Origin: Patiriisocius marinus
Lineage (GTDB): Bacteria > Bacteroidota > Bacteroidia > Flavobacteriales > Flavobacteriaceae
Length of the DNA: 64,000 nt
Assembly (NCBI RefSeq): GCF_008974325.1
Contig: NZ_BKCG01000009.1
Location: 1 to 64,000, forward strand
Direction: 5' to 3'
The notes under the pieces are model-generated. The model ran no database searches. It was not told where the DNA came from and worked only from the letters and a program-made list of their open reading frames with translations. Positions 1 through 64,000 of the stretch are shown here, piece after piece (within the stretch, counting starts at the first letter, position 1; each line of letters begins with the position of its first letter). The position numbers and the translations under genes are program-made.

Positions 1-499
1 TAAGTTTTCTCCTCAATTTGGTTTAGGAGCATACTATTATACAAATAAGTTTTACTTAGGTTTTAGTGCTCCAAATGTATTAGAGACGGATCACTTTGAT
101 GAGAGTTCAACACTAGGAAGTTCTTCAACAAATTCTAGCGCTACTGCAAAAGAGAAAGTGAATTTTTATTTAATGAGTGGATACGTATTTGAATTGAATC
201 GCGATTTAGATTTAAAGCCTTCTGGTCTTGTTAAGGCAGTAGAAGGTGCTCCATTACAAGTTGACCTTTCATTAAACGCATTAATAAAGGATAAGCTAAC
301 TCTAGGGGTTGCTTACAGATGGAGTGCAGCATTAAGTGCAATGGCAGGTTTTCAATTATCTGATGAGCTTATGTTAGGTATTGCATACGATAGAGAAACA
401 ACAGCGTTGAATCAATTTAATTCAGGTTCTTACGAGATATTTTTGAGGTACGAATTATTCAAAAAAGAGGAGCGAATGATTTCGCCTAGATTCTTCTAA
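1..499 (+). CDS. PorP/SprF family T9SS-associated outer membrane protein (3' part only)
   Basis: The open frame runs in from the left edge, with no start codon inside the window, and ends at a TAA. The visible 165 residues contain FSPQFGLGAYYYTNKFYLGF near the start and alternating hydrophobic strands ending in ELFKKEERMISPRFF, which is typical of the last beta strands of the PorP/SprF family. These proteins sit in the outer membrane and help T9SS secretion or anchoring of gliding adhesins. The next gene, 24 bp downstream, is a PorE-like OmpA protein, a pairing seen repeatedly in Flavobacteriia, often behind a giant adhesin gene. The family call is firm. Which paralogue this is cannot be told from the fragment. 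Confidence 0.85.
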   Translation, partial: KFSPQFGLGAYYYTNKFYLGFSAPNVLETDHFDESSTLGSSSTNSSATAKEKVNFYLMSGYVFELNRDLDLKPSGLVKAVEGAPLQVDLSLNALIKDKLTLGVAYRWSAALSAMAGFQLSDELMLGIAYDRETTALNQFNSGSYEIFLRYELFKKEERMISPRFF

Positions 500-523
500 A
501 ATGAAACTAATAATTACGAGATT

Positions 524-2470
524 ATGAAAATTTCAGCAAAAATATTTGTTGTATTATGTGTTCTGAGTTTTGGGTTCGGAAATGCGCAAAAAAAAAATGT
601 AATAAAAAAAGCATCGCAGGAATTTAGTGATTACTCATATATCGATGCGCAAGAAGATTATTTAAAATTAGCTGAAGAAGGATACAAATCTGAAGAGCTT
701 TTTAAAGGCTTAGGAGATTCTTATTACTTTACTGCAGATTATGTAAATGCTGCTACGTGGTATACGCATCTATATGATTTTATGAATTTAACTGCAACTC
801 CAGAATATCTATATCGATATGCGCAGACATTAAAAAGTACGGAGCAGTACAATCTTTCAGATAAGATCATGAAAGAATATAGAAAGGCTGCAAATCTCCC
901 AGAGAGTTCAATAAATTCTAAAACGACAATGAAAGATATTGATCGTAATTCTGGTAGATATGAAGTTCAAAATGTTACTTTTAATTCAACATTGTCAGAT
1001 TTTGCTCCATCTTTTAAAGATAATAAATTAGTATTTGCCTCTAATAGATTTGAGGGTACAAACCCTAAAAAACATAACTGGAATGATCAACCGTTTTTTG
1101 ATTTATACACGGTACAAATAGCCGAAGCTTATGGTGATGAAACACCTGAGAAAATGTCTAAAGTATTAAACACACAGTATCACGAGTCTTCAGCAGTATT
1201 TACAAAAGATTCAAAAACAGTTTACTTTACACGAAACAACTATACTAAATATGATTATGAAACTGATCAAGATGGTACAAATAGATTGAAACTGTATCGT
1301 GGTAGATTAAATGAAAAAGGAAAATGGAAAATTAAAGAATTACCATTTAATAGTGATGAATTTTCAGTAGCGCACCCTGCATTAAGTGTAGATGAGACAA
1401 CGCTCTATTTCGCAAGCGATATGCCTGGTGGTTTAGGGGAGTCAGATTTATATAAAATTGCAATAGAAGGAGATGGGTTTGGTACACCAATTAACTTAGG
1501 AAAAACTATAAATACTGAATTTAGGGATACATTTCCATTTATAGCGGATGACAATAAATTATATTTTGCTTCTGAAGGACATCAAGGCTTAGGCGGTCTA
1601 GATGTGTTTGTTACAGATTTAGTAAAAACTTCTAATACTGGAATTAAAAATTTAGGAAGGCCAATTAATTCTCCAAAAGATGATTTTGGATTCATCCTTA
1701 ATATTACTGCAAAAGAAGGCTTTTTCACTTCTAATCGAGATGGAGGAAAGGGATTTGATGATATCTATGGTTTTAAGGAAGTTATGCCAGTAATTGTTGA
1801 GTGTGTACAGAAGGTTGACGGTATAGTTCGTGATAAAAATACAAATGCAATTATCGCTAATGCAAAAGTTGTGTTAATTGGTGATGCTATGGAGGTTTTG
1901 GTTGAAACAACGTCAGACCAAAAAGGGTATTTTGATTTAGGAATTATTAAATGTGAAAAAACATACACTGCTAGAGCTTCAAAAGAAAATTATAACATTG
2001 CAGAGGAGACTTTTAATAGCACAACGGAATTGGACTTATCATTATCATTAGAAATAGGTTTAACGTCTAAAATAGTCGCACCAGTTGTTTCTATAGGAAC
2101 TGATTTAACAGTATTACTGGATCTTGATAATATCAACTTTGACTATGATAAGAGTTTTATTCGTCCAGATGCCGCTGCAATATTACAACGTGTTGTTAAT
2201 TACATGAAAAAATTTCCAACAGTGAAAATTGATGTACGTTCTCATACAGATAGCCGTGGTAGAGATTCATATAATGAATCGTTGTCTGAACGTCGTAACA
2301 TTTCAACTAGAAAATGGTTGGTGGAAAAAGGTGGAATAAAAGCTACTAGATTATCAGGAAAAGGTTATGGAGAAACTCGTCTTGTAAATCAATGTTCAAA
2401 TGGGGTTACTTGTAGTGATCAAGAACATGAACTAAATAGAAGATCGGAATTTATTGTAGTAAGTAAATAA
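524..2470 (+). CDS. OmpA family protein with PorE-like architecture
   Basis: 648 residues. A signal peptide ends near residue 21 (FGNAQ). Residues 22-130 look like TPR helices. Residues 150-420 carry PD40-type propeller blades such as KLVFASNRFEGT, TLYFASDMPGG and KLYFASEGHQG. A carboxypeptidase-regulatory-like beta domain follows at 430-520, and an OmpA C-terminal peptidoglycan-binding domain fills about 540-648 (NFDYDKSFIRPDA, RSHTDSRG, RRSEFIV). This TPR, propeller, CRD, OmpA order is that of PorE, which tethers T9SS parts to peptidoglycan. Flavobacteria carry many such proteins next to PorP/SprF genes, so this may be an adhesin-specific paralogue rather than the core PorE. It is probably co-transcribed with the upstream PorP/SprF gene. 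Confidence 0.9.
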   Translation: MKISAKIFVVLCVLSFGFGNAQKKNVIKKASQEFSDYSYIDAQEDYLKLAEEGYKSEELFKGLGDSYYFTADYVNAATWYTHLYDFMNLTATPEYLYRYAQTLKSTEQYNLSDKIMKEYRKAANLPESSINSKTTMKDIDRNSGRYEVQNVTFNSTLSDFAPSFKDNKLVFASNRFEGTNPKKHNWNDQPFFDLYTVQIAEAYGDETPEKMSKVLNTQYHESSAVFTKDSKTVYFTRNNYTKYDYETDQDGTNRLKLYRGRLNEKGKWKIKELPFNSDEFSVAHPALSVDETTLYFASDMPGGLGESDLYKIAIEGDGFGTPINLGKTINTEFRDTFPFIADDNKLYFASEGHQGLGGLDVFVTDLVKTSNTGIKNLGRPINSPKDDFGFILNITAKEGFFTSNRDGGKGFDDIYGFKEVMPVIVECVQKVDGIVRDKNTNAIIANAKVVLIGDAMEVLVETTSDQKGYFDLGIIKCEKTYTARASKENYNIAEETFNSTTELDLSLSLEIGLTSKIVAPVVSIGTDLTVLLDLDNINFDYDKSFIRPDAAAILQRVVNYMKKFPTVKIDVRSHTDSRGRDSYNESLSERRNISTRKWLVEKGGIKATRLSGKGYGETRLVNQCSNGVTCSDQEHELNRRSEFIVVSK

Positions 2471-2494
2471 GGTAAAACCGAAATATTAAGTATT

Positions 2495-2530
2495 AAAAAA
2501 ACCCCAGTTATATGGTAACTGGGGTTTTTA
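2495..2530. terminator. Bidirectional intrinsic terminator
   Basis: A 10-bp perfect stem, ACCCCAGTTA at 2501-2510 with TAACTGGGGT at 2516-2525, has a 5-nt loop, an A-run before and a T-run after it. It lies between the convergent OmpA and repeat-lipoprotein genes and can end both transcripts. Confidence 0.9.
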
Positions 2531-2548
2531 AATTAAAATCTTTGAGGA

Positions 2549-2938
2549 TTAGTGTCCTTTGATTCCGTCTTTAAGTTTTTGAGCTCCAGAGTTAACTGCT
2601 TCTCCAGTTTTGTTAGCTGCATCGTTAACTGCATCACCAGCTTTATCTGCTGTGTTTTTTACAGCATCCATAGTTTTGTCTGCTGCGTTCTCAACTGCAT
2701 CACCAGCTTTATCTGCTGCATTTTCTACTGCATCCATTGTGCTATCTGCTGCGTTCTCAACTGCATCACCAGCTTTTTCAGCTGCATCACCTACTGCATC
2801 ACCAGCTTCTTCTAATCCGCTTTTAGCGCTTTCGCCAGCTTCTTCTAATGTATCAGTTACACTTCCTGTAGTTTCACGACAAGATGAAACAGATACGATA
2901 AGAGCCAAAGCTGCTAGAGTTGTAATAATTTTTTTCAT
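2549..2938 (-). CDS. Small lipoprotein with 11-residue alanine-rich helical repeats
   Basis: 129 residues. A lipoprotein signal ends at VSVSSC (Cys20), so the mature protein should be lipid-anchored. The rest is a nearly perfect set of 11- and 22-residue repeats built from units such as AADKAGDAVEN and AADKTMDAVKN, with acidic and basic residues at fixed phases. This predicts a long amphipathic helix of the apolipoprotein/LEA kind. No catalytic motif is present. Similar YtxH/apolipoprotein-like lipoproteins occur in many Bacteroidetes without known function; envelope spacing or stress protection is possible. It is monocistronic, bounded by the terminator at 2495-2530. The high repeat content of the DNA makes copy-number variation likely. 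Confidence 0.75.
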   Translation of the reverse strand: MKKIITTLAALALIVSVSSCRETTGSVTDTLEEAGESAKSGLEEAGDAVGDAAEKAGDAVENAADSTMDAVENAADKAGDAVENAADKTMDAVKNTADKAGDAVNDAANKTGEAVNSGAQKLKDGIKGH

Positions 2939-2986
2939 GATAGTTTGTTTTATGTTAATGTGACTGCAAAAATAAACAAATAAATG

Positions 2987-3754
2987 TTAAAGTTGCTTCT
3001 CACTCAGGTATTTCCAATACCTTTTAGGCATATGTTTTACATGTAAAACCATGTTTTTTCTACTTTCAATATTGGTACTCTTAAAATAATTTTTCCATAA
3101 TTCTTCGTAAGCCAATTCTTCTTGAGTAAAAAGTACGTCTGTTCCCTTTGTTTTTAAGGCTTCAGGTTTTAATTCTAAAGTGATATTTTCTACTATATTT
3201 AAATTGTAGTAAAGACCTTTATTTCTTTTTAGGTCATAGATAATCCATTGTTGATCAGCATATCTATCTTCAAAATGTTTTGAAATTAAAGGAAGCACGT
3301 TAAAATCAGGTTCAATTGTTGCAAAATAGATATTATCTTTTGTGAGCTTAAACCTAATAAAAGCGTCCATTCTGTGTTTTTCTCGCTCGACACTCTTAAC
3401 TATTTTAGATAATTTTAACACACTTGGATCTGTAAAATTTCCGAAGACAGCTGTATTATCAGCAAAAAATTTACAGATATAATCTAATAATATGTTTTCA
3501 ACACCTACTTTCTCACTTAAAAAGGATTTGTAAATAATTCGTTTGATATTGCTATTTCCTTTTTTAATAATACCATCCCAAACTCTTTTAGACTTTATAA
3601 AATCTGTTTGAATTTCTCTTGTTTCACTAAAAAAAGTAGCCGATGCTCGATATGCAGGTTCAATTTTAGGTTGCTGTAATTTAGACTCAAATACCTCAAA
3701 AACCACTGTTAGAAATCCATCAAAACTACCATCATATACTAAGATGTCGCTCAT
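2987..3754 (-). CDS. DUF4130-type putative DNA repair protein (TIGR03915-like)
   Basis: 255 residues, starting MSDILVYDGSFDGFLTVVFEVFE, the characteristic beginning of the family that always pairs with the radical SAM protein encoded just upstream. The C-terminal part (LWKNYFKSTNIESRKN, KHMPKRYWKYLSE) fits the DUF4130 end, a uracil-DNA-glycosylase-like or DNA-binding region proposed from family context. Its start codon overlaps the stop of the radical SAM gene by 4 bp (3751-3754), so the two are translationally coupled and probably act together. The biochemical reaction is not established. Assignment rests on the N-terminal signature plus the neighbour. Confidence 0.85.
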   Translation of the reverse strand: MSDILVYDGSFDGFLTVVFEVFESKLQQPKIEPAYRASATFFSETREIQTDFIKSKRVWDGIIKKGNSNIKRIIYKSFLSEKVGVENILLDYICKFFADNTAVFGNFTDPSVLKLSKIVKSVEREKHRMDAFIRFKLTKDNIYFATIEPDFNVLPLISKHFEDRYADQQWIIYDLKRNKGLYYNLNIVENITLELKPEALKTKGTDVLFTQEELAYEELWKNYFKSTNIESRKNMVLHVKHMPKRYWKYLSEKQL

Positions 3755-5034
3755 ACTGATAACGGTTTTACTGTATCAAATAAATTAAGTTGATTATTTA
3801 ATGTTTTTCGATACTTACTACTTGAATTTGAGAGTATCAAACCTTTAATTTGAGCAGCGGTTAAATCTCTAGTTTCATAAACACGCGAATCACAGGTCAT
3901 AAAGTATTTAGCTCTATTTACAGCAGCGCCTATTGCTTTTAAATGTTCCCAATTGAGCTTTCTGAATCTTCGAGCATTAATAATTTTATTGACTGATTTC
4001 ATTCCTAAGCCTGGAATCCGCGCTAGCATATGTTTGTCAGCTTTGTTTATATCGATTGGAAATAGATTCAGGTTTCTCAATGCCCAACTTAGTTTAGGGT
4101 CTATATCCATATCTAGATTGGGTGTGTCCTTATTCAGTAATTCTCTAATGTCAAATCCATAAAAGCGCAAAAGCCAATCGGTTTGATACAACCTATTTTC
4201 TCGCATCATTGGTACTTCAGTGCCTATTGAAGGTAACCTACTGTCATAACTAATAGGGACATAGCCAGAATAATACACCCTCTTTAAATTGAAGTTTTTA
4301 TAAAATGATGCTGATGTGTACATTATTTCTGCGTCAGTTTCATTAGTTGCTCCAATAATCATTTGGGTACTTTGCCCTGCTGGAGCATAAATGGGTGTAT
4401 TTTTAATAATTTTTTTTTCGGCTTTATATTGAATTATTTCGTTTTTCACCTTTTCCATAGGCTTAATAAAATCGGCTCTATTTTTATCTGGCGCTAATAA
4501 TTTCAATCCTTTAACCGAAGGTATTTCAATATTTACAGATAATCTATCTGCATACAATCCTGCTTCACGCATTAGCTCATCGCTGGCACCAGGAATTGAT
4601 TTTAAATGTATGTAGCCATTAAAATTTTCTTCAAGTCTCAATTTTTTTGCAACAGCAACAAGACGTTCCATAGTGTAGTCTGCATTTTTAAAAATACCAC
4701 TACTTAAAAACAATCCTTCAATATAGTTACGTCGATAAAAATTAATAGTTAAATCAACTACTTCTTGAACCTTAAATGCAGCTCTTTTTATGTCATTACT
4801 TTTTCTCGTAACACAATAAGCGCAATCAAAAATGCAGTGATTTGTAAGCAGAATCTTTAAAAGTGATACACAGCGACCATCCTCAGTATAAGTATGACAA
4901 ATACCCATACCAGAGCTATCACCAAGACCCTTGTCTTTGTTAGCTCGTTTACTACCGCTAGAGGAACAAGACACATCGTATTTAGCTGCATCAGCAAGTA
5001 TATTCAACTTCTCTTTAATACGTTCAAAATTCAT
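3751..5034 (-). CDS. Putative DNA modification/repair radical SAM protein (TIGR03916-like)
   Basis: 427 residues. The radical SAM cluster motif is C67-x3-C71-x2-C74 (CIFDCAYC). Three further cysteines lie upstream (C23, C46, C55). A helix-hairpin-helix DNA-binding motif, RIPGLGMKSVNKIINARR, sits near residues 338-356. A radical SAM core plus HhH matches the family annotated as putative DNA modification/repair radical SAM. It is the first gene of a two-gene operon with the DUF4130-type protein and is divergent from an XRE-S24 repressor. Three palindromes in the 111-bp gap suggest damage-controlled expression. The substrate lesion is unknown; a role in base repair, as for spore photoproduct lyase, is only an analogy. 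Confidence 0.88.
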   Translation of the reverse strand: MNFERIKEKLNILADAAKYDVSCSSSGSKRANKDKGLGDSSGMGICHTYTEDGRCVSLLKILLTNHCIFDCAYCVTRKSNDIKRAAFKVQEVVDLTINFYRRNYIEGLFLSSGIFKNADYTMERLVAVAKKLRLEENFNGYIHLKSIPGASDELMREAGLYADRLSVNIEIPSVKGLKLLAPDKNRADFIKPMEKVKNEIIQYKAEKKIIKNTPIYAPAGQSTQMIIGATNETDAEIMYTSASFYKNFNLKRVYYSGYVPISYDSRLPSIGTEVPMMRENRLYQTDWLLRFYGFDIRELLNKDTPNLDMDIDPKLSWALRNLNLFPIDINKADKHMLARIPGLGMKSVNKIINARRFRKLNWEHLKAIGAAVNRAKYFMTCDSRVYETRDLTAAQIKGLILSNSSSKYRKTLNNQLNLFDTVKPLSV

Positions 5035-5070
5035 AATTGCAATATTATCTTCGGAAATATTACAAAGTTA

Positions 5071-5123
5071 TGGAATATTTCCTTTCAAATGGAACAATTC
5101 CTAAGTGATAATGGATATATTCC
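5071..5123. promoter_or_regulatory. Three palindromic operators of the XRE-S24 repressor
   Basis: Three 12-bp near-palindromes of form TGGAnnnnTTCC are spaced 19 and 22 bp apart: TGGAATATTTCC (5071-5082), TGGAACAATTCC (5090-5101) and TGGATATATTCC (5112-5123). They lie in the divergent gap between the radical SAM operon and the repressor gene. The third occupies the -33 region of the repressor's own -7 box at 5135. The layout fits cooperative, two-way control by the adjacent repressor. No binding data; inferred from position and symmetry. Confidence 0.7.
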
Positions 5124-5134
5124 AAATTAATTAT

Positions 5135-5142
5135 TATATTTG
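5135..5142 (+). promoter_or_regulatory. Promoter -7 box TATATTTG of the XRE-S24 gene
   Basis: A perfect match to the Bacteroidetes TAnnTTTG -7 element. The first ATG is only 3 nt after it (5146), so the transcript is likely leaderless. The upstream -33 position is covered by the third operator, consistent with autorepression. Confidence 0.65.
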
Positions 5143-5145
5143 AAT

Positions 5146-5916
5146 ATGGATACAAAACTTTCTATAGAGGCAAGGCGGTTTAAAAAGGTGCGAGAAGAGC
5201 AGCAACATACGCAGCAATCTTTTGCTGAGATTTTAGGAATAGGTGCTACAACTGCAGATATTGAACGTGGCAAAACAAAACTTTCCGGTAAAGTTGTTAT
5301 GGAATTATTACGACAATTTAGTATAAACCCTTTATGGCTATTTGGAGAAAGTTATACTAAAGTGGTTAACATAAACGGGGGAGATGTAAGTCCAAAAGTA
5401 ATAACTCTAGATGTGAATCAAAATGATACTATTGCTTTAGTTAACCAAAAAGCTGCTGCAGGGTATCCACATAATATTCAAGATGTAGATTGGTACGAAA
5501 CTTTACCAGCATTTAATATACCGTTACCACAGTATCGCAATGCAACCTACAGAGGTTTTCAAGTTGAGGGTGATAGTATGCTTCCAAACATTCGACCTAA
5601 CGAGTGGGTTCTAGGAAAAGCTGTTCCAAATGTTACTGAGGCTAGCGATAGTAAAATTTATATTGTAGTTTTAAATGATTCTGTTTTAGTAAAGAAACTT
5701 CAAAAAGTTCCTAACGCACCAGATCGTGTAAGATTGATTTCTTTAAACCAAGAATATTTACCAATTGATGTTGAAGTAAAAAACATACAAGAGTTATGGT
5801 TAGTAAACAGTAAACTTACCTTTGGTATTGATGAGCCAAATGAGAGCTCTTTACTGAGAGAGTTACAACAATCTATGGAAGAACTAAAGGGACAAATTAA
5901 TAATTTGAACACTTAA
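5146..5916 (+). CDS. XRE-S24 (LexA/CI-like) transcriptional repressor
   Basis: 256 residues from the ATG at 5146; a TTG two codons upstream is less likely. Residues 10-70 form an XRE helix-turn-helix (QQSFAEILGIGATTADIERG). Residues 100-225 are an S24 peptidase-like domain: an Ala-Gly pair in QKAAAGYPHN, a catalytic Ser in EGDSMLPNI (about S144) and a Lys in SVLVKKLQ (about K183). LexA and CI use exactly this Ser-Lys pair to cleave themselves at Ala-Gly when RecA is active. Residues 235-256 look coiled. Being divergent from a DNA-repair operon with three palindromes between, it probably represses that operon and itself until DNA damage. Self-cleavage is inferred, not shown. Confidence 0.88.
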   Translation: MDTKLSIEARRFKKVREEQQHTQQSFAEILGIGATTADIERGKTKLSGKVVMELLRQFSINPLWLFGESYTKVVNINGGDVSPKVITLDVNQNDTIALVNQKAAAGYPHNIQDVDWYETLPAFNIPLPQYRNATYRGFQVEGDSMLPNIRPNEWVLGKAVPNVTEASDSKIYIVVLNDSVLVKKLQKVPNAPDRVRLISLNQEYLPIDVEVKNIQELWLVNSKLTFGIDEPNESSLLRELQQSMEELKGQINNLNT

Positions 5917-5933
5917 CGTATTAAATTTATAAC

Positions 5934-5973
5934 AAAAAAAACACCTGAATCATTTAATGATTCAGGTGTTTTT
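5934..5973. terminator. Bidirectional intrinsic terminator
   Basis: A 12-bp perfect stem, ACACCTGAATCA (5941-5952) with TGATTCAGGTGT (5958-5969), has a TTTAA loop, an A-run upstream and a T-run downstream. It separates the convergent repressor and lipoprotein genes. Confidence 0.92.
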
Positions 5974-5991
5974 GGATTTACTAACTACAAA

Positions 5992-6225
5992 TTAGTTGTC
6001 GTCAGTTTTGATTTTTAAATCTCCGTCGTCGTCAGTTTTTATTTTGACTTCAGATCCATCTTGGTTTTCAATTTTAATCTTGTCGCCATCATCTTTAATA
6101 TCAATTTCAGCTCCGTTATCTTGAGCTTCTTCTAATATTGTCTCAGTTTCCGTTTTTTTATCATCTCTACAAGAAGTGAATGATATTGTCAATGCGGCAA
6201 GGGCAATAAATGCTACTTTTTTCAT
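5992..6225 (-). CDS. Small acidic lipoprotein
   Basis: 77 residues from the ATG at 6225; an in-frame upstream extension exists but would bury the signal peptide. The lipobox ends FTSC, followed by RDDKKTETET, an acidic stretch like the export signal that sends Bacteroidetes lipoproteins to the cell surface. The tail is a run of short beta-like repeats (DGDKIKIENQ, DGSEVKIKTD, DGDLKIKTDD) with alternating Asp and Lys/Ile, perhaps a small beta-solenoid or Ca-binding strip. No family recognised. It ends at the terminator at 5934-5973. Confidence 0.65.
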   Translation of the reverse strand: MKKVAFIALAALTISFTSCRDDKKTETETILEEAQDNGAEIDIKDDGDKIKIENQDGSEVKIKTDDDGDLKIKTDDN

Positions 6226-6350
6226 AATAAATGTTTTTATTATTGTTAGGTTTGGGGACAAAACTAAGTCAAAAATTCACTACTAAAACATAAAGTTTTA
6301 CTAATATTTTAGTCTTTAAATTACTGAAATAACGTCTTTTACGAAAAAAT

Positions 6351-7007
6351 ATGACCTTCAAAAATTTGTTTGATTTTTTACTCGATTTGCAACAGAATAA
6401 TAATAAGGAATGGATGGACAGCCACCGTGAACAATATCAGGCTGTTAGAAATTTTTATATTGATTGGCTAGATAAAATGAATTTTAAATTAGCTGAAATA
6501 GATTCAGATTATACTGATACTCCGGGTAAAAAAGCTATAAATCGCATTAACAATAATTTAATGTTTCAGCCAGATAAACCTGTTTATAAAGATCATTTTG
6601 GGGCTGGTTTAGACCAAGAATCAAGACAAGGTGATTTTTATATTCAAATAGGACTTAATGATTCATTTATAGGTGGTGGGTATTGGCATCCTTCATCAAC
6701 TATTTTGAAAAGTATTCGAGATGGGATTGATTATAATGGGGAAGAGCTGAAGAAAATAATTTCTAAAAAATCGTTCTTGAATATGTTTGGAGGATTAATA
6801 GAGGCAGATGAGCTTAAAACCTCTCCTAAAGGATATACCCAAGAGCATGAGCATATAGATTTATTGAGGAAAAAATCGTTTGCAGCTGGAAGAAATTTCA
6901 CACACAAGGAAATATTAGATCCTAATTTTGATAAAGTGGTAATTGAAACCTATAAAGAGTTGTTGCCTTTTAGAAGATATTTAAATAATGCTGCTAAGTT
7001 AGACTAG
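6351..7007 (+). CDS. DUF2461 domain-containing protein
   Basis: 218 residues covering a whole DUF2461 (TIGR02453) domain. Family features include FLLDLQQNNNKEWMDSHREQY at the start, the INRINNNLMFQPDKPVYKDHFGA block, and GGGYWHPSSTILKSIRDGI. The family is widespread in bacteria and fungi; no reaction is established. The ATG has no Shine-Dalgarno, normal for this phylum. It converges on waaA with 4 bp between stops. No partner gene hints at function. Confidence 0.88.
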   Translation: MTFKNLFDFLLDLQQNNNKEWMDSHREQYQAVRNFYIDWLDKMNFKLAEIDSDYTDTPGKKAINRINNNLMFQPDKPVYKDHFGAGLDQESRQGDFYIQIGLNDSFIGGGYWHPSSTILKSIRDGIDYNGEELKKIISKKSFLNMFGGLIEADELKTSPKGYTQEHEHIDLLRKKSFAAGRNFTHKEILDPNFDKVVIETYKELLPFRRYLNNAAKLD

Positions 7008-7011
7008 CCGT

Positions 7012-8280
7012 TTATAGTATCTTTTGTTGGTCTAAATACTCAATAATAATATTAGTAGCGCCAGTATTGCTATTAACAAAATGACCGCAAATCATTCCTG
7101 TTTTTTTTCTGAAATTGGCATCACTTACAAGCTTGTTTAAAATGGTGTTACATTCCTCTTTGTTAGACACAGAGAATAATCCAGCTAATGATCTTAAACG
7201 TTCAGCTTCAGGAAATTTAACGAAGTTTTTTCCTATAATAATTGGAACTCCAAAAGTAGCAGGTTCTAAAATATTATGAAGTCCTGTTTCTCCCATTGCT
7301 CCACCAACATATGCTATATCTGCATAGCTATATATTTTGGTTAAATACCCTATGGTGTCAACAATCAATAAATTAGTTTCTTCTAGCTTTTTGTTTGAAA
7401 TAGTCCCTTTTTTATATTCTGAATAGGTAACACTTGTTGTAGAGGTTAACTTTTGTCGCAGTGTTTTAATTTTTTGTAAGTCAATTTTATGAGGTGCAAT
7501 TACAAATTTTACGTTAGATGAAGCGCTATTGATATAATCGATTAAAACTTCTTCATCTTCTGGCCAAGTGCTCCCACAAATAATGCAAGTACAGTTAGGA
7601 ATATTTGTGAATTCGTCCATAAATTTCACAGCGTTATCCATTTCTATTTGGTGAGAAACTCTGTCAAAACGAGTATCTCCGCTTACACTAATGTTTGAAA
7701 GTTTTATTGATTCTAATAATTCTTTTGATTCTTGATTTTGAACAAAATAGTGATCAAACTTAGCAAGTGCTCCGCGCATAAAATTTCCGAAGGGTTTAAA
7801 ATACACCTGCTCTTTTCTAAATAGTCCAGAGATTAAAATTGTTTTAATCTGTTTATTTTTTAAAGTAGTCATATAATTAGGCCATACTTCATATTTCACA
7901 AAAACGGCAAGTGTTGGGTTTACTAATTCAATAAACTTTTTTGCTCTTGATAATGTATCCATAGGGAGGTAGCAAACCACATCTGCAATAGGAGTGTTTT
8001 TCTTTTGTTCGTAACCTGAAGGGGAGAAAAATGTTATAATAATTTTAGTTGAAGGATGTTTGCTTTTGAGAGCTTCCATAATGGGAAGTCCCTGTTCAAA
8101 CTCTCCTAAAGACGCACAATGAAACCAAATATTTTGATCAATTGGTTTAATAACGTTCTTTAGAATAGTAAAAGTGTTTTTTCGTCCATTAACAAATAGC
8201 TTCATTTTTGGGCTAAAAAGTGCTACTAAATGGAGAATCCACCAGGCTAAATTTGTCAATAGGGAATATAAATATTGCAT
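7012..8280 (-). CDS. waaA: 3-deoxy-D-manno-octulosonic acid transferase (WaaA/KdtA)
   Basis: 422 residues, full length for the family. It adds Kdo from CMP-Kdo to lipid A precursor at the inner membrane. There is an N-terminal membrane anchor (LAWWILHLVALFSPKMK), the HCASLGEFEQG block with the general-base Glu60, a Rossmann linker ICGSTWPEDEEVL and the nucleotide-binding end YVGGAMGETGLHNILEPATFGVPIIIG. This GT-B glycosyltransferase is encoded divergently from a sugar-type DegT aminotransferase, which suggests shared involvement in surface glycan synthesis. Confidence 0.95.
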   Translation of the reverse strand: MQYLYSLLTNLAWWILHLVALFSPKMKLFVNGRKNTFTILKNVIKPIDQNIWFHCASLGEFEQGLPIMEALKSKHPSTKIIITFFSPSGYEQKKNTPIADVVCYLPMDTLSRAKKFIELVNPTLAVFVKYEVWPNYMTTLKNKQIKTILISGLFRKEQVYFKPFGNFMRGALAKFDHYFVQNQESKELLESIKLSNISVSGDTRFDRVSHQIEMDNAVKFMDEFTNIPNCTCIICGSTWPEDEEVLIDYINSASSNVKFVIAPHKIDLQKIKTLRQKLTSTTSVTYSEYKKGTISNKKLEETNLLIVDTIGYLTKIYSYADIAYVGGAMGETGLHNILEPATFGVPIIIGKNFVKFPEAERLRSLAGLFSVSNKEECNTILNKLVSDANFRKKTGMICGHFVNSNTGATNIIIEYLDQQKIL

Positions 8281-8380
8281 AAGGTGCTAAAATACAAAAT
8301 TGCACTTTCAACTAGCGCTAAGATTGATTTTAGAATTTAGAAATAGGGAAGTACACTATAAAAATACTAATGTAAATTCG

Positions 8381-8388
8381 TATTTTTG
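8381..8388 (+). promoter_or_regulatory. Promoter -7 box TATTTTTG upstream of the DegT aminotransferase
   Basis: A TAnnTTTG match 99 bp before the aminotransferase start. The implied 5' leader of roughly 90 nt contains a 16-codon ORF and a GC hairpin. Confidence 0.6.
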
Positions 8389-8439
8389 CAAATTGAAGCT
8401 ATGTTGCAAATATCCTATTAGTAAATTGATTATTAAAAC

Positions 8440-8490
8440 ATGGTTCCAAAGAAAATAATAGTCACCCGTCTTCACGGGCTTTTCATATGA
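8440..8490 (+). CDS. Possible 16-residue leader peptide upstream of the aminotransferase
   Basis: ATG at 8440 opens MVPKKIIVTRLHGLFI and its TGA (8488-8490) overlaps the aminotransferase ATG (8487-8489) as ATGA. That arrangement would couple translation of the two. The ORF spans the hairpin at 8465-8478. It could be chance, since the peptide shows no amino-acid bias and no homologue is known to me. Confidence 0.3.
   Translation: MVPKKIIVTRLHGLFI
8465..8483 (+). promoter_or_regulatory. Hairpin with T-tract immediately before the aminotransferase start
   Basis: CCCGT-CTTC-ACGGG (8465-8478) followed by CTTTTC, ending 4 nt before the start codon. The stem is short but GC-only at its base and unusually close to the start; it could act as a weak attenuator or mask initiation. 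Confidence 0.35.
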
Positions 8491-9644
8491 GAAAAATACA
8501 AATGGTTGACCTTAAGGGTCAGTATGCGGCGATTAAAGAACAAGTAGATGCTTCGATTCAAGAAGTAATTGATACTACTGCTTTTATTAACGGTCCTGAA
8601 GTGCAGGGATTCCAAAAGGAATTAGAGGCATATTTAGGCGTAAAACACGTAATACCTTGTGCTAACGGAACTGATGCATTGCAAATTGCAATGATGGGTT
8701 TAGGTCTTGAACCTGGTGATGAGATTATTACAGCAGATTTTACATTTGCAGCAACAGTTGAGGTGATAGCTTTATTGCGTTTAACTCCAGTTTTAGTAGA
8801 CGTTGATCCAGTTAATTTTAATATAGATATTGCTGCTTTAGAAAAGGCGATTACGCCAAAAACTAAGGCTATTGTTCCTGTTCATTTATTTGGACTTGCA
8901 GCAAATATGGATGAAATAATGGCACTTGCTGAAAAACATAATTTATATGTTATTGAAGATAATGCTCAAGGAATAGGATCAAAGTATACTTCTAAGGATG
9001 GTACTAAAAAAATGACTGGAGGAATAGGTCACGTAGGTTCTACTTCGTTTTTTCCATCTAAAAATTTAGGTTGTTATGGAGATGGTGGTGCAATTTTCAC
9101 GAACGATGATGATCTTGCTCATACTATTAGAGGGATTGTAAATCACGGTATGTATGTTCGCTATCATCACGATGTTGTGGGGGTTAATTCAAGATTAGAC
9201 TCAATCCAAGCAGCAGTATTAAGAGCGAAGCTTCCTCATTTAAATAGTTACAACAATGCAAGAAGAAATGCAGCAAGAAAATATACTGCAGCTTTTCAAG
9301 GTGTTGACCAAATTATTACTCCTACAGGTTACTGTAATGCAGGAAATTCTATTTGTGATACTTGTGACTGTCACGTTTTTCACCAATATACTTTAAGAAT
9401 TATCAATGCAGATAGAGACGCTTTAGTGAAACATCTCAATGAAAATGATATTCCTTGTGGTGTGTATTATCCAATTCCTTTACACGCACAAAAGGCTTAT
9501 AAAGATGATCGTTACAATGAAGCAGATTTTACAGTCACAAATCAATTAGTGAAGGAAGTTATTTCTTTGCCAATGCACACAGAACTTGATGATGAGCAAA
9601 TAGCTTTTATTACAAAAACGGTAATTGATTTTGTAACTAAGTAA
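8487..9644 (+). CDS. DegT/DnrJ/EryC1/StrS family PLP-dependent aminotransferase
   Basis: 385 residues. Opening QMVDLKGQYAAIKEQVD, ANGTDALQIAMMGLGL, the Asp block IEDNAQGIGS and the PLP lysine in SFFPSKNLGCYGDGG (K192) mark a sugar aminotransferase. These act on nucleotide-linked keto-sugars for LPS, capsule or glycoprotein glycans. A cysteine-rich insertion, CNAGNSICDTCDCHVFHQ near 282-299, is a feature of the flavobacterial subgroup. WaaA lies divergently upstream. Its 3' end is duplicated at 13032-13185, 3.5 kb downstream, where the copy has decayed. The nucleotide-sugar substrate cannot be read from sequence. Confidence 0.93.
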   Translation: MRKIQMVDLKGQYAAIKEQVDASIQEVIDTTAFINGPEVQGFQKELEAYLGVKHVIPCANGTDALQIAMMGLGLEPGDEIITADFTFAATVEVIALLRLTPVLVDVDPVNFNIDIAALEKAITPKTKAIVPVHLFGLAANMDEIMALAEKHNLYVIEDNAQGIGSKYTSKDGTKKMTGGIGHVGSTSFFPSKNLGCYGDGGAIFTNDDDLAHTIRGIVNHGMYVRYHHDVVGVNSRLDSIQAAVLRAKLPHLNSYNNARRNAARKYTAAFQGVDQIITPTGYCNAGNSICDTCDCHVFHQYTLRIINADRDALVKHLNENDIPCGVYYPIPLHAQKAYKDDRYNEADFTVTNQLVKEVISLPMHTELDDEQIAFITKTVIDFVTK

Positions 9645-9666
9645 TTAATTTATTGTTAGAATTTTT

Positions 9667-9699
9667 AAAGGGTTACCTGTCAATCTAGTAGCCCTTTTT
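9667..9699 (+). terminator. Terminator of the aminotransferase gene
   Basis: AAAGGGTTAC (9667-9676) pairs with GTAGCCCTTT (9688-9697), one G-U pair, followed by Ts. It overlaps the last codons of the convergent response regulator gene. Confidence 0.7.
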
Positions 9700-10318
9700 C
9701 TATGGTATATTTTATAAGGCCTACTACGTTTTTTGAAGCAGTTTTACTAATTAGACTTGCGCGATGAGTTTCAATTGTACTCGGACTCAAAAATAATTTC
9801 TCTGCTATTTCATTTGTTGTCATTTCATCGAGAATTAACTGAAGTACTTCTTTTTCTCTTCTAGTTAGTTTTGGGATGTATTCAAAATTACTTGATTTAG
9901 ATTTTATTTCTACTAAGGAAATTTCTGGATGAATGTATGTTTTTCCTATTATGGTCTCTTCAAAAGATTCAATAAGCGATCGTTGGTCTATGTTTTTGGG
10001 AAGAAATCCTTGTGCACCTTTTTTAAGAGCATCCATAACAATGGCAGATTGGGTATTGCTAGATAACATAATGACGATAATTTCAGGTGAAGAAAAATTT
10101 ATTTGTTGGCAAATTTTAATCCCATCTTCGTTATTTAATTGAATGTCTAACAACAATATATCAATCAAATAGCCTTGTGAAATATAATCGAAAAACATTT
10201 CAGACTTTACAAATCCTTCTATAAAACTATATTTTTTAATATCATCTAATAAGCCTTTAATTGCTTGAGGAATTAATGCGTGGTCATCTAAAACGGCTAC
10301 GTTATATGTTTTTTTCAT
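9680..10318 (-). CDS. LuxR/NarL-family response regulator
   Basis: 212 residues. The receiver domain (1-125) begins NVAVLDDHALI and has its phosphoacceptor Asp in DILLLDIQLNNEDG (about D59) and the Lys in LPKNID. A LuxR helix-turn-helix follows at 150-210 (LTRREKEVLQLILDEMTTNE, FLSPSTIETHRASL). Its ATG overlaps the kinase stop by 4 bp, so it is the output partner of the upstream kinase. Target genes are unknown; the divergent lipoprotein gene at 12386 is the nearest candidate. Confidence 0.95.
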   Translation of the reverse strand: MKKTYNVAVLDDHALIPQAIKGLLDDIKKYSFIEGFVKSEMFFDYISQGYLIDILLLDIQLNNEDGIKICQQINFSSPEIIVIMLSSNTQSAIVMDALKKGAQGFLPKNIDQRSLIESFEETIIGKTYIHPEISLVEIKSKSSNFEYIPKLTRREKEVLQLILDEMTTNEIAEKLFLSPSTIETHRASLISKTASKNVVGLIKYTIEKGLLD

Positions 10319-12180
10319 TTCTCTAATTGTAATTCAATGAATACAGATGTTCCATTACTTGCTGAGGAATTTATGTCAAATGAACCTTTTAAAAGTGATA
10401 AACGAGATTTTATGTTTGAAAATCCTATTCCTTCATAAACTTGCTCATTTGAAAATCCTTTTCCATTATCCTCTACGGTGATTGTTAATTTACCATTTTC
10501 TTGATGCAATTGAACAAGTGCTTCTGTGGCTTCTGAATGTTTAATAATATTGTTCATTAATTCTTGAACAATTCTATATACACTTAATTGAAAAGATTGA
10601 GATAAAGTCATCGATATATTTATACTATGGTATGAAGCATCAAGTAAGTGACTTTCTTTTACTGAAGTTATAAAATCTGTAAGTGCTGCATCAAGTCCTT
10701 TTCGTATTAATATTTCAGGTAATAAATTATGTGAAATTCGTCTAGACTCTTTTGCTGCAGTATCTATTAACTCATTGATTTTAATTAACTCTTGTGTTTC
10801 CGGTTGTTTTAGAAGTAGTTTACTAGTGTGTATTTTACTCACTGCTAGAACACCACCTAAGCCATCGTGTAGCTCTTTTGCAATGCGACTTCGTTCTTTT
10901 TCTTCACCAGTAATTAAAGAGCGTAAAGCAATGTTTTCACGTTCATTTTCTAAAGTCACAATTTGTTGGTTTTGTGTTTTTTGACGTTGTCTAAAAAATA
11001 GGAATAATAAGGTGGAAAGTAAAGCTAAACCAATAGATACTAATGCAATAAATTTATTTTGGTTTTCTTTTTTTGTTATTTCGGCTTCTTGTTGCGAAAT
11101 TTTAAGTTCTTTCTCTGCTGTTTTATATTTAAGTTGAAGGTTGTTTAGGTTATTACTGTTTTTAAGTAATTCCATAGAATCTTTCACTTTATCATATTTC
11201 AATAAGTAGTTGTATGCCTTTTTGAAATCTTTTGACTTATATGCAAATTCTTGCATAATGTAGAGTGTTTGTTGTGAATAGCTTTCTAAATTATTTTCGT
11301 TAAATATATCGTAAGCTTTTTCGGCGTCGTTTAGCGCTCGATCTGGATTGTTACTTCTATCTGCTATTATTGAACTCATTTGATAAATATTTCCAATCAT
11401 TCCGGGATGCCCAATTTTTTCAGCGGTTTCCTTAGCTATTTTTAAACTTTCTTCGGCTTCATTAAATTGTAATAATTCACTTTTATAATTTGCATCATTA
11501 CTATAAACGATAAATTTTAATTCAGTTTGATTAGGTGCTATTTCAGAAATATTTCTTGCTTTATCGTTATAATAAATTGCCGAATCTAGTTGTTTTGTAG
11601 CTTCAAAAACTCTTGAAATATTTGTATAAGTAGTAGCAGTTGGAATGGTATCACCAATTTGCAAAGACAGTTTTGAAGAACGTATATAATAGTCTTTTGC
11701 TTGCCCTAAGTCTTCAGAAATGAAAGCACAATTCCCTAATACTTTGAACACTTGAGACTGTTTGGAAATATTATTTAATTTTTCGAATATGATTAATGAT
11801 TTTTTAAGGAGTGTTATTGCACTAGGAATTCGGTTTCTCTGTGTTTCTAAAATACCTTTTTGTAAATAGCCTTCAGCTTTAAATTTTGGTGAAGGACTAA
11901 ATTTTATAAGAGAATCTGATAAAGACAACCTTTTTTCGTTTAAGCCTATATAACTAGCGTACTCAATTTCGTCAGTCATCACATTAAAGTATGCTTCTTC
12001 ATTATATTCTTCTCTTGCTAATTTTTTTGCATTACTAAATAAATTAGCTGCATTTTTTGTTTCTGTTATTGGTAGTCTTTGAATTTGAGAGATAATGCTA
12101 TCAATTTTTGGGTAGGTCGATTCTTGTGACATCATTTTAAATGTGAAGAACACTAAGATTGCTAAAATGATATTTCTCAT
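10315..12180 (-). CDS. TPR-containing sensor histidine kinase (HisKA_3/HATPase_c)
   Basis: 621 residues. An N-terminal signal or membrane segment (ILAILVFFTFKMMSQ) leads into a periplasmic array of TPR repeats to about residue 370. One membrane helix (KFIALVSIGLALLSTLLFLFF) and a short coiled coil follow, then the HisKA_3 dimerisation helix with the His of AKELHDGLGG (about 437) and an HATPase_c domain with ELMNNIIKHSEA and VEDNGKGFSNEQ. This NarL-type kinase class is common in Flavobacteria, where TPRs replace a ligand-binding sensor. It is co-transcribed with the response regulator. The signal sensed is unknown. Confidence 0.93.
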   Translation of the reverse strand: MRNIILAILVFFTFKMMSQESTYPKIDSIISQIQRLPITETKNAANLFSNAKKLAREEYNEEAYFNVMTDEIEYASYIGLNEKRLSLSDSLIKFSPSPKFKAEGYLQKGILETQRNRIPSAITLLKKSLIIFEKLNNISKQSQVFKVLGNCAFISEDLGQAKDYYIRSSKLSLQIGDTIPTATTYTNISRVFEATKQLDSAIYYNDKARNISEIAPNQTELKFIVYSNDANYKSELLQFNEAEESLKIAKETAEKIGHPGMIGNIYQMSSIIADRSNNPDRALNDAEKAYDIFNENNLESYSQQTLYIMQEFAYKSKDFKKAYNYLLKYDKVKDSMELLKNSNNLNNLQLKYKTAEKELKISQQEAEITKKENQNKFIALVSIGLALLSTLLFLFFRQRQKTQNQQIVTLENERENIALRSLITGEEKERSRIAKELHDGLGGVLAVSKIHTSKLLLKQPETQELIKINELIDTAAKESRRISHNLLPEILIRKGLDAALTDFITSVKESHLLDASYHSINISMTLSQSFQLSVYRIVQELMNNIIKHSEATEALVQLHQENGKLTITVEDNGKGFSNEQVYEGIGFSNIKSRLSLLKGSFDINSSASNGTSVFIELQLEK

Positions 12181-12385
12181 AAACTGAAGTTTTTATTAAA
12201 TAGTGGAAAACCACTAGATAACAGATTCAATGTTTACCCTTAGGTTTAAGTTTTTTTCTTAAAATATTTTTGTCGTGTAACATTGTTGTACTAAGATACT
12301 TATAAATGAAACATATCCTAAATAATAAGATTTTAATATTTCGGTTCAAAAAAATAATTAAACTAAAACTAAAACTAAAATTAAA

Positions 12386-12931
12386 ATGAAAAATTTAAAG
12401 ACTAAAACTATTGTTATCTTACTAAGTGTATTCACAATGATTTCTTGTGGAAACGATGATGATGATACTCCAAATGATGGTAATGAATCTGGGTTGATCT
12501 CTATAGGAGATTGTGGTACATTCTTCGTAGATGTAAATTTGCAGTCACTTTGCGGTGTTGAAGCTGCAAACTCACAAGGATTGGGTACGGGAGCTGCCTG
12601 TACTTATATAATTAGACAAAATGTTTCTGCTTCGCAGGAGTTATATGGGGTTACTTTATGGGAGGCTGCTAGTATAAATGATGCTGTTGATTTTTATGAA
12701 TTATTAGGAGATGATTTTTTTCCAGGTGAAATGTTAAGCCCATTAAATGGTTTAGGAGATGAAGCAATTTATGCAGAAGACCAAGAAAACCAGGATTTTA
12801 CTGTTTTATTTCGTTTGAGAAATATAAATGTTGCCGTAGTTACCGATGAACTTTTTTTTGAATTAGGATGTGATGATCCACAAGCTAGTTTAATTGAATT
12901 AGCAAATTTAATTATTGAAAAAGCACAATAA
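12386..12931 (+). CDS. Predicted surface lipoprotein, unrecognised
   Basis: 181 residues. The lipobox is TMISC and the next residues GNDDDDTPND are acidic, like the Bacteroidetes surface-export tag. The mature part has four cysteines (DCGTFF, SLCGVE, AACTYI, GCDDP), probably two disulfides, and no family motif I recognise. The 5' leader just before the ATG is a run of AACTAAA-type repeats. It is divergent from the two-component system across a 205-bp gap and could be its target. It lies inside the segment bounded by the two copies of the aminotransferase 3' end. Confidence 0.65.
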   Translation: MKNLKTKTIVILLSVFTMISCGNDDDDTPNDGNESGLISIGDCGTFFVDVNLQSLCGVEAANSQGLGTGAACTYIIRQNVSASQELYGVTLWEAASINDAVDFYELLGDDFFPGEMLSPLNGLGDEAIYAEDQENQDFTVLFRLRNINVAVVTDELFFELGCDDPQASLIELANLIIEKAQ

Positions 12932-12974
12932 TAGATAGCTGTTTATTTGAATGTTGCCCTTATTTTTAGTTGCT

Positions 12975-13007
12975 AAAACCGCTTTTGTTTTGTTATAAAG
13001 CGGTTTT
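12975..13007 (+). terminator. Terminator after the lipoprotein
   Basis: AAAACCGCTTT (12975-12985) pairs perfectly with AAAGCGGTTTT (12997-13007). It lies 44 bp after the lipoprotein stop. Confidence 0.85.
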
Positions 13008-13031
13008 GGAAACTTTATTTTTATAAATAAA

Positions 13032-13185
13032 ATGTATAAAGCTAATCGTTACAATGAAGCAAATTTTACAGTCACAAATCAATTAGTGAAGGAAGTTATT
13101 TCTTTGCCAATGCACACAGAACTTGATGATGAGCAAATAGCTTTTATTACATAAACGGTAATTGATTTTGTAAAAGTATAATTCA
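13032..13185 (+). pseudogene. Decayed duplicate of the 3' end of the DegT aminotransferase gene
   Basis: From about 13035 the DNA matches 9498-9630 almost base for base, with roughly half a dozen mismatches. The frame reads YKANRYNEANFTVTNQLVKE and on through SLPMHTELDDEQIAFIT, then a stop where AAA has become TAA (13152-13154). The last codons differ (a shift after TTTTGTAA). No 5' part of the gene exists here, so this is a fragment, not an old full copy. It takes up much of the 334-bp stretch 12932-13265; the remainder is the terminator at 12975 and AT-rich sequence in which I see nothing. Confidence 0.9.
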
Positions 13186-13271
13186 ATTTTTGTTAAACTC
13201 GGTTTAACTAAGGTTTAACTGTTGTGCTTTGGTATTGGTTAATAAGAATGGTTGCTTTGTAGCAATTGAAA

Positions 13272-13472
13272 ATGATACCAATGAAATTGATAAAAATTAA
13301 AAGAACAACAAAGAAAGAAAAACGATTTTCCAATCAAATGGGAATTCTAACAGCAAAAGTTACGTATGTAAAAAAGACTGTTTTGAATATTCCAATTAAA
13401 ACGCTTCATAAATATCGAGAGACATATTATGGAGAAGTTAAAGACTGTGAATCCTGTCGACTTTCAGCTTAA
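13272..13472 (+). CDS. Small basic hypothetical protein
   Basis: About 66 residues from ATG 13272; ATG 13281 (MKLIKIKRTTK) is equally possible, and a TTG at 13266 less so. It is strongly basic at the N-terminus, with an ordered second half (VTYVKKTVLNIPIKTLHKYRE) and a C-terminal Cys pair in DCESC. The composition and complete, terminator-bounded unit look like a real gene. I believe similar short proteins exist in Flavobacteriaceae, but no function is known. It is followed at once by the strong terminator at 13488. Confidence 0.55.
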   Translation: MIPMKLIKIKRTTKKEKRFSNQMGILTAKVTYVKKTVLNIPIKTLHKYRETYYGEVKDCESCRLSA

Positions 13473-13487
13473 AATTATCTAAAGTTA

Positions 13488-13537
13488 ATAATAGAAAAGC
13501 CCTTTATTCGTATATGAATAAAGGGCTTTTCTATTAT
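13488..13537. terminator. Strong bidirectional terminator, 22-bp perfect stem
   Basis: Bases 13488-13509 are perfectly complementary to 13516-13537, with a 6-nt loop (GTATAT) and AAAAGCCC/GGGCTTTT core. It lies between the convergent small gene and fabD. Confidence 0.93.
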
Positions 13538-13559
13538 AGGTAGCATTATATTTTATCTA

Positions 13560-14441
13560 TTAGATTTCTGCTTTTGATGTTTCTACGCTTCTGTCGATTT
13601 TACGCATTAATCCTTGTAATACATTTCCTGGTCCTACTTCGATAAATTGAGTTCCGCCATCTTTAATCATATTTTGAATACTTTGTGTCCATTTAACGGG
13701 AGCAGTAAGTTGGAACATTAAATTTTTCTTTATTTCACTTGGATCTGTTACCGCAAATGTTGAGACATTTTGGTAGATAGGGCAGGCAGGTGCTGTGAAA
13801 ACTGTTGATTCAATAGCAGCAGCTAGCTCTTCTCTAGCAGGTTCCATTAATGGGCTATGGAAAGCACCCCCCACAGGTAGTACTAAAGCACGCCTTGCGC
13901 CAGCTTCTTTTAACTTTTCACAAGCTAAACCTATTGCATTAATATCACCACTAATCACTAATTGTCCTGGGCAGTTGTAATTTGCGGCAACAACCGTACC
14001 TGGTGTATCAGCACAAATAGCTTCGACTAAGCTATCTTCAAGTCCTAATACTGCAGCCATTGTAGAAGGCTCAAGTTCACAAGCTTTTTGCATCGCTAAA
14101 GCTCTTTTGTAAACTAATTGTAATCCATCAGTAAAAGCTAAAGTTCTATTCGCTACTAATGCCGAAATTTCACCTAAAGAGTGACCAGCAACCATATCAG
14201 GTTTAAAGTTACTACCCATCACTTCTGCAAGTATAGTAGAGTGTAGAAAAATAGCGGGTTGTGTTACTTTAGTTTCTTTAAGTTCATCTGCCGTACCTTC
14301 AAACATTATCTTAGTAATGTCAAAGCCAAGTGTTTCATTTGCTTGTTGAAACAACTCTTTAGCTTTTGGAGATGATTCGTATAAGTCTTGTCCCATCCCT
14401 GTGAATTGGGCTCCTTGACCGGGGAAAATATATGCTTTCAT
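13560..14441 (-). CDS. fabD: Malonyl-CoA:acyl carrier protein transacylase
   Basis: 293 residues, usual length. FabD moves malonate from CoA to ACP to feed fatty acid elongation in the cytosol. Visible motifs are the start FPGQGAQFTGMGQ, the nucleophile Ser in VAGHSLGEIS (S88), the GGAFHSPLM histidine near 199 and the end VGPGNVLQGLMRKI. It stands alone on the minus strand between two strong terminators; the minus-strand gene upstream is separated by its own terminator. Confidence 0.97.
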   Translation of the reverse strand: MKAYIFPGQGAQFTGMGQDLYESSPKAKELFQQANETLGFDITKIMFEGTADELKETKVTQPAIFLHSTILAEVMGSNFKPDMVAGHSLGEISALVANRTLAFTDGLQLVYKRALAMQKACELEPSTMAAVLGLEDSLVEAICADTPGTVVAANYNCPGQLVISGDINAIGLACEKLKEAGARRALVLPVGGAFHSPLMEPAREELAAAIESTVFTAPACPIYQNVSTFAVTDPSEIKKNLMFQLTAPVKWTQSIQNMIKDGGTQFIEVGPGNVLQGLMRKIDRSVETSKAEI

Positions 14442-14469
14442 ATGTATTATTTTTGAGGGTATAAATATC

Positions 14470-14510
14470 TTAAAAAAAATCCCATCAAAGAAAGCATCTT
14501 CGATGGGATT
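14470..14510 (-). terminator. Terminator of the PNPOx-like gene
   Basis: On the minus strand AATCCCATC (14510-14502) pairs with GATGGGATT (14486-14478) and is followed by a T-run, ending the gene whose stop is at 14531. Confidence 0.88.
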
Positions 14511-14530
14511 ATCATTATTATATATACTCT

Positions 14531-15031
14531 TTAGGTATTTAGTGTTCCGGTTCTACCTATATCTTGCTTTTCGCCGGTAATTGCACCTTTAGCCATTTTA
14601 AATAGACTTACTAATTTACTAGATCCACTATCCCAATAAACCGAATTGTTAGGATCTACTTTGATAGCAGTTATGTTAGGATCATTTACGCCGTCAAACC
14701 AAATGTCATCTGCTTTACTATACAGTTCTTCAATTATTGTTCTATTTGTCACTATTGTTGCAGTACCATATAAACTTAAAAACTTCATGTCACTTCCGCT
14801 ACTATAAAGTAGTTGGCAGCGAGAATCATTAGTAATATCCTTATTATGGTCACTGTTTTTATTACTTAAAAACCAGATGTCTCCGTTGTCATCAACCTTT
14901 TTTGTACTCATAGGGATTGCGCTCAATGGAGCATTTCCTAAGTTAGTAACCATCATTGCAAAATCAATTTCGTTCACAATGTCTTTAATCTTTTCAATAG
15001 CTTCTTTATTGCTTAAATTTTCTTGACTCAT
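14531..15031 (-). CDS. Pyridoxamine 5'-phosphate oxidase-like (general stress) protein
   Basis: 166 residues with the split-barrel flavin-binding fold of the stress protein 26-like branch. Features are IDFAMMVTNLGNAPLSAIPMS, DNGDIWFLSNKNSDHNKDI, CQLLYSS, FLSLYGTATIV and the C-terminal YWDSGSSKLVSLFKMAKGAIT. Relatives bind FMN or F420/heme-type cofactors; the reaction is unknown. It is expected to be cytosolic. It has its own terminator and a 171-bp upstream gap, so it is probably monocistronic. Confidence 0.9.
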   Translation of the reverse strand: MSQENLSNKEAIEKIKDIVNEIDFAMMVTNLGNAPLSAIPMSTKKVDDNGDIWFLSNKNSDHNKDITNDSRCQLLYSSGSDMKFLSLYGTATIVTNRTIIEELYSKADDIWFDGVNDPNITAIKVDPNNSVYWDSGSSKLVSLFKMAKGAITGEKQDIGRTGTLNT

Positions 15032-15202
15032 AATTTTGATTTTTTATAAAATTACAAGTACTAAACGTCTATTGATATTAATTAAACGATAAACAAAACT
15101 TAATGTATGTTAAAAGAAATGTTCTATTTTAAGTTATTTGAATTCAATTTGTATTTTTCACTACCGTGATTTTTGGTAAATAGGGCATTTTTAAAACAGG
15201 AT

Positions 15203-15706
15203 TTATTTTCTAACCCAAGTTTCGTAAGTAAAAGCAAAGCTGTGCTTTTCATCTTTGTCGTGTCGTACTTCTGAAATTTTCTCCCATTGAGATTGGTCTA
15301 TTTCAGGGAAAAAAGTATCAGCGTCAAAAGTGCTATGAACCCTAGTTAGTTCAATTTTGTCTGAAGCTTCAATGCTTTGTTTGTAGATTTCTCCACCACC
15401 AATTACAAAAGGTTGCTTATCTGCCGATGCTTTTAAAAGTGCTGCGTCGAGAGAGTGAACCACAATTACATCTTGTTCTCTGCCTTCAGGAACCTTGGGT
15501 GTATAGTCTTTATTTCTAGTAATAATAACGTGCGTGCGATTAGGGAGCGGCTTAGGGAACGACTCAAATGTTTTACGTCCCATAATAATAAAATGCCCTG
15601 TAGTGAGTTGTTTAAAACGTTTAAAATCGTGTGGTAAATGCCACACTAAATCGTTGTCTTTCCCTAACTCATTATTCTCGCCAGCTGCTGCTATTATTGT
15701 AATCAT
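15203..15706 (-). CDS. folA: Dihydrofolate reductase
   Basis: 167 residues. It reduces dihydrofolate to tetrahydrofolate with NADPH. All landmarks are there: ITIIAAAGENNELGKDNDLVWHLPHDFKRFK with the catalytic acid in the HDF helix, the NADPH site IIMGRKTFESFPKPLPNR, the FVIGGGEIYKQ loop, and the end HSFAFTYETWVRK. It follows the 2TM-domain gene by 5 bp and is probably co-transcribed from the promoter near 16241. Confidence 0.97.
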   Translation of the reverse strand: MITIIAAAGENNELGKDNDLVWHLPHDFKRFKQLTTGHFIIMGRKTFESFPKPLPNRTHVIITRNKDYTPKVPEGREQDVIVVHSLDAALLKASADKQPFVIGGGEIYKQSIEASDKIELTRVHSTFDADTFFPEIDQSQWEKISEVRHDKDEKHSFAFTYETWVRK

Positions 15707-15711
15707 TCTTT

Positions 15712-16191
15712 TTATTGTGGTAATTGGTTCGGGTTGTTTTTTTTTACTTCAGGAAGTTCTTCTTTTGTTGAAGCGGTCATATCTTTAAGAGCTTCTTGTT
15801 CTTTCGCAATTTTGTTTTCACGAATAGTGACCTCTTGTAACGCTTGCTTTTTGAGTTCAGCAACACGTTTTTCTTGTAGTGCTTTTAATTTTTCAAGTTG
15901 GCGATCTTCCCATTCTTTTCCCATAAATTTATTGATGAGAAATACATTTACTAAATGGATTAAAAAGATAAAGGTCCAGATTAAAATTGCCCATACAAAC
16001 CAATCTTTTATAAAAAAATCATCTCCATAACCAAGTATTGGGTTTATAATAATAAGTAAAACTGATCCCACTAGGAAAACAACAAAATGACGCATCAAGT
16101 TTTTTTTCTTGGCTATGCGCTCTCTAGCATATTCGTATTGCTCACGAGCTTCTTTGTCTACAGTATCTTTGGCTTTGTTTTTTGAAAACAT
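15712..16191 (-). CDS. 2TM domain-containing protein
   Basis: 159 residues. Residues 1-30 are charged and helical (REQYEYARERIAKKKNL), followed by two membrane helices (FVVFLVGSVLLIIINPIL and WFVWAILIWTFIFLIHLVNVF) that make the 2TM domain, a family commonly attached to LytTR-type histidine kinases or standing alone. The rest is a long charged coiled coil. The protein should sit in the inner membrane with the coil in the cytosol. It is the first gene of a pair with folA. Function unknown. Confidence 0.85.
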   Translation of the reverse strand: MFSKNKAKDTVDKEAREQYEYARERIAKKKNLMRHFVVFLVGSVLLIIINPILGYGDDFFIKDWFVWAILIWTFIFLIHLVNVFLINKFMGKEWEDRQLEKLKALQEKRVAELKKQALQEVTIRENKIAKEQEALKDMTASTKEELPEVKKNNPNQLPQ

Positions 16192-16240
16192 AGTAATTGA
16201 GATTACGATTAAAAAGATTTGTTTTTGTAAAAATCTATCT

Positions 16241-16248
16241 CAAAATTA
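16241..16248 (-). promoter_or_regulatory. Possible promoter -7 box of the 2TM-folA pair
   Basis: CAAAATTA on the plus strand is TAATTTTG on the minus strand, a TAnnTTTG match 50 bp before the 2TM start. I see no clear -33 TTG, so confidence is limited. Confidence 0.4.
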
Positions 16249-16278
16249 CCTAATTTTAACACCATAACCTATCGCTTT

Positions 16279-17355
16279 ATGGAAGAATTAAAAACAGAAT
16301 TTCCAGCCTTAAATGGTCAAACCTATTTAAATACGGCAAGTTCTGGCTTGTTATCTAAAACATTATTCAATTGGCGAAGGGAACATGAAAACGATTTACT
16401 AAATAATGGAGCAGATTTTTCCGTAAGAAAGCAAATTCCTGAAGATACAAGAGCAGCTGTTGCAAGATTTTTTAACGCACATATAGATGAGGTGGCATTG
16501 ATCCCAAATGTATCTTTTGGGATTAATACTATTTTAGAAGGTTTGCCAAAAGGTCAAAAAGTTTTGATGCTTAAAGACGATTATCCTTCGTTGTTGTGGC
16601 CCATTGAAACTAGAGATTTCAATGTCTGTTATGCCTCCATTTCTGAAAACTTAGAAACTTCCATTGCAGAGGCTTTTAAAAAGCATCGTCCAGATATATT
16701 TGTATTTAGTGTAGTTCAATGGCTAAGCGGAGTAAAAATGGACTTAAAATTTCTGAAGGAATTAAAAACTCAATATCCAAATGTGCTATTTATGGCAGAT
16801 GCTACCCAATATATGGGAACTGAAATATTCAACTTTCAAGATAGTGCAATTGATGTTTTTGGAGGAAGTGGTTATAAATGGATGCTTTCAGGATTTGGAA
16901 ACGGACTTATGTTAATTAAAAAAAGCGCTCAAAAGCATATTTTTCCTCAAACCATTGGTTTCAATTCAGCCAAAACTTTTGATAGTTTAGCTACGGATAC
17001 TTCTTTTGTAAAACATTTTGAACCAGGCCATCAAGACACTTTTAATTATGGAAGTCTTCAACAAGGGATTTTGCAAGCAGAGCACTATACAATGCAAGCA
17101 ATTGAAACTAAAATTAAGGATATTTCGGCGTATGCCAAAGAACGATTTGTAGCTTTAAATTTGTTAGATAATACGACAAAAAACAGAAATGTACATTCGT
17201 CTATTTTTAATTTAAAATGCGACATGGTTGTCTTTAAAAATCTGATGTCTCAAAACATTATTTGCTCACCACGCGGTGGAGGTGTGCGCGTAAGTTTTCA
17301 TTATTATAATAAGTTAGCTGATGTTGATAAATTAATCAACGTATTAGAATTGTAA
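16279..17355 (+). CDS. Aminotransferase class V-fold PLP-dependent enzyme
   Basis: 358 residues. The fold is that of cysteine desulfurase-like enzymes: FPALNGQTYLNTASSGLLS at the start, VALIPNVSFGINTILEGLP, an Asp in LFMADATQYMGTE, and the PLP lysine in GGSGYKWMLSGFGNG (K200). The loop with an active cysteine seen in true SufS/NifS enzymes is not evident, so a desulfurase role is unlikely; kynureninase/isopenicillin-epimerase-like members are closer. The substrate is unknown. It is monocistronic, divergent from the 2TM-folA pair. Confidence 0.9.
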   Translation: MEELKTEFPALNGQTYLNTASSGLLSKTLFNWRREHENDLLNNGADFSVRKQIPEDTRAAVARFFNAHIDEVALIPNVSFGINTILEGLPKGQKVLMLKDDYPSLLWPIETRDFNVCYASISENLETSIAEAFKKHRPDIFVFSVVQWLSGVKMDLKFLKELKTQYPNVLFMADATQYMGTEIFNFQDSAIDVFGGSGYKWMLSGFGNGLMLIKKSAQKHIFPQTIGFNSAKTFDSLATDTSFVKHFEPGHQDTFNYGSLQQGILQAEHYTMQAIETKIKDISAYAKERFVALNLLDNTTKNRNVHSSIFNLKCDMVVFKNLMSQNIICSPRGGGVRVSFHYYNKLADVDKLINVLEL

Positions 17356-17592
17356 ATTTTTAAAAATTTGATGCTTTTCAAATTTATTTCAAAGTTTTAT
17401 TATCTATATTAATTAAACCTTCAGTTTGTAAGTGTTTTACTAATTTATTGGATTTTTTATAACATTTTAAAATATTGAAAATCAATGTTTTGAGGTTGTT
17501 TTTCGTGTAAAATTATTCGAGTATATATACGTATTGTTTTAGTTATTGTTTGATATTAAATTGCATAATCAACTAACTAAATATTTAAACAT

Positions 17593-17970
17593 ATGTATAC
17601 TTTACAAGTTACTAATAACTATATCTGGCCCATAACGGCCAGTGACAAAACAGTCATCCCTGCTAAGGGAGCTGTACATACCTTTAACTCTCAAGGAAAC
17701 ATTTTCCTCGAGGTCATGGGTATAGGATCGATTAGTTTTATTGATCTGGGGGATAAAAAAATTGAGGGATACCCTAATGTTAAAGAAACTTGGGGAGTTT
17801 TAGTGCGTACTCATGCTACAGAGGCTTATTATCGTTATGAAGGCGGAGGTGTGTTAAATACAGTATTTGATCTTTATGGTACGTGTACTTTAACTACTAC
17901 AAACGGTACGCTTATTCCAATTTCTTTAGAAGAAATGATTATTACACCAACTGGATTACCAACAACTTAA
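17593..17970 (+). CDS. Hypothetical protein paired with the tail-collar gene
   Basis: 125 residues, no signal peptide and no known motif. It is rich in Thr, Val, Gly and aromatic residues (MYTLQVTNNYIWPITASDKT), suggesting an all-beta domain. It lies 23 bp before the tail-collar gene and is very probably co-transcribed with it, so a structural partner role is the only hint. A 237-bp AT-rich gap precedes it (17356-17592), in which I see no clear promoter match. Confidence 0.6.
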   Translation: MYTLQVTNNYIWPITASDKTVIPAKGAVHTFNSQGNIFLEVMGIGSISFIDLGDKKIEGYPNVKETWGVLVRTHATEAYYRYEGGGVLNTVFDLYGTCTLTTTNGTLIPISLEEMIITPTGLPTT

Positions 17971-17993
17971 ACTAATTAATAAATATAACTATC

Positions 17994-18524
17994 ATGGAAG
18001 GATATATAGCACAATTAATATTATTCGCAGGTAATTTTGCACCAAGAAACTGGGCTTTTTGTCATGGGCAACTTATTTCAATTTCACAAAATCAAGCACT
18101 TTTTTCTATAATAGGAACAATTTATGGCGGTGATGGAGTCTCAACATTTGCGTTACCAGACTTAAGAGGTCGCGTGCCATTAGGTTCAGGTGCAGGGCAG
18201 GGTTTGTCTAACACTATTACTGGTGGTCGAGGAGGTTTAGAAACAACTACATTGCTTCCAGCAAATATGCCTAATATTCCAGTTAAAGTAAGTTCTGGAA
18301 ATGCAAGTCAAAGTGTTGCCTCTCCAAGTGTTTCAATAGCAACAACGGGTGTGTTAGATGGTAGGGATTTTACATCCTCTCTTGGTTTTAATACGTTAAC
18401 CCCAGATGTTGAATTAAACTCAGGTACAGCAGGAGGAAGCTCTACTCCAGTAAATAATATGCAGCCATATTTAGGGGTTAATTATATTATTTGTTTAATA
18501 GGGATATATCCATCTAGATCTTAA
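17994..18524 (+). CDS. Phage tail collar domain (microcystin-dependent/MdpB-like) protein
   Basis: 176 residues, full length for the MdpB type. The start EGYIAQLILFAGNFAPRNWAFCHGQ, then ISQNQALFSIIGTIYGGDG, the collar core TFALPDLRGRVPLGSG and the end NNMQPYLGVNYIICLIGIYPSR are diagnostic. These are short collar proteins found free in bacterial genomes, often in series, without the rest of a phage. No other phage gene lies nearby. A T9SS cargo gene follows 122 bp downstream. The role in the host is not known. Confidence 0.92.
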   Translation: MEGYIAQLILFAGNFAPRNWAFCHGQLISISQNQALFSIIGTIYGGDGVSTFALPDLRGRVPLGSGAGQGLSNTITGGRGGLETTTLLPANMPNIPVKVSSGNASQSVASPSVSIATTGVLDGRDFTSSLGFNTLTPDVELNSGTAGGSSTPVNNMQPYLGVNYIICLIGIYPSRS

Positions 18525-18646
18525 AACTTGAATACATTATAATTGAATGGGTGTTTTTATTGAAATTGATGAATCACTTCTTTTGTCTATTGTGTTATTA
18601 TGAAGTAGCATTATAAATTAAAATCTATAATTGTAAATTTTACATT

Positions 18647-21600
18647 ATGAGTACAAAAAATACTTTACTACTACTCCTTCTAATTTTTGGGAGTTTGTTT
18701 TCAACTAAAGCACAGTTCACAGAAACTTTTGAAGCTCTTCCTGTTGGTGCGACAGTATTTACAAATGCAGGAAGAACTTTTACTACAACTGGTAACCCAA
18801 ATTATAGCGTTGAGTTTTTTGACAATGCAGGAGCGGCAGATTCAGATTTTTTTCTATCTAATATAAATAATATTGGTGTTAATCAGACTAATGTTATTGC
18901 TCTTACCGGAGGAGGTACTGCTTTTACTATGAAATCTATGGAGATTTGGGTTAGCTCCAGAACAGATTTGGTAGTTCCTACTAATGATGGAACAATGACT
19001 TTTACTGGAAAATTAGGTGGTGTGACACAGTTTAGTTTCACAAAAACAACGGGTTATTTAACCACTAATACAGGCCCCCAAAATGGTTTCTTCTTAATGG
19101 ACTTTGCGGCCTCAGGTAGCGGCGATTTTAGTAACATTAACATAGACCGTATAGAAGTGACTCAAAATGGACCTTTTATTTATAATTCAATAGATAACTT
19201 CGTTTTTGATGATCCTGCAGCTGCAGCAGATCCACCAGAAGTAAATAGTATTACAATTGTTGGGAATCCTCCAACAACAACTACTTCATTACAATTTTTA
19301 GTGAATTTTACAGAAAATGCGTTTAATGTTTCGTTAGATGATTTTTTATTAGATACAGTGGGTACTACAGGTGTGTTATCCTCAATTAGTGGATCGGGAT
19401 CAATTTACACTGTAAATGTTACAAATATTACCGGTGAAGGAACAATGAGTTTAGATTTAAAAGCAAATACAAACATTGTAGATGCAGAGTCTAATGGCCC
19501 TCCCGAGGCATTTACAAATGGAGAGGTACAAATTATTTCAAGATGTTTTATTGAGACTTTTGAAGATACGACTGCTGGAGATATCAATTTTAATAGTAAT
19601 GGTGTGTCCTTTACAACGGGTACTTCAAATTTTGATATAGAGTTTTTTAACAATGCTGGGGCAGATGATTCAGATTACTTTTTAAGTAATTTTAGTGATA
19701 AAGGTGTTAATAAAACGTATTCGATAACCACAACAGGTTCTGAGAACTTTCAAGTTGAGCAACTATCACTTTATCTTTCTTCACTTGCTGATGGATCACT
19801 TCCTACAAATGATGGAACAGTTTCTATAACTGGAAAATTAAATGGTATTCAACAATACGTAATTACAAAAAATAATGGTTTCCCAACTGCTTTGGGAGTA
19901 AATAATGGTTTCGTTCAATTTGATTTTGCAACAGCTGGTGCTGGCAACTACGCAATTATAAATATTGATGAATTAGAACTAAGTATAGGAGGTAGTTTTA
20001 GTTATATCGTAGCGGATAACTTTGAACATTGTGAAGAGTTAACTAACGCAAATCCACCAATTACGCAAAGTATTAGCTTAGTTGGTGATCCAGCGGCAAG
20101 TTCAACTAGTGTGAGTTATACGGTACTATTTAATGAAGATGCGTTTAATGTTTCAGTTGACGATTTTACACTAACAACAGATAATGTTTCGGCAACTATA
20201 GCTAGTGTGAGTGGTACAGGAAATGTATATACTGTATTAATTAATACAATTTCTGGAGAGGGCTCTTTAAGATTGGATTTACTCGCAGGAACTAATATTT
20301 CGGATGTAGATGGAAATTCGCCAGCTGATCCTTTTACGGAAGGTGAGGTGCATTTTGTATCTAGTTGTTTAATAGAATCTTTTGAATCACTTTCTGTAGG
20401 GGCGACAAGTTGGACCACAGGTGGAACTCCTCTTACAACAGGAACATCAAACTTTAGTGTAATTGAATTTTTGAATGCAGGAGCTGGGGGTTCGGATAGG
20501 TTTTTAGATAATGATTCAGATCAAGGACTAAATAAAGTATATACTGTAAGTATTACTAATACTGAAACAGTTAATGCTGGAGATGTAAAACTTTATCTGT
20601 CATCATTAACAGATGGGGAATTTCCAACTAATGATGGTACTATCACAATCCGAGGTATTCTTGATGGAGTAACAGTTTTTACTGTAAATAAAACATCAGG
20701 ATTTCCCACAGTACTAGGCGTAGAACAAGGTTTTTTTAGCATTGATTTTACTTCTGAAGGTGGGGTTGACAATTCTGGTTTTGATATAGACGCTTTGCAA
20801 TTTGAATTAGGGGGTAGTTTTAGTTATATAGGTTTAGATAACTTTAAAATATGTGGTGATCTAAATCCTCCTACAGCAATCTGTCAAGATATAATTGTAC
20901 AGTTAGATGGAAATGGAAATACAAGTATAACTGCAGAGCAGGTTGATAATGGTAGTAGTGATGGAGAAGGAGGAGTTGCTTTATCATTAGATATTACAAA
21001 TTTTGATTGTTCAAACATAGGTGCTAATACGGTTATTTTAACGATTACTGATGAAGCGGGAAATATTGATACTTGTACAGCAACAGTAACGGTAGCGGAT
21101 AATGTGGCTCCTAATGCTATTTGCCAAGATGTTATGGCTTCGCTTGATGTTAATGGAGAGGCACTTGTTTCACCTTCTGCAATGAACAATGGTTCAACAG
21201 ACGCCTGTAGCCTATATTTAGGGTTCGAAACTATTACTTTTAAAGCAGCAGCAGATATTTCAAATAGTGATGACCTATCAGGTGGTACAATTTACTATGT
21301 AAACAGTTCGAAATTAATAGTGCAAAATGCAGGTAATTATATATTTAATGCAACTAGTGAGAATACTTCAAGTGATGTAGTATTTATGCTTTTTGACCAA
21401 GAAGTACCAGCGAATTCTGGCTATTTTAGTAGTCGACCTGGTTATCTAGGGTTTATTAATTATTCTCAAGATGGAACATTTGTTAGTGGTGATGGAGTTG
21501 GTCTAGGAGGTAGCTTGCCGCTAGAAGCTTCAAAAGTGTATTACTTATTAACTTTTAATGCTTTTTCACAAACAGAAATTAATAGTACTGTAACTGTAAA

Positions 21601-23473
21601 TAACCCTGTAATTACCACTGATGATAAAGTTTATAACTGTTCCAGTATTGGTGTTAATTCAGAAACATTATTTGCATTTGATTCAAGCGGTAATTTTGAT
21701 ACTTGCACAGCAAATGTAACAGTGGCTGGTACAGTTAGAGAATATTCAACCGGAGGTTGGGTAAATGGAGACTTACCAGACCTGAGTAGTAAAGTAATAA
21801 TAAGTGCGGATTACAATTCGGCTATAGAAGGAAGTATTGAAGGGTGCGCTTGTACTATTGAAAACAATGCAACACTCACAATTAAAGAAGATACTTACTT
21901 AAGGACAGAAAGGAATATTTTTGTAAGTGCAGGAGCATCATTAATTGTGGAACATCGAGGTAGTGTCGTACAAGATAGAGATGATGCTATAGTTACTAAT
22001 AATGGTACTGTGGAAGTTATGGTGACCTCTCCTTTATTAGATCCAAGAGTATTTATGGTATTAGGTAGTCCTGTTACAAACAATCGACCTGCAGTTGTTG
22101 AAAATACAGGGCCAATAGTAACTCGTGAATTTTTCAGAATACTAAAACATTCAACTGCTGATTTCACACCTAATGCAGATGTGCAAGCACTATTTATGGA
22201 TGGGACAAATTTTGTAGATGAAGAAGGAGATGATTTTACACCATTAGTTGGAGTGATGAACCCTGGCGAAGGATATTATTCCATGCCACAACCGTCATTA
22301 CTAGTTGGTGGTGAACAATATGATATGTTATTTAAACAAACAGGTGTGGAAGGAACTTTAAATACAGGAACGTTGACCTATTCTTTAGGATACAATGGAG
22401 ATAAAAACTCAAGTCCTAATTTATTAGCAAATCCTTACCCTTCTGCAATTTCGGCAATGCAATTTATTTTAGCTAATGATGCTGTTGACGAGGTGTATTT
22501 TTGGGAGCATAGAACAACGCCAAACGCAACTTTCCCAGGATGGAATGATGTTAACTTTGATATGGGAGATATTTCCACCTTTAATAGTATGGGGTTAAAT
22601 GTTTCGGCTAACGGCACTGGCTCAACAGCTGGGACTATTCCTAATGATTTTCCAATAAGTACTGCGCAAGGCTTTGGAGTTAAAAATAACGGAGCGGTAA
22701 CTGGAACAGGTCAAACAGCAACGTTTACTAATACGATGCGTTTAACCGATAACAATACTACTCTTAGAACACCAGAATTTAATAAAGATAGAATCTGGTT
22801 AAAAGTTGAAAATAGTGAATTTCAATTACAGAGTACTACTTTAGTGGGTTTTGTAGAAGATGGAACTCCAGGCTTTGAAGCTAAATATGATAGTCCTCGA
22901 GTTGGTACTCCTGTTTCAATTTACTCTCATATTATCGATGGAAGTGAGCAATTAGTAATCCAAGGTCGTGAAAGTTTTACTGAAGAGAAACAAGTGAGTA
23001 TTGGTTTTTCTTCACAAATAGATCAAGTAAATACAGCGTATATAATTTCAGTAGAAAATCTCGAGGGAAATTTAATTGAGCAAGCAACAGTTTATTTGAA
23101 GGATACTTTTTTAAATACGGTGCATAATATTTCAGAAACACCATATCACTTTGTTAGCTCAATAGGAACTTTTAATAATAGGTTTGTATTGCAATTTATG
23201 GATGAGAGTGTTTTAAATATTCCAGAAATAGCATTGTCTATTGTACAGCTATATCCTAATCCAACTGAAGGAATTGTAACTATTAATTCACCACAATCTT
23301 TAATAACAAGTATTAAGGTGACGGATATCTTAGGTAGAGTTGTACAGCTTAGAGAAGCTATAAACGCTAATGCCACAACGATTGATATAAGTGAAAAAGC
23401 TAATGCAGTTTACTTTGTTGAAATCCATACTGAAGCAGGAAAAATAACCAAACGACTCATAAAAGACAACTAA
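18647..23473 (+). CDS. Large multidomain secreted protein with T9SS type A sorting domain
   Basis: 1608 residues. A signal peptide ends at STKAQ. Three homologous blocks start near residues 25 (ETFEALPVGA), 301 (ETFEDTTAGD) and 575 (ESFESLSVGA), each about 170 residues of lectin-like beta sandwich. After the first two comes an Ig-like stretch (FNVSLDDFLL, FNVSVDDFTL). HYR-like domains follow near 750 and 820 (PPTAICQDI, APNAICQDV, DTCTATVTV). A beta-helix-like region and a C-terminal T9SS sorting domain complete it (LYPNPTEGIVTINSP to VEIHTEAGKITKRLI). The sorting domain directs export and surface attachment. Cargo of this size is usually adhesive. No enzyme motif seen. Confidence 0.9.
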   Translation: MSTKNTLLLLLLIFGSLFSTKAQFTETFEALPVGATVFTNAGRTFTTTGNPNYSVEFFDNAGAADSDFFLSNINNIGVNQTNVIALTGGGTAFTMKSMEIWVSSRTDLVVPTNDGTMTFTGKLGGVTQFSFTKTTGYLTTNTGPQNGFFLMDFAASGSGDFSNINIDRIEVTQNGPFIYNSIDNFVFDDPAAAADPPEVNSITIVGNPPTTTTSLQFLVNFTENAFNVSLDDFLLDTVGTTGVLSSISGSGSIYTVNVTNITGEGTMSLDLKANTNIVDAESNGPPEAFTNGEVQIISRCFIETFEDTTAGDINFNSNGVSFTTGTSNFDIEFFNNAGADDSDYFLSNFSDKGVNKTYSITTTGSENFQVEQLSLYLSSLADGSLPTNDGTVSITGKLNGIQQYVITKNNGFPTALGVNNGFVQFDFATAGAGNYAIINIDELELSIGGSFSYIVADNFEHCEELTNANPPITQSISLVGDPAASSTSVSYTVLFNEDAFNVSVDDFTLTTDNVSATIASVSGTGNVYTVLINTISGEGSLRLDLLAGTNISDVDGNSPADPFTEGEVHFVSSCLIESFESLSVGATSWTTGGTPLTTGTSNFSVIEFLNAGAGGSDRFLDNDSDQGLNKVYTVSITNTETVNAGDVKLYLSSLTDGEFPTNDGTITIRGILDGVTVFTVNKTSGFPTVLGVEQGFFSIDFTSEGGVDNSGFDIDALQFELGGSFSYIGLDNFKICGDLNPPTAICQDIIVQLDGNGNTSITAEQVDNGSSDGEGGVALSLDITNFDCSNIGANTVILTITDEAGNIDTCTATVTVADNVAPNAICQDVMASLDVNGEALVSPSAMNNGSTDACSLYLGFETITFKAAADISNSDDLSGGTIYYVNSSKLIVQNAGNYIFNATSENTSSDVVFMLFDQEVPANSGYFSSRPGYLGFINYSQDGTFVSGDGVGLGGSLPLEASKVYYLLTFNAFSQTEINSTVTVNNPVITTDDKVYNCSSIGVNSETLFAFDSSGNFDTCTANVTVAGTVREYSTGGWVNGDLPDLSSKVIISADYNSAIEGSIEGCACTIENNATLTIKEDTYLRTERNIFVSAGASLIVEHRGSVVQDRDDAIVTNNGTVEVMVTSPLLDPRVFMVLGSPVTNNRPAVVENTGPIVTREFFRILKHSTADFTPNADVQALFMDGTNFVDEEGDDFTPLVGVMNPGEGYYSMPQPSLLVGGEQYDMLFKQTGVEGTLNTGTLTYSLGYNGDKNSSPNLLANPYPSAISAMQFILANDAVDEVYFWEHRTTPNATFPGWNDVNFDMGDISTFNSMGLNVSANGTGSTAGTIPNDFPISTAQGFGVKNNGAVTGTGQTATFTNTMRLTDNNTTLRTPEFNKDRIWLKVENSEFQLQSTTLVGFVEDGTPGFEAKYDSPRVGTPVSIYSHIIDGSEQLVIQGRESFTEEKQVSIGFSSQIDQVNTAYIISVENLEGNLIEQATVYLKDTFLNTVHNISETPYHFVSSIGTFNNRFVLQFMDESVLNIPEIALSIVQLYPNPTEGIVTINSPQSLITSIKVTDILGRVVQLREAINANATTIDISEKANAVYFVEIHTEAGKITKRLIKDN

Positions 23474-23503
23474 GAGCCGAGCTATAAGTTTAAAATAGGT
23501 AAT

Positions 23504-23540
23504 TAAAAAAACCTCTAAAATTTAATTTTAGAGGTTTTTT
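23504..23540 (+). terminator. Terminator of the T9SS cargo gene
   Basis: AACCTCTAAAA (23510-23520) pairs perfectly with TTTTAGAGGTT (23526-23536) around a TTTAA loop, flanked by an A-run and a T-run. Confidence 0.92.
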
Positions 23541-23625
23541 GTTTAAAAATAAAGTGATTAAATTGGGGTTGACCTAATGAGCTTATTAAAGTTATTGCAG
23601 AGTCATTGATAGAATGTGATTCTGT

Positions 23626-23633
23626 TATATTTG
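23626..23633 (+). promoter_or_regulatory. Promoter -7 box TATATTTG of galE
   Basis: A TAnnTTTG match 53 bp before galE, with a TTG at 23606-23608, 17 bp upstream, as the -33 element. Confidence 0.65.
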
Positions 23634-23686
23634 CGTAAGGTTAAATAACGAGAATGTAGTACACATATATAACATTATTGAAATTT

Positions 23687-24703
23687 ATGAAAATACTTGT
23701 TACTGGAGGTTTAGGATTTATTGGTTCGCACGTTGTTGTAGAGTTGCAACAAAAAGGATACGATGTTGTAGTTATCGATAATTTGTCTAATTCTTCAATC
23801 GATGTTCTAAGTGGAATCGAAAAAATTACAGGAACTAAACCTGAGTTTGAACAATTAGATTTGAGAGAAAAATCAGCTGTAGCTAGTTTCTTTAAAAAGT
23901 ATCAAGATATTACGGGAGTGATTCATTTTGCAGCTTCAAAAGCTGTGGGAGAAAGTGTGAAAAATCCTTTATTGTACTATGAAAACAATTTAAACGCACT
24001 TATTTATATTCTACAACAATTACAAGAAAAGAAACAAGCTCAGTTTATTTTCAGTTCATCTTGTACTGTTTACGGTCAAGCCGAAATATTACCAATTACA
24101 GAAAATGCGCCAGTGCAAAAAGCATTATCTCCTTACGGAAACACAAAACAAGTAGGTGAAGAAATTATCATAGACACTTGCAATGTTGCAAAAGGTTTGG
24201 ATGCAATTGCCTTAAGGTATTTTAATCCCATAGGAGCACACGAGTCAGCTGAAATAGGGGAGTTGCCATTAGGTACACCACAAAATTTAGTGCCATATAT
24301 TACTCAAACCGCTTTAGGTTTACGTGATGAACTTTCTGTTTTTGGAGACGATTATGAAACAGATGATGGTACTGCTGTTAGAGATTATATTCACGTAGTA
24401 GATTTAGCTAAAGCGCATGTATTAGCACTACAACGACTACTAGAACATAAAAACAAAAGTGCTTTCGAATTTTTTAATATTGGAACCGGAACTGGCTCTT
24501 CCGTATTAGAAGTGGTGAAAGCTTTTGAGAAAGTGAGTAAAAAGCCTTTAAACTATAAAATTGTACCACGCCGTGATGGTGATGTTACCGCAGCGTTTGC
24601 AGATACCAAAAAAGCAAATGATGTTCTGGGCTGGAAATCGCAATATACTTTAGAACAAGCATTAGCTTCAGCCTGGAAATGGGAACAGAAAATTAGAGCT
24701 TAA
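23687..24703 (+). CDS. galE: UDP-glucose 4-epimerase
   Basis: 338 residues from ATG 23687; an upstream TTG at 23678 would add three residues and is less likely. It interconverts UDP-glucose and UDP-galactose with bound NAD. Features are the NAD Rossmann motif TGGLGFIGSHVV, VIDNLSNSS, the catalytic SSSCTVYG serine/threonine block, the YxxxK motif in SPYGNTK, and RYFNPIGAH. The C-terminal region ends VLGWKSQYTLEQALASAWKW, as in GalE. A cytosolic enzyme supplying surface glycans. The antiporter gene follows 63 bp downstream and may be co-transcribed. Confidence 0.95.
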   Translation: MKILVTGGLGFIGSHVVVELQQKGYDVVVIDNLSNSSIDVLSGIEKITGTKPEFEQLDLREKSAVASFFKKYQDITGVIHFAASKAVGESVKNPLLYYENNLNALIYILQQLQEKKQAQFIFSSSCTVYGQAEILPITENAPVQKALSPYGNTKQVGEEIIIDTCNVAKGLDAIALRYFNPIGAHESAEIGELPLGTPQNLVPYITQTALGLRDELSVFGDDYETDDGTAVRDYIHVVDLAKAHVLALQRLLEHKNKSAFEFFNIGTGTGSSVLEVVKAFEKVSKKPLNYKIVPRRDGDVTAAFADTKKANDVLGWKSQYTLEQALASAWKWEQKIRA

Positions 24704-24766
24704 TAGAGGTGTAAAAATATTGCAACTTCGCTATAAACTTACTTTTAAGCATATAAAAAACTATCT

Positions 24767-26047
24767 ATGGATTACTTTTTAATTATTACAGTACTAGTTT
24801 TTTTAGCAGCTGCCTTTGGGTACGTAAACGTTAGGTTTTTAAAACTACCCAATACTATTGGGCTAATGCTGATTACCATTGTATTCACTTTTGCGGTGTT
24901 TGCATTAAGTTATTTTGATGATTCACTACTAAATGCTGAACGGTATATAATTACCCAAATTGATTTTAAAAAAGTATTGTTAGACATCATGTTAAGTTTC
25001 CTGCTCTTTGCAGGAGCTTTACACACTAACTTCGAAGAACTCAAAGTACAACGCTGGCCAGTATTGTTGTTCTCTACCGTTGGGGTATTGGTTTCTACAT
25101 TTTTAGTAGGAATCGCGATGTTTTTTATACTTCAGCTTTTAAGTTTTGAGATTGACTTTATTTATTGCTTGCTTTTTGGAGCATTAATCTCACCAACTGA
25201 TCCTATTGCGGTTTTAGGGATTTTAAAAAAAGCAGGAGTGCCTAAAAAGCTAGAAGCTAAAATTGTAGGAGAGTCATTATTTAATGATGGAGTAGGAGTA
25301 GTGGTGTTCTTAACTATTTTCCAAATCGCACAATTAGATGAAGGCGGTACCATTAATCCCTTAGATGTTGTAGTCCTTTTTTCTCAAGAAGTTTTAGGAG
25401 GAATTTTCCTTGGGTTTATTTTAGGATATATTACGTACAGACTTTTAAAATCAATTGATGACTATGATATTGAAGTAATTATCACCTTGGCAACTGTAAT
25501 GGTAGGTACTGCTATTGCTCAAAAGTTTCACCTTTCGGCACCATTGGCGATGGTGACCGCTGGGCTATTTGTTGGAAATGATATAATACGTCAACGTTCA
25601 ATGTCACACACAACAGAAACCTACGTAGATAAATTTTGGGAACTTATTGATATACTACTTAACACCATACTTTTTGTCCTTATTGGAATGGAAATTCTGG
25701 TGTTAACGTTTGAACAAAACTATATAATAGCTGGACTTTTAGCTATACCAATAATTTTAGCATGTCGTTATATTTCCCTTTTACTGCCTATCAGTTTATT
25801 TCAAAAGAAGCTCGATTTTGTGCCTAAAACCAATTTAATAATGACTTGGGGAGGACTTCGAGGAGGGATTTCCATTGCACTTGCACTTGGACTTACCGAA
25901 ACAATGGAACGTGATCTTTTTGTAGTAATCACCTACATAGTTGTAGTATTCTCCATACTAGTACAAGGACTAACGGTAGACAATCTTGTTAGAAGAGTAC
26001 GCTCTAAACATATGATGGAGCTAGAGGAAGTAGACAATACCCACTAG
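24767..26047 (+). CDS. CPA1 family sodium:proton antiporter
   Basis: 426 residues with about 12 membrane helices and no long C-terminal regulatory tail. The core ion-site motifs are GALISPTDPIAVLGILK and VGESLFNDGVGVVVF (the ND pair), plus the later arginine block MTWGGLRGGISIALAL. These place it in the Na+/H+ exchanger family at the inner membrane, exchanging Na+ for H+ in pH and salt balance, as expected for a marine bacterium. It follows galE closely but has no clear functional link to it. Confidence 0.93.
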   Translation: MDYFLIITVLVFLAAAFGYVNVRFLKLPNTIGLMLITIVFTFAVFALSYFDDSLLNAERYIITQIDFKKVLLDIMLSFLLFAGALHTNFEELKVQRWPVLLFSTVGVLVSTFLVGIAMFFILQLLSFEIDFIYCLLFGALISPTDPIAVLGILKKAGVPKKLEAKIVGESLFNDGVGVVVFLTIFQIAQLDEGGTINPLDVVVLFSQEVLGGIFLGFILGYITYRLLKSIDDYDIEVIITLATVMVGTAIAQKFHLSAPLAMVTAGLFVGNDIIRQRSMSHTTETYVDKFWELIDILLNTILFVLIGMEILVLTFEQNYIIAGLLAIPIILACRYISLLLPISLFQKKLDFVPKTNLIMTWGGLRGGISIALALGLTETMERDLFVVITYIVVVFSILVQGLTVDNLVRRVRSKHMMELEEVDNTH

Positions 26048-26055
26048 CATATTTT

Positions 26056-26106
26056 AGCCGAAATTTTAAGGGTTTTAATAGTTGATAAGGCATTAAAATT
26101 TCGGCT
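26056..26106. terminator. Hairpin between the antiporter and era
   Basis: AGCCGAAATTTTAA (26056-26069) pairs with TTAAAATTTCGGCT (26093-26106) around a 23-nt loop. There is no T-tract on the plus strand, so termination is possible but not typical. The stem sequence closely resembles that of the metK terminator at 50571-50608. Confidence 0.5.
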
Positions 26107-26185
26107 GAACACCTCTGTCGTTTATGAGTTATGTAGCGTATTGATACTTTAATAAAATGGTAGTTTTTTAAATGTATTAAGTAAC

Positions 26186-26193
26186 TATCTTTG
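26186..26193 (+). promoter_or_regulatory. Promoter -7 box TATCTTTG of era
   Basis: A TAnnTTTG match ending 4 nt before the era ATG at 26198. The start site should fall at or next to the A of the ATG, giving a leaderless mRNA. Confidence 0.7.
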
Positions 26194-26197
26194 CATC

Positions 26198-27091
26198 ATG
26201 ACAGAAACTCCACACAAAGCTGGCTTTGTAAACATAATAGGAAACCCAAATGTAGGGAAAAGCACACTTATGAATGCATTTGTAGGTGAGCGATTATCTA
26301 TTATTACTTCTAAGGCGCAAACTACACGACACAGGATTTTAGGTATTGTAAATGGTGACGATTTTCAAGTATTACTTAGTGATACTCCTGGAATTATTAA
26401 GCCTGCATACCAATTGCAAGAAAGCATGATGGACTTTGTAAAATCGGCTTTTGAAGATGCAGATGTCCTATTGTACATTGTAGAATTAGGAGAAAAAGAA
26501 CTAAAAGACGAAGCTTTTTTCGAGAAGATTAAAAGTAGTAAAACACCTGTTTTATTATTAATCAACAAGATTGATAAAGGTAATGAAGAGCTTTTAGGGG
26601 AAGCATTAGAACTGTGGAAAGAAAAAGTGCCTAATGCCGAAATTTTCGCAATTTCAGCATTACAGAATTTTGGTGTTACTGAAGTTTTTAAACGTATTAT
26701 TGAATTACTTCCTGCATCACCAGCATTCTACCCAAAAGACCAATTAACAGATAAGCCTGAACGTTTTTTCGTAAACGAAACTATTCGCGAAAAAATATTA
26801 ATGCACTACAAAAAAGAAATTCCTTATTCAGTTGAAATTGAAACGGAAGATTTTTTCGAAGACGAAGATATTATTAGAATTCGTGCCGTGATTATGGTAG
26901 AGCGTGATTCTCAAAAAGGAATTATTATTGGCCATAAAGGTTCAGCATTAAAACGTGTAGGTGTAGAGTCTAGAAAAGATTTAGAAAAGTTTTTTGGTAA
27001 ACAAATTCACTTAGAAACCTACGTAAAAGTTAATAAGGACTGGAGAAGTAACACAAGACAATTACGCCGTTTTGGTTATAACAATCAATAA
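26198..27091 (+). CDS. era: GTPase Era
   Basis: 297 residues. An essential GTPase that binds 16S rRNA 3' end and helps 30S assembly. G1 is GNPNVGKST, G2/switch I AQTTRHRILG, G3 DTPGI, G4 NKID, G5 SAL; the KH RNA-binding domain at about 205-290 has IIGHKGSALKRVG. Length and domain order are standard. The ATG lies 4 nt after a -7 box, so the message appears leaderless. The MtfA-like gene follows 3 bp after the stop, so they form an operon. Confidence 0.97.
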   Translation: MTETPHKAGFVNIIGNPNVGKSTLMNAFVGERLSIITSKAQTTRHRILGIVNGDDFQVLLSDTPGIIKPAYQLQESMMDFVKSAFEDADVLLYIVELGEKELKDEAFFEKIKSSKTPVLLLINKIDKGNEELLGEALELWKEKVPNAEIFAISALQNFGVTEVFKRIIELLPASPAFYPKDQLTDKPERFFVNETIREKILMHYKKEIPYSVEIETEDFFEDEDIIRIRAVIMVERDSQKGIIIGHKGSALKRVGVESRKDLEKFFGKQIHLETYVKVNKDWRSNTRQLRRFGYNNQ

Positions 27092-27094
27092 TTA

Positions 27095-27877
27095 ATGGGG
27101 CTTTATTTTCTGCTTTTTGCCGCAATTGTTGTTTTTGCAATTCTTGCTTTTAAGAAAATGCGCGGCAAAACCGTTCAAATGTTTCCTACAAATTGGGAAG
27201 CTGCCTTAGAGCGAAGAGTGTTGTTTTACCAACAGTTAGCCCCTTCTGAAAAAGCAATATTCAAAAGTAGAATGATGCGTTTTCTTGCTGAAGTTTCAAT
27301 CGAAGGTGTAAAAACTGAAATCACAGATGAAGACAGAATGTTGCTCGCTGCAAGTGCGGTAATTCCTGTTTTTGGTTTTGGCGATTGGCATTACAATAAC
27401 TTAAGTGGAATCCTCATTTATCCAAATAGTTTTAATGAAGACTTACAGTTTGATTCCAATAATGACGGACGTGTAATTTCTGGAATGGTAGGTAATGGTC
27501 AGTTTGAAAAACAGATGATACTTTCACAACACGCATTGCACCAAGCCTTTTCTAATAAAACTGATAAGCATAATACACCAGTACACGAGTTTGTACATTT
27601 ACTAGATAAAATGGATGGCCAGACAGATGGAATTCCAGAGCAATTGTTAAAACAAGAATATATTTTACCGTGGATTAATTTAATGCACGAGGAAATGGAG
27701 GCTATTAATAATGATGAAAGTGACATCCGAAAGTACGGTGGAACTAAACAAGCCGAATTTTTTGCAGTGGTAAGTGAGTACTTTTTTGAACGTCCAGACC
27801 TTTTTAAACGTAAACATCCTGCAATTTATAAGATGTTAGTACAATGTTTTCAGCAGGATCCAGCTGCTAGAAAATAG
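27095..27877 (+). CDS. Zinc-dependent peptidase, MtfA family
   Basis: 260 residues. An N-terminal membrane helix (YFLLFAAIVVFAILAF) is followed by the MtfA (DUF980) domain, with the zinc motif in HEFVHLLDKMDG (HExxH) and a third ligand Glu probably in FFAVVSEYFFE. E. coli MtfA is an aminopeptidase that also titrates the glucose repressor Mlc; the Mlc link need not hold here. The membrane helix is extra compared with E. coli MtfA and usual for Bacteroidetes. It starts 3 bp after era and is surely co-transcribed. Confidence 0.9.
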   Translation: MGLYFLLFAAIVVFAILAFKKMRGKTVQMFPTNWEAALERRVLFYQQLAPSEKAIFKSRMMRFLAEVSIEGVKTEITDEDRMLLAASAVIPVFGFGDWHYNNLSGILIYPNSFNEDLQFDSNNDGRVISGMVGNGQFEKQMILSQHALHQAFSNKTDKHNTPVHEFVHLLDKMDGQTDGIPEQLLKQEYILPWINLMHEEMEAINNDESDIRKYGGTKQAEFFAVVSEYFFERPDLFKRKHPAIYKMLVQCFQQDPAARK

Positions 27878-27994
27878 TTGAAAATAAGCAGTTTATTATC
27901 ACTTCGGTGGTAGTCTGTAAGTCGCTGATAAAGAGCTTCTTTTAAAATTTTGTAATTGCCAATCTAATTTGTACTTAGCTGTTAAATTAGTGGT

Positions 27995-28002
27995 TATCTT
28001 TG
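27995..28002 (+). promoter_or_regulatory. Promoter of der: TTTG at 27968 and TATCTTTG at 27995
   Basis: A TTTG -33 element (27968-27971) and a TATCTTTG -7 element (27995-28002) are 23 bp apart, and the ATG is at 28026. A good match to the Bacteroidetes consensus. Confidence 0.72.
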
Positions 28003-28025
28003 CACCCAATAAAATTTCAGAATTT

Positions 28026-29342
28026 ATGAGTATTGTTGCTATCGTAGGACGCCCTAATGTAGGGAAGTCTACTTTTTTTAATAGATTGATTCAACGCCGT
28101 GAGGCGATTGTAGATGCAGTGAGTGGAGTTACTCGTGACCGTCATTACGGTAAGAGTGATTGGAACGGAAAGGAATTCTCCCTTATTGATACAGGAGGAT
28201 ATGTAAAAGGAAGCGAAGATGTATTTGAAGCTGAAATTGACCGTCAAGTAGAACTTGCTATCGATGAAGCAGATGCTATCATCTTTATGGTTGAGGTTGA
28301 AAGCGGTGTTACAGGAATGGATGAAGATGTGGCTAAGTTGCTTAGAAAAAGTAGTAAACCTGTTTTCCTTGCTGTAAACAAAGTCGATAATGGTCAACGT
28401 GAAAAAGACGCTGTGGAATTCTATTCATTAGGTTTTGAGCGTTACTATACTATTTCGAGTATCAACGGAAGTGGAAGTGGAGATCTTTTAGATGATATTG
28501 TTGCCTCATTGCCAGATATGGATGATGAAGGAACAGAAGATGCAGCAGAAAAATTACCGCGTTTTGCAGTTGTTGGTCGCCCTAATGCAGGAAAGTCATC
28601 ATTTATCAATGCCTTAATTGGTGAAGATCGCTATATCGTTACAGATATCGCTGGTACAACTAGAGATAGTATTGATACCACATACAATCGTTTTGGATTT
28701 GAATTTAACCTTGTAGATACTGCAGGTATTCGTAAAAAACGTAAAGTAAAAGAAGATCTTGAGTTTTATTCAGTAATGCGAAGTGTTCGTGCTATTGAGC
28801 ATTGTGATGTTATTATATTAGTATTTGACGCATCGAGAGGTTTTGATGGGCAAGTTCAGAATATATTTTGGCTAGCACATAGAAACAATAAAGGTGTGGT
28901 AATCCTTGCTAACAAATGGGATTTAATTGAAGGAAAAGACAATCAAACGACTAACGAGTTTGAAAAGTACATTAGAAAACAGTGCGAACCTTTTACTGAT
29001 GTGCCTATTGTGTTTATGTCTGTGTTAAATAAACAGCGTATTTATAAAGCAATTGAAACTGCAGTTGAGGTTTACAAAAACCGAACTAAACGAATTAAAA
29101 CAAGTGAGTTAAATGAGACCATGCTAGATATCATAGCAGCAACTCAACCACCACAGCACAAAGGGAAGTATATTAAAATTAAATACGTAACACAGTTGCC
29201 AACTGAGTGGCCAGCTTTTGCATTTTTTGCAAACTTACCACAGTATATAAAGGAACCTTATAAACGTTTTCTTGAAAATAAACTCCGTCAAAAATATGAC
29301 TTTAAAGGAGTTCCGGTAACCGTTTTTATTAGAAAGAAATAA
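28026..29342 (+). CDS. der: Ribosome biogenesis GTPase Der
   Basis: 438 residues from ATG 28026; an in-frame TTG at 27969 would lie upstream of the promoter and is rejected. Two tandem GTPase domains carry GRPNVGKST (about 8-16) and GRPNAGKSS (about 182-190), each with DTGGY or DTAGI and NKVD or NKWD. A KH-like C-terminal domain ends the protein (KFDFKGVP-type end with [18 protein letters not shown]). Der works in 50S subunit assembly and is essential in most bacteria. It is monocistronic with its own promoter and terminator. Confidence 0.97.
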
Positions 29343-29383
29343 CGATTTCCATACTTCGGAAATTTTAAGTTTTTTATTAATTG

Positions 29384-29433
29384 AGCTTATTAAAAATCAA
29401 ATGGCAACAGCTGATTTTTAATGAGCTTTTTTT
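29384..29433 (+). terminator. Terminator of der
   Basis: AGCTTATTAAAAATCA (29384-29399) pairs with TGATTTTTAATGAGCT (29412-29427) with one G-U pair, followed by seven Ts. Confidence 0.88.
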
Positions 29434-29549
29434 ATGGGTAATTGGGAGTCCTTGCGAGTCTATGTGAGTTAATAAGTGTTATTTACTGTGAACTTGTTTG
29501 TTTTAGAATACTAGGTTTTATAATTTCGAGTTATACAATAAACTAACAA

Positions 29550-32324
29550 ATGAAAAACGTACTACTAACTGGCTTTTTATTTCTCACAACCATTCTCACA
29601 GCTCAAGAATTCACTATCAAAGGAACACTAACTGACGCCGAAAGCGGTATTCCGCTTGAGTCTGCAACCGTATTTGCAGAACGCCCTCAGGATTCCACCT
29701 TAGTAACCTACACCATAAGTGATCAAAATGGAGTTTTTGAACTTATAGGCGATTACTCTAAAAAGGAAATCAATGTAAACGTAAGTTACATAGGCTATAA
29801 AGATTATTTGCAAAAAGTAAACCTTGAAGAAAAGCTTAATGTGGACCTTGGGATAATTCCGCTTGAAGAAGTTTCTGAAAGGCTAGACGGAATCGTTGTA
29901 AAAGCATACCGTGCACCTGTTACTATTAAAAAAGATACTTTAGAGTTTAATGTTGCTTCCTTTAAAACTAAAAAAGACGCAACCATTGAAGAGCTTCTAA
30001 AAGAACTCCCAGGTGTTGAAGTTGATGCAGAAGGTAAAATTAAAGTAAACGGTAAAGAGGTTAACAAAATACTCGTAAACGGAAAACCGTTTTTTGGCGA
30101 TGACCCAACCATTGCAACTCGAAACTTAACAAAAGAAATTGTTGAGAAAATACAAGTAGTAGATACTAAAACTGATGCCGAAGCATTTACAGGAGAAGCT
30201 GGAGATTCTGAAAACAAAACCATCAATATTACCATAGACGAAGAAAAGAACAAAGGAATCTTTGGTCGTGTTGCCGCAGGTGGTGGTACTGATGAACGAT
30301 TTGAATATGCTGGACTCGTAAACTATTTTGATAACGATGTTAGAATTAGTGTACTTGGTGGAGGTAATAATACCAACTCGCCAGGGTTTAGTTTTGGGGA
30401 ACTTAATAAAATGTTTGGTGGCGCTCGTTATATCAATATCAGTGATAATGGCGCATTAAATTATGGCGGCCGACAGTTTGGAGGTGGTCAAGGTATTACC
30501 AACTCTAGAGTAGGCGGGGCCAATTATGCAGATGATTGGGGAAAGGAAACTGAAATTACAGCCGATTATTTTTACGCTGCTTCAAACTCATACAATGATG
30601 TAATTAGAAACAGAGAAAATATATTACCTGAAAACCGATTTTTCTCTAACAGTGTTTCGGGGACAACCTCTAATACAGACAGCCATAGTGTAAATGCTAA
30701 TTTAAAAACCGAAATAGACTCCACATTTCAAATTAGCTTTAGACCGAAGTTTAGTTATAGCGAAGGAAAAAACAATTATAACAACGACGAAGCAACCACA
30801 ACAATTGATGGCGAATTAACAAACCAATCGACACAAAACCAAATTACAACAAATCAAAATCGAGTTTTTGAAAACAATTTAGAACTTACTAAACGTTACG
30901 GTGCTAAAGGTGCATATGTTAGATTGAGTGTTCGAAATGAAATGAACGATGATGTAAGCGATGAGTTTAATTTAAGTACTACCGAAATTTTTGGCGATAC
31001 TCCCGAAACTATAAACAGAAACCAACGAACAGACGGAAACCAAGAGTCTAATCAATACACGGTTACGGCTAAATGGCGAATTCCTTTAATTGAAGATAAG
31101 CTATTTATAGAGCCAGAATACCGTTATAGAACTAGTACTCGTAACGATGAGCAAAGCGTTTTTGATTTTGATGAAACCAGCCAGCAATACACAAGCTTCA
31201 ATTTAGATCAAAGTACAGATTTTGAAAACGTTGATAATAGCTCTAGACCAGAATTGGGAGTAACGTACAGAAATAAAAAATCGAATATTTCAGCAAGTGC
31301 TGGATATGTGATTAGAACATTAAAAAGTGACGATGCCTTGCGCGATATACAGTTTGAGAACGATTTTAACGCAATCGAATTAGGAATTAGAGCAAGACAT
31401 CGTTTTAGTGATAAAATGAGTATGTACACAGGATATAACCTGCGTAACAATGCGCCATCAGTTGGGCAGCTGTCTCCGTATGTAAATGTGTCTAACCCAT
31501 TAAATATTAGAACAGGTAATCCAGACTTAAAACCATCTAATAGTCATACAATTTATGGAGGTTTTAATAATTACGATTTTCAAACAAGAACCGGAATTTA
31601 CAGCCATATTAATGGAGGTTGGTATAATGATCAAGTAGTTTCTAAAACTACAACAGATGAAAATTTTGTTAGAACTACAACTTACACTAATGTAGATGGT
31701 GAATATAATTTATATGCAAACGTTGGGTACAATGCACAGAAAAAAGTAGATAGTATTCGTACAATCAACTACAACCTTGGGATGAATATAAATGCAGATC
31801 GCTCCGTTAACTTCAATAACGATATTCAATACGCAAGTAGAACCATTTCCTACGGGCCAGAAATAGGGGTGAGATACACTTGGGACGATTTGTTTGAAAT
31901 ACGCCCATCGTATTCCTTTACGTATAGTAAAAACACTTTTAACCTCCCATTGTTTGAAGAGCAAAACTACCGAAACCACAACGTGCGTTTACGTACTTCA
32001 TTAACGTTGCCAAAACCTCTAGAATGGAGTAATGACATCGCGTATAATTACAACCCAGATGTCGCCGAAGGCTTCCAGCAATCGTCTGTTTTCTGGAATA
32101 GCAGCTTGGCATATTCTATTATGAAGGACACTGCGGTAATTACGTTAAAAGCCTATGATTTACTCGGTCAAAACACGAACGCAGCGCGTACCTCTACGCA
32201 GGATTATATTCAGGATTTACAAAGTACTGTGTTAGAACGCTATTTTATGTTGAGCTTTAGTTATAAGTTTAATACCCTTGGGAAGAAAGGCGAAACGGGA
32301 GATGACAACTTTTGGTTTGACTAA
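29550..32324 (+). CDS. Outer membrane beta-barrel family protein (TonB-receptor-like)
   Basis: 924 residues. The signal peptide ends at TAQ (about 19). A carboxypeptidase-regulatory-like domain at 22-105 begins FTIKGTLTDAESGIPLESATV; a plug domain at 120-225 contains LLKELPGVEVDAEGKIKVNGKEV and ILVNGKPFFGDDP; the rest is a beta barrel of the OMP_b-brl_3 type ending SFSYKFNTL before a short tail. Such proteins resemble TonB-dependent transporters, but many lack the TonB box and have no known cargo. No SusD partner lies next to it, so a polysaccharide role is not indicated. Confidence 0.9.
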   Translation: MKNVLLTGFLFLTTILTAQEFTIKGTLTDAESGIPLESATVFAERPQDSTLVTYTISDQNGVFELIGDYSKKEINVNVSYIGYKDYLQKVNLEEKLNVDLGIIPLEEVSERLDGIVVKAYRAPVTIKKDTLEFNVASFKTKKDATIEELLKELPGVEVDAEGKIKVNGKEVNKILVNGKPFFGDDPTIATRNLTKEIVEKIQVVDTKTDAEAFTGEAGDSENKTINITIDEEKNKGIFGRVAAGGGTDERFEYAGLVNYFDNDVRISVLGGGNNTNSPGFSFGELNKMFGGARYINISDNGALNYGGRQFGGGQGITNSRVGGANYADDWGKETEITADYFYAASNSYNDVIRNRENILPENRFFSNSVSGTTSNTDSHSVNANLKTEIDSTFQISFRPKFSYSEGKNNYNNDEATTTIDGELTNQSTQNQITTNQNRVFENNLELTKRYGAKGAYVRLSVRNEMNDDVSDEFNLSTTEIFGDTPETINRNQRTDGNQESNQYTVTAKWRIPLIEDKLFIEPEYRYRTSTRNDEQSVFDFDETSQQYTSFNLDQSTDFENVDNSSRPELGVTYRNKKSNISASAGYVIRTLKSDDALRDIQFENDFNAIELGIRARHRFSDKMSMYTGYNLRNNAPSVGQLSPYVNVSNPLNIRTGNPDLKPSNSHTIYGGFNNYDFQTRTGIYSHINGGWYNDQVVSKTTTDENFVRTTTYTNVDGEYNLYANVGYNAQKKVDSIRTINYNLGMNINADRSVNFNNDIQYASRTISYGPEIGVRYTWDDLFEIRPSYSFTYSKNTFNLPLFEEQNYRNHNVRLRTSLTLPKPLEWSNDIAYNYNPDVAEGFQQSSVFWNSSLAYSIMKDTAVITLKAYDLLGQNTNAARTSTQDYIQDLQSTVLERYFMLSFSYKFNTLGKKGETGDDNFWFD

Positions 32325-32499
32325 AAGCGCTTGATGTTCTTCGGAAATTTTAATGAAATATGACAAAATTTCAGAATTGAATATTTCTTATAAATGACAA
32401 AACCCAAAAATTAAGTTTGGTATTTTTTTTGTTGCCCTAGTATTGAAATCAAAAGCGATTTCAAATTTGAAATATTGTTTAATTTAAAATTTTGTAATT

Positions 32500-32988
32500 A
32501 TGAGCAATTTAGTAACTGTTCCTAAAAACGGAACTTTAGCAAACACCAATTCAAAAACTAGTGCAACATCAAGAACACCTAATTTGGCAACTTGGTTAGA
32601 CGACTTTTTTGACAGAGATCTATCCTCTGTTTTTACATCAAACTTTAATACCGGAATCACACTTCCTAAAGTGAACATTAAGGAAACGGCAGACGACTAC
32701 ATCGTCGAAATGGCAGTGCCAGGTTTAAAGAAATCTGATATTAAAATTGATGTAGACAATCAATTATTAGCAATCTCATCTGAAGCAAAGGAAGAGAAGG
32801 AAACAACCCAAGACAACTACACGCGTAGAGAGTTTGGTTATTCTTCATTTAAACGAACATTTACACTTCCCGAAACTGTAGATGACGATAAAATTAATGC
32901 GAAATACGTTGATGGTATTCTAAACATTGTACTGCCCAAAAAAGAAGAGGCAAAGCAAAGGCCATCGCGATCAATTTCAATTTCATAA
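32500..32988 (+). CDS. Hsp20/alpha-crystallin family small heat shock protein
   Basis: 162 residues. The alpha-crystallin domain spans about 60-150: PKVNIKETADDYIVEMAVPGL, the REFGYSSFKRTFTLPE strand and the AxxxnGvL-type motif YVDGILNIVLPK. The C-terminus ends ISIS, an IxI-type oligomerisation tail. It is an ATP-independent holdase that traps unfolding proteins in the cytosol. A short inverted repeat (TTGAAATC/GATTTCAA) precedes it at 32443-32464, but I cannot tie it to a heat-shock regulator. Probably monocistronic. Confidence 0.94.
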   Translation: MSNLVTVPKNGTLANTNSKTSATSRTPNLATWLDDFFDRDLSSVFTSNFNTGITLPKVNIKETADDYIVEMAVPGLKKSDIKIDVDNQLLAISSEAKEEKETTQDNYTRREFGYSSFKRTFTLPETVDDDKINAKYVDGILNIVLPKKEEAKQRPSRSISIS

Positions 32989-33120
32989 CACACGAGGCTA
33001 GTTGCAGCAAGATGCTGCTAGTTATAAAGTTTAAAACTAAAGGAGGTTGAGCCATTCAGCCTCCTTTAACTACCTATGTTAAGATGTTTATGTATCTGAA
33101 ATTTTAAAAAAGCTATTGTT

Positions 33121-33351
33121 ATGCCACGAAAATTTAAACCTGGAGATTGGGTTAAATTAAAAGGAAAAACTATTAGCCCAAAAATGGAAATACTTAAATA
33201 CACCACTGTACGAGATCCTATTTTTAGAATAAAAAAACACGATTCGTATGTGGAATGTGTTTGGTATGTAAACGGAGAACGTAAAAGTAAAATTTACCAT
33301 CAAAACAAATTAATTAAACTGATTGAAACTGGAGGATTGTATCGAGTTTAA
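33121..33351 (+). CDS. Small YodC/DUF2158-like protein
   Basis: 76 residues, basic. FKPGDWVKLKGKTISPKMEI, then VECVWYVNGERKSKIYHQNKL, follow the pattern of the DUF2158/YodC family: a hydrophobic G-D start, PKM, and a Cys-Val-Trp-Tyr strand before the F/Y-x-x-x-L end. That family has no known function. It lies between hsp20 and a lipoprotein gene on the same strand. The family link is by eye. Confidence 0.6.
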   Translation: MPRKFKPGDWVKLKGKTISPKMEILKYTTVRDPIFRIKKHDSYVECVWYVNGERKSKIYHQNKLIKLIETGGLYRV

Positions 33352-33398
33352 GGCTGAGCTTTGTACTGCTCTGGTTGTAATAATTAAACATTAGTACT

Positions 33399-33926
33399 AT
33401 GAAAAAGTATGTATTATACACCTTAATAGCGCTAGGCGCAATTAGTTGTAATGGTCAAAAAGCAGATCAATTAGCCCAAAATAAAAACGATAATACCCTT
33501 ATTAAAAAGGCCGAGCAACCCGAAGGCACTTGGAAAGTAGATAAGGAGTTTGATGAGCACGGTAACTTAGTAAAATACGATAGTATTTATAGCTGGTCCT
33601 CGTCAACAAATATGGATGCGTTGAACCCGCAAAACAGAGATAGCTTAATGGAACAATTAAAGGCAAGATTTTACACTAACTTTTCTATGTTTGAAGACCA
33701 AGGATTCAAGCCTATTTTCTCGCAGGACTCGCTCTTTAATAATCGTTTTTTTAATGATGACTTTTTTGACAGTAATTTTGGCGAAGATTTTATGAACCTT
33801 GACAAGATGAGACAGCAAATGCTAGAACGCCAAAAGCAGTTTCTAGAAAAATACCAGTCGCAATTTACAAAACCAGAAGAGGAACAACAGCCGCCAGTAA
33901 AAGATACTACGCTCCAAGAGTTTTAA
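33399..33926 (+). CDS. Predicted lipoprotein, unrecognised
   Basis: 175 residues. The lipobox is GAISC (Cys17). The mature part is hydrophilic, with repeated Asn/Phe/Asp-rich segments (NNRFFNDDFFDSNFGEDF) and a Gln-rich end (MRQQMLERQKQFLEKYQSQF). No domain recognised. Its last Phe codon and stop are the first bases of a 74-bp sequence that is duplicated at 35224-35297, so a mobile module has been inserted exactly at the end of this gene. Confidence 0.65.
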   Translation: MKKYVLYTLIALGAISCNGQKADQLAQNKNDNTLIKKAEQPEGTWKVDKEFDEHGNLVKYDSIYSWSSSTNMDALNPQNRDSLMEQLKARFYTNFSMFEDQGFKPIFSQDSLFNNRFFNDDFFDSNFGEDFMNLDKMRQQMLERQKQFLEKYQSQFTKPEEEQQPPVKDTTLQEF

Positions 33927-33994
33927 GCAATTAAAAAAGCCCTGTCTCATTAAAGAGATGGGGCTTTTTCCTAGGGAGTAACGTGTGGGTTTGT
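33921..33994 (+). repeat. Direct repeat, left copy, containing a terminator
   Basis: 74 bp identical to 35224-35297 except at 33982 (C here, A there). It starts at the final codon of the lipoprotein gene and contains a terminator, AAAAAGCCCTGTCTC with GAGATGGGGCTTTTT (33933-33969). The two copies enclose the mobile-mystery module. Confidence 0.95.
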
Positions 33995-34026
33995 GGTTGT
34001 TTTATACCTTGTTGGCTTTAGTTTTA

Positions 34027-34623
34027 TTAGTTTTCTGCAAATTTTATTAATGGTTTTATATTTCCATTGTCAGCTTCTCTTAATGCTTTGATATACTCTT
34101 TTCTTGTTTCATTTGCTCTAGCCATATTTGATTTGTGCCAGCTGAAAATTTCTTTTCCGAAAATAGATTCAATAATTATATCAGCCATCAATCTTGAGTG
34201 TCTACCATTTCCATTTGGAAAGCAGTGAATTGCTACAATTCTATGTTTAAATCTAATAGCAATTTCATTAGGAGGATACGTTTTGTTTTCTAACCAATAT
34301 TTAGTGTCATCAATTAAACTTTTCAGTTCTATTCCTATTTTAGTCCATTTTATTCCAATATTTTTATCAGTCTTTCTAAATTCGCCAGCCCACTTCCAAA
34401 CATCGCTGTACATTTTTTTGTGTACATCTTTAATAAACTTTTCAGTCAATATTTTTTCAGGTTTTAAAGTAGCTCGAATAGTCCATTCTACAGCTTTTTC
34501 AATATTTAACTGTTCAAATTCATCGAGTTCTTGTTGCGTTGTTATTGATTTTATTTTTAGACCTTCTTTTTCGTTTTCATCTAAAGGTGTTTGGCCATCT
34601 ATGTATTTTAAATCTAATCCCAT
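34027..34623 (-). CDS. Fic family protein, mobile mystery protein B
   Basis: 198 residues. The Fic active-site motif is HCFPNGNGRHSR (133-144). His133, the GNGR loop and Arg144 are kept, but the usual Asp/Glu before the first Gly, which binds Mg, is Asn137. Fic proteins usually transfer AMP from ATP to target proteins; with Asn here activity is uncertain, although this variant is common in the mobile-mystery B group as far as I recall. The start overlaps the upstream XRE gene by 10 bp. The pair behaves like a toxin-antitoxin or mobile regulatory module. No inhibitory helix motif is obvious. Confidence 0.9.
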   Translation of the reverse strand: MGLDLKYIDGQTPLDENEKEGLKIKSITTQQELDEFEQLNIEKAVEWTIRATLKPEKILTEKFIKDVHKKMYSDVWKWAGEFRKTDKNIGIKWTKIGIELKSLIDDTKYWLENKTYPPNEIAIRFKHRIVAIHCFPNGNGRHSRLMADIIIESIFGKEIFSWHKSNMARANETRKEYIKALREADNGNIKPLIKFAEN

Positions 34624-35075
34624 AATGACTTTCTCATTTCCCTTTTTATTTCATTAGCCAAGTCATTTATTGAATGTTCAATTTTATTTTCACTGATTCC
34701 TTGGTCCTCTAATTTCATATTTTGATTGGTCCTTAATACAATTTTTCGGGCTAGTTTTTCAGCTTTTAAGTTGATTAGGTTTTCGATGGTCCCATCAGTA
34801 GGTATAAAACCATAAATAAATTTCATATTCAAAGCATTGCCAACATCTTTTAGCTTGTTGATGGTTATCTGTCCTGTAGCTTCGCGTTCTTCAATTTTTT
34901 GAATAGCACCTTTAGTTAAGTCAAGTTTGGTCCCTAATTGGTGCCTTGTCATATTAAGAGTGGTTCTAATGGTATTTACCCATCCTTTTTGTGGTACCAA
35001 GACCATTCCTGCGTCTTTAAAATGAGCCAGTTTTTGGTCTAATTGTTCTATGAGTAGTTTTTTCTTGTTTCTCAT
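34614..35075 (-). CDS. XRE-type regulator, mobile mystery protein A
   Basis: 153 residues. The start RNKKKLLIEQLDQKLAHFK, the PQKGWVNTIRTTLNMTRHQLG helix-turn-helix and the C-terminal half (about 95-150, NLKAEKLARKIVLRTNQNM) fit the family called mobile mystery protein A, which is found beside Fic-type protein B, often on plasmids and integrated elements. It is presumably the repressor and antitoxin-like partner. Three TACATA/TATGTA palindromes sit directly upstream, which suggests autoregulation. Confidence 0.88.
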   Translation of the reverse strand: MRNKKKLLIEQLDQKLAHFKDAGMVLVPQKGWVNTIRTTLNMTRHQLGTKLDLTKGAIQKIEEREATGQITINKLKDVGNALNMKFIYGFIPTDGTIENLINLKAEKLARKIVLRTNQNMKLEDQGISENKIEHSINDLANEIKREMRKSLWD

Positions 35076-35089
35076 GTGTCAGAAATTTA

Positions 35090-35175
35090 TACATATAAGT
35101 ATGTAATTTAAAGTAAAAGTATACAAATATGTATAAAAATCACAACAAAAGAATACATATATGTATTCTTTTGTT
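35090..35175 (-). promoter_or_regulatory. Three palindromic operators and a 32-bp perfect palindrome upstream of the XRE-Fic module
   Basis: TACATATAAGTATGTA (35090-35105), TATACAAATATGTATA (35120-35135) and ATACATATATGTAT (35153-35166) share the halves TACA(T/A)A and T(A/G)TGTA and are centred 30 and 32 bp apart. The third lies inside a perfect 32-bp palindrome whose left half is AACAAAAGAATACATA (35144-35175). The layout suggests cooperative binding by protein A. The 32-bp palindrome could also terminate transcripts. Confidence 0.65.
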
Positions 35176-35223
35176 CTCTATCAACGATTTGTGTTTAACT
35201 AAGAACCTCTTTTTCTACCGAAA

Positions 35224-35297
35224 TTTTAAGCAATTAAAAAAGCCCTGTCTCATTAAAGAGATGGGGCTTTTTCCTAGGGAGTAAAGTGTGGGTTTGT
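35224..35297 (-). repeat. Direct repeat, right copy, containing a terminator
   Basis: The second copy of the 74-bp repeat (offset 1303 bp from the first). Its terminator hairpin (35236-35272) lies just past the stop of the minus-strand gene at 35311 and now probably serves it. Confidence 0.95.
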
Positions 35298-35310
35298 AAT
35301 ATTTAAGTTA

Positions 35311-35664
35311 TTATTTTTTCTTCATAAGATAGTGGTAAACATTTTGATTGTTAACTGAAAAAGCATAAGCTTGTACAAAATCATAGCCATTTGAACTCAT
35401 GAAGTTTAATGCGTCTATCATCGAATTAAACTTAACTAATTTACCTTCAATATCTTTCACTTGAGTTTCCTTACCAGAACCAAAAAATTTGGTGTCTTGA
35501 CCGAAATCAATTTCTATTGTAACTTTTTTACTCATCATTCTAGAAGTACCTACAATCCGAAGATATTCAACATCAATCTCTTCAATAGGTATGTCATTTA
35601 CTGTTTGTGAATATGCCGTAAAACAACAAGTAAAAAATAATAATAGCATAATTTCTTTCTTCAT
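35311..35664 (-). CDS. Small secreted hypothetical protein
   Basis: 117 residues. The signal peptide (LLLFFTCCFTAYSQ) ends near residue 20. The mature 97 residues are compact alpha/beta, with VEYLRIVGTSRMMSKKVTIE and a C-terminal NGYDFVQAYAFSVNNQNVYH followed by LMKKK. This end, in which Met-Ser-Ser-Asn-Gly-Tyr-Asp-Phe-Val precedes Gln-Ala-Tyr, recurs in small secreted proteins of Bacteroidetes, but no function is known. It is preceded by the HNH gene on the same strand (27 bp apart). Confidence 0.65.
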   Translation of the reverse strand: MKKEIMLLLFFTCCFTAYSQTVNDIPIEEIDVEYLRIVGTSRMMSKKVTIEIDFGQDTKFFGSGKETQVKDIEGKLVKFNSMIDALNFMSSNGYDFVQAYAFSVNNQNVYHYLMKKK

Positions 35665-35691
35665 AATAGTGTTTTTGATTTAATATATAAC

Positions 35692-36285
35692 TCATTTAAT
35701 TCCTTCACCACCGCATCCAAAACAGATACCACTCAGATGGTAGTGGAATTCACGTAAATAGCCTGTCCCATAACATCTATCACAAGGTATGGTATTAGTT
35801 GAATAGTATTTTTTACTAGTTTTATATATTGGTATTGTTTCTTTTTGATGTGTAATTACGTGACACTTAGAACATAAAGTTATTAGTGCATCGTCATCAT
35901 ATTGCCAAGGATAATTATTTTTAATATAGTACTTGTGATGCACATGAAGTATTACAATATGTTGACTGTCTTCTAGTATTTTTGGAGTTGTGAATTTTGG
36001 GTAATTCCCTACCGCTTTCAAATATTGTTTTCCAAAATCAGAGTTTTCAAAATCTAATTTTGATTGCTGAATATGTATAATTTTTTCATCAGCATTCATT
36101 TCTCTATAATTACCCTGGCATTGACTAGGTCTTTGTTCTTTTTTACAAGATTGACACTTGTAATCATCACGTTCGAGAATAATTTCTCTTTTGTCTCTCC
36201 ATTGAATAGTTGATAATAATTCAGAATAATAAATCAGCCTATTGTTTTCTTTTAAGTCATTTATGTCTATATACTTTACTGTCAT
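35692..36285 (-). CDS. HNH endonuclease-like protein with C-terminal DnaJ-type zinc finger
   Basis: 197 residues. An HNH-like core is built from C44/C47 (YKCQSC), the H-V-H-H cluster at 114-117 (ILHVHHKYY) and C138/C141-H142 (LCSKCHVITH). The tail adds CDRCYGTGY (C168/C171) and CFGCGGEG (C188/C191), which matches the CxxCxGxG repeat of DnaJ. HNH proteins cut DNA or RNA and are common in defence loci. The extra zinc ribbon may bind nucleic acid or a partner. The HNH assignment is by pattern, as the region between the Cys pairs has a long insert. Confidence 0.7.
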   Translation of the reverse strand: MTVKYIDINDLKENNRLIYYSELLSTIQWRDKREIILERDDYKCQSCKKEQRPSQCQGNYREMNADEKIIHIQQSKLDFENSDFGKQYLKAVGNYPKFTTPKILEDSQHIVILHVHHKYYIKNNYPWQYDDDALITLCSKCHVITHQKETIPIYKTSKKYYSTNTIPCDRCYGTGYLREFHYHLSGICFGCGGEGIK

Positions 36286-36478
36286 TTTATTATAATTATC
36301 TTCATAATATTAACGGGTTAAAGTAAAAACACTAGATTTAGTTTAAAGGGCTAATTTTTATAAGTAGTTTTTACTATTTCAATTTTAAAAATTTGGTGTT
36401 CTTCATAAATACACTCGAACATCTCGAAAAACCCGTAATAGCTATGTTTTATATACATTGTTTGGTGCATACCTTTTA

Positions 36479-36964
36479 CTATCTCAATTGTATAACTACC
36501 GAGTCTTTAGACATATTAAACTTCTCCATTATTCTTGAAATTCTCAGTATACATCTGGATGCAGAGATGTTAATGTGAATAAACAACATTTCATCATCCA
36601 GATCTTTCTCTTTATCCCACACTTTTCCATCGAATGATTTATATCTATTTGAATGATTGAAATTCGAATCGATTATATCTTTTAGGACACCCCACTTAAG
36701 AATTGTCTCTTCTCTACTAAATAAATCAAGTTGATTTTCTAAAATAGATTCAAAATCAAATTCCGGGTTGTTTTTAAGATGTTTTAGAAATTTTATAAGA
36801 ACGTCCTGCCAAGACTTAACCTTTATAACTTTATCATCCATTTGCAATTCTTGAGGTTTATTTCCTTCTGCCATTTCTCCAGCATCCGATTCTAAAGGTG
36901 AGAAAGTTGATTTTTCAACAATTTGAGTATTCCAATTTGATGATTCTCTCATTTCAACTGGCAA
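36479..36964 (-). CDS. C-terminal part of the split DUF262/DUF1524 nuclease
   Basis: 161 residues if read from its own ATG, but the frame is open further up to the TAG at 36983-36985 and continues the upstream gene without a shift: after the TAG it reads LLETFPLPVEMRESSNWN. In the related family the DUF1524 domain is followed by a helix ending in a Trp/Phe-Pro motif, which here falls just after the stop. Residues after that (VKSWQDVLIKFLKHLKNNP) form a helical C-terminal domain I do not recognise. It is probably not a gene of its own unless readthrough or reinitiation occurs. Confidence 0.65.
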   Translation of the reverse strand: MPVEMRESSNWNTQIVEKSTFSPLESDAGEMAEGNKPQELQMDDKVIKVKSWQDVLIKFLKHLKNNPEFDFESILENQLDLFSREETILKWGVLKDIIDSNFNHSNRYKSFDGKVWDKEKDLDDEMLFIHINISASRCILRISRIMEKFNMSKDSVVIQLR

Positions 36965-36982
36965 CGGAAATGTCTCTAGTAA

Positions 36983-38680
36983 CTATTTAATCATATTTGC
37001 TTGGTGCTCAATGATACTTTCCTGATTCCAAATATCTCGCTTGATAATATCTAATCTATAATTTAGTGAAGAGGTTTGGAGTTTTGATTTCTTCTCTTGG
37101 AATGACTTGTTTCCGATTTCACTGTTGAATTCTGTAAGAATAAGATTACCAATGTTGTGTAAATATGTTTGATGTATTTCCTCAAAATTGTCACCCAAGT
37201 CTGCTTTCCAATTATCTTCTAATTTTTGAGGCATTAAATGTTCTATCGTAACTTTTTTGTTACGAAAATCTACTGCAACTTTCGTGTTGTTTTCTTCAAT
37301 TTTACCTAGAATTAACTTGGAGTATTTGTTTAATCCTTTGTAAAAATTCATCGATTTTAAACTCAAACTTAATTCAACATCATTAGGTATTCTAAGTCGA
37401 TAGATCATATTGGTCAAAAGTTGAATCATCGAAATTTTTCCACCAGCAATTTCAAATATTCTCTTGCTTATTGTTACAATATTTTTGTTCTCCCCTTGGG
37501 TAAGACCTAAAATTCTTCGTCTAATTAGATAAGTTCTTATAGATTTCAGTGCTGTTATTAAAGACTCATCACTCAAGCTTAGCCCATTAACTTCATATTG
37601 GTGATATTCTAACAATCCTAAAACAAGTGGCTTAAATGCTTCAGATTTTATATCGTGAAAGATTATTCGAAGCAATTCCTTAATTTCTTTATCATTACTG
37701 CTATCACGTGAAATTATGTCGTTAACAACTTCAGTTATTATCCATTTATAACATTTGACATATCTAACAATATCGTCTATGAAATGATTATGTTTCTCAA
37801 AGCCTTCATCGACAAAGTCTTTGAACTGCTGATATAGTTCTTTTGTATTATTATCACTAACAACTTTTAAAGATGTTGCTTTTTTATATTGCAGGTAATC
37901 CCTGAAGAATTTAGAAGAATTGTTATCAAAGACTTCTTCAATTTTAGGGTGCCATACTTTTTCGTAAATGTGAGATTGACTTTCACTATCCATTTTTAGA
38001 AGTACAAAGTTTCTTACTAAGTCAGATAGAGATAAGGGTTTACCTAAAGAATTTAAAGTCTCAAATATGATTTGTGGATCTTCCCCCTTGAACGGTCTTT
38101 CATCTAGAAATATCACAGCAACATTCATTCTTTGAATTGCTATTATATAATCTTTAAACTCAACTTCTGGGTTTAACATCTTTTTCTCACGTATGAACTT
38201 TTTAAATAGTTCGTATGCAATTCTTATTACTCCAGGATTTGGTTCTAAACCATTAACTAGTGCTTTATATGAATCCCAGTCTTTTGTGACTTGCTTAAGC
38301 TTGATTTTGTCTTGAAATGTTGAAGAGTTATTAGTTAAATAATTCTGGTTAATAAACTCAACTTTATCACTATCTGTCTCAGTGTCACGCAGAGCTATTA
38401 GGAAAATTAGTGTAGTTGTTAATCTTTGTTGACCATCTACTATTACAGATTTGTTAGCAAACCCTGCTTTCTCTTCCTTTATTACAAGAGTGCCAAAAAA
38501 GTGTTCAAGCTTGTCCTGTTGCTTAGAGTCTAACTCGGAGTCAATGATTCTGGTCACATCACTGAAGTATCTTTCAATTTCTGGTTTCCCCCAAGCATAA
38601 GCTCTTTGAAACGGTGGTATGAAAAAGGAAGTAGCATTTTTTGCTAAGACGTCATTTATTGAGTGGCTTTCGGTTTTCAT
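36983..38680 (-). CDS. DUF262/DUF1524 (GmrSD-like) nuclease, ended early by an in-frame TAG
   Basis: 565 residues up to the stop; 732 if the TAG were a sense codon. The DUF262 (GmrS-like) part has PPFQRAYAWGKPEIERYF, FGTLVI and the nucleotide-site motif VDGQQRLTTT (D82-R86). The DUF1524 (GmrD-like HNH) part has VTIEHLMPQKL near 490 and HNIGNLILT. Fused GmrSD enzymes are type IV restriction systems against modified phage DNA. The TAG follows QANMIK and could come from CAG by one C-to-T change. Both catalytic domains are intact, so activity may survive. A minus-strand defence-type neighbourhood surrounds it. Confidence 0.88.
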   Translation of the reverse strand: MKTESHSINDVLAKNATSFFIPPFQRAYAWGKPEIERYFSDVTRIIDSELDSKQQDKLEHFFGTLVIKEEKAGFANKSVIVDGQQRLTTTLIFLIALRDTETDSDKVEFINQNYLTNNSSTFQDKIKLKQVTKDWDSYKALVNGLEPNPGVIRIAYELFKKFIREKKMLNPEVEFKDYIIAIQRMNVAVIFLDERPFKGEDPQIIFETLNSLGKPLSLSDLVRNFVLLKMDSESQSHIYEKVWHPKIEEVFDNNSSKFFRDYLQYKKATSLKVVSDNNTKELYQQFKDFVDEGFEKHNHFIDDIVRYVKCYKWIITEVVNDIISRDSSNDKEIKELLRIIFHDIKSEAFKPLVLGLLEYHQYEVNGLSLSDESLITALKSIRTYLIRRRILGLTQGENKNIVTISKRIFEIAGGKISMIQLLTNMIYRLRIPNDVELSLSLKSMNFYKGLNKYSKLILGKIEENNTKVAVDFRNKKVTIEHLMPQKLEDNWKADLGDNFEEIHQTYLHNIGNLILTEFNSEIGNKSFQEKKSKLQTSSLNYRLDIIKRDIWNQESIIEHQANMIK

Positions 38681-38837
38681 TTATTTTAATTTTTCCTATA
38701 TGTTTTAGTTGCAGATAACGGTTTTGTATATGAAAATTAGCGAGTTTTATGCACTAACTTTTCGTTTTGACATAGACCTTTTTTACATTTACTTACTTTC
38801 GTTTTATCTATTAAACCGCTATTATTTTTATACATTG

Positions 38838-39485
38838 TTACCAAACGTTTTTTATCATTAATCCAATTATAATTATTGGCGGTAAAATTATTAAAACGTG
38901 ATAAATCAGACTTGTTTTCAAATAATAATCAGCTTTAATCTTAAAAACAGACCAATCACTCAATTCGTGATAGTCTGCTTTTGTAGCTTTGAACATATTA
39001 TGGTCAATCGGATGATGATTTTCGTGTCTTTCCAAAATCCGTTCATACTTTCCAGTAATTTTTTCCGCAAACTCTCTTTTGTCTTTAAGGCTCGGTTTGT
39101 CAGTTAGAGTTTTAAAAATTCTTAAATCATTGTATAAAGCCGAAAGTTCAAGTCCGCAATTATGAAATTGTTTAGCTTTTGTGCTAAAGTCTTTGGCGTT
39201 TTCTATCTGTCCGAATACTAAAAGAAGAATTGAAAGACAAGTTATAGAATAGGCGATTAAATTTTCGTCAATATTTTCAGTAGAGTAAATGTTGTAAACT
39301 GATAAAAGTCCGACCGCAATTAAATAAACAGATAACATACTTGTACATAAATTTGACAAGTCAGCAATTTTCAATAATCTTTTATTCGAATTAAAACGAC
39401 TCCCTTTGGTTGACCATATTTTATAGTTCAACTCTTCTAAAAATGTTTTGTCTAAATAATCTCTATATGACTTTTTCTTTTCCAA
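38838..39485 (-). CDS. SLATT domain membrane protein
   Basis: 215 residues. Two adjacent membrane helices (about 42-65, LSVYLIAVGLLSVYNIY, and 75-93, TCLSILLLVFG) are followed by a long cytosolic helical segment (DFSTKAKQFHNCGLELSALYNDL) and a C-terminal membrane helix (YHVLIILPPIIIIGLMI). This matches the SLATT group, probably SLATT_5, proposed to be pore-forming effectors in anti-phage conflict systems with reverse transcriptases or nucleotide second messengers. No reverse transcriptase or cyclase gene lies within the window, so the sensor is missing or unrecognised. The stop codon overlaps an ACAATGTATA motif seen at other gene borders here. Confidence 0.72.
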   Translation of the reverse strand: MEKKKSYRDYLDKTFLEELNYKIWSTKGSRFNSNKRLLKIADLSNLCTSMLSVYLIAVGLLSVYNIYSTENIDENLIAYSITCLSILLLVFGQIENAKDFSTKAKQFHNCGLELSALYNDLRIFKTLTDKPSLKDKREFAEKITGKYERILERHENHHPIDHNMFKATKADYHELSDWSVFKIKADYYLKTSLIYHVLIILPPIIIIGLMIKNVW

Positions 39486-39506
39486 TCGCGATGTATTTTT
39501 TTAAAT

Positions 39507-39837
39507 GATGCCTAACGTGTTATTTAATCAACTAGCCATATTCACCCCAAAATCAATATAGGATATGTTAGTTTTTGTAAATGTGGTTCAAAAAATTGTA
39601 ACCCGATTACGGTTTTCCGCAATGGGTTCCTTTTTTTTAGAAAAGAGGGTGTTAAAACTGCTTTTTCTATGTGAACTCGTATCATATCCGTCACGAGCCG
39701 CGCTTTTTTTACTACAATATCACCCTATTCATTGAAAAATGAAATGGATCTGCTTGTAAAAATGTAAAAACAGGTAGTTCTACGTGGTGTGTGAAAATGT
39801 AGCGTTTGTCCTAAAAATAGGAGGAGAGTTTATTAAA
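39507..39837. repeat. Long imperfect direct repeat, copy 1
   Basis: About 330 bp, related to 41225-41551. Shared blocks are AACGTGTTAT, ATGTGGTTCAAAAAA, GTAACCCGATTACGGTTTTC, AGAAAAGAGGGTGTTAAA and GAGTTTATTAAA, with small indels. It contains an AACCC..ATTACGG/CCGCAAT..GGGTT hairpin at 39600-39628. It fills most of the 461-bp gap 39486-39946 and has no ORF of note. The remaining 39838-39946 holds a short GACAGC/GCTGTC-type inverted repeat and nothing else I can name. Confidence 0.88.
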
Positions 39838-39946
39838 AATGGCAGCTGTTTTTTTTGACAGCAACTTACTGTCAGCATTTCACTCAATTAGAATATAGCC
39901 ACCAGAGGTTGTGTTTTCTAATGGAATGTGCTTTGAGTTTCTCACA

Positions 39947-40519
39947 TTAATTTACAGAGAGTAATGGTATGATCTTTTTTTTAAGCATATTAATATCATC
40001 TTCCCAGTCAAAGTTAGAATTGTCTTTCCAATTCGTCACCATTTCTACATCACCTTCTTTATTCAATAATATATATTTTGACATATCATTAATATTTTCA
40101 AAATTATTAGGTGTTATTTCTACTAAAAACTTCCGATACTTTTTATTTGGTCTTTTTGAATATTCTGGGCTTAACAATAAAATAGTAACATCTTTTTCTC
40201 TATTTCTTAGGTATTCAAATGTAGCACGTAATGACTTTTCTTCATTTCTATCTATTAATAAAATATAAACTGTAACGTCATATTTTTTCTGAAGCATAAG
40301 GGCATTTTTTAAATGTAATCTACAAGGCGAACACCAAGTGCCAAAAGAAAATAATATGATCTTTTCACTATCAGCATTTTTAGCTAAACATATAATATCA
40401 TCTTTATCAACTATTGAAATCTCATTGTTGATTGATTTTTTAAGATTACAATTTTGAATTTGCGCATTTGTAGAATAGATTGAAAAAAAAGCACTAAAAA
40501 TTAATAAATTTTTAAACAT
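39947..40519 (-). CDS. Exported thioredoxin-like protein (CxxC)
   Basis: 190 residues. The signal peptide ends at TNAQ (residue 20). A thioredoxin-like fold has its redox pair in FGTWCSPCRLHL (C63, C66), as in TlpA/DsbE-like periplasmic thiol-disulfide proteins, then VYILLIDRNEEKS and a C-terminal YILLNKEGDVE strand. A cis-Pro is expected in the loop but is not clear. It probably acts in the periplasm on an unknown partner; the adjacent Cys-rich lipoprotein at 40566 on the same strand is a candidate substrate. Both lie between the two long direct repeats. Confidence 0.8.
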   Translation of the reverse strand: MFKNLLIFSAFFSIYSTNAQIQNCNLKKSINNEISIVDKDDIICLAKNADSEKIILFSFGTWCSPCRLHLKNALMLQKKYDVTVYILLIDRNEEKSLRATFEYLRNREKDVTILLLSPEYSKRPNKKYRKFLVEITPNNFENINDMSKYILLNKEGDVEMVTNWKDNSNFDWEDDINMLKKKIIPLLSVN

Positions 40520-40565
40520 AGTAAGAATATTTAGACCTCATTAAGATACAACGGCCATGTATAAA

Positions 40566-41105
40566 TTAATCAAGGTATATTCTTATACCTCCATAATCGC
40601 CTAAAGTCTCATTATAAGAATAGACCTGAGCCTTAAATGTTAGATTTATTTGTTCACTTTCAATATAAACCTGAAATTCTTCATCGATAGCTAAAGCTAA
40701 GTCTTCAATTGCTACGTTAGACGGTATCGGTTCATCAAATAAAATATCAACAAATGGTCTGTTTGTAGAGGATTGAAATTGTAATGGTGAACCCGTACTA
40801 CCTAACTGTTGGTTGCTACAATCCCAGAAAAACCATTCTGCGTCACATAGACCCCATCCATCACAATTAAGTGATTTTCTCCCCCATCCATCCCAAGTTA
40901 TTATTACAAAATGACAAGGGTTTCTAAATTCGTTATTTTCATTTGCTGAGCTGGAAATTAAATCTTCCATTCTTTTATCCAAATTAGCTATGCTAATAAA
41001 ACTTTGGATATTGGGTTCTTGGTTTTGTTCAAAATCGCTGTCTTTTTGACATGAATAAAAGCTAACCGTAATTGTTATTGCAATTAATATCTTTGTGATT
41101 TTCAT
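40566..41105 (-). CDS. Cysteine- and tryptophan-rich lipoprotein, unrecognised
   Basis: 179 residues from ATG 41105; another ATG four codons upstream is less suited to a signal peptide. The lipobox is VSFYSC, followed by QKDSDFE, an acidic export-tag-like segment. The centre contains DGWGRKSLNCDGWGLCDAEW and a following Cys, giving four cysteines with the CHF motif before it; disulfides are likely. No family recognised. It is encoded just upstream of the thioredoxin-like gene (46 bp apart), so a thiol link is plausible. Outer-membrane, possibly surface exposed. Confidence 0.65.
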   Translation of the reverse strand: MKITKILIAITITVSFYSCQKDSDFEQNQEPNIQSFISIANLDKRMEDLISSSANENNEFRNPCHFVIITWDGWGRKSLNCDGWGLCDAEWFFWDCSNQQLGSTGSPLQFQSSTNRPFVDILFDEPIPSNVAIEDLALAIDEEFQVYIESEQINLTFKAQVYSYNETLGDYGGIRIYLD

Positions 41106-41224
41106 AATTATAGACATGGTTAAGTTATTTTTCGTTTAGTTATAATACGACTATACATTTTTATTTTATTTACTTGTCTAAACTTTGATTTTGGATAGTA
41201 AGTTTTAAGAGAACTTTCTTGTTT

Positions 41225-41551
41225 GATGTTTTACAACGTGTTATAAATTTACATGTTCATTATTATCCCGTAATCAATACAGGATCTGTCAGGTTCTGTA
41301 AATGTGGTTCAAAAAAGTGTAACCCGATTACGGTTTTCCGTAATGAGCTCCTTTTTTTTAGAAAAGAGGGTGTTAAAGCTGCTTTTCTTTGCAACCTCAT
41401 ATCCGTTATGAGCTAAACGTTGTTTATTGAAATTCACCCAATGTATTGAAAGATATAATGGGTTTACTTGTAAAATCGCAAAAACGGGTAGTTTTACATG
41501 GTGTGCAAAAATGCAGGATCTGTCCTAAAAATAGGAGGGGAGTTTATTAAA
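41225..41551. repeat. Long imperfect direct repeat, copy 2
   Basis: The second copy, 1714-1721 bp from the first. The hairpin here is ATTACGGTTTTCCGTAAT (perfect, 41328-41345). The 485-bp gap 41118-41602 consists of this repeat plus AT-rich upstream sequence of the lipoprotein gene; I see no other gene in it. Confidence 0.88.
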
Positions 41552-41602
41552 GTAAAAGGTTAATTTAAAGTGAGTAGTTATAGTAACAGTGTCACTATTG
41601 AC

Positions 41603-42430
41603 CTACCAGCCACCAGAAGCACCACCACCTCCAAAGCCACCGCCGCCAAATCCACCACCGAAGCCACCGCCTCCACCAAATCCTCCACCGCCGCCAAAGC
41701 CGCCGCTTCCACCACCAAAACCTCCGGTGCGTCCCATATTAGATAGGATGATTACGTCTAGTAAGCTAGAGCCAAAACTCTTGTTGCCTCCGTTACCTTT
41801 TCCGCCACCGCCGTTTTTCTTAGAAGACAAGGCAATGATGAAAATAATGAAAATGAAAAGTAAGAAAAAGATAAGCCCAGCAGGAAATTCTCCTTCTTCA
41901 TTACTAAAGTCACGGTCTTCTTTATACGAACCGTTTAAGTAGCTAAATAGCGCATCTGCGCCTTGATCGAGTCCGCCGTAATAGTTTCCAACTTTAAACT
42001 GTGGAATCATCACACGGTTAATAATACGCTCTGCATCACGGTCAGATAAAATATATTCAATACCATAGCCCGTATTGATATCTACACGTCTATCCTTTGT
42101 AGCAAGGGTAATTAAAATACCGTTGTCTTTATCTGCTTGTCCTATGCCCCATTTTTGTCCCCACTTGGCACCTAAAAAAGAAATGTCTTCCCCTTTAGTA
42201 GATTCAATAACCACTACTACAATTTGCGTTGAGGTAGAATCTGCATAGCGCACTAATTTATTCTCTAAGCTAGACTTTTGAGAAGGCGTCATTAAGTTCG
42301 CATAATCATACACTGATGTTTGTACTTTAGGGACAGGCGGTATCTCAAATTGCGCAATGGCAGTTTGCGTTGCAGTAAAGAATACGGCAATTATAACTAG
42401 ATAACTAAGTAGTGTATGTTTCGTTTTCAA
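41603..42430 (-). CDS. TPM domain protein with glycine-rich tail (YgcG family)
   Basis: 275 residues. A signal peptide (SYLVIIAVFFTATQTAIAQ) is followed by the TPM phosphatase-like domain at about 30-155, with VYDYANLMTPSQKSSLENKL, IVVVVIESTKG and NGILITLATKDRRVDINTGYG. A membrane helix (LIFFLLFIFIIFIIALSS) precedes a Gly-rich low-complexity end (about 235-275). The TPM family is envelope-associated and linked to LemA; its function is unclear. It stands in the common order LemA, TPM, TPM, all on the minus strand. Confidence 0.92.
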   Translation of the reverse strand: MKTKHTLLSYLVIIAVFFTATQTAIAQFEIPPVPKVQTSVYDYANLMTPSQKSSLENKLVRYADSTSTQIVVVVIESTKGEDISFLGAKWGQKWGIGQADKDNGILITLATKDRRVDINTGYGIEYILSDRDAERIINRVMIPQFKVGNYYGGLDQGADALFSYLNGSYKEDRDFSNEEGEFPAGLIFFLLFIFIIFIIALSSKKNGGGGKGNGGNKSFGSSLLDVIILSNMGRTGGFGGGSGGFGGGGGFGGGGGFGGGFGGGGFGGGGASGGW

Positions 42431-42482
42431 AAAAAATAGGTTGTTGCTTATTGCATAAATTGTGACTATTACTACTGAAATA

Positions 42483-42944
42483 TTACCCTACCGAAATAGT
42501 ATCTCCCAGCTCATTAACATCGCCACGTTTTTTAGGAAAGTGTTTTTTAAGTTGCTTTCCTGCTTGTAAAATACCATCAATTAATCCTTGAGCAGTATCA
42601 CCGTTTTTAAATTGGTTAATAATAGCATCTTTCGTGCTTTCCCAAAAATTAGGAGCAACCACATCATTAATACCTTTGTCCCCCATAATCACAAGCTCAC
42701 GGTCCTCTACGGCAACATATATTAGCACACCGTTGCTATGTTTGGTGTTGTTCATATGCAACATGTCAAACACTTGTGCGGCTCTGTCAAAAGCATCGGC
42801 TTTTTCGAGTGCATTGGTGCTAATGACCGATTTTTCAAGGTGAACTCTAATCTCGCCACTCGTGTTACTTTCTGCAACGCGAATTGCTTCAATAATGCGA
42901 GCTTCGTCACCATCATTTAAAAAATCTTCTACTTTTGATGCCAT
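42483..42944 (-). CDS. TPM domain protein, short form
   Basis: 153 residues from ATG 42944 (MASKVEDFLNDGDEARI); an ATG at 42971 would add nine residues and cannot be excluded. The TPM domain covers the protein: IIEAIRVAESNTSGEIRVHLE, NGVLIYVAVEDRELVIMGDKGIND and IDGILQAGKQLKKHFP. Without signal peptide or membrane helix it should be cytosolic, unlike its paralogue downstream. Part of the LemA-TPM-TPM cluster. Confidence 0.9.
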   Translation of the reverse strand: MASKVEDFLNDGDEARIIEAIRVAESNTSGEIRVHLEKSVISTNALEKADAFDRAAQVFDMLHMNNTKHSNGVLIYVAVEDRELVIMGDKGINDVVAPNFWESTKDAIINQFKNGDTAQGLIDGILQAGKQLKKHFPKKRGDVNELGDTISVG

Positions 42945-43010
42945 AATTAAGTGGTAATTGAGTTGTTTCAATAGTTAAAGTACACAGGCTTTGTGTGCAT
43001 CCATAGTGGG

Positions 43011-43018
43011 TATTTTTG
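43011..43018 (+). promoter_or_regulatory. Orphan plus-strand promoter in the lemA-TPM gap
   Basis: TTTG at 42990-42993 and TATTTTTG at 43011-43018, 17 bp apart, match the Bacteroidetes promoter well but point away from the TPM gene and into lemA antisense. No plus-strand gene follows before a strong hairpin at 43049. Confidence 0.4.
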
Positions 43019-43048
43019 CACATACCTTACATTGATAGAGCCTGAGTT

Positions 43049-43087
43049 ATTTTACTTTTCAAGCGCCTGGCGCTTGAAAAGTAAAAT
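43049..43087. terminator. 17-bp perfect inverted repeat after lemA
   Basis: ATTTTACTTTTCAAGCG (43049-43065) pairs perfectly with 43071-43087, loop CCTGG. It lies 12 bp beyond the lemA stop on the minus strand. No clear T-tract follows on either strand, so it may stabilise or separate transcripts as much as end them. Confidence 0.6.
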
Positions 43088-43098
43088 GATAAAAAATA

Positions 43099-43707
43099 TT
43101 ATTTTCCGAAATCGAAATCAACATCTGGAGCATCTTCGCTACCTTCTTTCGCTTCGAAATAAGCCATTTGCTCAAAGTTCCCAATAAAGCTATTGAAGAA
43201 GTTATTAGGGAATACTTGTAAGTGTTTGTTGTATGGTTTAGCAATTTCGTTAAAACGGTTACGCTCTACGTTAATTCTGTTTTCCGTACGTTCCAGTTCG
43301 TTGATAAGCTCTTTAAAGTTTTCGTTCGCTTTTAAATCTGGGTAGCGTTCAAAAACAGCTAATAATCTAGATAAAGCGCCCGTCATATTTTCTTGAACCT
43401 TTTGAAATTGCGCCATTTTTTCTGGAGTAATATTCGTTGGGTCAATAGTAATTGAAGTTGCTTTGCTACGCGCTTCGATAACTTTAGTTAATGTTTCTTG
43501 TTCAAACTCTGCATATCCTTTTGCGGTGTTTACAATGTTAGGAATAAGGTCTGCTCTACGCTGGTAGCTACTTTCTACGTTACCCCATTGTGCAGTTGCG
43601 TTTTCACGTAACTCAATTGAAGTATTGTAAAAGCCAGATCCTTTTGTAAAAGCCCAGATTCCAAGAACTGCAACTATTGCTATGATAATGATGACTGATT
43701 TTTTCAT
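43099..43707 (-). CDS. lemA: LemA family protein
   Basis: 202 residues. One N-terminal membrane helix (VIIIIAIVAVLGIWAFTKG), then the LemA four-helix body: ATAQWGNVESSYQRRADLIPNI, VNTAKGYAEFEQETLTKVIEARS, and NVERNRFNEIAKPYNKHLQVFP. LemA proteins sit in the inner membrane with the body outside; the role is unclear, often with TPM proteins as here. Length and motifs are standard. Confidence 0.95.
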   Translation of the reverse strand: MKKSVIIIIAIVAVLGIWAFTKGSGFYNTSIELRENATAQWGNVESSYQRRADLIPNIVNTAKGYAEFEQETLTKVIEARSKATSITIDPTNITPEKMAQFQKVQENMTGALSRLLAVFERYPDLKANENFKELINELERTENRINVERNRFNEIAKPYNKHLQVFPNNFFNSFIGNFEQMAYFEAKEGSEDAPDVDFDFGK

Positions 43708-43758
43708 GATGTATTGTTTAATTTAGGTTGTTATAATTATTGAGGTTTAGTAATGTTA

Positions 43759-44088
43759 TTATAAGTGATCTTTAATTTTTAATAATTCAGATTTTACTGT
43801 TTCCAGTTTTCTGATGATATCAAAGTTATCGAGGGTTTTCTTTTTGTTTTCCTTTAGATGGATTTTAGCTCCGTCTAGGGTAAAACCGCGTTCCTTCACT
43901 AAGTGGTAAATGAGTTCGAGGTTTTTAATATCTGCCGGCGTAAATTTTCTATTTCCTTTGGCATTTTTTTTAGGCTGTAGCGCATCAAATTCCTTCTCCC
44001 AAAATCTAATTAGTGACGTATTTACGTCAAAAGCTTCGGCAACTTCGCCTATGCTGTAATATAATTTTTCTGGAAGGTTAACGTGCAT
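43759..44088 (-). CDS. MerR family transcriptional regulator
   Basis: 109 residues. A winged helix of the MerR type: LYYSIGEVAEAFDVNTSLIRFWEKEF, then GNRKFTPADIKNLELIYHLVKERGFTLDGAKIHL. There is a short C-terminal dimerisation helix and no effector domain. This small form is conserved in Flavobacteria between M23 peptidase and LemA. The target is unknown; a developmental-type BldC/RacA-like DNA binding role is possible. Confidence 0.93.
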   Translation of the reverse strand: MHVNLPEKLYYSIGEVAEAFDVNTSLIRFWEKEFDALQPKKNAKGNRKFTPADIKNLELIYHLVKERGFTLDGAKIHLKENKKKTLDNFDIIRKLETVKSELLKIKDHL

Positions 44089-44224
44089 TAGCTACTGTAT
44101 GGTTTAATGTTTTTTTTATTTTTTTTCTGAAATGTTATTCATTTAAAAGCGGTGCTTCGATAATTACTATTTCGGCTAAACGATTATTGATTAAAATTTC
44201 AACTTCAATTTCAGTTTCTACGCG

Positions 44225-45202
44225 TTAATCAAGCGATTGATTTTCTTGCTGACTCTTTTTCAACAATGCTGCAAACTCATCTGGAGATAAGTTTCCGTAG
44301 TAAAAGTTAATAGGGTTAATACGTTCACCATCTTTAAAAACTTCGTAGTGAAGGTGAGGCGCTTCAGACCTACCTGTGCTTCCTACAAAACCTATTAAAT
44401 CGCCACGTTTTACCGTTGCCCCTTTACGTACATTGTATTTGTATAAATGCGCATATAGACTCTCGTAGCCATAACCGTGTTCAATTCTAATGTGGTTTCC
44501 ATATCCTGAAGCAGAGTTGTCTGCACGTATTACTTTACCATCACCACTTGCATACACAGGCGTTCCACGAGGAGCGGTAAAGTCCATCCCAAAGTGAAAT
44601 TTTCGTGCCTTTGTAAATGGGTCGGTTCTATAACCATAACCAGACGCCATACGCGTTAGGTCTTCGTTGTTTACAGGTTGAATTGCTGGAATACTTTTTA
44701 AAAGTGCTTCTTTTTCTTCAGCCATTTTCGCAATATCGTCTAGCGATTGTGACTGCACAACAATTTGTTTTGTTAAAATATCTAAGCGTTTGTTTGATGA
44801 AATTAAAAGGTCGCTGTTGTCATATCCTTCAAGATCTTTGTATCTATTAACTCCTCCAAAACCTGCTTTTCGTTGTTCCTCTGGAATTGGATTTGCTTCA
44901 AAATAAACACGGTATAAGTTATTATCGCGTTCTGCAACTTCATCGAGAACAGATTCAGCTTGCGCCATTTTTTTATTAAGTAATTCTAGTTGTAACTCTA
45001 AGTTATAAAGTTCTCTAGCAAGTGTTTTTTCTTTTGGTGTTTCGAAATTTGGAAGATTCAAAAAGACCAACATGAGTAAAAATCCACTTAAAACAATCCC
45101 TAAAAAAGACAGTAAAAAGATGCTTGTTTTGCGCCCCTTTTTTCGTTCTATTTTTCGGTATGACAGCGTTTCGCTATCGTAGTAATATTTAACCTTAGAC
45201 AT
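44225..45202 (-). CDS. M23 family metallopeptidase
   Basis: 325 residues. A cytosolic start, one membrane helix at about 26-48 (FLLSFLGIVLSGFLLMLVFL), a coiled coil (65-100, ELQLELLNKKMAQAESVLDE) and a C-terminal M23 domain at 190-300 with zinc ligands in HFGMDFTAPRG and HLHYEVFKDGERINP and the YGNHIRIEHGYG strand. It should cut peptidoglycan cross-links in the periplasm or regulate cell-wall enzymes. All M23 ligands are present, so it is probably active. Divergent from alaS, conserved order in Flavobacteria. Confidence 0.95.
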   Translation of the reverse strand: MSKVKYYYDSETLSYRKIERKKGRKTSIFLLSFLGIVLSGFLLMLVFLNLPNFETPKEKTLARELYNLELQLELLNKKMAQAESVLDEVAERDNNLYRVYFEANPIPEEQRKAGFGGVNRYKDLEGYDNSDLLISSNKRLDILTKQIVVQSQSLDDIAKMAEEKEALLKSIPAIQPVNNEDLTRMASGYGYRTDPFTKARKFHFGMDFTAPRGTPVYASGDGKVIRADNSASGYGNHIRIEHGYGYESLYAHLYKYNVRKGATVKRGDLIGFVGSTGRSEAPHLHYEVFKDGERINPINFYYGNLSPDEFAALLKKSQQENQSLD

Positions 45203-45216
45203 ACGGTAAAAAAAGT

Positions 45217-45224
45217 TATTTTTG
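45217..45224 (+). promoter_or_regulatory. Promoter -7 box TATTTTTG of alaS
   Basis: A TAnnTTTG match 97 bp before the alaS ATG. The -33 TTG is not obvious. The resulting leader would be about 90 nt. Confidence 0.5.
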
Positions 45225-45320
45225 CTCGTTGATATGTTGTGTTTTTAACAACAACGTTACACAAATATAGAAAATTGTTTAGGGAGTACCCTATAATGCA
45301 AACCAGATAAACGTAAAGTT

Positions 45321-47936
45321 ATGAAGTCCAGTGAAATCCGCTCACAGTTTTTAGAGTTTTTTAAGTCAAAATCTCACGATATCGTGGCCTCTGCGCCAAT
45401 GGTGTTAAAGGATGACCCAACGCTTATGTTTGTAAATAGTGGAATGGCCCCTTTTAAAGAGTATTTTTTAGGAAATGCGACACCAAAAAACAATAGACTA
45501 GCAGATTCGCAAAAATGTTTACGCGTTTCAGGGAAACACAATGACCTTGAGGAAGTTGGTTATGATACCTATCACCACACTTTATTCGAAATGCTAGGAA
45601 ACTGGAGTTTTGGCGATTATTTTAAAGAAGAAGCAATTGCTTGGGCTTGGGAACTTTTAACCGAAGTTTTAAAAATAGACAAGGACATTTTATACGTAAC
45701 TGTTTTTGAAGGAAGCGATGATGCTGACAACTTAAAAATGGACACCGAAGCGTATGATATTTGGAAAAAATATATTTCGGAAGACCGAATTTTAAAAGGA
45801 AATAAAAAAGATAACTTCTGGGAAATGGGCGATCAAGGACCTTGCGGACCTTGTAGTGAAATTCACGTCGATATTAGAACTCCAGAAGAAAAAGCAGCCG
45901 TTGACGGTAAAACTTTAGTGAATGAAGATCATCCGCAAGTGGTGGAAATCTGGAACTTGGTTTTTATGCAATACAACCGTAAAGCAAATGGAACTTTAGA
46001 AGAACTTCCAAACAAGCACATTGATACAGGAATGGGCTTTGAGCGTTTGTGTATGGTAATGCAGGACGTGAAATCGAACTATGATACGGATGTTTTTACA
46101 CCTATCATTAGAGAGATTGAAGCGATTACACATACTGATTATGGTAAAGATGAAAAAGTGGATATTGCTATTAGAGTAATTAGTGACCACGTGCGTGCCG
46201 TAGCATTTTCAATTGCAGATGGACAGTTGCCAAGTAACAACGGTGCTGGGTATGTAATTAGAAGAATTCTAAGAAGAGCTGTACGTTATGGCTTCACATT
46301 TTTAAATAAAAAAGAACCATTTATTTACCGCTTAGTTGAAGTGTTAAGTAGACAAATGGGAGATGCTTTTCCAGAATTAAAAGCACAAAAGCAATTAATA
46401 GAGAATGTAATTAAAGAAGAAGAAGCTTCTTTTTTACGTACACTAGATCAAGGTTTGGTCTTATTAGACAAAATGATTGAAGGAGCTAAGTCTAATGAGA
46501 TTTCAGGAGCAAAGGTTTTTGAATTGAAAGATACCTATGGGTTTCCAGAAGATTTAACCGACTTGATTTTGCGCGAGCGAGGTTTCAGCTATAATATTTC
46601 AGAATTCAATCAAAAATTAGAAGAGCAAAAAGCCAGAGGTAAAGAAGCTAGCGAATCTAAAAGTGATGACTGGACCGTATTAATGGATGATGCTGAGGAG
46701 GAATTTATAGGCTACGATTACTTACAAGCTGATGTTAAATTAACGCGTTACCGCAAAGTAACTTCTAAAAAAGATGGTGAGTTGTATCAATTGGTTTTCA
46801 ACTTAACACCTTTCTATCCAGAAGGTGGAGGACAAGTGGGAGACAAAGGATATTTAGAAGTGCCTAATGGCGATGTTGTTTATATACTAGACACGAAAAA
46901 AGAGAATAATGTTATTATACATTTTGCTAAAAACCTGCCTAAATCATTAAATGAAACAATGAGGGCTGTTGTAGATACAAAGCAACGTGCACGAACAGAA
47001 TGTAACCACACGGCAACGCATTTAATGCACCAAGGGCTACGCGAAATTTTAGGAACTCACGTAGAGCAAAAAGGAAGTAGTGTACATTCTAAATATTTAC
47101 GTTTTGACTTTTCACACTTTTCTAAAGTAACTCCAGAGCAATTGCAAGAAGTAGAGAACTTTGTGAATGCAAGAATTGCAGGAAGATTACCACTTGAAGA
47201 AAATAGAAGCGTGCCAATGCAGGAAGCTATTGATAATGGTGCAATGGCACTTTTTGGTGAGAAATATGGCGATGCAGTACGTACCATTAAATTTGGTCAA
47301 TCAATTGAACTTTGTGGAGGAACACACGTTGGTAATACGGCAGATATCTGGCATTTTAAAATTTTAAGTGAAGGAGCAGTTGCATCAGGAATTCGCCGTA
47401 TTGAAGCGATTACAAATGATGCAGTGAAAGAGTATTTCTCTTCAACGGATGCTGCTTTTGGGAAAGTAAAAGCATTGCTTAATAACCCAAAAGATTCTGT
47501 TGCTGCCATTGAAAAATTGCAAACGGAAAATAGCGACTTAAAGAAACAAATTGAAGCTTTATTAAAAGATAAGGCTAAAAATATTAAAGGCGAACTTAAA
47601 AATGAGATCGTTGAAGTTAACGGTGTCAACTTTCTAGCAACACAAGTTGATCTTGATGCTGGTGGAATGAAAGACTTAGCATTTGAGCTAGGTGGAGAGA
47701 TTGAAAACTTGTTTATTTTCTTCGGAAGTAATCAAGATGGAAAAGCGCTGTTAACGTGTTACATTGATAAGGAAGTAGCAACTTCAAAGCAATTAAATGC
47801 TGGAACTATTGTTCGCGAACTTGGAAAGCATATTCAAGGTGGTGGTGGTGGTCAACCGTTTTTTGCAACGGCAGGAGGTAAAAACCCTGACGGACTTGCG
47901 AAAGCAATTGAAGAAGTGAGGAATTACTTAAACTAA
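45321..47936 (+). CDS. alaS: Alanine--tRNA ligase
   Basis: 871 residues, standard length. Class II catalytic core at 1-440 ([57 protein letters not shown]). The editing domain at 560-690 has the zinc site in [10 protein letters not shown] and [12 protein letters not shown]. The C-Ala domain closes with [23 protein letters not shown]. It charges tRNA-Ala and clears Ser/Gly mischarging. GSCFA follows 7 bp downstream in the same operon. Confidence 0.98.
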
Positions 47937-47943
47937 TCACTAG

Positions 47944-48894
47944 ATGAAACTTCAAACAACAATCCCATTTAAACCAGAACGAAATCAAATAGATTATTCG
48001 TCTAAAGTGTTGTTGTTGGGAAGTTGTTTTGCTGAAAACATTGGCGCAAAGCTTAATTATTTCAAATTTCAGAATACATTAAATCCATTTGGTATTTTGT
48101 TTCATCCTATTGCGATTGAAAGAGGTATCACTCGGGCGTTAAATGAAGTTCATTACACAGAGGAAGATGTGTTTTTTGAAAATGAACGTTGGCATTGTTT
48201 CGAGGCACATTCGCAGTTGTCGAGTGCTTCGGAAGAAACACTTTTAGAACAGTTAAATGCTGCTTTACATACGTTAAAACAATCGTTAGAAGCTGCGAGT
48301 CACATAGTGTTGACTTTTGGTACTGCTTGGGTGTATCGCTTTATTGAAACAGATGCAATAGTAGCAAATTGCCATAAAGTTCCTCAAAGAAAATTTTTGA
48401 AAGAGCTGCTTACTCCTAGTCAGATAGAAGAAAGTATTTTAGCTATTGAGGCATTGGTAAGAGATGTAAACCCGAATGTGAATTTTATTTATACGGTTTC
48501 TCCAGTACGTCATATTAAAGATGGGATTGTAGAAAATTCAAGGAGCAAAGCCCACTTATTAGCTGGCGTTCATCAAGCAGTAGCACCTAGAAAGCACAAT
48601 TATTATTTTCCTTCCTTCGAAATACAAATGGACGAGTTGCGAGACTATCGTTTTTATGAGGAGGATTTATTACACCCTACAAATACAGCAATTACTATAA
48701 TCTGGGAGCATTTTAAAACGGTGTGGATTTCTTCGGAAACGTTACAACTTCAAAAAGAGATTGATTTTATACAAAAAGGATTGCAACATCGTTCATTCAA
48801 TCCTGATAGTTTAGCTCATAAGGAATTTGAGTTAAAACTTAAAGAGAAAATTACTGTGGTAGAGTCACTTATTTTAAACTGTAAGTTTTCCTAA
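47944..48894 (+). CDS. GSCFA domain-containing protein
   Basis: 316 residues; the GSCFA domain, named after its motif, is seen as LLGSCFAENIGAKL at about 24. Also present are TFGTAWVYR, CHKVP, FIYTVSPVRHIKDG and a C-terminal DLLHPTNTAITIIWEHF with the catalytic-looking Asp-x-x-His. This is an SGNH-hydrolase-like fold, so esterase or acyltransferase activity on a glycan is inferred. Translationally close to alaS (7 bp), a link common in Bacteroidetes but of unknown meaning. Confidence 0.93.
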   Translation: MKLQTTIPFKPERNQIDYSSKVLLLGSCFAENIGAKLNYFKFQNTLNPFGILFHPIAIERGITRALNEVHYTEEDVFFENERWHCFEAHSQLSSASEETLLEQLNAALHTLKQSLEAASHIVLTFGTAWVYRFIETDAIVANCHKVPQRKFLKELLTPSQIEESILAIEALVRDVNPNVNFIYTVSPVRHIKDGIVENSRSKAHLLAGVHQAVAPRKHNYYFPSFEIQMDELRDYRFYEEDLLHPTNTAITIIWEHFKTVWISSETLQLQKEIDFIQKGLQHRSFNPDSLAHKEFELKLKEKITVVESLILNCKFS

Positions 48895-48937
48895 TATATA
48901 TAACCCTTTTTTTTAAATTTACAGTAAAAATAAAATT

Positions 48938-49429
48938 ATGAATTTAGCTAAGGTAGTATTATTGTCTATAGTTTTCGTTGGATTATTAAGTTGTGGTAAT
49001 GATGATGATTTAGATGTAGTAAAAGAAGAATTTCTTACAGCTGTTTTAAACGGTGAATCATTTGAAGATACTGGAAATAAAAATAATGCTGCACTTTATG
49101 CGAATGTTCAACAAGGAGCAAATGGTATGATGTTTTCATTACGCGGCGTAAATGAAATATTTGGAGAAAGCGATATTGTGTTAAGATGTTCTGTATCTAA
49201 TTACACAGGAGTCGGGAATTATACATTAGAAAATTCAGATTTAAGATTTAGTGTAATAGGTAATGGTTATAATGCTAATACATATATAAATGCTGAGAGT
49301 ACAGGTTTCCTTAATATTTCTAGAGATGATGGTGAATTTTATGAGGGGACATTTGAGTTTGTTGCATATGCAGTTTCTGGAAATCAAGCGACCCTTACTG
49401 ATGGGGTTTTTAAAATTAAATTTCAGTAG
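48938..49429 (+). CDS. Lipoprotein, DUF6252-like
   Basis: 163 residues. The lipobox is GLLSC (Cys20), followed by GNDDDLD, an acidic surface-export-like tag. The mature part has the beta-rich layout of small Bacteroidetes lipoproteins: FLTAVLNGESFED near the start, then NYTGVGNYTLEN and FLNISRDDGEFYEGTFEFVAY, then a KIKF end. This resembles the DUF6252 group of unknown function. It follows GSCFA by 43 bp and might share its transcript. Confidence 0.65.
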   Translation: MNLAKVVLLSIVFVGLLSCGNDDDLDVVKEEFLTAVLNGESFEDTGNKNNAALYANVQQGANGMMFSLRGVNEIFGESDIVLRCSVSNYTGVGNYTLENSDLRFSVIGNGYNANTYINAESTGFLNISRDDGEFYEGTFEFVAYAVSGNQATLTDGVFKIKFQ

Positions 49430-49562
49430 TATTTAGATTTTCTTCAATAAAACAGCGCGACTTCCGTTAACAAAGAGTTGACAAGGTGCTGTTAAATTCT
49501 ATTAAATAGTAAGGTTAGAAAGCGGCATCATTGTTATTTTACAAATGACAAAATTTAATTCT

Positions 49563-50486
49563 ATGAAACGTATGCTTCTTGTTGCTCTTGCAGTAACATT
49601 ATTTTCTTGTAATAAAAACGACGACAATAATCTTGATGATAATGCTGTTGTGGTTACATATCCTGGAACCCCAGGATTGGCGTATTCATTAAGTGGTAGT
49701 AGCTTTGATGTTACTTATAGCGCTTTACGGAGTTCGTTGCAAAGTAATGATGCAATCTCCATTGTTGCTGAGGTAGATCATGGTGAAAATGCATCAGATT
49801 TAGGGTTGTCATTGCCAAATACACGCGTAATAATGTTTGGAAACCCAGCGTTGGGAACTTCGTTAATGCAAACAAACCAGTTAGCTGGTTTAGATTTACC
49901 ACAAAAAATGCTTGTGTATCAAAACTCGAGTAACAATGTTTTTATAGCGTATAACTCTACCGATTATTTAGCAGCTCGCTATGCTATAGAAACTGCCCCA
50001 ACAATTTCGCAAATAAACTCAGCACTTTCAACAATTGCCATCAATGTTACAGGTAATTCTACTTTTGAAAACAATAGCGAAAGTATTGAGGAGAATGAGG
50101 GTGTTATAACCTTTGTTAGTCAGAATGATTTTCAAACTACGTACAATAATTTACGTGAGGGAATATCTAATAATACTAATTTGTCGATTATAGCTGAAGT
50201 AGATCATCAAGCAAATGCTCAGGCGGTGAATATGATATTGAACCCAACGCGATTAATTGTATTTTCTAATCCAGCAGCTGGAACACCATTAATGCAAAGC
50301 TCACAAATTACGGGTATTGATTTACCACAAAAAATGTTAGTTTATGAAGATGAGAATGGAGTTGTAAAAGTATCCTATACGGATCCTGAGTTTTTGGCAG
50401 AACGTCACACAATTATAGGGGATGATGAGTTGCTAACAACTATAAGTAGTGCTTTATTAAGCTTAGCGGCTGGAGCAGTAAACTAG
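49563..50486 (+). CDS. Lipoprotein with two tandem DUF302 domains
   Basis: 307 residues from ATG 49563 (MKRMLLVALAV); an ATG six codons upstream is possible. The lipobox is TLFSC, then NKNDDNN. Two DUF302 copies lie at about 30-150 and 170-300; each has an IVAEVDH motif, a RVIMFGNP or RLIVFSNP strand, GTSLMQ or GTPLMQ and LDLPQKMLVY. DUF302 proteins are heme- or metal-linked in some bacteria, but no activity is settled. Internal duplication of this domain is common. Confidence 0.88.
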   Translation: MKRMLLVALAVTLFSCNKNDDNNLDDNAVVVTYPGTPGLAYSLSGSSFDVTYSALRSSLQSNDAISIVAEVDHGENASDLGLSLPNTRVIMFGNPALGTSLMQTNQLAGLDLPQKMLVYQNSSNNVFIAYNSTDYLAARYAIETAPTISQINSALSTIAINVTGNSTFENNSESIEENEGVITFVSQNDFQTTYNNLREGISNNTNLSIIAEVDHQANAQAVNMILNPTRLIVFSNPAAGTPLMQSSQITGIDLPQKMLVYEDENGVVKVSYTDPEFLAERHTIIGDDELLTTISSALLSLAAGAVN

Positions 50487-50501
50487 ATTTAAACACGAAA
50501 T

Positions 50502-50538
50502 AAAAAACTCGAACAATGTGAATTTGTTTGGGTTTTTT
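50502..50538 (+). terminator. Terminator of the DUF302 lipoprotein gene
   Basis: AAAACTCGAACAA pairs with TTTGTTTGGGTTTT, with two G-U pairs, followed by Ts; 16 bp after the stop codon. Confidence 0.75.
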
Positions 50539-50570
50539 ATATGGTTGGAAAATAGAGTTATCAAAATTAT

Positions 50571-50608
50571 AAAAGCCGAAATTTTAAAGGAATAAAATTT
50601 CGGCTTTG
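50571..50608 (-). terminator. Terminator of metK
   Basis: A 15-bp perfect stem, AAAGCCGAAATTTTA (50572-50586) with TAAAATTTCGGCTTT (50593-50607). It lies 21 bp past the metK stop on the minus strand, with A/T-rich flanks. Confidence 0.85.
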
Positions 50609-50628
50609 CTGTATTTAAAAAGGAATGT

Positions 50629-51885
50629 TTATAGTTTAAACGCTTCTTTTACTTTGTCTACATAGTCTAACTTTTCCCAAGTAAATAACTCAACATCCAT
50701 TGTTTTGTCTTCACCATTAGGTAAGTTGAAAGTTTTAGAAACCACTTCGTTTTTACGTCCCATATGTCCGTAAGCAGCAGTTTCACTATATATAGGGTTT
50801 CGTAATTTTAAACGCTCTTCAATTGAAGCTGGGCGCATATCAAAAACTTTTGTAACAATCTTTGCAATTTCACCATCAGTTAAATCTACGTTTGCAGTAC
50901 CGTAGGTGTCTACAAAGATTCCCATAGGTTCTACAACTCCAATAGCGTAACTAACTTGTACTAATATTTCAGAACAAACACCAGCGGCAACCATATTTTT
51001 AGCAATATGTCTTGTTGCATAAGCTGCTGATCTATCTACTTTACTTGGATCTTTACCACTAAAAGCACCACCACCGTGAGCACCTTTTCCACCGTAAGTA
51101 TCAACAATAATTTTACGTCCTGTTAATCCAGTATCTCCGTGAGGTCCACCAATAACAAATTTTCCTGTAGGGTTGATGTGGTAGGTAATGTCGTCGTTAA
51201 ATAATGCCTGAATATTTGCAGGTAATTTAGCAACGACTCTTGGAATTAATATTTCAACAAGGTCTTTCTTGATCTTGGCAAGCATACGCTCATCATTTTC
51301 ATCAAAGTCGTCGTGTTGTGTAGAGATTACAATAGCGTCAATACGTACAGGAGTATTATCGTCATTATATTCAATAGTTACTTGACTTTTAGAATCTGGA
51401 CGTAAGTAGGTAATTTCTTTTTCCTCTCTACGTAAATCAGCTAGTTCCTGTAGTATTTTATGAGAAAGGTCTAAGGCAAGTGGCATGTAATTTTCAGTTT
51501 CTGTTGTTGCGTAACCAAACATCATTCCTTGGTCACCAGCACCTTGTTGCTCTTTAGTATCACGATCAACACCACGATTAATATCGTCACTTTGTTCGTG
51601 AATTGCGCTCATTACTCCACAAGAGTTACCGTCAAATTGGTATTCTCCTTTAGTATATCCTATTTTATTGATGACGTTTCTTGCGATGCTTTGTACATCA
51701 AGATATACATTGCTTTTTACTTCCCCTGCAAGTACTACTTGTCCTGTTGTTACTAATGTTTCACAGGCTACTTTTGACTGTGGATCAAATGCTAGAAAGT
51801 TATCAATAAGTGCGTCACTAATTTGATCAGCTACTTTGTCTGGATGTCCTTCTGAAACACTTTCAGAAGTAAATAAATATGCCAT
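50629..51885 (-). CDS. metK: S-adenosylmethionine synthetase
   Basis: 418 residues. Makes SAM from methionine and ATP. Motifs are [23 protein letters not shown], the central [33 protein letters not shown] and [20 protein letters not shown]. The length is slightly over the E. coli enzyme because of a central insertion (about 150-190), as in Bacteroidetes. A long leader with unusual pairing precedes it (51886-52038). Confidence 0.98.
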
Positions 51886-52038
51886 AAAATGGTTTTATAA
51901 ATTGTAAAATGTAAGGTAGATTTGACGTATTCGTCCAGGAGAAATTACAAAAGTAATTCACTGTTTTAGCAATTTTTTTCTGAAATCGTATTGTATCAGA
52001 AGAGGGAGCAAGCAGTCAAATCTGGCCTCTTTAATTAT
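51886..52038 (-). promoter_or_regulatory. Structured ~150-nt 5' leader of metK, riboswitch candidate
   Basis: Read on the minus strand: a 5-bp AGAGG/CCTCT stem (52030-52026 with 52005-52001, extendable by one A-T pair) closes a 20-nt loop containing AGATTTGAC (52023-52015). That loop is perfectly complementary to GTCAAATCT (51926-51918) about 90 nt downstream, and a GACG-AATA-CGTC hairpin (51935-51924) adjoins the latter. Pairing of a loop with a distal strand gives a pseudoknot-like fold. It does not look like the SAM-I box. Ligand unknown; SAM is the obvious guess. Confidence 0.5.
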
Positions 52039-52043
52039 GAGTG

Positions 52044-52051
52044 CAAAGATA
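52044..52051 (-). promoter_or_regulatory. Promoter -7 box of metK
   Basis: CAAAGATA on the plus strand is TATCTTTG on the minus strand. The transcript would start near 52038, leaving a leader of about 150 nt before metK. Confidence 0.65.
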
Positions 52052-52138
52052 ATGAATATTTAAAAGGTAGCTCAAGTTAGAATTGAAAATTGGGAAGAGT
52101 TTATAATTTGTAGTTTGAAACAATTCAGAAATTATACG

Positions 52139-52681
52139 TTATTTTTCTTTAGTGAGTATTGCGCGTTGCACTGTGGTGATAGGGTATGAGAAAACTTCTG
52201 GAATTTCTTCACTGGTTCCTCCGGAGCTGTTTTTATTTGCAACCTTAATAACAACTATTTCGAAAAGCATTTGATTCTCCTCAAATGTGATAAAAGTAGT
52301 AAGTAGTGTCCCGCCCACTTCAAAAATGGTGTACATCCTATTTTCAATTACTTTTTCGTCAAGGATAATACCATTGTTTTCGTCAATAATATAGGTGCCG
52401 TTATCTTTATTTATTGCTTTTAAGGTATACGGGCGTACTTGTTTATTATCACCATCACCATAAATAAGTGTGTATTGATAATGCCCTAAACTATCTGAGG
52501 GTTGTAACTGAAATTCCATAGGGTATTTAGTAATCCCTTTTGTGTTATGAATATCTAATATTCCTGTATAATTTCCGAAGAAATCATCTGGAAAATTAAT
52601 GTTGCTAGTTTGGGCATTTAAATTAAATGTGACGCAAACACAAAATGTAATAAGCAGTTTTATTTCTACTGAAATTTTCAT
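52139..52681 (-). CDS. Exported hypothetical protein
   Basis: 180 residues from ATG 52681; an upstream ATG at 52702 would precede the signal peptide by seven residues. The signal peptide (KLLITFCVCVTFNLNAQ) is clear. The mature part reads as a beta-rich lipocalin-like fold (GNYTGILDIHNTKGITKYPMEF, YQYTLIYGDGDNKQVRPYTL) and ends TVQRAILTKEK. Similar secreted proteins are frequent in Flavobacteria. No function known. It ends about 90 bp upstream of the metK promoter. Confidence 0.65.
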   Translation of the reverse strand: MKISVEIKLLITFCVCVTFNLNAQTSNINFPDDFFGNYTGILDIHNTKGITKYPMEFQLQPSDSLGHYQYTLIYGDGDNKQVRPYTLKAINKDNGTYIIDENNGIILDEKVIENRMYTIFEVGGTLLTTFITFEENQMLFEIVVIKVANKNSSGGTSEEIPEVFSYPITTVQRAILTKEK

Positions 52682-52714
52682 AATTACCCGTTTACTATCC
52701 AAAATATATTGACT

Positions 52715-52722
52715 TATATTTG
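52715..52722 (+). promoter_or_regulatory. Promoter -7 box TATATTTG of the OsmC-Rrf2 pair
   Basis: A TAnnTTTG match 46 bp before the OsmC gene. TTAAATAGT (52734-52742), a sequence also present at the palindrome upstream of cysH, follows at about +7 and may be an operator. Confidence 0.6.
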
Positions 52723-52767
52723 TTCGTATTCACTTAAATAGTAAAGATACTACAATAAAAAAAAGTT

Positions 52768-53190
52768 ATGAAAATTGAAATGCAACGCGTAAATGAGGAC
52801 TATCTTTTTGAGGCAAAGGGTAAAAGTGGTGTCCCAATTTTAATCGATAATACAGTAAATGGAGTTAGTAAAGGAGCAAGTCCAATGGAATTGCTTTTAA
52901 TGGGTGTAGGTGGCTGCAGTGCAATTGATGTAATTCATATTTTAAAGAAGCAACGACAAGAAATTACACATTATTCTATAGAAGTCGATGGTAATAGAGA
53001 AGTGGTGAAAGAGGCTAAGCCTTTTAAAACCATTAATGTACATATCACATTAGAAGGAAACATTACTCCGGAAAAAGCCATTAGAGCAGCTGAGCTAAGT
53101 TTTGAAAAATATTGTTCGGTTTCCATAACATTAGAAAAAAGTGTGATTGTTAATTATGAAATCACATTAAATAGCGTTAAGATTGTCTAG
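52768..53190 (+). CDS. OsmC family protein
   Basis: 140 residues. The two redox cysteines of the family are in GVGGCSAIDVIHILKK and EKYCSVSITLEKS. OsmC/Ohr proteins reduce organic hydroperoxides, and some YhfA-like members act in sulfur metabolism. The start KIEMQRVNEDYLFEAKG and length are standard. An Rrf2 gene follows 22 bp downstream and a CysH-like gene after it, which links the protein to thiol or sulfur metabolism. Confidence 0.93.
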   Translation: MKIEMQRVNEDYLFEAKGKSGVPILIDNTVNGVSKGASPMELLLMGVGGCSAIDVIHILKKQRQEITHYSIEVDGNREVVKEAKPFKTINVHITLEGNITPEKAIRAAELSFEKYCSVSITLEKSVIVNYEITLNSVKIV

Positions 53191-53212
53191 TTAAATATTT
53201 TAATGACAACCT

Positions 53213-53632
53213 ATGCTTTCACGAAAAACAAAATACGGACTAAAGGCGTTAACTTTTCTTGCCAAACAGGAGATGGGAATTCCAATTCAAATTTCTAAAA
53301 TCTCAGAAGCAGAAAATATTTCGCTGAAATTTTTAGAGAGTATTTTGTTGATGATGAAAAAGAATGATTTGCTTATTTCAAAAAAAGGAAAAGGTGGAGG
53401 TTATATGTTAGCTAAACCTGCAACTGAAATTTCTATTGCCGTTGTATATCGTATTCTTGAAGGACCTATTTCATTGGTTCCCTGTGTGAGTTTAAAATTT
53501 TATAAAAAGTGTGATGATTGTCATGATGAAGATGATTGCAGTTTACACGATTTAATGATTCGAGTGCGAGACAATAATTTAAAAATATACGAAAACACCT
53601 CAGTAGCTGATTTGGCTAAAAATGAAGTGTAG
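53213..53632 (+). CDS. Rrf2 family transcriptional regulator
   Basis: 139 residues. The winged helix is LSRKTKYGLKALTFLAKQEMG, ISKISEAENISLKFLESILL, and GKGGGYMLAKPATEIS. The wing is followed by a cysteine-rich loop, PCVSLKFYKKCDDCHDEDDC, with four or five cysteines that could hold an iron-sulfur cluster or zinc as in IscR and NsrR. The neighbours OsmC and CysH suggest it controls sulfur assimilation or thiol stress. The palindrome before cysH is a candidate target. Confidence 0.93.
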   Translation: MLSRKTKYGLKALTFLAKQEMGIPIQISKISEAENISLKFLESILLMMKKNDLLISKKGKGGGYMLAKPATEISIAVVYRILEGPISLVPCVSLKFYKKCDDCHDEDDCSLHDLMIRVRDNNLKIYENTSVADLAKNEV

Positions 53633-53654
53633 ATTACATACCTTATTAATCGTT

Positions 53655-53702
53655 AAAAAAAACCTATAAATTGAATTTATAATTTAATTTATAGATTTTT
53701 TT
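53655..53702 (+). terminator. Terminator after Rrf2
   Basis: CTATAAATT (53663-53671) pairs with AATTTATAG (53686-53694), with an A-run before and a T-run after it. Confidence 0.75.
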
Positions 53703-53721
53703 TATACTTTCGCTTATCCTA

Positions 53722-53733
53722 CTATTTAAATAG
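53722..53733 (+). promoter_or_regulatory. Palindrome CTATTTAAATAG upstream of the CysH-like gene
   Basis: A perfect 12-bp palindrome 6 bp before the ATG at 53740. Its half TTAAATAG is repeated at 52734-52741 upstream of OsmC. A candidate Rrf2 operator; AT-rich, so chance is possible. Confidence 0.35.
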
Positions 53734-53739
53734 GGTAAT

Positions 53740-54366
53740 ATGACTGTAGAGACTTTAGATGCTATTAGTGTAAGCGAATTAAATAAAAAATATAGATTTA
53801 GTAAACCTAGTGAAATTATAGCACTTGCATTAAAGATTGCAAAAAATCCTTTACTTACTACAAGTTTTGGCCCCAATTCTGCAGCAATATTGCATTCAGT
53901 AACTGCTTTAAAGAAAGATGTTCAAGTGGTCTGGTGTGACACAGGGCATAATACAGAAGCTACTAAAGAACACTCATTAAAATTAAGCCTACTTTTATCT
54001 TTGAACTTAGAAGTTTTTAGACCATTAGAATTTGTTGAGCAACCATCAAAAGGGTTAGAAGATTCAGATGAGTTTAAATTGTTTGTAACGAAAGTGAAAT
54101 TAGAGCCTTTTGCTCGAGCAATTAAAAAATATACACCAGACGTTTGGTTTACAACGGTTAGGAAAAAGCAAGGAGCTTTTAGGGATGAATTAGATATTTT
54201 TAGTTTGACTAAGGATGGCGTTTTAAGAGTGAGTCCATTTTATTATTTCTCAAATCAAGAAATTACAAGATTTTTAAACCTGAGAGGGTTGCCTATCGAA
54301 TATGATTATTTTGATCCTACAAAACCAAATGAAACAAGTGAATGCGGAATCCAATTTCTTGTTTAA
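53740..54366 (+). CDS. Phosphoadenosine phosphosulfate reductase-like (CysH) protein
   Basis: 208 residues. The PP-loop is LLTTSFGPNSAAILHSV; VVWCDTGHNTEAT and WFTTVRKKQGAFRDELDIF follow the CysH pattern, and the catalytic cysteine lies in the C-terminal ECGIQ (C204). The usual His of the ECGLH end is Gln, and the paired cysteines for a 4Fe-4S cluster are missing, so it is of the cluster-free, PAPS-type reductase. Expected to reduce activated sulfate to sulfite with thioredoxin. No sulfate adenylyltransferase gene is next to it, so the substrate is uncertain. Confidence 0.8.
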   Translation: MTVETLDAISVSELNKKYRFSKPSEIIALALKIAKNPLLTTSFGPNSAAILHSVTALKKDVQVVWCDTGHNTEATKEHSLKLSLLLSLNLEVFRPLEFVEQPSKGLEDSDEFKLFVTKVKLEPFARAIKKYTPDVWFTTVRKKQGAFRDELDIFSLTKDGVLRVSPFYYFSNQEITRFLNLRGLPIEYDYFDPTKPNETSECGIQFLV

Positions 54367-54394
54367 TTTACTATTTCTTTTGTAATTTAGGAGG

Positions 54395-55339
54395 ATGAAA
54401 ATTCCTTCTAGAATAGCTGTTGAAAACGCATTTAATCGTGTTCAACCCTACGTCCATAATACGCCAGTATTTACATCAAGATTATTAAACGAACTTAGCG
54501 GTGCACAACTTTTTTTTAAGTGTGAGAACTTTCAAAAAATGGGAGCATTTAAAATGCGTGGTGCGATTAATGCAATTCAGCAACTAACTCCAAGTCAAAA
54601 AAAAGCAGGTGTCGTTACCCATAGTTCAGGTAATTTTGCTCAAGCATTGTCATTAGCTGCTAAAAGTTTAGGAATTACAGCCTACATAGTAATGCCGTCT
54701 AATGCACCTCAAGTTAAAAAAGATGCTGTTATTGCTTATGGAGGTAAGATAACAGAATCATTATCTACCATTAAAGCTCGCGAGGCTAAAGCTGCAGAGA
54801 TTGAAGCTGAAACTGGAGCGGTTTTTATACACCCTTCAAATAATATAGATGTAATTTTAGGACAAGGCACTGCTGCAATAGAGTTACTGAATTTACATCC
54901 AGATTTAGACTTGTTAAGTGCTCCAGTAGGAGGAGGAGGTTTAATAGCAGGTACAGCCTTAGCGGCTAAATATTATGGAACAGCTTGCGAGGTTATTGGA
55001 GGAGAGCCCTTTGAAGCAGATGATGCTTACAGATCACTTCAAACGGGAAAAATAGCATATAATACTACAACAAATACAGTTGCTGATGGACTACGTACAC
55101 ACCTTGGGAATTATAATTTTCCAATAATAAAAGAACTTGTTTCTGAAATTATAAGGGTGGAAGAGCAGGAGATAATTGCAGCAATGCGCTTAATCTGGGA
55201 ACGTCTTAAAATAATAGTAGAGCCTTCGTGTGCAGTGCCTTTAGCAGCCATACTACGAGAACCTGAAAAATTTAAAAACAAGAAAGTAGGAATTATACTA
55301 TCAGGCGGAAATGTAGATTTGTCAAACTTACCTTTTTAA
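54395..55339 (+). CDS. Threonine/serine dehydratase-like PLP enzyme
   Basis: 314 residues, fold type II. The PLP lysine is in FQKMGAFKMRGAIN (K53); SSGNFAQALSLAAK, the glycine loop SAPVGGGGLIAG and the final VGIILSGGNVDLSNLPF complete the picture. The protein is short and has no ACT or regulatory domain, so catabolic threonine dehydratase or serine racemase type is more likely than IlvA. It follows the CysH gene by 28 bp and may share its transcript; no clear link in function. Confidence 0.93.
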   Translation: MKIPSRIAVENAFNRVQPYVHNTPVFTSRLLNELSGAQLFFKCENFQKMGAFKMRGAINAIQQLTPSQKKAGVVTHSSGNFAQALSLAAKSLGITAYIVMPSNAPQVKKDAVIAYGGKITESLSTIKAREAKAAEIEAETGAVFIHPSNNIDVILGQGTAAIELLNLHPDLDLLSAPVGGGGLIAGTALAAKYYGTACEVIGGEPFEADDAYRSLQTGKIAYNTTTNTVADGLRTHLGNYNFPIIKELVSEIIRVEEQEIIAAMRLIWERLKIIVEPSCAVPLAAILREPEKFKNKKVGIILSGGNVDLSNLPF

Positions 55340-55370
55340 GTCCCAAACAATTTCGTTTAATTTGTTGAAT

Positions 55371-56459
55371 ATGAGAAGTCTTATTTTATTGTGGTTGCTT
55401 GTATGTGTTAGCTTGGCTTCAGCTCAAGGACAAACAACAAATTCCATAGATGCAAACTATTTTTATGGAAGTATTTTAAACCATAATAAAGATATTTCTC
55501 ATTTAATTAAAGGACATCCTGCTGGTGTAATTCTATCTTTTAACACACATACTTATGGTTTTAAAAGATGGGAGCAGGCTTTCAATTATCCTGATTACGG
55601 CTTTTCACTAATTTATCACAATCCAGACAATGATGTATTGGGAACTAATATTGGGATTCACGGTCACTACAATTTCTATTTTTTAAAACGAAGTCTCTTT
55701 TTTAGAGTAGGAACGGGTATTTCCTACGCTTCAAACCCTTTTGATCTTGATGAAAATTTTAAGAATAACGCCTATGGTACAAAGCTGTTGAACTCAACTT
55801 ATTTTATGCTTAATTACTCTAGGCAGAACATCATTAAAGGCTTTGGTATCCAAGCGGGAGTTTCACTAATTCATTATTCTAATGGAAATGTGAAAGCGCC
55901 AAATTCAAGTACAAATTCATTGACAGCTACTCTTGGGGTAAGTTATGAGTTAGCATATCAAAACAATCCTGAGTATCAACAAAATGATTATTCGAAGTAC
56001 ACAGAGCCTATACATATAAACTTAGTTCTACGAGCTGGGCTAAATGAAAGTGATTTTATTGGTACAGGTCAAAAGCCATTTTACATACTTTCGGCATATG
56101 CTGATAAACGAATTGGTTATAAAAGTTCATTGCAAGTAGGAGCAGATTTTTTTTACTCAAAATTTTTAGAAGCTGAAATCGATTATGTTGCAGCAGCATT
56201 TCCAACAAGAGGTGTAACCGGTGAAGAAGATTTTAAACGTGCGGGAGTTTTTATTGGTCACGAATTGCATTTCAATAAGCTGTCATTAATCACACAATTA
56301 GGGTATTATGTGTATTATCCTTATGATTTTGAAGGTAGAATTTACTTGCGTCCAGGGCTTAAGTATAAAGTCTATAAAAACACATTTGCATCAGTTTCAT
56401 TGAAATCGCACGGTGCAAAGGCAGAAGCAATTGAATTTGGTTTAGGAATACGATTATAA
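55371..56459 (+). CDS. PagL-like lipid A deacylase / acyloxyacyl hydrolase, copy 1
   Basis: 362 residues from ATG 55371; TTG codons just upstream are alternatives. A signal peptide ends at ASAQ. The body is an outer-membrane barrel ending EFGLGIRL, with the PagL catalytic-type motif in LIHYSNGNVKAPNSSTNS (His, Ser and Asn conserved). The family removes a 3-O-acyl chain from lipid A. It is the first gene of a tandemly repeated pair with a head-GIN protein. The second pair begins at 57263. Confidence 0.9.
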   Translation: MRSLILLWLLVCVSLASAQGQTTNSIDANYFYGSILNHNKDISHLIKGHPAGVILSFNTHTYGFKRWEQAFNYPDYGFSLIYHNPDNDVLGTNIGIHGHYNFYFLKRSLFFRVGTGISYASNPFDLDENFKNNAYGTKLLNSTYFMLNYSRQNIIKGFGIQAGVSLIHYSNGNVKAPNSSTNSLTATLGVSYELAYQNNPEYQQNDYSKYTEPIHINLVLRAGLNESDFIGTGQKPFYILSAYADKRIGYKSSLQVGADFFYSKFLEAEIDYVAAAFPTRGVTGEEDFKRAGVFIGHELHFNKLSLITQLGYYVYYPYDFEGRIYLRPGLKYKVYKNTFASVSLKSHGAKAEAIEFGLGIRL

Positions 56460-56467
56460 AATTAACA

Positions 56468-57235
56468 ATGGATAAATTATTAAAATTTCCGAAGTACTTT
56501 TTACTGTTAGCAGTTTTATTTGTGGGCTGTAATTCAGAAAATGTAGGAGATTGTTTTCAGGCCAAAGGGTCGATTATGCAATCAATATTTACTGTGCCTA
56601 GTTTTGATCAAATTCAAATTGAAGGCAATGTTTCTTTGTTTATTGAGCAAGGTGCCACACAAGAGGTTTCAATAGAAACTGGAGAAAATTTACTGCCAGA
56701 TGTATTTGTGGAAGTAGTGGATGGAACGCTCATAATTAGGGATACAAATAGCTGTAATTTTGTGCGTGAATATGGTAGTACTATTGCTAGAATTACAACG
56801 CCCAATATAACTAGAATCCAGAATGCATCTAGCTATGATGTTGTGGGGGTTGGGGAGCTATCATTTAATTCGCTTTTATTAGTAAGTAATACATCTGGTG
56901 GACTGGCAGATCCTAGAAAAGGTGGAGATTTTTATTTAGATATTAATACAACGGAGTTAAGAGTTAGTGCAAATGGTCAAAGTGCTTTTTACCTTAGCGG
57001 AAATGTTCAAACAGCAAATATTAATTTTGCAGATGAAAATCCGCGATTTGAAGGAGCAACTCTTCGTGTTGACGATTTGACAATATTTCAACGTTCTGCT
57101 AATAAGATGATTGTGTTTCCTGTTAATAGTATATCGGGTAGAATAGTTGGTACAGGCGATGTGATAGCTAAAAATACGCCTCCAATTGTTGAAGTAGAAG
57201 AATCATTTACAGGGCAATTAATCTTTGAAGATTAA
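56468..57235 (+). CDS. Head-GIN (DUF2807) lipoprotein, copy 1
   Basis: 255 residues. The lipobox is LFVGC (Cys21). The head-GIN domain (DUF2807) spans the rest: SFDQIQIEGNVSLFIEQGA, VSIETGENLLPDVFVEVVDG, FVREYGSTIARITTPNITR, and late QRSANKMIVFPVNSISG. The domain is a beta-helix-like protein of unknown function at the cell envelope. It starts 8 bp after the first PagL-like gene. Confidence 0.88.
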   Translation: MDKLLKFPKYFLLLAVLFVGCNSENVGDCFQAKGSIMQSIFTVPSFDQIQIEGNVSLFIEQGATQEVSIETGENLLPDVFVEVVDGTLIIRDTNSCNFVREYGSTIARITTPNITRIQNASSYDVVGVGELSFNSLLLVSNTSGGLADPRKGGDFYLDINTTELRVSANGQSAFYLSGNVQTANINFADENPRFEGATLRVDDLTIFQRSANKMIVFPVNSISGRIVGTGDVIAKNTPPIVEVEESFTGQLIFED

Positions 57236-57262
57236 TGTATATTTACCCTCCTTCAATTATCT

Positions 57263-58396
57263 ATGAAACATAAATTACTTTTAGCATTACTAGTATTGTC
57301 ATATGCGGCTTTTGGCCAGATACCTTCATCAAATCCTGATTTTGGAATTGAGCAGCGACCTTTCTCAATAGAAGCTGATTATTTTTATGGAAGTATTTTA
57401 GAACACAATCCAGATATTTCTCATTTAATAACAGGACATCCAAGAGGAGTGACTCTAACTTTTAATCGAAAGACTTACGGTTTTAAAGCTTGGGAACGTT
57501 TTCATAGATATCCAGATTGGGGAGTTACAGCAGCATATCAAAATATGCAAAACGAACACTTAGGTGAAGTGTTCAGTGCTTATGGACATTACAATTTCTA
57601 CTTTTATAATAGGCACTTGGTTATTCGTTTAGGTCAAGGTATTGCTTATGCCACAGATCCTTATGATGAGGTTGATAACCCTAAAAACAATGCGTACGGA
57701 ACTACTCTATTAAGTTCTACTTTTTTAAAATTAAATTATGTGAGAGAGAATGTGTGGAGGGGTTTTGGTTTTCATGCAGGTATTGATATAATACACTATA
57801 GTAATGCAAATTTAAGAGCGCCTAACAATAGTACAAATACACTTGGGGTTAATGCAGGTGTAAGTTATTTGTTCGATTACGAAAATTTCCCAGAGTATAT
57901 TCCTGTGCAAGATGGTGAGAAAAGCAGCGTTTATGCTGAGCCAATTAAATATAATTTTGTGTTTCGGTTTGGCTTAAATGAAAGTGATGTTTTAGGTTCA
58001 GGTCAATCTCCTTTTTATGTATTTTCTGCTTTTGCAGATAAGCGTATCAATTACAAAAGTACCCTACAAGCAGGAGTGGATGTATTTGTATTACCATTTT
58101 TAAAAGATTATGTTGAGTATCGAGCAATCGCATTTCCAGAAGATGGAGGTACTGGTACGGAAGATCATAAAAGAGTTGGGTTGTTTATTGGTCACGAGCT
58201 GCGCTTCAATAAAGTAGCATTTGTTTCGCAATTAGGGTATTATGTTTATTATCCTTTCGAATTTGAAAATAGAGTATATAATCGACTAGGCTTAAAACGC
58301 TATTTCTTTGATGACCGCTATTTTGCTGGCGTCACTGTAAAAGCGCATTGGGCAAAAGCCGAAGGTGTTGAATTTAGTTTAGGAATTAGATTATAA
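57263..58396 (+). CDS. PagL-like lipid A deacylase / acyloxyacyl hydrolase, copy 2
   Basis: 377 residues. Signal peptide ending AAFGQ. It is clearly paralogous to the protein at 55371: shared segments include DYFYGSILEHNPDISHLITGH, GHYNFYF and the catalytic IIHYSNANLRAPNNSTN, and the same EFSLGIRL end. It is 15 residues longer at the N-terminus. The two copies differ along their length, so the duplication is not recent. Presumed outer-membrane lipid A deacylase; different acyl-chain specificity is possible. Confidence 0.9.
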   Translation: MKHKLLLALLVLSYAAFGQIPSSNPDFGIEQRPFSIEADYFYGSILEHNPDISHLITGHPRGVTLTFNRKTYGFKAWERFHRYPDWGVTAAYQNMQNEHLGEVFSAYGHYNFYFYNRHLVIRLGQGIAYATDPYDEVDNPKNNAYGTTLLSSTFLKLNYVRENVWRGFGFHAGIDIIHYSNANLRAPNNSTNTLGVNAGVSYLFDYENFPEYIPVQDGEKSSVYAEPIKYNFVFRFGLNESDVLGSGQSPFYVFSAFADKRINYKSTLQAGVDVFVLPFLKDYVEYRAIAFPEDGGTGTEDHKRVGLFIGHELRFNKVAFVSQLGYYVYYPFEFENRVYNRLGLKRYFFDDRYFAGVTVKAHWAKAEGVEFSLGIRL

Positions 58397-58397
58397 T

Positions 58398-59153
58398 ATG
58401 AAAAAGCTTTTGTTAATTATTGTAGTAATGCTGTTTGTTAGTTGTGATTCAGAATCAGGACTTAATTGTATCCAGGCTTCTGGCGATATTGTTTCGGTTG
58501 AAATGACAGTTGATCAGTTTGATAAAATAACAGTATGGGAGCGAACTCAGTTAATTATAGAACAAGGTGATGAGCAGAAAGTGCTAATAGAAACTGGGGA
58601 GAATTTATTGAATGATATTGAGATTGTCGTAGAAGACGGCAGATTGAATGTGTATAATAATAACGGCTGTAATTTAGTTCGTGATTATGGGATTACAAAG
58701 GTGTATGTTACAGCTCCTAATATTTCTGAAATAAGAAGTAGTACTGGTTTGACAGTCGAAAGCAGAGGTGTTTTAAATTTCCCGAATTTAACCTTGTATT
58801 CTGAAGATCAGGGCAATGAGGATTTTTATCATACTGATGGAGATTTTAAACTTACTCTTGATGTTGATCATTTAAATGTTATCGCAAATGGACTTTCAGC
58901 ATTTAACCTTGAAGGAGAAGTAGATATAGCATTTTTTGGGTTATATGCAGGTGATTGTAGTATTGAAGCGCCTAACTTAATAGTGCAACATTTAAATTTA
59001 TTTCATAGAAGTACCAATGAAATGATTGTAAATCCACAACAATCTATTACGGGGCGTATAGTTAGTCTTGGTGACTGCATCTCGAAAAATAGACCGGATA
59101 GAGTTGAGGTAGAAACACCTTATAAGGGAAGGCTTATTTTTGACTTTGACTAG
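58398..59153 (+). CDS. Head-GIN (DUF2807) lipoprotein, copy 2
   Basis: 251 residues, starting 1 bp after the preceding stop. The lipobox is LFVSC, then DSESG. It matches the first copy: QFDKITVWERTQLIIEQGDEQ, LIETGENLLNDIEIVVEDG, LVRDYG, and late HRSTNEMIVNPQQSITGRIV. Its 3' end overlaps the convergent gldA stop by 20 bp. Function unknown; coupling with the PagL-like protein in both pairs suggests a joint role in lipid A remodelling. Confidence 0.88.
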   Translation: MKKLLLIIVVMLFVSCDSESGLNCIQASGDIVSVEMTVDQFDKITVWERTQLIIEQGDEQKVLIETGENLLNDIEIVVEDGRLNVYNNNGCNLVRDYGITKVYVTAPNISEIRSSTGLTVESRGVLNFPNLTLYSEDQGNEDFYHTDGDFKLTLDVDHLNVIANGLSAFNLEGEVDIAFFGLYAGDCSIEAPNLIVQHLNLFHRSTNEMIVNPQQSITGRIVSLGDCISKNRPDRVEVETPYKGRLIFDFD

Positions 59154-60045
59154 TGAGCTCGATAAATAGGTTTTCTAACGTAGTGTTTTTTTGATGGAGT
59201 TGTAGTATTTTCAGTCCATTGTCGTGAGCGAAATCGAATATGTTTCCTCTCATATCATTTTCAGTATCACAGTGTATGTGATAAACAAATCCACCAGGAT
59301 TTTCTACTTTAGAAACGTATTGAAGTTTTTGGATTGCTACTTCTTCAATGCGGTAGTCAAATTCAACTTCTATAATTTGCTGTTTGTTTTTAGCTAAAGA
59401 CTCAAGTGTTTTGTCTAGGACGATTTCACCTTTATTAATAATGATTACACGGTCGCAAATAGCTTCTACCTCTTGCATAATATGAGTAGAGAGTAAAATT
59501 GTTTTTCCGCCTTTTCCACCCAATCCTTTGATTAAAGACCTAATTTCTATTAATTGATTAGGGTCAAGTCCAGTAGTAGGCTCATCTAAGATGAGTATTT
59601 GTGGGTCGTGCAGTAATGCATTTGCAAGTCCAACTCTTTGTCGATAACCTTTAGAAAGTTGTTTTATTTTTTTTCCAGCTTCAGGAGTTAGTCCTGTTTG
59701 GTCAATAACCTTTTCGACTTCTTTTTTAGATATTCCGTAAATAGCTGCGTTAAATTGCAAATATTCCTTTACATACATATCTGTATATAATGGATTGTGT
59801 TCAGGTAAATATCCTACACTTTTCTGAACATCCTTAGCTGAGGTTGTTACCTCAAATCCATTTACAATAGCTATGCCTTCGGTTGATGGAATGAAGGTAG
59901 TGAGTATTTTCATCATGGTTGATTTTCCTGCGCCATTAGGCCCTAGAAATCCCACGATTTCACCGCTAGTTATATCAAAAGACACATTGTTCAGAGCTTT
60001 TTGATTTCCGTAGATTTTGGTAATATTTTTTACAGCTATAGACAT
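59134..60045 (-). CDS. gldA: Gliding motility ABC transporter ATP-binding protein GldA
   Basis: 303 residues from ATG 60045 (MSIAVKNITKIYGNQKAL). Walker A is GPNGAGKST, the signature LSKGYRQRVGLA, Walker B ILILDEPTTGLDP, and the switch His in LLSTHIMQEVEA. The length and the C-terminal ENLFIELTSQ agree with GldA, needed with GldF and GldG for gliding in Flavobacterium johnsoniae. GldF/GldG are encoded elsewhere in that species, as seems true here. Its stop overlaps the convergent head-GIN gene by 20 bp. Confidence 0.93.
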   Translation of the reverse strand: MSIAVKNITKIYGNQKALNNVSFDITSGEIVGFLGPNGAGKSTMMKILTTFIPSTEGIAIVNGFEVTTSAKDVQKSVGYLPEHNPLYTDMYVKEYLQFNAAIYGISKKEVEKVIDQTGLTPEAGKKIKQLSKGYRQRVGLANALLHDPQILILDEPTTGLDPNQLIEIRSLIKGLGGKGGKTILLSTHIMQEVEAICDRVIIINKGEIVLDKTLESLAKNKQQIIEVEFDYRIEEVAIQKLQYVSKVENPGGFVYHIHCDTENDMRGNIFDFAHDNGLKILQLHQKNTTLENLFIELTSQSQK

Positions 60046-60184
60046 ATTTCGATTCAAAAATAGTTAAAAACAGACTAAGGTAGTAGTTAAGATAACTTAA
60101 AATATGCAATAGATAGTATGTTCATTTTTTTTGGATTTAAGAAAAAATTAAAATAAAGTTGCTTTTAGTTTATAAAAAAAGTAC

Positions 60185-60192
60185 TAGTTTCG
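60185..60192 (+). promoter_or_regulatory. Promoter of the phenylalanine operon leader
   Basis: TAGTTTCG at 60185-60192 fits TAnnTTTG except for one base, with a TTG at 60159-60161, 23 bp upstream. It would start the transcript near 60197, just before the leader ORF. No other promoter match lies closer. Confidence 0.55.
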
Positions 60193-60210
60193 TGTTATAT
60201 AATTTAAGCA

Positions 60211-60282
60211 ATGAATAACAACGCTACATTTTTTAACTTTTGGTATTTCTATTTTATGGAAAAACCGGGGTTTGCTATGTAG
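60211..60282 (+). CDS. Aromatic-rich attenuation leader peptide
   Basis: 23 residues, beginning MNNNAT, with core FFNFWYFYF and ending MEKPGFAM before a TAG. Eight of nine consecutive codons in the core (60229-60255) encode Phe, Trp or Tyr. It precedes prephenate dehydratase and DAHP synthase, genes of Phe/aromatic synthesis, with a terminator between. This is the pattern of the pheL and trpL leaders. The stop codon lies 24 nt before the terminator stem. No homologue known to me in this phylum; assigned from composition and position. Confidence 0.85.
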   Translation: MNNNATFFNFWYFYFMEKPGFAM

Positions 60283-60336
60283 TTATATACAATATATTCT
60301 TTTACAATCCCGGACATAATGTTCGGGATTTTTTTT
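60265..60336 (+). promoter_or_regulatory. Attenuator: antiterminator pairing and intrinsic terminator before the phenylalanine operon
   Basis: Terminator: AATCCCG (60306-60312) with CGGGATT (60324-60330), extended by three more pairs to a 5-nt loop, then a T-run to 60336. Antiterminator: CCGGGGTT (60265-60272), within the leader codons, pairs with AATCCCGG (60306-60313), which would remove the terminator's left arm. If ribosomes stall on the aromatic codons, the first pairing forms and transcription goes on; if they reach the TAG they cover 60265-60272 and the terminator forms. Confidence 0.8.
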
Positions 60337-60356
60337 GTCCAATAAATTTTAAAACT

Positions 60357-61238
60357 ATGAGTCTAAAAATCGCAATCCAAGGTATTGAAAGTTCGTTTCA
60401 TGATTTAGCCGTACAACAATTTTTTCCTGAAATGGATATAACTCTTGTTCCGTGTAGTTCTTTTAAACAGGTTACTTCTGCACTTGAGCAGAAAAAAGTT
60501 GATATGGGAGTTATCGCAATTGAAAACACAATTGCAGGATCAATATTACCAAATTATCAATTGATAGATGATGGTGATTTTAAAATTTTAGGTGAAACTT
60601 TTTTAACGATCAATATGTATATGATGGCACTAAATGGACAAACTATACATGATATTGATGAGGTGCATTCGCATCCAGTAGCATTGCAGCAGTGTAGTGA
60701 TTATTTGCAAAAACTGCAGCCACATTGTAAGATTATTGAAGGAAAAGACACTGCATCTGTAGCTAAGAAAATAAAGGAGCAAGGCTTAAAAAACGTAGCC
60801 GCAATTGCAGGTAAACAAGTTGCTGAAAAATTTGGGTTAACCATATTAGATAGAAAAATTCAAACCATAAAAGAAAATAAAACTCGCTTTGTAATTTTAG
60901 GAAATAACCCAATTAATAGTGAAGGTATCAATAAAGCATCAGTGAAATTTGAGTTGGATCACGAAATAGGGAGTCTTTCAAATGTGTTACAACTATTGAG
61001 TACCTTTGGTATTAATTTGACCAAAATTCAATCCTTTCCTATAGAGGGTAAACCTTGGCAATATGCATTTTTCATAGATGTATTGTTTAAGGATTATGAA
61101 CTGTTTCAGGAAGTTGTTTTGTTATTAGAAAAAGCAGTGTTGAAACTTAAAATTATGGGTGTTTACCAGCAGAATTTAACAAACAATCCTTACAAAGTTA
61201 CTAAGGAGAATGAATTGATGTATGAAATGTCAAAATAG
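60357..61238 (+). CDS. pheA: Prephenate dehydratase
   Basis: 293 residues from ATG 60357; in-frame extension upstream would read through the terminator and is rejected. The PDT domain (1-180) has IAIENTIAGSILPNYQLI and the TRF motif in ENKTRFVILG; the ACT regulatory domain (195-270) has DHEIGSLSNVLQLL and IQSFPIEGKPWQYAFFIDV, corresponding to the GALV and ESRP sites for Phe feedback. It makes phenylpyruvate. Preceded by the leader/attenuator; the DAHP synthase gene follows 35 bp downstream. Confidence 0.95.
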   Translation: MSLKIAIQGIESSFHDLAVQQFFPEMDITLVPCSSFKQVTSALEQKKVDMGVIAIENTIAGSILPNYQLIDDGDFKILGETFLTINMYMMALNGQTIHDIDEVHSHPVALQQCSDYLQKLQPHCKIIEGKDTASVAKKIKEQGLKNVAAIAGKQVAEKFGLTILDRKIQTIKENKTRFVILGNNPINSEGINKASVKFELDHEIGSLSNVLQLLSTFGINLTKIQSFPIEGKPWQYAFFIDVLFKDYELFQEVVLLLEKAVLKLKIMGVYQQNLTNNPYKVTKENELMYEMSK

Positions 61239-61273
61239 CATAATTGATATTTCAAATAAAATAATAGAATAAA

Positions 61274-62356
61274 ATGGAAAATAAGAAAGAATTAAGAACT
61301 TGGTTAAATAAAATGGAGCTAGCTCATCCTTTAGTGATAGCAGGACCTTGTAGTGCCGAGACAGAATCGCAATTACTTAAAATTGCACACCAATTAAAAG
61401 ATACAGACGCAACAGTTTTAAGAGCTGGTATTTGGAAACCTAGAACTCGTCCAGGAAATTTTGAAGGAGTAGGAGCGTTGGGGTTAAAATGGTTACAAAA
61501 AGCTAAAGAAGAAACAGGAATGCTAACTACTACTGAGGTTGCAAATGCAAACCATGTAGATTTAGCGTTAAAGCATGATGTCGATATTTTATGGATAGGA
61601 GCCCGTACAACGGTTTCGCCATTTATTGTTCAAGAAATAGCTGATGCTTTAAAAGGGACTGATAAAATAGTACTTATTAAAAATCCAGTTAACCCAGATT
61701 TAGCATTATGGTTAGGGGCTGTAGAGCGTTTCTATACTGCCGATGTGAAAAATCTAGGAGTAATACATAGGGGTTTTTCAACTTATGAGAAAAATACATA
61801 CCGCAATAATCCAGAATGGCAAATACCAATAGATTTACAAAATAAATTTCCAGATTTACCACTTATATTAGATCCTTCCCATATTGCAGGTAGAAGAGAT
61901 TTAATTTTTGATCTATGTCAAACAGGATTAGATTTAAATTATGATGGAATAATGGTGGAAACACATTACGATCCTGATAATGCATGGAGTGATGCTGCAC
62001 AGCAGATTACTCCTGAAACTTTAGCACAAATGACGGTTGATTTAAAAATACGTGTTGAAGAAGGTGATGAGGTAGAGTTCAAAAATAAATTGAATACATT
62101 ACGTACTAAAATAGATGTAATGGATCATCAATTAATTGAGACCCTTGGAAAGAGAATGCGTATTGCAGATGAAATAGGGGGGTTGAAAAAGAAGCAAAAT
62201 GTTTCAATTTTACAAACTAGAAGATGGAACGAGGTACTTGGTAAGATGATTTTAGAAGGAGAAGAGTATAAACTAAGCGAAGAGTTTATCCTTAAAATCT
62301 ATAAAGCAATACACCAAGAATCGATAAATCATCAGAAAAAAGTGATAATTGGTTAA
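61274..62356 (+). CDS. Bifunctional 3-deoxy-7-phosphoheptulonate synthase/chorismate mutase type II
   Basis: 360 residues. DAHP synthase domain of the I-beta type at 1-265: HPLVIAGPCSAETESQ, RAGIWKPRTRPGNFEGVG, IGARTTVSPF, DPSHIAGRRDL and the C-terminal ETHYDPDNAWSDAAQQ. A chorismate mutase II domain at 270-355 begins KLNTLRTKIDVMDHQLIETLG. One enzyme thus opens the shikimate pathway and converts chorismate to prephenate, the substrate of the gene upstream. Fusion of the two is typical of Bacteroidetes. Confidence 0.96.
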   Translation: MENKKELRTWLNKMELAHPLVIAGPCSAETESQLLKIAHQLKDTDATVLRAGIWKPRTRPGNFEGVGALGLKWLQKAKEETGMLTTTEVANANHVDLALKHDVDILWIGARTTVSPFIVQEIADALKGTDKIVLIKNPVNPDLALWLGAVERFYTADVKNLGVIHRGFSTYEKNTYRNNPEWQIPIDLQNKFPDLPLILDPSHIAGRRDLIFDLCQTGLDLNYDGIMVETHYDPDNAWSDAAQQITPETLAQMTVDLKIRVEEGDEVEFKNKLNTLRTKIDVMDHQLIETLGKRMRIADEIGGLKKKQNVSILQTRRWNEVLGKMILEGEEYKLSEEFILKIYKAIHQESINHQKKVIIG

Positions 62357-62410
62357 AAAAGTGATAATAGCTTCGTGTATTTAAAGATATTTTAATCAAT
62401 TTTACACCGT

Positions 62411-63376
62411 ATGAAAGGAACCGTTTATAAATCTACTGGAAGTTGGTACACTGTTAAATCTGAACAGGGAACATTTTATGAGTGCCGTATTAAAGGCCGA
62501 TTTAGAATGGAAGGTATTAAAAGTACTAATCCTGTTGCAGTAGGAGACCATGTTCAATTTGACGTGGAGAAAAAAGGAGATGAGACACTTGGTATTATTC
62601 ATACAATAGAGCCAAGAGAGAATTACATTATCCGTAAATCGGTTAACCTTTCTAAACAAACGCATATTATAGCAGCAAATATTGATGTAGCTTTTTTGCT
62701 TGTAACATTAAACAATCCACCCACTTTTACCTCTTTTATAGATAGATTTCTGGTTACTGCAGAAGCCTATCATATTAAGGCAGTGTTACTTTTCAATAAA
62801 ATTGACACTTATAATGAGGAAGAAATTTTAGAGATAAAATACCTAGCTGCTCTTTATAGAAGCATAGGGTATGAGTGTGTGGGTATTTCGGCTACAACTG
62901 GAAAAAATATAGAGAAAGTGAAAGCTATGATGCAAGGGAAAGTGAGTATGTTTTCTGGTCATAGTGGTGTTGGGAAATCTACGTTGGTGAATATCATCGA
63001 GCCAGGCTTAAGTATAAAAACTACGGAAATTTCAAGTCAACATAAACAAGGACAACATACAACAACTTTTGCTGAAATGTATGATCTTTCATTTGATGCT
63101 CAGATAATTGACACACCGGGAATTAAAGGATTTGGAATTGTTGAAGTTGAAAAAGAAGAATTAGGAGATTATTTCCCTGAATTTTTTGAACTCAAACAGT
63201 ATTGTAAATTTAATAATTGTCTTCATGTAGAGGAACCAAAATGTGCTGTAAAAGCGGCATTAGAAAACGATGAGTTGGCTTGGTCTCGTTATAAGAGTTA
63301 CTTGCAAATAATGGAAGGAGAAGAAGATCATTTCAGAAAAGATATATACGAAAAACAACAACCGCCTCAGGAATGA
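62411..63376 (+). CDS. rsgA: Ribosome small subunit-dependent GTPase RsgA
   Basis: 321 residues. An OB domain (1-70, KGTVYKSTGSWYTVKS), a circularly permuted GTPase domain with G4 NKID, G1 SGHSGVGKSTLVN and G3 DTPGI, and a C-terminal zinc knuckle (CKFNNCLHVEEPKCAVK). RsgA acts late in 30S assembly. The order of G motifs confirms the family. Its stop overlaps the dtd start by 4 bp (ATGA). Confidence 0.97.
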   Translation: MKGTVYKSTGSWYTVKSEQGTFYECRIKGRFRMEGIKSTNPVAVGDHVQFDVEKKGDETLGIIHTIEPRENYIIRKSVNLSKQTHIIAANIDVAFLLVTLNNPPTFTSFIDRFLVTAEAYHIKAVLLFNKIDTYNEEEILEIKYLAALYRSIGYECVGISATTGKNIEKVKAMMQGKVSMFSGHSGVGKSTLVNIIEPGLSIKTTEISSQHKQGQHTTTFAEMYDLSFDAQIIDTPGIKGFGIVEVEKEELGDYFPEFFELKQYCKFNNCLHVEEPKCAVKAALENDELAWSRYKSYLQIMEGEEDHFRKDIYEKQQPPQE

Positions 63377-63825
63377 AAATAGTATTGCAACGTGTTAAAG
63401 AAGCGTCTGTAACGGTTAACAATACTACCGTAGCTGAAATTAAACAAGGCTTATTAATTTTAGTTGGAATTGAACCTGAAGATTCTGATGAAGATATTGC
63501 TTGGCTTTCAACAAAAATTTATAAATTACGCATCTTTAATGATGAGGCTGGTGTAATGAATAAATCTATTAAAGATATTGATGGAGATATTATAGTTGTA
63601 AGTCAATTTACATTACACGCAAGTACAAAAAAAGGCAATCGTCCTTCATATTTAAAAGCTGCTAAACCAGATATTGCACTCCCCCTGTATCACAATTTTG
63701 TAGCCCAAATTGAAAAAATTATGGGCAAGAAAATTCAAACTGGCATTTTTGGCGCAACAATGAATGTTGCCCTCATTAATGATGGTCCTGTGACTATAAT
63801 TATTGATTCAAAGAATAAAGAATAA
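63373..63825 (+). CDS. dtd: D-aminoacyl-tRNA deacylase
   Basis: 150 residues. It removes D-amino acids (and Gly from tRNA-Ala) from charged tRNA. The conserved SQFTLHASTKKGNRPSYLKAA contains the SQxTL motif, and TGIFGATMNVALINDGPVTI the second conserved block with the cross-subunit Gly-cisPro-like element. Standard length. Translationally coupled to rsgA. Confidence 0.96.
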   Translation: MKIVLQRVKEASVTVNNTTVAEIKQGLLILVGIEPEDSDEDIAWLSTKIYKLRIFNDEAGVMNKSIKDIDGDIIVVSQFTLHASTKKGNRPSYLKAAKPDIALPLYHNFVAQIEKIMGKKIQTGIFGATMNVALINDGPVTIIIDSKNKE

Positions 63826-63875
63826 TGCTGTAATGCAAGTATTACTTTGCAGCAATTAGAAGATTTAATGTGCTT

Positions 63876-64000
63876 ATGAGGCTCTTTTTATTACTCCTGT
63901 GTTTAAGTGTTCAAACCTTTACCCTAGCTCAATATGCTGTGAGCGAAATTCCAGAAAATTTAAAAAAAGACGCAAATGCTGTCATTAGATATCAAGAAAC
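63876..64000 (+). CDS. DUF3857/transglutaminase-type exported protein (5' end only)
   Basis: The gene runs off the right edge. The visible 41 codons encode a signal peptide (MRLFLLLLCLSVQTFTLAQ) and YAVSEIPENLKKDANAVIRYQE, the typical beginning of DUF3857 proteins of Bacteroidetes, which usually have a transglutaminase-like core. A nearby ATG at 63868 reads only three codons. The family call rests on the short signature. Confidence 0.7.
   Translation, partial: MRLFLLLLCLSVQTFTLAQYAVSEIPENLKKDANAVIRYQE

Follow-up and report, generated by a model that had tools for sequence, protein, structure and literature searches.

A predicted leader-peptide attenuator with aromatic control codons upstream of the prephenate dehydratase operon in Patiriisocius marinus and other Flavobacteriaceae

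We analyzed a stretch of 64,000 nucleotides (hereafter the window) from Patiriisocius marinus, a member of the Flavobacteriaceae whose 3.56 Mb genome is assembled in 28 contigs (GCF_008974325.1; the window is positions 1 to 64,000 of contig NZ_BKCG01000009.1). Near its end, the window carries a gene for prephenate dehydratase, followed on the same strand by a fusion of DAHP synthase and chorismate mutase that is likely the second gene of the same operon (Table 1). The ACT domain model PF01842 scored 26.7 bits on the prephenate dehydratase, slightly below its cut-off of 27. Among the matches listed, the closest named prephenate dehydratases were those of Altibacter (67%) and Kordia (65%), both of which are Flavobacteriaceae. 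The upstream neighbour, gldA, is transcribed divergently. Loci L001–L033 of the survey described below include 16 on the minus strand, and 11 of these (L004, L007, L008, L010, L011, L015, L018, L021, L023, L030, and L031) have a similar ABC ATPase, as judged by eye, that is likewise divergent and on the same side. The window also holds a tandem duplication of a two-gene unit (55362-56459 / 57263-58396 and 56468-57235 / 58398-59153), with 206 of 362 and 110 of 250 residues identical in the two pairs.

Table 1 Features of the prephenate dehydratase locus in the window.
Feature	Position	Strand	Details
gldA	59134-60057	-	divergent upstream neighbour of the leader
Promoter candidate	60159-60192	+	TTG at 60159-60161 and TAGTTTCG at 60185-60192, one mismatch to the TAnnTTTG -7 box
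Leader peptide ORF	60211-60282	+	MNNNATFFNFWYFYFMEKPGFAM, 23 codons, no Shine-Dalgarno; ATG 60211, stop TAG 60280-60282
Aromatic control codons	60229-60255	+	FFNFWYFYF, codons 7-15, read directly
Segment 1:2 hairpin	60223-60283	+	alternative to 2:3; -17.5 kcal/mol; outer stem GCTACAT/ATGTAGT
Segment 2	60265-60272	+	CCGGGGTT, antiterminator partner of segment 3; shuffle p 0.005
Segment 3	60306-60316	+	terminator left arm; 60306-60313 = AATCCCGG, pairs with segment 2
Segment 4	60320-60336	+	terminator right arm and U-tract; 3:4 stem -14.1 kcal/mol
Prephenate dehydratase with ACT-like region	60357-61238	+	ATG 60357; PF00800 E 2.1e-53
DAHP synthase / chorismate mutase type II fusion	61274-62356	+	PF00793, PF01817

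A first-pass annotation of the window had described, ahead of prephenate dehydratase, a 23-codon leader with the core FFNFWYFYF and its stop at 60280-60282, a strong terminator at 60306-60336, and an alternative pairing of 8 bp between 60265-60272 and 60306-60313, the pairing region lying after the aromatic codons and before the stop. The leader was borne out letter for letter. The terminator is present with a stem of 11 pairs and a T-run, the alternative pairing exists and contains one G-U, and segment 2 does lie between the end of the core at 60255 and the stop codon. Among the 657 ATG-started ORFs of 8–40 amino acids on both strands of the window, the leader alone had eight aromatic residues out of nine, and the runner-up had five of nine. 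Forty second-order Markov copies of the window yielded 36,386 such ORFs, none of which exceeded seven of nine.

The terminator stem AATCCCGGACA/TAA/TGTTCGGGATT spans 60306-60330, and its T-run extends to 60336. The region 60195-60345 folded with an energy of -32.9 kcal/mol (z -3.46), and 0 of 200 shuffles folded as well. The 2:3 pairing had an energy of -8.4 kcal/mol with an open loop and -11.5 kcal/mol with the loop folded. A further hairpin, absent from the first-pass annotation, is referred to as 1:2. In it, the leader's first half, starting at 60223 and including core codons, pairs with 60256-60283, which holds segment 2. The window holds all four segments of a classic attenuator. The terminator pattern by itself proves little, as two terminator-like sites were found in 59000-63000 compared to 1.7 expected from shuffles.

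To place the leader among relatives, we surveyed Flavobacteriaceae genomes, 186 of 199 of which contained prephenate dehydratase. A total of 153 family loci were read, 152 of them belonging to the 186 and the last being an additional locus from the same genus; the 34 unread loci were the lowest-scoring matches, and at least 12 of these were without a tyrA match (some by inference). An aromatic leader preceded prephenate dehydratase in 148 of the 153 loci, comprising 142 of 148 loci oriented by tblastn, locus L150, and five strand-oriented loci read by eye. The criterion was at least six aromatic residues in ten within 350 nt, and the L150 leader lies further upstream. When at least seven in ten were required, 140 of the 148 loci scored, compared to 0 of 148 reverse strands and 40 of 2960 Markov copies. 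The leader was not found in the 350 to 500 nt scanned at five family loci (L009, L060, L105, L110, and L138), of which L105 had only ~373 upstream bases on its contig. Of the best 80 named loci among the matches listed, 79 had an aromatic leader, in Flavobacterium, Kordia, Altibacter, Polaribacter, Tenacibaculum, Aquimarina, Maribacter, Winogradskyella, Flagellimonas, Bizionia, and others; this set overlaps with the 153 loci, some genomes being in both. The single locus with no leader within the scanned 350 to 500 nt came from an uncultured Gelidibacter (L254), and another Gelidibacter locus (L200) had one. The conserved aromatic codons that the first-pass annotation proposed to look for in relatives are therefore present in both sets.

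Beyond the family, a search of the class found prephenate dehydratase in 47 of 158 genomes, five of which were from the family itself. Leaders with at least seven aromatic residues in ten were found in 16 of the best 28 loci from other families of the class, representing seven family codes; the benchmark for this score was the family control, with 40 of 2960 Markov copies. With a narrow scan, a terminator was also recognized at 10 of the 16 loci. In the family with code f12, the leader was lacking in all five loci read.

A start codon in frame and in range was found in 141 of the 142 scored leaders. Upstream of it, within 60 nt, the motif TAnnTT[TAC]G occurred in 137 of 141 leaders compared to 16.8 expected from base shuffles, and in 133 of the 137 it lay 14–31 nt before the ATG. 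The consensus TAnnTTTG is quoted in PMC9723704, and the transcription start sites are predicted to lie a few nucleotides ahead of the leader ORF. Only 1 of 141 leaders had a Shine-Dalgarno-like 4-mer. The start context was rich in adenine, with 82% of leaders having A at -3 and 64% at -6, and the same two adenines are reported as positive determinants of initiation in Flavobacterium johnsoniae (PMC6847099); the window leader carries G and T, respectively, at these two positions. This conservation bears on an alternative in which an unregulated terminator and 5' UTR, such as would mark where a transcript from upstream ends, happen to adjoin a chance small ORF. The simple scan, which found about as many terminator sites as in shuffles, would suit such a reading. 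However, gldA is divergent, so that no gldA transcript ends here, and both the leader (148/153) and the promoter element (137/141) are conserved, and we consider this alternative extremely improbable.

The RNA anatomy downstream of the leader was also kept in the family. All 142 scored loci had a hairpin with a U-run after the leader; for L107 and L149 the script picked another hairpin, and by eye the terminator was seen and the leader was complete. In 121 of the 142 loci, segment 2 started 9–12 nt past the last aromatic codon. Six core bases of the terminator arm and their partners in segment 2 were compared in 139 of the 142 loci, three being outside the register, and 791 of the 834 cells were paired. 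Swapping rows 1000 times gave 732 paired cells on average and never more than 745, a comparison in which the register, picked by best complementarity, favours native over swapped rows. The 2:3 pairing was better than in shuffles at p 0.05 in 107 of 142 loci. The first-pass annotation had also called for covarying stems. Segments 2 and 3 did change together across rows, with the terminator arm/segment 2 combinations GTCTCG/CGAGAC, GTCCCG/CGGGAC, GTCCTG/CAGGAC, ACCCGG/CCGGGT, and ATCCCG/CGGGGT (the last being that of the window). Tree-aware tests of this co-change were underpowered, with 2–4 supported independent pairs per position, and were never clearly opposite.

The competing helix 1:2 was formed in 435 of 455 cells in one group of 38 leaders and in 700 of 714 cells in another of 42, while its best slid versions reached 266 of 455 and 563 of 714 cells. 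Two-sided changes amounted to two pairs per group and were matched by slid versions, being no commoner than in those versions in one of the two groups, so it is conservation and not covariation that supports 1:2. Across 136 loci, segment 2 was 77% paired upstream compared to 50% with shuffled upstream RNA. The stop codon meets segment 2 in six significantly paired loci (L016, L022, L038, L056, L070, and L114) and, by eye, comes ahead of it in three (L043, L113, and L127). That segment 2 is kept despite an early stop indicates that the RNA, not the peptide tail, is conserved. Four more early-stop loci (L030, L074, L104, and L142) had no significant 2:3 pairing.

A folded 5' leader ahead of an amino-acid operon could also be a T-box or riboswitch that binds tRNA or a ligand without any need for translation. 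The conserved part is a reading frame, which argues against this, and no T-box or riboswitch was among the 16 Rfam matches in 59900-60600 at E values up to 5. At gathering thresholds, Rfam found no T-box or riboswitch in 20 related loci, the only matches being two to Flavo-1 and one to a tRNA, none of them in a leader. We thus give hardly any credence to a leader of this type. The Flavo-1 match L022:2434-2511 lay ~400 nt upstream of prephenate dehydratase (a minus-strand gene), and the match L198:5672-5749 lay ~1.4 kb downstream of the end of the gene.

To relate codon position to RNA folding, we modelled a ribosome whose edge lies 12 nt past the first base of the A-site, a value that may not be that of this phylum, on RNA made to just before segment 4. 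The model covered 140 of the 142 loci (L107 and L149 were dropped). In the window, the antiterminator stayed intact while the ribosome stood on any of the core codons, the last of which is codon 15; it was partly open when the ribosome stood on codon 16 and lost at codon 17. When the A-site held the last aromatic codon, the antiterminator was present in 140 of 140 loci, and likewise at each of the eight preceding codons. At the next three codons it was present in 135, 43, and 5 of 140 loci, afterwards in 3–15 of 139–140, and with the ribosome at the stop codon in 2 of 140. Shuffled spacers gave 62, 74, 63, and 59 of 140 for the last aromatic codon and the next three, and fell off gradually with no such step.

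Once segment 4 was included, the minimum-energy fold of the window leader was 3:4 for all ribosome positions tried, and without a ribosome it was 3:4 in 140 of 140 leaders. Since 3:4 wins as soon as segment 4 is made, antitermination must be kinetic. Without a ribosome and before segment 4, 82 of 136 relatives had 2:3 in their best fold and 51 had 1:2, while in the window 2:3 did not beat 1:2; under a looser criterion that counted any upstream partner of segment 3 as an antiterminator, 104 of 140 leaders had one. Termination in the absence of translation suits the window, but by energy alone it does not suit most relatives.

Together, the locus has an ORF with control codons, an intrinsic terminator before the first gene, and a 2:3 pairing that excludes the terminator, with segment 2 just past the control codons. 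The reading as attenuation in the first-pass annotation is supported by this anatomy of leader, terminator, and antiterminator, which is kept in relatives. Given the anatomy and its conservation, the way segments 2 and 3 change together across rows, the constant distance from the last aromatic codon, and the fold energies, the element very probably controls the prephenate dehydratase – DAHP synthase/chorismate mutase operon by ribosome-mediated transcription attenuation. Where transcription starts, how the ribosome moves, that tRNA is the signal, and which way the operon responds we infer by reasoning from the sequence. RNA polymerase would start a few nucleotides ahead of the leader ORF, and a ribosome would load onto the leader without a Shine-Dalgarno sequence. 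When charged tRNA-Phe, tRNA-Tyr, and probably tRNA-Trp are scarce, the ribosome would slow with one of codons 7–15 in its A-site, breaking 1:2 and leaving segment 2 barely free at its leading edge. Segment 2 could then pair with segment 3 ahead of the synthesis of segment 4, and the polymerase would read on. When charged tRNAs are plentiful, the ribosome would reach the stop codon and cover segment 2, allowing the 3:4 terminator to form. If the window leader is not translated, 1:2 would hold segment 2 and termination would be expected.

Slowing at the same codons might have another cause. In nascent-peptide arrest, for which the TnaC and erm leaders are examples, the aromatic peptide would jam the ribosome tunnel, perhaps together with a small effector, and the arrest would set the fold without sensing tRNA charging. 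In favour of arrest, all 142 loci have aromatic residues at the final four positions of the core, the very last being aromatic because of how the core is defined. However, Phe, Tyr, and Trp interchange at most positions and the remaining peptide varies, its tail can be removed without loss of segment 2, and the codons fit the products of the downstream operon. Arrest by the peptide is therefore quite improbable, and the element, which is real and conserved, most likely works as a multi-aromatic attenuator.

Which amino acids are sensed is a separate question. The first-pass annotation had suggested that the mixed codons sense all three. Among the 12 codons that end the core, every one of the 142 loci had both Phe and Tyr, and 95 of them had Trp. 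It is possible, though we regard it as unlikely, that the attenuator responds to Phe alone and that the Tyr and Trp codons serve RNA pairing or are passengers: Phe occupied positions 0, -1, and -2 in 123, 124, and 117 of 142 loci, and segment 1 lies inside the core, so pairing constrains its letters. Against this, Tyr was universal and the commonest residue at -3 (107 of 142), Trp was frequent, and DAHP synthase makes the operon feed all three amino acids. Moreover, an aminotransferase and a tyrA (prephenate dehydrogenase) match were also found downstream in 73 of the best 80 named loci among the matches listed, and the order aminotransferase-tyrA-DAHP synthase-chorismate mutase was found in 70 of them. 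Mixed sensing of Phe, Tyr, and Trp is thus plausible for this leader.

The genome of P. marinus departs from this gene content. Matches to tyrA were found in 169 of 199 family genomes (167 above the cut-off), but there was no match anywhere in the P. marinus genome, in which an aromatic hydroxylase-family protein was matched. In the family, this hydroxylase was found in 28 of 32 genomes with no or a weak tyrA match versus 13 of 21 genomes with tyrA (Fisher p 0.045), 10 of the 32 having been assigned by subtraction among the matches listed. P. marinus may produce tyrosine from phenylalanine, in which case the Tyr codons would report phenylalanine supply. We do not claim that loss of tyrA leads to fewer Tyr codons, and leaders of the clade of the window retain Tyr.

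Attenuators of this kind are known from other bacteria. The pheL leader of Escherichia coli and Salmonella is a short Phe-rich ORF followed by segments that can form alternative hairpins, and the leaders of the ilvGMEDA and thr operons have mixed control codons. The element described here resembles pheL-pheA in its short Phe-rich ORF, four segments, and intrinsic terminator before prephenate dehydratase, but it mixes Phe, Tyr, and Trp codons, has no Shine-Dalgarno sequence, and differs in gene order and second gene. It resembles ilvGMEDA and thr in that a single leader would sense several amino acids of a branched pathway, but its codons are aromatic rather than branched-chain and it belongs to another phylum. 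In its accessible text, PMC1183508 lists pheA among the known attenuators and also names the ilvGMEDA and thr operons. Of the first-pass proposal that the leader is of the pheL/trpL type, the mode of action holds, as the leader would work like pheL, while homology is not supported, as there was no match to the Rfam family Phe_leader (RF01859). In the P. marinus genome, for which 150 of 937 candidates were scored, this family gave 46 matches at E values up to 10, the best with 36.2 bits versus a gathering threshold of 55 bits; none was on the contig of the window (C9), and none was among the 16 matches in 59900-60600.

The first-pass annotation had also held that peptide-leader attenuation is little described in Bacteroidetes. 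It does have a precedent in the phylum, since the accessible text of Guerin et al. 2021 (PMC9723704) already reports strong clues of it before amino-acid operons of Flavobacterium psychrophilum. The same text describes the pheA 5' element as conserved, common to other Flavobacteriaceae genera, and without an Rfam family. We likewise found a conserved structured 5' region before pheA in several Flavobacteriaceae genera. The gene and the family are the same and conservation extends beyond the genus, and the leader described here and that pheA element are candidates for being the same element; the section on the element in PMC9723704 is without peptide, segments, codons, geometry, or survey. In Bacteroides thetaiotaomicron, small ORFs in long 5' UTRs resemble leader peptides, according to the accessible part of PMC7366714. 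We did not find the resolved anatomy, breadth, and geometry in the open-licence literature, although a 2010 attenuation survey cited in the accessible part of PMC4833913 may cover the phylum. The kind of regulation is known and a lead has been published, while the resolved anatomy, the breadth, and the ribosome geometry are new here.

It is somewhat probable that much of the class Bacteroidia uses a leader that senses the charging of Phe, Tyr, and Trp tRNAs, with a Kozak-like start free of Shine-Dalgarno sequences, a predicted 5' UTR of ~5–20 nt, and a distance from codons to antiterminator set at the ribosome edge. If this is true, the ribosome follows RNA polymerase closely at transcript starts in Bacteroidota. 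The element provides a defined, conserved test bed for possible ribosome-RNA polymerase coupling at transcript 5' ends and for sufficiently fast leader loading without a Shine-Dalgarno sequence in this phylum. It is also a candidate aromatic-amino-acid sensor for Bacteroidota, and the family could be proposed to Rfam.

Two other leaders were observed in the P. marinus genome, for which the same scan of 2:3 geometry gave no significant result (p 0.47 for the trp and 0.80 for the his leader). At L184:732-830 (contig C5, about 91916-92014), a leader ending in MQTTNNHTWWWNNSRQFS is followed by a terminator 12 nt before a chorismate-binding gene predicted to be TrpE-like, and is likely a trp attenuator. 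At L186:1137-1196 (contig C2, about 410896-410955), before hisG, the leader MNNNQVHHHHLINHAPARK is followed by a terminator and is likely a his attenuator.
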